A stretch of DNA of 18,763 nucleotides from Pseudomonas sp. (GTDB lineage: Bacteria; Pseudomonadota; Gammaproteobacteria; Pseudomonadales; Pseudomonadaceae): positions 1 to 18,763 of the forward strand of contig JAQZAY010000036.1 of the NCBI GenBank assembly GCA_029239415.1. The letters run 5' to 3'. The notes under the pieces are model-generated. The model searched no databases and had not been told where the DNA came from. It saw only the letters and a list, made by a program, of their open reading frames with translations. Below, one piece after another: positions 1 through 18,763 of the stretch; within the stretch, counting starts at the first letter, position 1, and every line of letters starts with the position of its first letter. Position numbers and translations under genes: made by a program.

Positions 1-1
1 T

Positions 2-970
2 GAACAGGATTGCGTCGATGGGCGGCCCGAGCGGCTGCTCAATCTCGCCTTGGGAACAGGCGTGGCACAGGACGAAGGCTGGCGCCGGCGCAAGGACGGT
101 ACGCAGTTCTGGGCGCTGGCGGCGATGGACGTGATCCATGACGAGCACGGCCAGGTGATCGGCCTGGCCAAGGTCACCCGCGATATCACTGACCGGCGCG
201 ACTCGGCCTTGCAGCTCGATGCCATGCGTGCACAGCTGTTCCAGGCGCAGAAGCTCGAAGCGCTGGGGCAGTTGACCGGCGGCCTGGCCCACGACTTCAA
301 CAACCTGCTGACCATCATTCTTGGCTCGGCAAGGTTGGCGCGCAACAGTCGCGACCCCAAGCGCATCGAGCGTCTGCTCGAGCATATCCTCGATGCCGGG
401 CAGCGCGGCTCCGAGCTTACCAGCCAGCTGCTCAGCTTTGCCCGGCACAAGGACCTCAGCGTCGCCCGTATCGAGGTGCCAGAGCTGTTCGATTCCACGC
501 GTGGGCTCGTGTCGCATGCCCTGCCAGCCAACGTGGAGCTTCACGAAGAACTCGCCCTTGGGCTTCCAGCCATCAAGGCCGATGCTGGCCAACTGCAGAT
601 GGTGCTGCTCAACCTCATCTTCAACGCCCGCGACGCGATCGACGAAGAGGGGGTCATCACGCTACAGGTCAATGCCACCGAGCTGCACGGCCAAGTAGAC
701 AACTTGCATGGGCACTTCGTGAGGATCGACGTGCGCGACACCGGGCATGGCATACCTGCCGATGTACTGCCGCGTATCTTCGAGCCGTTTTTCACCACCA
801 AACCGTTTGGCAAGGGCACGGGGCTTGGCCTGAGCCAGGTATATGGGTTTGCCAAGCAAAGCGATGGGGCGATTGCCGTGACCAGCGAGGTAGGCGTGGG
901 GACGTGCATGAGTCTCTACCTGCCGGTCTGGCAAGCGCACGATGACACACTGAACAGGACCGGTGACTGA
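2..970 (+). CDS. PAS-domain sensor histidine kinase, N-terminus cut by window edge
   Basis: The frame is open from the first bases, so the true start lies upstream; the TTG at 50 is only an internal codon. The visible part begins in the end of a PAS/PAC domain (RRKDGTQFWALAAMDVIHD, then DITDRR). It continues into a HisKA dimerisation helix with the phospho-acceptor His in GGLAHDFNNLL (codon 290-292). The HATPase_c domain shows an N box (LNLIFNARDAIDEEG), a G1 box (DTGHGIPADVL), an F box (FEPFFTTKPFG) and a G2 box (GKGTGLGLSQVYG). The HDFN form of the H box belongs to a kinase subgroup that often carries a C-terminal receiver. Here the protein ends just after the ATPase domain, and a separate receiver gene follows two genes later, so that receiver is the obvious partner (inference). 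The stop lies 2 bases before the KaiC-like gene, which suggests one operon. The signal sensed is not visible. Confidence 0.93.
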   Translation, partial: EQDCVDGRPERLLNLALGTGVAQDEGWRRRKDGTQFWALAAMDVIHDEHGQVIGLAKVTRDITDRRDSALQLDAMRAQLFQAQKLEALGQLTGGLAHDFNNLLTIILGSARLARNSRDPKRIERLLEHILDAGQRGSELTSQLLSFARHKDLSVARIEVPELFDSTRGLVSHALPANVELHEELALGLPAIKADAGQLQMVLLNLIFNARDAIDEEGVITLQVNATELHGQVDNLHGHFVRIDVRDTGHGIPADVLPRIFEPFFTTKPFGKGTGLGLSQVYGFAKQSDGAIAVTSEVGVGTCMSLYLPVWQAHDDTLNRTGD

Positions 971-972
971 CA

Positions 973-2418
973 ATGGTCGAATCGCTCAAGCGTCTTGCCA
1001 CGGGTATCACAGGGCTTGACCACCTGCTCAAGGGCGGGCTGGTGGCCGGGTCTTCCTATGTCATCCAGGGTCATCCCGGCTCGGGGAAAACCATCCTGGC
1101 CAACCAGCTGGCCTGCAACCATGTCAGGCAACAGGGACGGGTAGTGGTCGCGACCTTGCTGAGCGAGTCCCACGAGCGGCTGTTCCAGTACCTCTCGACC
1201 CTGGAATTCTTCGACCCGAGCATGGTCGGCAACCAGATTCAGTTCCTCAGCGCCTTGGCCACGCTGGAGGAGGGCGGCCTGGGCGAAGTGGTCAAGATCC
1301 TGCGCAAGGAAATCGCCCGCCAGCAGGCCAGCCTGCTGATCGTCGACGGCTTGCTCAACGCCCGGTCGCAGGCCGGCACCTCGATCGATACCAAGAAATT
1401 CATTTCCGAGCTGCAGGGGCATGCAGCCTTTGCAGGCTGCACCGTGCTGCTGCTGACCAATGCGCGGCTGGACGAGGCCAGCCCCGAGCACACCATGGTC
1501 GATGGAGTGATCGAGCTGGGCGAGCAGCTGTTCGGCAGCCGCGCGGTGCGCCAGATCCAGTTGCGCAAGACCCGCGGCAGCGATGCGCTGGCAGGCGTGC
1601 ATGAATTCGAGATCGGCCAGGCCGGGGTGCAGGTCTATCCACGCCTGGAGTCACTCTACAGCCAGCCCAGCCACCCTGGCACCGACTGGGTGACCCGCAT
1701 CACCAGCGGCACCGAGTCGCTCGACCGGGTGATCGGCGGTGGCCTGCCCAAAGGCGCCATCACGCTGGTGATGGGACCCTCTGGCATTGGCAAGACGTCC
1801 TTGGGCCTGAGCTTCCTTGCGGCTTCTACTGCGGCCGAGCCTGGCCTGCACTTCGGTTTCTACGAGACTCCCGAGCGCCTGCGCCTGAAGGCAGATGCGC
1901 TAGGCCACGATTTCAAGGCGCTCGAGCGCAAGGGCGTGCTGCACCTGTGCTGGCAACCGACCACCAAGGGGCTGCTGGACCAGCTCGGGGCACGCTTGCT
2001 GGACATCGTCCAGGCCCAGGGCATCAAGCGCGTGCTGCTCGACAGCCTGGGCGCCTTCAATCGTGTGACCAACAATCCGGCGCGCTTGAATGAGTTCCTG
2101 TGCGCGTTGACCGGTGAACTCCGGGCCCGCGGCGTCACTGTGATCATGACCTGGGAGATGCGTGACATCTTTGGCTCGGAGATCAATGCCCCCGCGTCAG
2201 ATCTCTCCAGCATCGTCGACAACCTGCTGCTCATGCGCTTTGTCGAACACGAGGCCCGGCTCAAGCGCATGCTGTCCGTCCTCAAGGTTCGAGACAGCGA
2301 TTTCAATCCGGAACTGCACGAGTTCCTCATCAGTCACAAAGGCATTACGCTGCACCAGAGTTTCGCGGGCGTCAGCGGCGTTCTCTCGGGTACACCCGTG
2401 CCCTCGAGCGAAGACTGA
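973..2418 (+). CDS. KaiC-like double-domain ATPase
   Basis: This 481-aa protein has two RecA-like KaiC lobes. Lobe 1 has Walker A GHPGSGKT (residues 33-40) and a Walker B-like LLIVDGL. Lobe 2 has Walker A GPSGIGKT (268-275) and RVLLDSL, followed by a stretch close to cyanobacterial KaiC (NNPARLNEFLCALTGEL). By eye against remembered cyanobacterial KaiC, the paired Glu residues after each Walker A become Ser64-Glu65 in lobe 1 and Tyr297-Glu298 in lobe 2, so only the second Glu is kept. The Ser431/Thr432 autophosphorylation pair lines up with Ser412-Ser413. No kaiA or kaiB is in view. The gene starts 2 bases after the kinase stop, and a receiver gene follows 16 bases after its own stop, so the three are probably co-expressed. 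Non-cyanobacterial KaiC proteins are ATPases with poorly known roles in signalling or stress timing; the role here is unknown. The ATG at 973 opens directly into the KaiC fold and has only a weak ribosome site. Confidence 0.92.
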   Translation: MVESLKRLATGITGLDHLLKGGLVAGSSYVIQGHPGSGKTILANQLACNHVRQQGRVVVATLLSESHERLFQYLSTLEFFDPSMVGNQIQFLSALATLEEGGLGEVVKILRKEIARQQASLLIVDGLLNARSQAGTSIDTKKFISELQGHAAFAGCTVLLLTNARLDEASPEHTMVDGVIELGEQLFGSRAVRQIQLRKTRGSDALAGVHEFEIGQAGVQVYPRLESLYSQPSHPGTDWVTRITSGTESLDRVIGGGLPKGAITLVMGPSGIGKTSLGLSFLAASTAAEPGLHFGFYETPERLRLKADALGHDFKALERKGVLHLCWQPTTKGLLDQLGARLLDIVQAQGIKRVLLDSLGAFNRVTNNPARLNEFLCALTGELRARGVTVIMTWEMRDIFGSEINAPASDLSSIVDNLLLMRFVEHEARLKRMLSVLKVRDSDFNPELHEFLISHKGITLHQSFAGVSGVLSGTPVPSSED

Positions 2419-2434
2419 TGATGGGCTGTGGGCC

Positions 2435-2794
2435 ATGAACACCATCCTGATCGTCGATGACGAGTACCTGATCGCCGATATCCTGGGCTTTGCGCTAGAG
2501 GACGCAGGCTTCTTGGTCGAAAAGGCCAGCAACGGACGCAAGGCCCTGGACGCCCTGCGGACCAAGCAGGTGGAACTGGTGATTACCGACTACATGATGC
2601 CGGTGCTCAATGGCGAAGAACTGGTGCGGGCCATCCGCGAAGAGTTGCAGCTGATCGATCTGCCGGTGATTCTCATGAGCGGCGCCCAGGCCAGCCACGG
2701 GCGTATAGGTCCACAGTTGTTCGCGGCAGTGTTCGACAAGCCGTTCGACATGGACAGGATGATCACCAAGGTGCGCGAATTGCTCGACACCTGA
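2435..2794 (+). CDS. Stand-alone receiver-domain response regulator
   Basis: This 119-aa protein is a single CheY-like receiver with no output domain. Key residues are the acidic pair Asp8-Asp9 (LIVDDE), the phospho-acceptor Asp52 (ITDYMMP), Ser82 in LMSGA and Lys102 in DKPFD. The start is the ATG at 2435: the frame stays open upstream, but that part is read inside the KaiC-like gene in another frame, and translation from 2435 opens directly into the first beta strand. It lies 16 bases after the KaiC-like stop and is the last gene of the kinase-KaiC-receiver operon. With no DNA-binding domain it should act by protein contact or as a phosphorelay intermediate. Pairing with the upstream kinase, which lacks its own receiver, is inferred from gene order. 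Confidence 0.93.
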   Translation: MNTILIVDDEYLIADILGFALEDAGFLVEKASNGRKALDALRTKQVELVITDYMMPVLNGEELVRAIREELQLIDLPVILMSGAQASHGRIGPQLFAAVFDKPFDMDRMITKVRELLDT

Positions 2795-2864
2795 GCTGGA
2801 AACAAGACCCCGCATGGGCGGGCAATCGGATCAAGCGCATCCGTGCGGCTTGAGGCAGCAGAGA
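2795..2864. other. Convergent intergenic spacer with two weak hairpins
   Basis: These 70 bases separate the receiver gene (+) from rsmE (-). One small hairpin has arms cccgc/gcggg (2809-2813 and 2818-2822). A second imperfect one pairs caagcgca with tgcggcttg (about 2834-2854). Neither is followed by a T run on either strand, so no convincing intrinsic terminator is visible for either convergent transcript. Confidence 0.4.
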
Positions 2865-3062
2865 TCAGTGTTGATCGTCTGCCTTTTCCGGCGCGGGGTT
2901 GCCTGCCTGGATACGCTTGAAGATCTCTTCGCGATGGACCTGCACGTCCTTTGGCGCATCGATGCCGATTCTCACTTGCATCCCTTTAACGCCCAAGATG
3001 GTGACTTTGATGTCATCGTCGATGACGATGCTTTCGCCAACCTTACGGGTGAGTATCAGCAT
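2865..3062 (-). CDS. rsmE: CsrA/RsmA-family translational regulator, RsmE-like
   Basis: This 65-aa protein is a full-length CsrA-family member starting [11 protein letters not shown]. It keeps the VHREEI segment with Arg44, the residue needed for RNA contact in this family. CsrA/Rsm dimers bind GGA motifs in hairpin loops, often over ribosome sites, to repress translation, and are titrated by RsmX/Y/Z small RNAs under GacS/GacA control. The start is the ATG at 3060-3062, preceded by a strong AAGGAG site. An in-frame upstream ATG would add 22 non-family residues and is rejected. Pseudomonas carries several paralogues; the name rsmE rests on sequence style (QAGNPAPEK tail) and remembered location, so the exact paralogue is less certain than the family. 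The gene stands alone, convergent with the KaiC operon. The GGA inside its own ribosome site would allow autoregulation (inference). Confidence 0.9.
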
Positions 3063-3185
3063 GTAATTCTCCTTGGTGGTGTAGAGGGTCGCGCAGTAGT
3101 CTTGCCACGCGACTGGGAGCGGGGCCACTTGGCCTGTCCCTCTTCCTTATCATTAAAGACGCTTTCGGCGGATATTAATTCCCCG

Positions 3186-3205
3186 CAGGCAAATTCTGTT
3201 GCCTG
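3186..3205. repeat. 7-bp inverted repeat upstream of rsmE
   Basis: The arms caggcaa (3186-3192) and ttgcctg (3199-3205) pair perfectly across a 6-base loop. On the + strand the hairpin is followed by tctttagg, which is too weak a T run to call a terminator. It may be part of the rsmE control region. Confidence 0.5.
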
Positions 3206-3220
3206 TCTTTAGGTGCAGGA

Positions 3221-3251
3221 GCTGACAGCAAACATGGATTTTGCTGTCAGC
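3221..3251 (+). repeat. Perfect 12-bp inverted repeat with GGA in the loop
   Basis: The arms gctgacagcaaa (3221-3232) and tttgctgtcagc (3240-3251) are exact reverse complements around the 7-base loop catggat. Read as + strand RNA, the loop region is ACAUGGAU, close to the CsrA consensus core ACARGGAU as I recall it, and presented in a hairpin loop as CsrA proteins prefer. No T run follows on either strand, so it does not look like an intrinsic terminator. It could instead be a DNA operator for a dimeric regulator or a processing signal. Confidence 0.6.
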
Positions 3252-3330
3252 GGAGGTGCTCTGGTGGCAAGGATAGGGGGCTTCGCTGCAGATGGGAAAT
3301 TTCTCTGCATGATGGAGGGCATAGACGCTC

Positions 3331-4356
3331 TCAATCGGCGGCAACTGCCGCTTGCAGGTTTTGCAGAAACTTCATCAGGGCCACTTCCTCGGGTTCCAAT
3401 CCCTTGCGCGGACGTGTGCGGGGCAAGGACGCAAGCTGTCCCAGGGTGAAGTGCTCCAGCACCGCCGGGTGGATGTAGCAACGCCTGCAGACGGCAGGCG
3501 TATTACCCAGCCGCGCGGCCACTTCGCGCACTGTCGTCGCGACTTGCCGCTTGGCTTCGGTCTCGGGCTCCCAGGTCAGCGGGCGTAGCAGGTGCAGCGC
3601 CAGGGCGCTGCCCGCCCAGGTGCGGTAGTCCTTGGCGGTGAAGTCGGCGCCGGTGAGGCTTTGCAAATACAGGTTGATGTCGCTAGAGCCGATGCTATGC
3701 CGTTGGCCATGCTCGTCCAGATACTGGAACAGTTCCTGTCCTGGCAGGTCGAGGCAGCGCTTGATGATCCCGGCCAGCCTGCGGTCGCGCAAGGTGACGT
3801 GATGCTCCACGCCGCGCTTGCCGCGGAAGTTGAAGCGGATGGTGCTGCCCTTGACCTCGACATGGCGGTTGCGCAACGTGGTCAGTCCGTAGGACTTGTT
3901 GTCGCGCAGGTAGCGGCGGTTGCCGATCCGGATCAGGGTATGGTCGAGCAGGCTGACGACCAGCGCCATGACCTTTTCGCGGTCCAGCCCCGGCCTCGAC
4001 AGGTGGGTGTCGACTTGCTGGCGCAGCTTGGGCAGGACCTGGGCGAAGGCCAGCATGCGTCCGTACTTGTGCTCGTCGCGGTGCTCGCGCCACTGCACGT
4101 GGTAGCGGTACTGCTTGCGCCCGCGTGCATCGCGGCCGGTGGCTTGCAGGTGACCCTGGGGGTCGCTGCAGATCCACACATCGGTGTAGGCCGGCGGGAT
4201 CACCAGGGCGGCGATGCGGGCCAGCGTGTCCTTGTCGGTGACGCGCTCGCCGTTGGCGTCGTGATAGATGAAGCGTCCGCGCCAGAGGCGCCGGGTCAGC
4301 CCCGGTTGGGTGTCGTCCACATAATGCAGGGTCTGGGGCAGAGGGCATTCGAGCAT
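3331..4356 (-). CDS. DNA topoisomerase IB (poxvirus/bacterial type)
   Basis: This 341-aa protein matches the small bacterial type IB topoisomerases related to the vaccinia enzyme. These relax supercoils by nicking one strand through a 3'-phosphotyrosine. The catalytic set can be placed by eye: Arg143 (LIRIGN), Lys180 (FRGKRG), Arg245 (KDYRTWAG), Asn285 (LGNTPAV, where the viral enzyme has His) and the nucleophile Tyr294 (CRRCYIHPAV). The Arg-to-Lys spacing of 37 and the Asn-to-Tyr spacing of 9 equal those I recall for the vaccinia and Deinococcus enzymes. The N-terminal domain and the C-terminal catalytic domain both look complete. The ATG at 4354-4356 has only a weak ribosome site. It lies 64 bases downstream of modC on the same strand, so read-through is possible, though its function has no evident link to molybdate uptake. 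Confidence 0.93.
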   Translation of the reverse strand: MLECPLPQTLHYVDDTQPGLTRRLWRGRFIYHDANGERVTDKDTLARIAALVIPPAYTDVWICSDPQGHLQATGRDARGRKQYRYHVQWREHRDEHKYGRMLAFAQVLPKLRQQVDTHLSRPGLDREKVMALVVSLLDHTLIRIGNRRYLRDNKSYGLTTLRNRHVEVKGSTIRFNFRGKRGVEHHVTLRDRRLAGIIKRCLDLPGQELFQYLDEHGQRHSIGSSDINLYLQSLTGADFTAKDYRTWAGSALALHLLRPLTWEPETEAKRQVATTVREVAARLGNTPAVCRRCYIHPAVLEHFTLGQLASLPRTRPRKGLEPEEVALMKFLQNLQAAVAAD

Positions 4357-4365
4357 GGGCGTGAT

Positions 4366-4391
4366 CCATTGACGATGATTCTACTCAATGG
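4366..4391. repeat. 7-bp inverted repeat between modC and topoisomerase
   Basis: The arms ccattga (4366-4372) and tcaatgg (4385-4391) are exact reverse complements around a 12-base loop. It lies in the 64-base gap between the modC stop and the topoisomerase start. On the - strand a TAGAAT hexamer inside the loop could be a -10 element for the topoisomerase gene, without a clear -35. No T run follows. Confidence 0.35.
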
Positions 4392-4420
4392 ACCGCGGCG
4401 CTTGGTCACGGTGCCGGATT

Positions 4421-5509
4421 TCAACCGAGCAGCGCCACCGACTTGATCTGCGCCCACAGCGCCTGTCCTGGGTGGAGCCCGAGCTGGTCGGCGGAGTAGC
4501 GGGTGATGCGGGCCAGCAGCAGGTTGCCGGCGACCTCTAGGCTGACCAGCACATGGGCGGCATTGTCGGCAGGCCGGAATGCGCGGACATGCACCGGCAG
4601 GCGGTTGAGAATGCTCGATGCACAGTCCTCGGTCAGGCTCAGGCTCACATCGCGGGCCTGCACCTTGACTCGCCGAAGCGTACCGCTGGCCTGCGCAGGA
4701 TGCGCGATACGCAGCAGCGGGCCATTGCCCGGCAGCTGCAGGTCGAGCAGCTGATAGTGCGGATCATGGCCGCGTACCTGCCCCTCGAGCACTACCCCGG
4801 CTTCTTCGTCCTGGGCAAGCGGCAGGTCGAGCCGCGCCAGTGTTTCGCCGACAGGGCCGCTGGCCTGGACCTTGCCCTGTTCCAGCAGCACCAGGTGATC
4901 GGCCAGGCGCGCGACCTCGTCCTGGGCGTGGCTGACATAGATGAGCGGGATCTGCAGCTCATCATGCAGGCGCTCGAGGTACGGCAATATCTCGCGCTTG
5001 CGCGGCCCGTCCAGGGCCGCCAGCGGCTCGTCCATCAGCAGCAGGCGCGGACTGCTCAACAGCGCCCGGGCGATGCCCACCCGCTGCGCTTCCCCGCCAG
5101 ACAGCGTGGCGGGCTTGCGCCCCAGCAAGTGGTCGATGCCCAGCAGCTGGCATGCGTGGTCGAGGCTGATCGTGCGCTCGCCGGGCGCGATGCGGCGCCA
5201 GCCGAACTCCAGGTTGCCGCGCACCGTCATGTGCATGAACAGGCTCGGCTCCTGGAACACATAGCCTACCGCACGCTTGTGCGGGGGCCGGGCATAACCG
5301 CGCTCGGAATCGTCCCACACCTCCCCGTTGACTTCGATGTAGGCGCGGGACGCCTGTTCGAGCCCCGCCAGGCAGCGCAGGCATGAAGTCTTGCCCGAGC
5401 CCGAGTGACCGAACAGGGCGCTGATGCCGCGACCTGGCAGCTGCAGGTCGACATCCAGGATAAAGTCGTCGCGGGCAAGAGCCAGCCGGGCAATGATCGA
5501 ATGGCCCAT
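4421..5509 (-). CDS. modC: Molybdate ABC transporter ATP-binding protein ModC
   Basis: This 362-aa protein energises molybdate import through ModB. It shows Walker A GHSGSGKT (residues 34-41), the signature [15 protein letters not shown], Walker [13 protein letters not shown] and the switch His in [11 protein letters not shown]-terminal MOP/TOBE domain follows, as expected of ModC and unlike general ABC ATPases, with a final segment resembling [17 protein letters not shown] chose the ATG at 5507-5509 because it has a GGAG site at the right distance and sits 1 base after the modB stop. The longer frame starting at 5545 would overlap modB and add residues not typical of the family. It is the last gene of modABC, which is read from modA downward. 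Confidence 0.95.
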
Positions 5510-5510
5510 G

Positions 5511-6190
5511 TCAGCTCCAGCCGGCCTTGGCGCGACGACCGCCATAGAGCACCAGCAGCACCAGGAAGGAGAACACCAGCATGACGCCGGCCAGCCAGTG
5601 CGCTTGCGGATAAGCCATGGCCTCGACGTGATCGAAGATCTGCACCGAGACCACTCGGGTCTTGTCCGGGATATTGCCGCCGATCATCAGCACCACCCCG
5701 AACTCGCCTACCGTATGGGCAAAGCCTAGGATGCTGGCGGTCACGAATCCCGGTCGCGCCATCGGCAATACCACGTGCACGAAAGTGTCCCACGGGCTTG
5801 CGCGCAGGGTGGCGGCCACTTCCAGAGGGCGCTCGCCGATCGCGGCGAAGGCGTTTTGCAACGGCTGCACCACGAACGGCATCGAGTACACCACCGAGCC
5901 GATCACCAGGCCGGTGAAGCTGAACACTACGCTGCCCAGGCCCAGGGCCTGGGTCAGCTGGCCGATCCAGCCATGAGGGCCAAGGGCGATCAGCAGGTAG
6001 AAACCGATGACCGTCGGCGGGAGCACCAGGGGTAGCGCCAGCACCGCGCCGATCGGCCCACGCCACCATGAGCGGGTGCGCGCCAGCCACCAGGCGATAG
6101 GCGTACCCACCAGCAGCAGTATCAGCGTGGTCAGGCTGGCCAGCTCGAGCGTCAGCCAGATCGCGCCCAGGTCGCTGGCATCAAGCGGCA

Positions 6191-6191
<1 letters not shown>
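5511..6191 (-). CDS. modB: Molybdate ABC transporter permease ModB
   Basis: This 226-aa inner-membrane protein has several hydrophobic helices and a clear EAA loop ([20 protein letters not shown]), which contacts the ATPase ModC. The length and the opening [18 protein letters not shown] match ModB. Its ATG overlaps the modA stop (TGATG), and its own stop lies 1 base before the modC start, so the three genes are translationally coupled. Confidence 0.95.
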
Positions 6192-6991
<800 letters not shown>

Positions 6992-7038
6992 AGACCGTGC
7001 AACGGAACCAGTGTCCAGGCTGTTCCTGCTACGCGTGG

Positions 7039-8112
7039 CTAGCGAACGAGCATGTCGAGGGCGCGCTGCGCCATCATGCGTGTCAGCTCGCCTGCATCCA
7101 TGGCCAGGCCAAGCCGCAATCCCTGGCCCGCCCACAGGTTGCTGAAATCGCTCGACTGCTCAGGCTCGCTGATCGCCCGCAGCGGCATCAGCGCGCCTCC
7201 GGCCAAGGGGAAGCGCGGCGCCAGCGCGCTCACCGGTCCCAGTTCGCGCATGATGCGGTTGTTGATGCCGCGTGCCAGGCGCCCGGTGAACAGGTTGGTC
7301 AGCGCAGTCTGGCTGGCCGGTGCGCTGTCCAGGGCGCGTCGATGCGCGGGCGACACCTTGGCCTGAGGGCTGAACAGGTAGGCCGTGCCGACCTGTACCG
7401 CCGAGGCGCCCAGGGCGAGCGCTGCCACCAGGCCGCGATGATCGCCAATGCCACCGGCGGCAATTACCGGCACCTTCACGGCATCGGCTACCTGCGGTAC
7501 CAATGCGAAGGTACCGATCTGGCTGTGGACGCTGTCGGTCAGGAACATGCCGCGATGCCCGCCGGCTTCATAGCCCATGGCAATGATCGCGTCGCAACCG
7601 TGGGCTTCGAGCCACACGGCTTCCTCCACGGTGGTGGCGCTGGAGAGCACCTTGGCGCCGCTGGCCTTGACCCGCTGCAGCAGGGCAGACTCGGGCAGGC
7701 CGAAATGAAAGCTCACGACCTCGGGGCGCACCGCCTCGACCAACCGGCAGCCGTGCTCGTCGAACGGTGCGCGGTTGGACACCGGCGTCGGCGCGGCAAA
7801 GTCCGCGCCTAGTTCGTCGTAGTAAGGCTTGAGTGCCTGCTTCCAGCGCGCGTCACCCTCGGCGTCCGGTGCGGGTGGCGCGTGGCAGAAGAAGTTGAGG
7901 TTGAGCGGCCCGTGGCAGGCCGCCCGAAACGCGTCGATCTCGGCGCGCACCTGTTCGAGCGTCAGCATGGCGCAGGGCAGGGCGCCCAGCCCACCGGCAT
8001 TGCCCACGGCGATCGCCATGGACGAACTGCTCGCCCCGGCCATGGGCGCCTGGAGAATGGGCACCTCGATACCCAGGAGGTCGAGAATGCGGCGATCGGG
8101 CCAGGTGCTCAT
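7039..8112 (-). CDS. Nitronate monooxygenase (NPD/NMO family flavoprotein)
   Basis: This 357-aa protein is a TIM-barrel FMN enzyme of the 2-nitropropane dioxygenase/nitronate monooxygenase family. Members oxidise alkyl nitronates such as propionate-3-nitronate to aldehyde or keto acid plus nitrite or nitrate, protecting against this toxin. Visible motifs are PILQAPMAGA near the N-terminus, IIAMGYEAGGHRGMF with the conserved His thought to act in catalysis, PVIAAGGIGDHRG, and VQVGTAYLFSPQA at the phosphate end of the barrel. I chose the ATG at 8110-8112 because of an AGGA site upstream and because family similarity begins there (ILDLLGIEVPILQ); the frame extends 25 codons further with no likeness. 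It lies 22 bases downstream of the 56-aa gene and may share its transcript. Exact substrate is not determined; related barrel enzymes act on other substrates. Confidence 0.88.
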   Translation of the reverse strand: MSTWPDRRILDLLGIEVPILQAPMAGASSSSMAIAVGNAGGLGALPCAMLTLEQVRAEIDAFRAACHGPLNLNFFCHAPPAPDAEGDARWKQALKPYYDELGADFAAPTPVSNRAPFDEHGCRLVEAVRPEVVSFHFGLPESALLQRVKASGAKVLSSATTVEEAVWLEAHGCDAIIAMGYEAGGHRGMFLTDSVHSQIGTFALVPQVADAVKVPVIAAGGIGDHRGLVAALALGASAVQVGTAYLFSPQAKVSPAHRRALDSAPASQTALTNLFTGRLARGINNRIMRELGPVSALAPRFPLAGGALMPLRAISEPEQSSDFSNLWAGQGLRLGLAMDAGELTRMMAQRALDMLVR

Positions 8113-8134
8113 GACGGGCTTCCTCGTGAGGTGG

Positions 8135-8305
8135 TTACAAGGCCTTGCTGACGTGGATATCGGTGATGCTGGCGGTGTCATCGCCATGGATCTTGCGCAA
8201 CGCCTCCAAGGCTTGCTCGACGCTGGCGTCGGGCATCAGTGCGAAGTCCCAGCGGCGTTCGCCGTCGAGCTTGTACTTGATCACATACTTGATGGTCTGG
8301 GTCAT
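8135..8305 (-). CDS. Conserved-looking 56-aa hypothetical protein
   Basis: This short gene runs from the ATG at 8303-8305 to a TAA at 8135-8137 and encodes MTQTIKYVIKYKLDGERRWD followed by 36 more residues, ending VSKAL. It has no signal peptide, membrane segment or Cys. The alternating pattern TQTIKYVIKYKL suggests an N-terminal beta strand, then a helix (SVEQALEALRKIHG) and another strand (SITDIHVS), a small alpha/beta fold. It begins 6 bases after the DUF1883 stop, with a weak GAGATAAG ribosome site, and ends 22 bases before the nitronate monooxygenase gene. This spacing, the codon use (GC-rich third positions) and the tight fit are the reasons to call it real. I do not recognise a function. 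Confidence 0.72.
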   Translation of the reverse strand: MTQTIKYVIKYKLDGERRWDFALMPDASVEQALEALRKIHGDDTASITDIHVSKAL

Positions 8306-8311
8306 GACGAC

Positions 8312-8614
8312 TTATCTCAGTTTCGATGACGAGCGACGAATGATCTTGATCTTGTGCTTGAACGTCGGCTTGGTGACCGCCGACAGGGCACGCGGGCCCA
8401 CGGTGTCGATGGTGATGTTCCAGAAGCCGGTGCTGGGCACGGTGATCTTCGCCGGAAAATCGACGAACGCACCGCCATGGTAGGTGTGGCGGCCGCCATT
8501 CTTGAAGCTTCGGAAGTTGGCGTCGTTCATCAGGCGAATGTTGCAGCGCTGGGTGCACTCGATGACGACGATATCGTCCTCGTTGAGGTGCTCGCGCTGG
8601 TGTACGAATTTCAT
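8312..8614 (-). CDS. DUF1883 domain protein
   Basis: This 100-aa protein starts MKFVHQREHLNEDDIVVIEC and matches what I recall of the DUF1883 family: small, mostly beta proteins with segments such as NIRLMNDANFRSFKNG, HTYHGGAFVDFPAKI and STGFWNITIDTVG. The start at 8612-8614 has a GGAG site; an in-frame ATG 12 codons earlier lacks one. No signal peptide or membrane helix is seen, so it is probably cytoplasmic. It is the first gene of a probable unit with the 56-aa gene (6 bases on) and the nitronate monooxygenase. The family's role is not known to me; some DUF1883 domains are fused to TIR domains, but none is present here. Confidence 0.85.
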   Translation of the reverse strand: MKFVHQREHLNEDDIVVIECTQRCNIRLMNDANFRSFKNGGRHTYHGGAFVDFPAKITVPSTGFWNITIDTVGPRALSAVTKPTFKHKIKIIRRSSSKLR

Positions 8615-8775
8615 GGGGCGCTCCGCAAGGGAAATATTCAGCAAACGCAAAAGATACCACGATGTCGGGGTACACTGCCGCGCTCGGTATCAGGCCAGGG
8701 ATAAATCTGCCAATCGAGGGAGCAAATCGGTCCGGTTAGGGTCAAAAAATTTCTTTATGACGCAGGGGCATTCGA

Positions 8776-9129
8776 ATGAAGTGGGTCGTGGCAGCGGCGG
8801 CAGTGGCATTGGGTGGGTGTGTCAGCGTGTCCGAGCTCGAGCGCTCGCACGAAACGATGGACGTGATGTCTGGCAAGTCGCCGCGCGAGTACGCGGACTG
8901 CGTCAAGCAGAACCTTGCCAAGACACGCGATACGCTTGACGAAGAGGTCCGCGGCGACGGTCTGCGTCTGATCGTCCCGCAAAAGTTGGGAGCGGGTCCC
9001 GCTGCGTTGGTGGATATCGACAAGCGCGGCAGTGGCAGCAGCATCAAGGTGTTCGAGCGGCTCAACAACTTCCCGTTGCGCCTGGGTGATGTGCGTACCG
9101 CAGCAACCCAGTGCATCTCCGGTTCTTGA
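8776..9129 (+). CDS. Small predicted lipoprotein
   Basis: This 117-aa protein opens with a short basic start and hydrophobic stretch ending in a lipobox, MKWVVAAAAVALGGC, so Cys15 should be lipidated after cleavage by signal peptidase II. The residue after it is Val, not Asp, so outer-membrane sorting is more likely than retention in the inner membrane. The mature part is mixed helix and strand with two further Cys (in YADCVKQNL and ATQCISGS) that could pair in the periplasm. No known domain is recognised. It is a single gene, divergent from the DUF1883 unit, with a GC-rich hairpin downstream (9178-9202). Confidence 0.85.
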   Translation: MKWVVAAAAVALGGCVSVSELERSHETMDVMSGKSPREYADCVKQNLAKTRDTLDEEVRGDGLRLIVPQKLGAGPAALVDIDKRGSGSSIKVFERLNNFPLRLGDVRTAATQCISGS

Positions 9130-9177
9130 TCCAGCTCAGCAAGTGAGCAGTTAGCAGGCTCTTTGCCATTTCCTTGG

Positions 9178-9202
9178 CCTGCCCGGCGTTGTTTCGGGCA
9201 GG
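9178..9202. repeat. 8-bp inverted repeat after the lipoprotein gene
   Basis: The arms cctgcccg (9178-9185) and cgggcagg (9195-9202) pair perfectly across a 9-base loop, 48 bases after the lipoprotein stop. No T run follows, so it is only a weak terminator candidate for the upstream gene. Confidence 0.4.
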
Positions 9203-9270
9203 TGATAGCCCTACTCTGCGTGGGGTAATAGTTCAAGCCTGAGCTTATGACAAGGAAATGGAGTCCCGTG

Positions 9271-9921
9271 ATGACCCTTCTTAGCCGCTTGCTGGTCAGC
9301 AGCCTGCTGACGGTCGCCTGGCTGACGGTGCATGCCGCCGATGGCCAGACCCTCTACAACCAGGGCGGGCAGGATCCCGCCGCCATGGCTTGCCTGGGCT
9401 GTCATGGTCCTGACGCTCGGGGCATCGCCGCCGCGGGCTTTCCCCGCTTGGCTGGCTTGCCGGCGGGTTATCTGAGCAAGCAGCTGGACGACTTTCGCAA
9501 GGGCAGCCGCAAGCATCCCGTCATGGAGCCGCTGGCCAAGGCGCTGAGCGATGCGGAAATCAAGGCCGTCAGTGCCATGCTGGCTGCAATGGCGGTCGAT
9601 CCCGCCCCCGCGCTGCGCCGACGGCAGATGAGCCTCGACCCCATCGAGAAGATGGCCCTCTACGGCGACTGGAGCAGGCAGATCCCAGGCTGCGTGCAGT
9701 GCCACGGCCCAGGTGGCGGTGGGGTAGGCGAACATTTCCCACCCTTGGCTGGCCAGCCCGCTGCTTACCTGGCCGCGCAACTCGATGGCTGGCGCGACGG
9801 CAGCCGCAACAACGACCCGGACCAGATGATGGTTGCCGTTGCCAAGGCCATGACCGATGCCGAGGTCAAGGCGCTCGCCGACTACTTCGCCAACCTGGGC
9901 AGCCTGGAGGTCACCCCATGA
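9271..9921 (+). CDS. tsdB: Diheme cytochrome c, TsdB-like (c4 type)
   Basis: This 216-aa protein has a signal peptide (MTLLSRLLVSSLLTVAWL, cleavage near VHAA) and two c-type haem sites: CLGCH at residues 41-45 and CVQCH at 141-145. The two halves are repeats of one cytochrome c fold, each with a GFPRLAG/HFPPLAG segment and a Met that can be the distal ligand (Met85 in HPVMEPLAKAL; Met186/187 in DPDQMM). This is cytochrome c4 architecture. Because the next gene overlaps it and is TsdA-like, it fits TsdB, the electron acceptor described for tsdBA operons. I chose the ATG at 9271 over 9247 because a GGAG lies 7 bases before it and the signal peptide is then of normal length. Electrons would pass on to a terminal oxidase (inference). 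Confidence 0.82.
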   Translation: MTLLSRLLVSSLLTVAWLTVHAADGQTLYNQGGQDPAAMACLGCHGPDARGIAAAGFPRLAGLPAGYLSKQLDDFRKGSRKHPVMEPLAKALSDAEIKAVSAMLAAMAVDPAPALRRRQMSLDPIEKMALYGDWSRQIPGCVQCHGPGGGGVGEHFPPLAGQPAAYLAAQLDGWRDGSRNNDPDQMMVAVAKAMTDAEVKALADYFANLGSLEVTP

Positions 9922-10832
9922 AGCGCTCGATGTTCCTGCTCGGGTGGATCGCGCTGGGCGCGCAGGCCGCGCCTATCGCCATGGAGGACCAGTCTCAGCT
10001 CAAGGTCCCTGGCAGCCAGGCAGCCCCCGTTTTCATGCCGCCGGCCGAAAGCGAGCTGCCCGACAATGCGTTCGGCCACAGGGTGCGCGAAGGGCATGCG
10101 CTGTTCGTCGACACCCGCCGGCTGATGCCCGGGGCGGTGGGCAATGGCATGAACTGCAGCAACTGCCACCTCGACCAGGGCCGCATGGCCCATTCGGCCC
10201 CGCTGTGGGGCGCCTACCCGATGTATCCGGCCTACCGCAGGAAAAATGACAAGGTCAACACCTTCGCCGAGCGTATCCAGGGATGCTTCCAGTTCAGCAT
10301 GAACGGCACCCCGCCCGCCGCCGACAGTCCGCAGATGACCGCCCTTGCCGTGTATGCCTACTGGCTGGCGAGCACGGCACCGATCGGCGTGGAAACGTCG
10401 GGGCGAGGCTATCCTGAAGTGCCGCAGCCAGCGGGCGGCTTCGACTTCAAGCGCGGGCAGCAGGTCTACCAGGCGCATTGCGCCATCTGCCATGGCGAGC
10501 AGGGTGAAGGGCAGCAAGTGGCGGGGGACTATGTGATGCCGCCGCTGTGGGGCAAGGACTCCTATAACTGGGGCGCGGGCATGCATCGGGTCAATACCGC
10601 GGCGTCGTTCATCAAGCACAACATGCCCCTGGGCAAGCCCGGCAGCCTCAGCGATCAGCAGGCGTGGGACGTGGCCGCCTGGATCAACCGTCACGAACGT
10701 CCCCAGGACCCCCGCCTGGTAGAGGGTTCGGTGGAGAAGACACGAGTGAAGTTTCACGCCGATGACGGCGTGAACCTGTATGGACAGAGAGTGGACGGCG
10801 TGCTGATCGGGGTAGGGACGGACGACAGCTGA
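9918..10832 (+). CDS. tsdA: Thiosulfate dehydrogenase TsdA-like diheme cytochrome c
   Basis: This 304-aa periplasmic protein has a signal peptide (MKRSMFLLGWIALGAQA) and two haem sites, CSNCH (residues 80-84) and CAICH (188-192). Between them is QGCFQFSMNG with Cys123. TsdA enzymes have a Cys in this place as the unusual distal ligand of the catalytic haem, so the key diagnostic residue is present. Met236 in HNMPLG is the likely distal ligand of haem 2. The family oxidises two thiosulfates to tetrathionate, giving an energy supplement, and can run in reverse. Its ATG overlaps the tsdB stop (ATGA), so the pair is coupled. The long frame opening at 9699 reads through tsdB in another frame and is not the start. 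The call is by motif and gene order; another diheme oxidoreductase of the same superfamily remains possible. Confidence 0.8.
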   Translation: MKRSMFLLGWIALGAQAAPIAMEDQSQLKVPGSQAAPVFMPPAESELPDNAFGHRVREGHALFVDTRRLMPGAVGNGMNCSNCHLDQGRMAHSAPLWGAYPMYPAYRRKNDKVNTFAERIQGCFQFSMNGTPPAADSPQMTALAVYAYWLASTAPIGVETSGRGYPEVPQPAGGFDFKRGQQVYQAHCAICHGEQGEGQQVAGDYVMPPLWGKDSYNWGAGMHRVNTAASFIKHNMPLGKPGSLSDQQAWDVAAWINRHERPQDPRLVEGSVEKTRVKFHADDGVNLYGQRVDGVLIGVGTDDS

Positions 10833-10863
10833 TCGACGACGAAAACTCTTTATGTGGCGAAAC

Positions 10864-10891
10864 TTTACGAACCTTTGGAACTATCTACACT
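10864..10891 (+). promoter_or_regulatory. Possible sigma-70 promoter of galU
   Basis: TTTACG (10864-10869) and TACACT (10886-10891) are spaced 16 bases apart in the AT-richer gap between tsdA and galU. Each matches the consensus at four of six positions. The start point would lie about 100 bases before galU, leaving a long leader. This is a weak call by eye. Confidence 0.3.
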
Positions 10892-11002
10892 GGGGTATCT
10901 CTATCAAGGCATTGTTCTGCTCCAGGCGGGGCATTGTAAGGCGCCCACCGCCTGATTAGACTGCGCCGAATCTCGTAGGCAAGCCCCTAGTTAAGGACGT
11001 AT

Positions 11003-11842
11003 ATGATCAAGAAATGCTTGTTCCCGGCCGCCGGTTACGGCACCCGCTTCCTGCCCGCTACCAAGGCAATGCCCAAGGAAATGCTGCCGGTGGTCAACAA
11101 GCCACTGATCCAGTATGGCGTTGAAGAAGCACTGGACGCTGGCCTGAGCGAGATCTCCATCGTGACCGGTCGCGGCAAGCGCGCCCTGGAAGACCACTTC
11201 GACATCAGCTACGAGCTCGAAACCCAGATCAAGGGCACCGACAAGGAAAAGTACCTGGTCGGTATCCGTCGCCTGCTCGACGAGTGCTCGTTCTCCTACA
11301 CCCGCCAGACCGAAATGAAAGGCCTGGGCCACGCGATCCTGACCGGTCGCCCACTGATCGGCGACGAGCCGTTCGCGGTGGTGCTGGCGGACGACCTGTG
11401 CGTCAATCTCGAAGGCGATGGCGTGCTCAAGCAGATGGTCAAGCTGTACGAGCAGTTCCGTTGCTCGATCGTTGCCATCCAGGAAGTAGACCCGCAGGAG
11501 ACCAACAAGTACGGCGTGATCGCCGGCGAGATGATCCGCGACGATATCTACCGCGTGCACTCCATGGTCGAGAAGCCCAAGCCCGAGGACGCTCCGTCCA
11601 ACCTGGCGATCATCGGCCGCTACATCCTGACCCCGGACATCTTCAAGCTGATCGAGGAAACCGAGCCGGGCAAGGGAGGCGAGATCCAGATCACCGACGC
11701 GCTGATGAAGCAGGCGCAGAACGGCTGCGTGATGGCCTACAAGTTCAAGGGCCAGCGCTTTGACTGCGGCGGCGCCGAGGGCTACATCGACGCGACCAAC
11801 TTCTGCTTCGAGCACTTCTACAAGACTGGCAAGGCTTACTAA
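11003..11842 (+). CDS. galU: UTP-glucose-1-phosphate uridylyltransferase GalU
   Basis: This 279-aa enzyme makes UDP-glucose from UTP and glucose-1-phosphate, feeding lipopolysaccharide core, exopolysaccharide and trehalose pathways in the cytoplasm. It shows the nucleotide-binding start CLFPAAGYGTRFLPATKAMP, then KEMLPVVNKPLIQYGVEEA, the VVLADDLC acidic motif, and KYGVIAGEM. The length equals the P. aeruginosa protein as I recall it. The ATG at 11003 follows TAAGGA at 7 bases. It has its own leader and is followed by a strong terminator, so it is probably transcribed alone or with partial read-through into gor. Confidence 0.97.
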   Translation: MIKKCLFPAAGYGTRFLPATKAMPKEMLPVVNKPLIQYGVEEALDAGLSEISIVTGRGKRALEDHFDISYELETQIKGTDKEKYLVGIRRLLDECSFSYTRQTEMKGLGHAILTGRPLIGDEPFAVVLADDLCVNLEGDGVLKQMVKLYEQFRCSIVAIQEVDPQETNKYGVIAGEMIRDDIYRVHSMVEKPKPEDAPSNLAIIGRYILTPDIFKLIEETEPGKGGEIQITDALMKQAQNGCVMAYKFKGQRFDCGGAEGYIDATNFCFEHFYKTGKAY

Positions 11843-11891
11843 GCCGCAAGCCGACCGCGGCAGCTCTGGTTTTTTCTTGCAGCTTGCAGCT
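11842..11891 (+). repeat. Long-loop inverted repeat just after galU
   Basis: agccgcaagc (11842-11851) pairs with gcttgcagct (11882-11891) apart from one G-U position, with a 30-base loop. The right side also holds a tandem copy of cttgcag (11876-11889). It begins at the galU stop codon and abuts the galU terminator, so it may add structure to the 3' end of the galU mRNA. Confidence 0.35.
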
Positions 11892-11920
11892 AAAAAAGCC
11901 ACCCTCAGGTGGCTTTTTTT
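11892..11920. terminator. Strong bidirectional intrinsic terminator between galU and gor
   Basis: The arms aaaaaagccacc (11892-11903) and ggtggctttttt (11908-11919) are exact reverse complements around the loop ctca, with T runs on both strands. It lies 49 bases after the galU stop and only 12 bases before the gor start codon. Confidence 0.92.
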
Positions 11921-11932
11921 GAGGAATCCATT

Positions 11933-13288
11933 GTGGCCTACGATTTTGATCTGTTCGTGATTGGTGCCGGGTCCGGCGGTGTGCGCGCGGCGCGCTTTGC
12001 CTCAGGCTTCGGCGCCAGGGTGGCGGTGGCTGAAAGCCGTTACCTGGGAGGCACCTGCGTCAACGTGGGGTGCGTGCCGAAGAAACTGCTGGTGTACGGC
12101 GCGCATTTCGCCGATGACTTCGAGCAGGCCTCGGGTTTCGGCTGGACAGTGGAGGATGCCCAGTTCGACTGGGGCACGCTGATCGCCAACAAGAACCGCG
12201 AGATCGAGCGTCTCAACGGCATCTACCGCAACCTGCTGGTCAACAGCGGCGTGACCCTGCTCCAGGGGCATGCGCGTATCACCGGCGCCCATGAAGTCGA
12301 AGTCGACGGCCAGCGCCATACCGCCGAGCGCATCCTGATTGCCGTTGGCGGCTGGCCGCAGATTCCCGACATCCCGGGCAAAGAGCTGGCCATCAGCTCC
12401 AACGAGGCTTTCTACCTCAAGGAGCTGCCGCGGCGCGTCCTGGTGGTGGGCGGTGGCTACATCGCCGTGGAATTCGCCGGCATCTTCCAGGGGCTGGGCG
12501 CCAGCACCACCTTGCTCTATCGCAAGGAACTGTTCCTGCGTGGCTTCGATGGCTCGGTGCGCATGCACCTGAAGGAAGAGCTCGAGAAACGCGGCCTTGA
12601 CCTGCAGTTCAACAGCGATATCCAGCGCATCGACAAGCAGGCGGATGGCAGCCTCAAGGCCACCCTCAAGGACGGCCGCGAACTGGTCACCGATTGCGTG
12701 TTCTATGCCACCGGCCGGCGCCCGATGCTCGACAATCTCGGACTGGAAAACACCGGCGTGGAACTCGACGAGAAGGGCTTCATCCGCGTCGACGACCACT
12801 ACCAGACCACCGCGCCCTCGATCCTTGCCATCGGCGATGTGATCGGCCGCGTCCAGCTCACTCCGGTGGCCCTGGCCGAAGGCATGGCCGTGGCGCGCCG
12901 TCTGTTCAAGCCCGAGCAGTATCGCCCGGTGGATTACCAGAACATCCCGACGGCAGTGTTCAGTCAGCCGCCGATCGGTACCGTTGGCCTGACCGAAGAG
13001 CAGGCGCTCGAGGCCGGGCACCAGGTGCAGGTATTCGAAAGCAGGTTCCGCCCCATGAAGCTGACCTTGACCGGCGTCCAGGAAAAGACCCTGATGAAGC
13101 TGGTGGTCGATGCCCAGACCGACCGTGTGCTCGGTTGCCACATGGTGGGTCCCGAGGCTGGCGAGATCGTCCAGGGCCTGGGCATCGCCCTCAAGGCTGG
13201 CGCGACCAAGCAGCAGTTCGACGAGACCATCGGCGTGCACCCGACCGCGGCCGAAGAATTCGTGACGATGCGTACGGTCACCCGCTGA
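11933..13288 (+). CDS. gor: Glutathione-disulfide reductase
   Basis: This 451-aa FAD enzyme reduces oxidised glutathione with NADPH in the cytoplasm. It shows the FAD motif FVIGAGSGG at the N-terminus, the redox-active pair Cys42/Cys47 in [13 protein letters not shown], the NAD(P) motif [13 protein letters not shown] followed by [13 protein letters not shown], the second FAD motif ILAIGDVIG and the C-terminal acid-base His436 in [14 protein letters not shown] chose GTG at 11933: it follows GAGG by 8 bases and gives [13 protein letters not shown]. The frame opens earlier at another GTG (11909), but that lies inside the terminator stem. Its neighbours ahpC and ahpF complete a peroxide and thiol defence block. 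Confidence 0.96.
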
Positions 13289-13300
13289 TGGGGTAAGCCA

Positions 13301-13344
13301 AGGCCTCATCGCCTGTAGGAGCGGGCTTGCCCGCGATGAGGCCT
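13301..13344. repeat. REP element (P. putida type)
   Basis: The outer arms aggcctcatcgc (13301-13312) and gcgatgaggcct (13333-13344) are exact reverse complements. Inside sits the palindrome gcgggcttgcccgc (13321-13334), next to ctgtaggagc. On the - strand the core GCGGGCAAGCCCGCTCCTAC matches the repetitive extragenic palindrome known from P. putida. It lies 12 bases after the gor stop and may protect or end the gor transcript. Confidence 0.85.
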
Positions 13345-13377
13345 CAGCTCGATCCCTTCTATTAGTAAACCCTTGTT

Positions 13378-13414
13378 ATAGCCAAAACCAATCATCAACA
13401 TGAGCTTTGCCAAT
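13378..13414 (+). promoter_or_regulatory. OxyR-like box upstream of ahpC
   Basis: Four tetranucleotides sit at exact 7-base intervals: ATAG (13378), CAAT (13389), ATGA (13400) and CAAT (13411). The OxyR pattern is ATAG-N7-CTAT-N7-ATAG-N7-CTAT; 12 of 16 defined positions match. A TAGGAT hexamer at 13438-13443 could be the -10, which would place this box against the -35 region, as at OxyR-activated promoters. ahpC is a classical OxyR target, so context supports the call. Confidence 0.55.
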
Positions 13415-13436
13415 GAGCCTTTCTCGGCCTCATTGG
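13410..13436. repeat. 8-bp inverted repeat in the ahpC promoter region
   Basis: The arms ccaatgag (13410-13417) and ctcattgg (13429-13436) are exact reverse complements around an 11-base loop. It overlaps the last quarter of the OxyR-like box and the presumed -35 region of ahpC, so it may be a second operator. Confidence 0.4.
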
Positions 13437-13485
13437 TTAGGATTCTTCCATCAAGTTTTTCCAACCCCCTGAAGGAGCGTCATTC

Positions 13486-14049
13486 ATGCCTATCATCAAC
13501 AGCCAGGTAAAACCGTTCAACGCTACCGCTTACCACAACGGCGAGTTCGTCGACGTGTCCGAAGCCAACCTCAAGGGCAAATGGTCGGTAGTCTTCTTCT
13601 ACCCAGCCGACTTCACCTTCGTCTGCCCAACCGAGCTGGGCGACCTGGCTGACAACTATGACGAGTTCCAGAAACTCGGCGTCGAGATCTACGGCGTGTC
13701 CACCGACACCCACTTCACCCACAAAGCGTGGCACGACACCTCGGAAACCATCGGCAAGATCAAGTACCCGTTGATCGGTGACCCGACCCACGTCATCTCG
13801 CGCAACTTCGACGTGCTGATCGAAGAAGCCGGCCTGGCCGATCGCGGTACCTTCGTGATCAACCCGGAAGGCCAGATCAAGATCGTCGAGCTCAACGATG
13901 GCGGCGTAGGCCGTGACGCGACCGAGCTGCTGCGCAAGGTCAAGGCTGCCCAGTACGTTGCCGCTCACCCAGGCGAAGTCTGCCCGGCCAAGTGGAAAGA
14001 AGGCGAGGCCACCCTGGCCCCATCGCTGGACCTGGTCGGCAAGATCTAA
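13486..14049 (+). CDS. ahpC: Alkyl hydroperoxide reductase subunit C (2-Cys peroxiredoxin)
   Basis: This 187-aa peroxiredoxin reduces hydrogen peroxide, organic peroxides and peroxynitrite in the cytoplasm and is recycled by AhpF. The peroxidatic Cys47 lies in [13 protein letters not shown] and the resolving Cys166 in [13 protein letters not shown]; length and both ends match enterobacterial AhpC. The ATG at 13486 has a strong GAAGGAG site. The long AT-rich leader carries an OxyR-like box, and a strong terminator follows the gene. Confidence 0.97.
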
Positions 14050-14111
14050 GACCGTGAGCCAGCCGCGGGCGGTGAGCAACCGCCACCTCTAAGTTCTCAC
14101 TGCCCCGCCAG

Positions 14112-14144
14112 AACGCCCGGGCACCTGTGCCTGGGCGTTTTTAT
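14112..14144 (+). terminator. Intrinsic terminator between ahpC and ahpF
   Basis: aacgcccgggcac (14112-14124) pairs with gtgcctgggcgtt (14127-14139) with one wobble position and a 2-base loop in strict pairing, followed by ttttat. It ends about 30 bases before ahpF, so it should set a high ahpC to ahpF ratio if ahpF is fed by read-through. Confidence 0.88.
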
Positions 14145-14174
14145 TTGCACAATCGAAAAAAGGAAATCGCCCGT

Positions 14175-15737
14175 ATGTTGGACGCCACGCTTAAAACGCA
14201 ACTCAAAGCCTACCTGGAGCGGGTCACCCAGCCGATCGAGATCGTTGCATCTCTCGACGACGGCGCGAAATCCCGCGAAATGCACGACCTGCTGGCCGAA
14301 ATCACCAGCCTGTCGACCCAGATTTCCCTGCGCGTGGACGGTGACGACAGCCGTCGCCCATCGTTCTCGCTCAACCGTCCAGGGGGCGATATCAGCCTGC
14401 GCTTCGCCGGCATCCCCATGGGCCACGAATTCACCTCGCTGGTGCTGGCGCTGCTGCAAGTCGGCGGCCATCCCTCCAAGGCCAGTGCCGAGGTGATTGC
14501 GCAAATCGCTTCGCTCAAGGGCGAATTCAATTTCGAGACCTACTTCTCGCTGTCTTGCCAGAACTGCCCTGACGTGGTCCAGGCGCTGAACCTGATGGCG
14601 GTGCTCAACCCCAACGTGCGCCACGTGGCCATCGACGGCGCGCTGTTCCAGGACGAAGTCGAGGCACGCAAGGTCATGGCCGTGCCGAGCCTGTACCTCA
14701 ACGGCGAAGTGTTCGGCCAGGGCCGCATGGGCCTGGAGGAAATCCTCGGCAAGATCGACACCAGTGCAGGCCAGCGCCAGGCCGAGAAGATCGACGCCAA
14801 GGACGCCTTCGACGTGCTGGTGGTCGGCGGTGGCCCGGCCGGTGCCGCTGCTGCCATCTACGCGGCGCGCAAAGGCATTCGTACCGGTGTCGCGGCCGAG
14901 CGCTTCGGCGGCCAGGTGCTTGACACCATGGCGATCGAGAACTTCATCTCGATCCAGGAAACCGAAGGCCCCAAGCTGGCCAGCGCCCTGGAAGAGCATG
15001 TCAAGCAGTACGACGTCGACATCATGAACCTGCAACGCGGCGAGGCGCTGATCCCGGCCACCGATGGCGGCCTGCACCAGGTCCGCCTGGCCAGTGGTGC
15101 CTCGCTCAAGGCCAAGACCGTGATCCTGGCCACCGGTGCCCGCTGGCGCGAAATGAACGTGCCGGGCGAGAAGGAGTACCGCAACCGTGGCGTGGCCTAC
15201 TGCCCGCATTGCGACGGCCCGCTGTTCAAGGGCAAGCGCGTGGCGGTGATCGGCGGGGGCAACTCCGGCGTCGAGGCGGCGATCGACCTGGCGGGGATCG
15301 TGGCGCATGTGACACTGATCGAGTTCGACAGCCAGCTGCGTGCCGATGCGGTGTTGCAGCGCAAGCTGCACAGCCTGCCCAATGTCAAGGTAATCACCAG
15401 CGCGCTGACCACCGAAGTGCTGGGCGATGGCCAGAAGGTCAACGGCCTGCGCTACCAGGATCGCACCGGTGGCGATGTGCATGACGTGCAGCTCGAAGGC
15501 ATCTTCGTGCAGATCGGCCTGCTGCCCAACACCGACTGGCTCAAGGGCACGGTCGAATTGTCGCCACGCGGCGAGATCATCGTCGACGCCAAGGGCCAGA
15601 CCAACGTGCCGGGCGTGTTTGCCGCAGGTGACGTGACCACCGTGCCGTACAAGCAGATCGTGATTGCCGTGGGCGAGGGCGCCAAGGCCTCCCTGGCGGC
15701 CTTCGACCACCTGATCCGTACCACCGCGCCGGCGTGA
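14175..15737 (+). CDS. ahpF: Alkyl hydroperoxide reductase subunit F
   Basis: This 520-aa flavoprotein passes electrons from NADH to AhpC. The N-terminal double-thioredoxin-like domain carries Cys128/Cys131 (SCQNCPD). The thioredoxin-reductase-like part has the FAD motif [12 protein letters not shown] (residues 216-227), the redox pair Cys343/Cys346 (YCPHCDGP), the nucleotide motif [12 protein letters not shown] and the FAD-binding [15 protein letters not shown] near the C-terminus. All centres are intact and the length is normal. The ATG at 14175 is preceded by AGGAAA at 8-14 bases; the frame opens earlier, in the terminator, without family similarity. Confidence 0.97.
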
Positions 15738-15760
15738 CGCTCACCCGGGCTTGTGCCAAG

Positions 15761-15785
15761 GGTGTCTATAGTAGATATGGACACC
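15761..15785. repeat. 6-bp inverted repeat upstream of the 63-aa gene
   Basis: ggtgtc (15761-15766) and gacacc (15780-15785) are exact reverse complements around a 13-base AT-rich centre containing tatagt. It lies 19-43 bases before the start at 15804, where an operator or promoter would be expected. Confidence 0.35.
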
Positions 15786-15803
15786 TGCCGCAGAGGCCCG
15801 CCG

Positions 15804-15995
15804 ATGACCCTGATCAGCCGTGAACCCTGGTGGCTCCTGCCGCCCAAGCCTGGGCAGCAGGAGCAGGACCTGCATTGGGGATACCTGGAGATCTACGCCG
15901 ACGGACGCGCCGTGTTCGTCGACCAGCGCCCCAGCGAGCAGGAACTTGCCCAGCGCAAGAGCTGCCGCAACTTCCCCAAGCCTGAAAAGCCCTAG
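15804..15995 (+). CDS. Small 63-aa hypothetical protein
   Basis: This short gene encodes MTLISREPWWLLPPKPGQ and continues for 45 residues, ending FPKPEKP. The central DLHWGYLEIYADGRAVFVDQ reads like two adjacent beta strands with a turn; the ends are Pro- and charge-rich. No signal peptide or membrane segment is seen. I chose the ATG at 15804, 7 bases after AGAGG. An in-frame ATG at 15777 would add nine residues but begins inside an inverted repeat and has no good ribosome site. It is a single gene after ahpF, convergent with yceH. I do not recognise a function; the low GC bias in second positions and the ribosome site are the main reasons to believe it. Confidence 0.62.
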   Translation: MTLISREPWWLLPPKPGQQEQDLHWGYLEIYADGRAVFVDQRPSEQELAQRKSCRNFPKPEKP

Positions 15996-16020
15996 CACGC
16001 ACTCCCATAGAGCACACGGT

Positions 16021-16064
16021 ACCTGTGGGAGCTGCGGTTCGGCGCTCCGACTTGCCAGCGAATA
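16021..16064. repeat. Degenerate REP-like sequence
   Basis: The stretch cctgtgggagctgcggttcg followed by gcgctccgacttgccagcga resembles Pseudomonas REP elements of the type CTGTGGGAGCGGGCTTGC...CGCGAA, with an insertion and several changes. It lies between the convergent 63-aa gene and yceH, a usual place for such elements. Confidence 0.45.
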
Positions 16065-16085
16065 GGCCCGACACAGCCTGACAGG

Positions 16086-16727
16086 TTATTCCAGCTCGGC
16101 CAGGCGCGCCTCCAGCGCCGCAATCCTGGCTTCCAGCGCTTCGATGCGCTCTTCTGAAACGCCATTCCCACCGCTACGCTCCCCGCCTTGCTGGCGCGCC
16201 GCCAGGATCGCCTCGATCTCGGCGGGGTCGCCCAGCGCATGCGTGTAGCGGTCTTCGCGCTGGCCGGCCTGGCGCGGCAGAAGCACCGCCAGTTCCCGCG
16301 AAACCAGACGCTCCAGCTGGTGCTGGACCTGTTCGGCGTCTTCAAAGGCATGCAAGCGATTGCTGCGGGTCAGCAGTTCATTGATGGTCTGCGGCCCCCG
16401 CAGGAACAGCAACCCCAGCAGCACCAACTGCGCCGGCACCAGCTCCAGGGCTTTGTCGACCCGTTGCTCCCAGCGGTCGGCGCGGCTGCCCATCTGCAGG
16501 CGGGTCATGCCTTGCCCTTCCAGTGCTCGCAACGCCTGGCCCACCTGGCCGGGAGAGAGGTTCATCACCGGTTCCCGGCTGGTCTTCTGGTTGCAGGCCA
16601 GCACCAGGGCATTGAGGGTCAGGGGGTAGCTTTCCGGGCTGGTGGCCTGTTTTTCGATCAGGGCACCGAGGATGCGGATCTCGGCGCTGCTGAAACGGCC
16701 TTCGCCTGCGGTATCGTGTTCGGACAT
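16086..16727 (-). CDS. yceH: YceH family protein (DUF480)
   Basis: This 213-aa protein matches YceH/DUF480: [20 protein letters not shown] and [20 protein letters not shown] near the N-terminus form a first winged-helix unit, and [20 protein letters not shown] a second. The C-terminus is a short charged coiled coil ([20 protein letters not shown]), which suggests oligomerisation. Length is like the E. coli protein. The molecular role is not established to my knowledge; the winged-helix folds hint at DNA or protein binding. The start at 16725-16727 gives the family N-terminus [20 protein letters not shown]. It lies 65 bases downstream of sstT on the same strand, with a hairpin between. Confidence 0.92.
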
Positions 16728-16749
16728 GGCCCAGTCTCTGTGCGAGGAA

Positions 16750-16770
16750 AGGCCCCTAGACTAGGGGCCT
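16750..16770 (-). terminator. Probable terminator after sstT
   Basis: aggccccta (16750-16758) and taggggcct (16762-16770) are exact reverse complements around a 3-base centre. On the - strand the stem is followed by TTCCTC, a short T-rich tail. It lies 22 bases after the sstT stop and before yceH. Confidence 0.6.
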
Positions 16771-16792
16771 GGCAGGACGATGGCAAGGTGCC

Positions 16793-18004
16793 TCAGGCCT
16801 CTTGGCGGGCCTGTGCTTCGCAGGCGGCGGCGGTGAAGATCACGTCGGTAGAGGAGTTGAGCGCGGTCTCGGCCGAGTCCTGCAGCACGCCGATGATGAA
16901 GCCCACGGCTACCACCTGCATGGCAATCTCCCCAGGGATGCCGAACAGGCTGCAGGCGAGCGGAATCAGCAGCAGCGAGCCGCCGGCCACGCCGGATGCA
17001 CCGCACGCGCAGACCGCCGCCACCATGCTCAGCAGCACCGCGGTCGGCAGGTCGACCGGGATGCCCATCGTATGCACCGCGGCCAGGGTCAGCACGGTGA
17101 TGGTGATCGCCGCGCCCGCCATGTTGATGGTCGCGCCCAGCGGAATCGATACCGAGTAGGTGTCTTCAGGCAACCCGAGCTTTTCGCTCAGCGCCAGGTT
17201 GACCGGTATGTTGGCCGCCGAGCTGCGGGTGAAGAAGGCCGTGATGCCGCTCTCGCGCAGGCACAGCAGCACCAGCGGGTAGGGGTTGCGGCGGATCTTG
17301 CAGTACACGATCAGTGGGTTGACCACCAGCGCGACGAACAGCATGCACCCCATCAGCACGCTCAGCAGGTGCAGGTAGCCCAGCAGCGCGTCCAGGCCCG
17401 ACTGGGCCAGGGTCGAGGCAACCAGGCCGAAGATCCCCAGCGGCGCGAAGCGGATCACCATGCGCACCAGCTGGGTCACCGCGCCGGACAGGTCCTCGAC
17501 CATTTGTCGCGTGCTTTGGCTGGCGCTGCGCAGCGCGATGCCCAGGCCGATCGACCAGATCAGCACGCCGATGAAATTGGCGTTGACCAGCGCGTTGACC
17601 GGGTTGTCCACCGCGCTGAGCAGCAGGTCCTGGAGCACTTCGGTAATGCCTTCGGGTGCGCTGAGCGCGACCTCGCTGGTGTTGAGTACCAGGTGCGAGG
17701 GAAAACTCATGCTTGCCACGACCGCAACCACCGCTGCCAGGAAGGTCCCTAGCAGATACAGCCAGAGAATCGGACGCATATGGGTCTGGGTGCCATGCTG
17801 GTGGTTGGCGATCGAGGCCATCACCAGCACGAACACCAGGATCGGCGCCACGGCCTTGAGGGCGGAGACGAACACCTTGCCGATGAACGCCACGTTGGCG
17901 GCAGCGGCGGGTGCCAGCAACGCCAGGGCGATGCCGGCTACCAGGCCGATGACGATCTGGGTCACCAGGCTGGTGCGGTTCAACAGGCGCAGGACTGAGG
18001 ACAT
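16793..18004 (-). CDS. sstT: Sodium/serine-threonine symporter SstT
   Basis: This 403-aa inner-membrane protein is a dicarboxylate/amino acid:cation symporter of the SstT branch, importing serine and threonine with Na+. The start [20 protein letters not shown] leads into the first helix. Family stretches include [40 protein letters not shown] (the Ser-rich re-entrant hairpin), [20 protein letters not shown] (with the NMxG-type Na+ site) and [20 protein letters not shown]. About eight helices plus two hairpins can be seen. I chose the ATG at 18002-18004, since the frame's upstream 15 codons are not family-like. The ribosome site is weak. It follows the NhaR-like regulator on the same strand. 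Confidence 0.95.
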
Positions 18005-18027
18005 GTCGGTAAATCTCTGTCGGGTAG

Positions 18028-18072
18028 AAAAAAGGCGCGACTTTAGCACAGACCGCCTGGGGCTTCTGCGCC
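18028..18072 (-). terminator. Weak terminator candidate between nhaR-like gene and sstT
   Basis: On the - strand GGCGC (18068-18072) can pair with GCGCC (18034-18038), and the stem is followed directly by six T. The stem is only 5 bp with a loop of about 29 bases, so efficiency is doubtful. It begins at the regulator's stop codon. Confidence 0.35.
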
Positions 18073-18763
18073 TACCAATGAAACAATTCCCGGCGCGCGG
18101 CCTCGGTGATGGCGACGATCCCCGGGTGCTTGACCTTGCGCTCCACCGAAATGGCGTAGAACGACTCGTTCACTGTCTCGGTCTGCCCGACCAGTTGCAC
18201 GCCGTACTGCCGGCACACCTCATCGGCGATCACGCTTGGCGCGACGAAGATCCCGCTGCCCGACTGGCCGAAGGCTTGCATCAATGCGCTGTCATCGAAC
18301 TCGCCGATGATACGCGGCTGCACCTGCTGCTCGGAAAACCAGCGCAGCAGCCGGCTGCGCACCATGGTTTCCTGCCCGGGTATCAGCATTGGCGCGCCGT
18401 GCAGGCAGGCGGGAAAGGGCAGGTCAAGCTCGCGCGCCAGTGCCTCGGTGGCAAAGAAGCTCAGGCCGCACTCGCCAAGCTTCTGGCTGTAGCCCTTGAT
18501 GTCCAGGTGACCTGGCATGGGGCTGTCGGAGATCACCAGGTCCAGGCGCTGGATCGCAAGGTCTGCCAGCAGTCGCTCGAGCTTGTCCTCGCGGCAGCTG
18601 ATGCGCATCACGTTGTCCTGCTGCAGGGTTGGCGCGAGCAACCGATAGACGATCGACTTGGGGACCACGTCGGCCACCCCTACCCGGAACAGGATCTGTT
18701 TATCCTCGGGGCCCGCCCGCAATATCTTCTCCAGCTCGCTGCCGATCTGGAACATCTGTTCGG
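18072..18763 (-). CDS. nhaR: LysR-type regulator, NhaR-like, N-terminus cut by window edge
   Basis: The frame is open to the window end, so the N-terminal DNA-binding domain is outside; the internal ATG at 18753-18755 is not the start. The visible part is the LysR effector domain: [19 protein letters not shown], a ligand-cleft segment [20 protein letters not shown], and [20 protein letters not shown] near the end. These resemble NhaR, the Na+-responsive activator of Na+/H+ antiporter nhaA in E. coli, more than other LysR proteins. No nhaA is in view; the next gene downstream is the Na+-coupled symporter sstT, which could be a target or just a neighbour. The family call is firm, the NhaR name moderate. 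Confidence 0.8.

Follow-up and report, generated by a model that had tools for sequence, protein, structure and literature searches.

A nearly obligate pairing of a KaiC-like ATPase with a stand-alone receiver, and an optional histidine kinase, in relatives of Pseudomonas putida

A two-lobed KaiC-like ATPase and a stand-alone receiver form a nearly obligate pair in the genomes that we have compared, and the histidine kinase encoded in front of them in part of these genomes is an extra found only at KaiC loci. The locus was examined in a stretch of 18,763 nucleotides from a Pseudomonas sp. (contig JAQZAY010000036.1), called here the window. To judge from the sequences, the most likely chain of events would run from the kinase to the receiver, from the receiver to KaiC and from there onward.

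The three-gene locus

A histidine kinase of the HDFN type, the two-lobed KaiC ATPase and the stand-alone receiver lie on one strand of the window with gaps of 2 and 16 bases (Table 1), in agreement with the first-pass annotation. As had also been claimed there, the kinase is without a receiver domain of its own: Pfam detected only the end of a PAS domain, HisKA and HATPase_c, the last two identifying it as a two-component kinase. The complete relative in locus L001 has one PAS domain, and no KaiB domain was found in either of these two kinases with Pfam at the thresholds used. There were no Rfam matches to RNA elements at gathering thresholds, and promoter-like and terminator-like patterns in positions 1-3600 did not stand out from shuffled sequence.

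Table 1. Coordinates of the features of the locus in the window.
Feature	Position	Strand	Remarks
Histidine kinase, 5' end cut by window edge	2..970	+	end of PAS, HisKA, HATPase_c
Phospho-acceptor His codon, H-box LAHDFNN	290..292	+	read from sequence
KaiC-like ATPase, two RecA-type lobes, 481 aa	973..2418	+	
Walker A of KaiC lobe 1 (GHPGSGKT)	1069..1092	+	read from sequence
Walker A of KaiC lobe 2 (GPSGIGKT)	1774..1797	+	read from sequence
Ser412-Ser413, at the KaiC phosphorylation-site positions S431/T432	2206..2211	+	141-row family comparison
Stand-alone receiver (single-domain response regulator), 119 aa	2435..2794	+	
Phospho-acceptor Asp52 codon of receiver	2588..2590	+	read from sequence

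Pairing of KaiC and receiver in relatives

We have compared the locus in two samples. The first comes from a scan of GTDB species genomes in which 139 relatives were confirmed; its best 80 loci were retained. The second and less biased sample was an even draw of 149 genomes from the genus of the nearest relative. The two collections overlap in some genomes, so that their counts are not to be summed, and the counts are not independent because the surveyed species are related. Of the 149 genus genomes, 119 contain a KaiC-like match (E 1e-20 or better) and 61, with 62 loci, a KaiC of the window type (E below 1e-100, read off the match table). Sixty-one of these loci were fetched as new records, the remaining one being L016 of the GTDB collection. 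Two of the 62 KaiC genes (L226 and L227) are in pieces.

The receiver directly follows KaiC in all of the best 80 loci of the 139 relatives. In the genus draw it does so at 61 of 62 loci (60 newly fetched plus L016); in the single miss, L228, KaiC runs into the contig end. The window-type kinase precedes KaiC in 71 of the best 80 loci and in 33 of the 62 (32 newly fetched plus L016). Those without it among the best 80 were L061, L064, L066, L070, L071, L075, L076, L079 (where the sequence covers only about 900 bases upstream) and L080. In the genus draw the kinase is missing beside KaiC at 29 loci, 28 of which have the receiver, the other being L228. The first-pass annotation had made its reading depend on a gene order kept across relatives; KaiC and receiver keep it wherever the order is visible, the kinase in only part of them. 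The near-constant pairing, set against this patchier presence of the kinase, suggests a core of KaiC and receiver, to which the kinase is an input that is optional and sometimes replaced.

The convergent gene csrA was considered as a further member of the unit. It adjoins the receiver in 55 of the best 80 loci (L001-L052, L057, L069, L073); the remaining 25 showed no csrA, and we took the gene as a lineage neighbour. Some individual loci deserve mention. L039 comes from a record with the title Pantoea sp. Cy-639, possibly misnamed: the genes round KaiC stand in the P. putida-type order, with csrA and modC downstream. One genome, Pseudomonas sp. dw_358, contains three KaiC-receiver pairs of the window type (L054, L070, L071), with the window-type kinase directly upstream only at L054. 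At L060 (7952-11555, + strand) a second, distant KaiC gene and a 692-residue kinase come directly after the KaiC-receiver pair.

Orthologues of the kinase and of the receiver were searched for in the same 149 genus genomes. Receivers scoring at least 106 bits were found at 61 loci in 60 genomes, and all 61 adjoin a window-type KaiC. Three matches of 87-99 bits (one partial, two full) are not beside a full window-type KaiC, and two more, at 61 bits, lie inside long proteins. Kinases above 400 bits occur in 33 genomes, each adjoining a window-type KaiC (33/33), and the next match reaches 355 bits. From there down the matches are mostly longer kinases with 42-48% identity; one of them (in G100) is at a window-type KaiC locus, namely the hybrid kinase of L167. 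The genomes of the 29 kinase-less genus loci contain no kinase match above 400 bits elsewhere. A fusion of KaiC to a receiver was not seen among the 120 matches listed of 2,429 relatives, the listed ones being close relatives only. Co-regulation alone could explain both the adjacency and the co-occurrence.

The three receivers of 87-99 bits lie at L230, L231 and L232. L230 (G064:C1:3489000-3506000) contains at 11760-14376 on the - strand a 189-residue KaiC-like frame, a 541-residue kinase and a family receiver in a row, as if a KaiC-kinase-receiver unit had decayed or been shortened. The receivers of L231 (5351-5860, + strand, near a contig end) and L232 (5341-5739, - strand) score 157 and 153 bits with the family profile and have no KaiC beside them; both genomes carry a full KaiC-receiver pair elsewhere.

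Turnover of the kinase

Mapped on the KaiC tree, the presence of the kinase requires at least five gains or losses (FastTree, with some forks open), and the well-supported branches alone force two or three changes. At several loci another kinase was found in place of the window type. In L175 a kinase of the GAF-HisKA type stops 60 bases short of KaiC, in L080 one of the PAS-HWE type stops 161 bases short of it, and in L167 a hybrid PAS-HisKA-receiver kinase comes after the receiver. L169 has a frame that matches kinases weakly (25 bits), with its end 475 bases ahead of KaiC. In the five other kinase-less loci scanned with Pfam the upstream gene does not code for a kinase, and the products are UvdE (L166), an aminotransferase (L168, not the nearest frame), a manganese catalase (L170), an aldehyde dehydrogenase (L173) and a DsbA-like protein (L075). 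The UvdE endonuclease and the manganese catalase, both upstream of kinase-less KaiC-receiver pairs, hint at a stress context.

In the 103 adjacent kinases of relatives, the H, N, G1 and G2 box patterns were found in 102, 100, 102 and 102, respectively. Two kinds of input were tried and rejected. LOV domains bind flavin through a cysteine motif, NC[RK][FY]L, that appears in none of the 103; this check covers the kinases of relatives, the window kinase itself being without the N-terminal part of its PAS. As for a membrane sensor, the highest mean hydropathy over 19 residues among the 103 was 1.68. Because this indicates no clear transmembrane segment, we have treated the kinase as soluble.

Residues of KaiC and of the receiver

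The KaiC of the window consists of two tandem KaiC/RecA lobes over its full length, and structure prediction, carried out for the monomer only, gave the KaiC fold over the full length too. It scored 148 bits with the NCBIfam model circ_KaiC (TIGR02655), whose curated cut-off is 546, and 221 bits with PRK09302, whose cut-off is 408, both scores falling short. Residues were counted over 141 rows (80 + 61 loci, some of them identical); site labels in lobe 1 read shifted by one, as the reference chain runs one higher there. The Walker A lysines and Walker B aspartates K39, D125, K274 and D357 are kept in 139, 140, 141 and 140 rows, the rest being gaps, and G33, P35, G36, G38, K39 and T40 are invariant in an alignment of 26 KaiC rows. 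At the phosphorylation-site positions, Ser412 is kept in 140 of the 141 rows (one gap) and Ser413 in 131, with seven Gly, one Asn, one Cys and one gap in the others; the same single row has the gap at both. In the 26-row alignment residues 170-179 of lobe 1 (window 1480-1509), SPEHTMVDGV, are also invariant. They stand where lobe 2 has its phosphosite segment, and are possibly a functional site.

The catalytic glutamates show a different picture. One of the two residues of each pair (E77/E78 and E318/E319) is kept in each lobe, as E65 and E298, and Ser64 and Tyr297 are found at the others. In the lobe-1 pair the first glutamate gives way to Ser in 87 rows, Ala in 50 and Cys in two, with two gaps, and Tyr occupies the E318 position in 139 of the 141 rows (one His, one gap). 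The autokinase reaction of KaiC uses E318 as its general base. The Tyr at its position argues against a classical KaiC autokinase and makes the activity uncertain; the missing glutamates limit the case for an autokinase, not the membership in the KaiC fold family. The Ser-Ser pair has a counterpart in KaiC-RS, the KaiC from Rhodobacter. PDB titles mention S413E/S414E for that protein, and the structure of an E318A mutant has been solved.

In the receiver, all 140 relatives compared, including the 37 kinase-less ones, keep D8, D9, D52 and K102 and have S or T at position 82, the active site of a receiver. Conservation by stretch was compared over 121 distinct rows, 85 with kinase and 36 without, with helix borders assumed from the receiver fold rather than predicted. 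Residues 10-24, taken as the first helix, are the best conserved helical stretch compared in both groups (0.885 against 0.696 for the rest with kinase; 0.848 against 0.645 without). Residues 98-118, by contrast, are conserved at 0.725 where the kinase is present and relax to 0.506 where it is missing. Since helix 1 is conserved in both, a partner other than the window-type kinase may constrain it. The pattern is suggestive only, of a partner for helix 1 common to the two groups and of something served by the beta5-alpha5 part that is lost along with the kinase. Alternatively, the constraint on helix 1 could come from another kinase instead of KaiC.

KaiA, KaiB and other KaiC families

KaiA was found in none of the 149 genus genomes and KaiB in two, so that the pair expected of a KaiABC clock is not there; these counts cover the relatives in the genus. 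KaiB is absent from the nearest relative. The other KaiC rows among the matches listed in the genus belong mostly to two groups, B and C, with about 30% identity. Family B (L150-L157, L186) has a short kinase directly after KaiC in 7 of 9 fetched loci, and family C (L158-L165, L188) a hybrid HK-REC kinase in the same place in 9 of 9. At the phosphosite positions family C has Ser/Thr-Tyr and family B Ala-Phe. In L142-L145 a KaiC, two KaiB genes, otherwise rare, and a hybrid kinase stand in a row (L143 and L144 from the genus draw, L142 and L145 from the other collection).

A proposed mechanism and its alternatives

In the explanation that we prefer, still tentatively, KaiC and the receiver form a signalling module served by a sensor kinase that is dedicated to it but optional. 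This PAS kinase, apparently soluble, would sense an intracellular cue, autophosphorylate and hand its phosphate to Asp52 of the receiver. Because it has no output domain, the receiver must act by binding, and because of the near-obligate pairing its business would be with KaiC; the genomic evidence points to the receiver as a direct partner. The receiver might then dock on a KaiC hexamer and alter its ATPase or the state of Ser412/Ser413, and KaiC would be the effector or hub that passes the signal on to a further target. Where the kinase is missing, another cellular kinase may load the receiver. A narrower version is possible, if rather doubtful: a KaiC switch free of KaiA and KaiB, in which the phosphorylated receiver would be the direct regulator of the ATPase and of Ser412/Ser413 and kinases would be swapped as inputs.

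The first-pass annotation had placed KaiC inside a two-component pair, where it might either gate phosphotransfer or be itself the output. The tie to two-component proteins is borne out by conserved order and co-occurrence. Gating, with KaiC binding the kinase, setting the flow of phosphate to the receiver and the receiver acting on a distant target, has become unlikely. In its favour, the cyanobacterial clock is bound by the kinases SasA and CikA, kinase orthologues above 400 bits are confined to window-type KaiC loci, and in most fetched loci of family B and all of family C a kinase comes directly after KaiC. Gating would need a kinase, and therefore the 29 of 62 genus loci lacking the window type, with nothing above 400 bits elsewhere in their genomes, count against it, as does the lack of a KaiB domain, at the Pfam thresholds used, in the kinases of the window and L001; it could still hold if kinases encoded elsewhere serve. 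The idea is weakened because KaiC and receiver stay together at these loci and at the nine kinase-less ones of the best 80. KaiC as the output fits better, with KaiC and a phosphorylatable receiver persisting without the kinase, and the comparison as a whole favours a receiver that would act on KaiC over a KaiC that gates the kinase.

We give still less credit to an hourglass or clock independent of KaiA and KaiB, based on slow ATP hydrolysis and phosphorylation of Ser412/Ser413, with the receiver entraining it or reading it out. The Ser-Ser pair resembles S413/S414 of KaiC-RS, and an abstract reports, as preliminary, daily growth variation of P. putida; according to a review the variation takes about 24 h under light-dark cycles, with one further cycle in constant conditions. 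Against this stand the Tyr in place of E318, the replacement of the first lobe-1 glutamate by Ser or Ala in 137 of 141 rows and the KaiA and KaiB counts above, and the literature passages covered hold no experiment that ties a locus of this type to rhythms. The least probable reading, which we think very unlikely, is that the kinase and the receiver are the two halves of a split HK-REC protein, with KaiC as a passive passenger of the operon. Fused HK-REC kinases do occur at other KaiC loci of the genus, but the kept pair is KaiC and receiver, with the kinase as the variable part, and the receivers of hybrid kinases reach about 60 bits at most with the window-type receiver profile; a stand-alone receiver near a family-C locus scores 62 bits, no less than they do.

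For the preferred module, with the receiver acting on KaiC, the appeal is practical. How KaiC acts outside cyanobacteria, without KaiA and KaiB, is a general question. KaiC and its one 119-residue receiver, in relatives of the laboratory species P. putida, offer a two-protein system for it: partner, input site (Asp52) and readout (the ATPase and Ser412/Ser413) are all accessible to direct tests.

Comparison with known systems

The arrangement of kinase, KaiC and receiver is not novel in itself, as two earlier papers (PMC2949598; PMC3164672) already have it in print. In the literature searched, from which subscription journals are mostly absent, we recognised no functional study of a locus of this type. 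A passage published in 2010 (PMC2949598) describes kaiC, a sensory histidine kinase and a response regulator of P. putida KT2440 as a 'three-component system', the same three parts in the same species group, in one sentence that goes into neither conservation nor function. From the three-gene loci under the name P. putida (L006, L023, L034, L037, L046), we infer that the KT2440 system is orthologous to ours. Of interest as well is PSEEN2280, a locus tag of P. entomophila. The 2011 genome paper that compares kaiC contexts (PMC3164672) lists it, in the text available, with the Ser-Ser profile of the window KaiC; that text gives no neighbours of the gene. In a third ('black') group of that comparison kaiC is frequently followed by the gene of a single-domain receiver. 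The group is rated there as less conserved (PMC3164672, same text), whereas the KaiC-receiver pair is near invariant in our samples. What is new here is the near-obligate pairing with an optional, replaceable kinase.

The cyanobacterial KaiABC system with SasA/CikA-RpaA shares with this locus the full-length KaiC fold and the link to two-component signalling. It differs in that KaiA and KaiB are absent from nearly all the relatives searched, the receiver here has no output domain and Tyr is found at the E318 position. Closer at hand, families B and C and the KaiC-KaiB-KaiB-hybrid kinase loci of Pseudomonas also encode KaiC beside histidine kinases; in B and C, however, identity is only about 30% and the kinase comes after KaiC, the C kinases being fused to a receiver as well. 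In Archaea, KaiC hubs and KaiC-REC fusions have been described, the latter reported only from Methanosarcinaceae in the part of the source covered (PMC5847659). There the ATPase is joined to the receiver in one protein, whereas in the window the two are encoded by separate genes.
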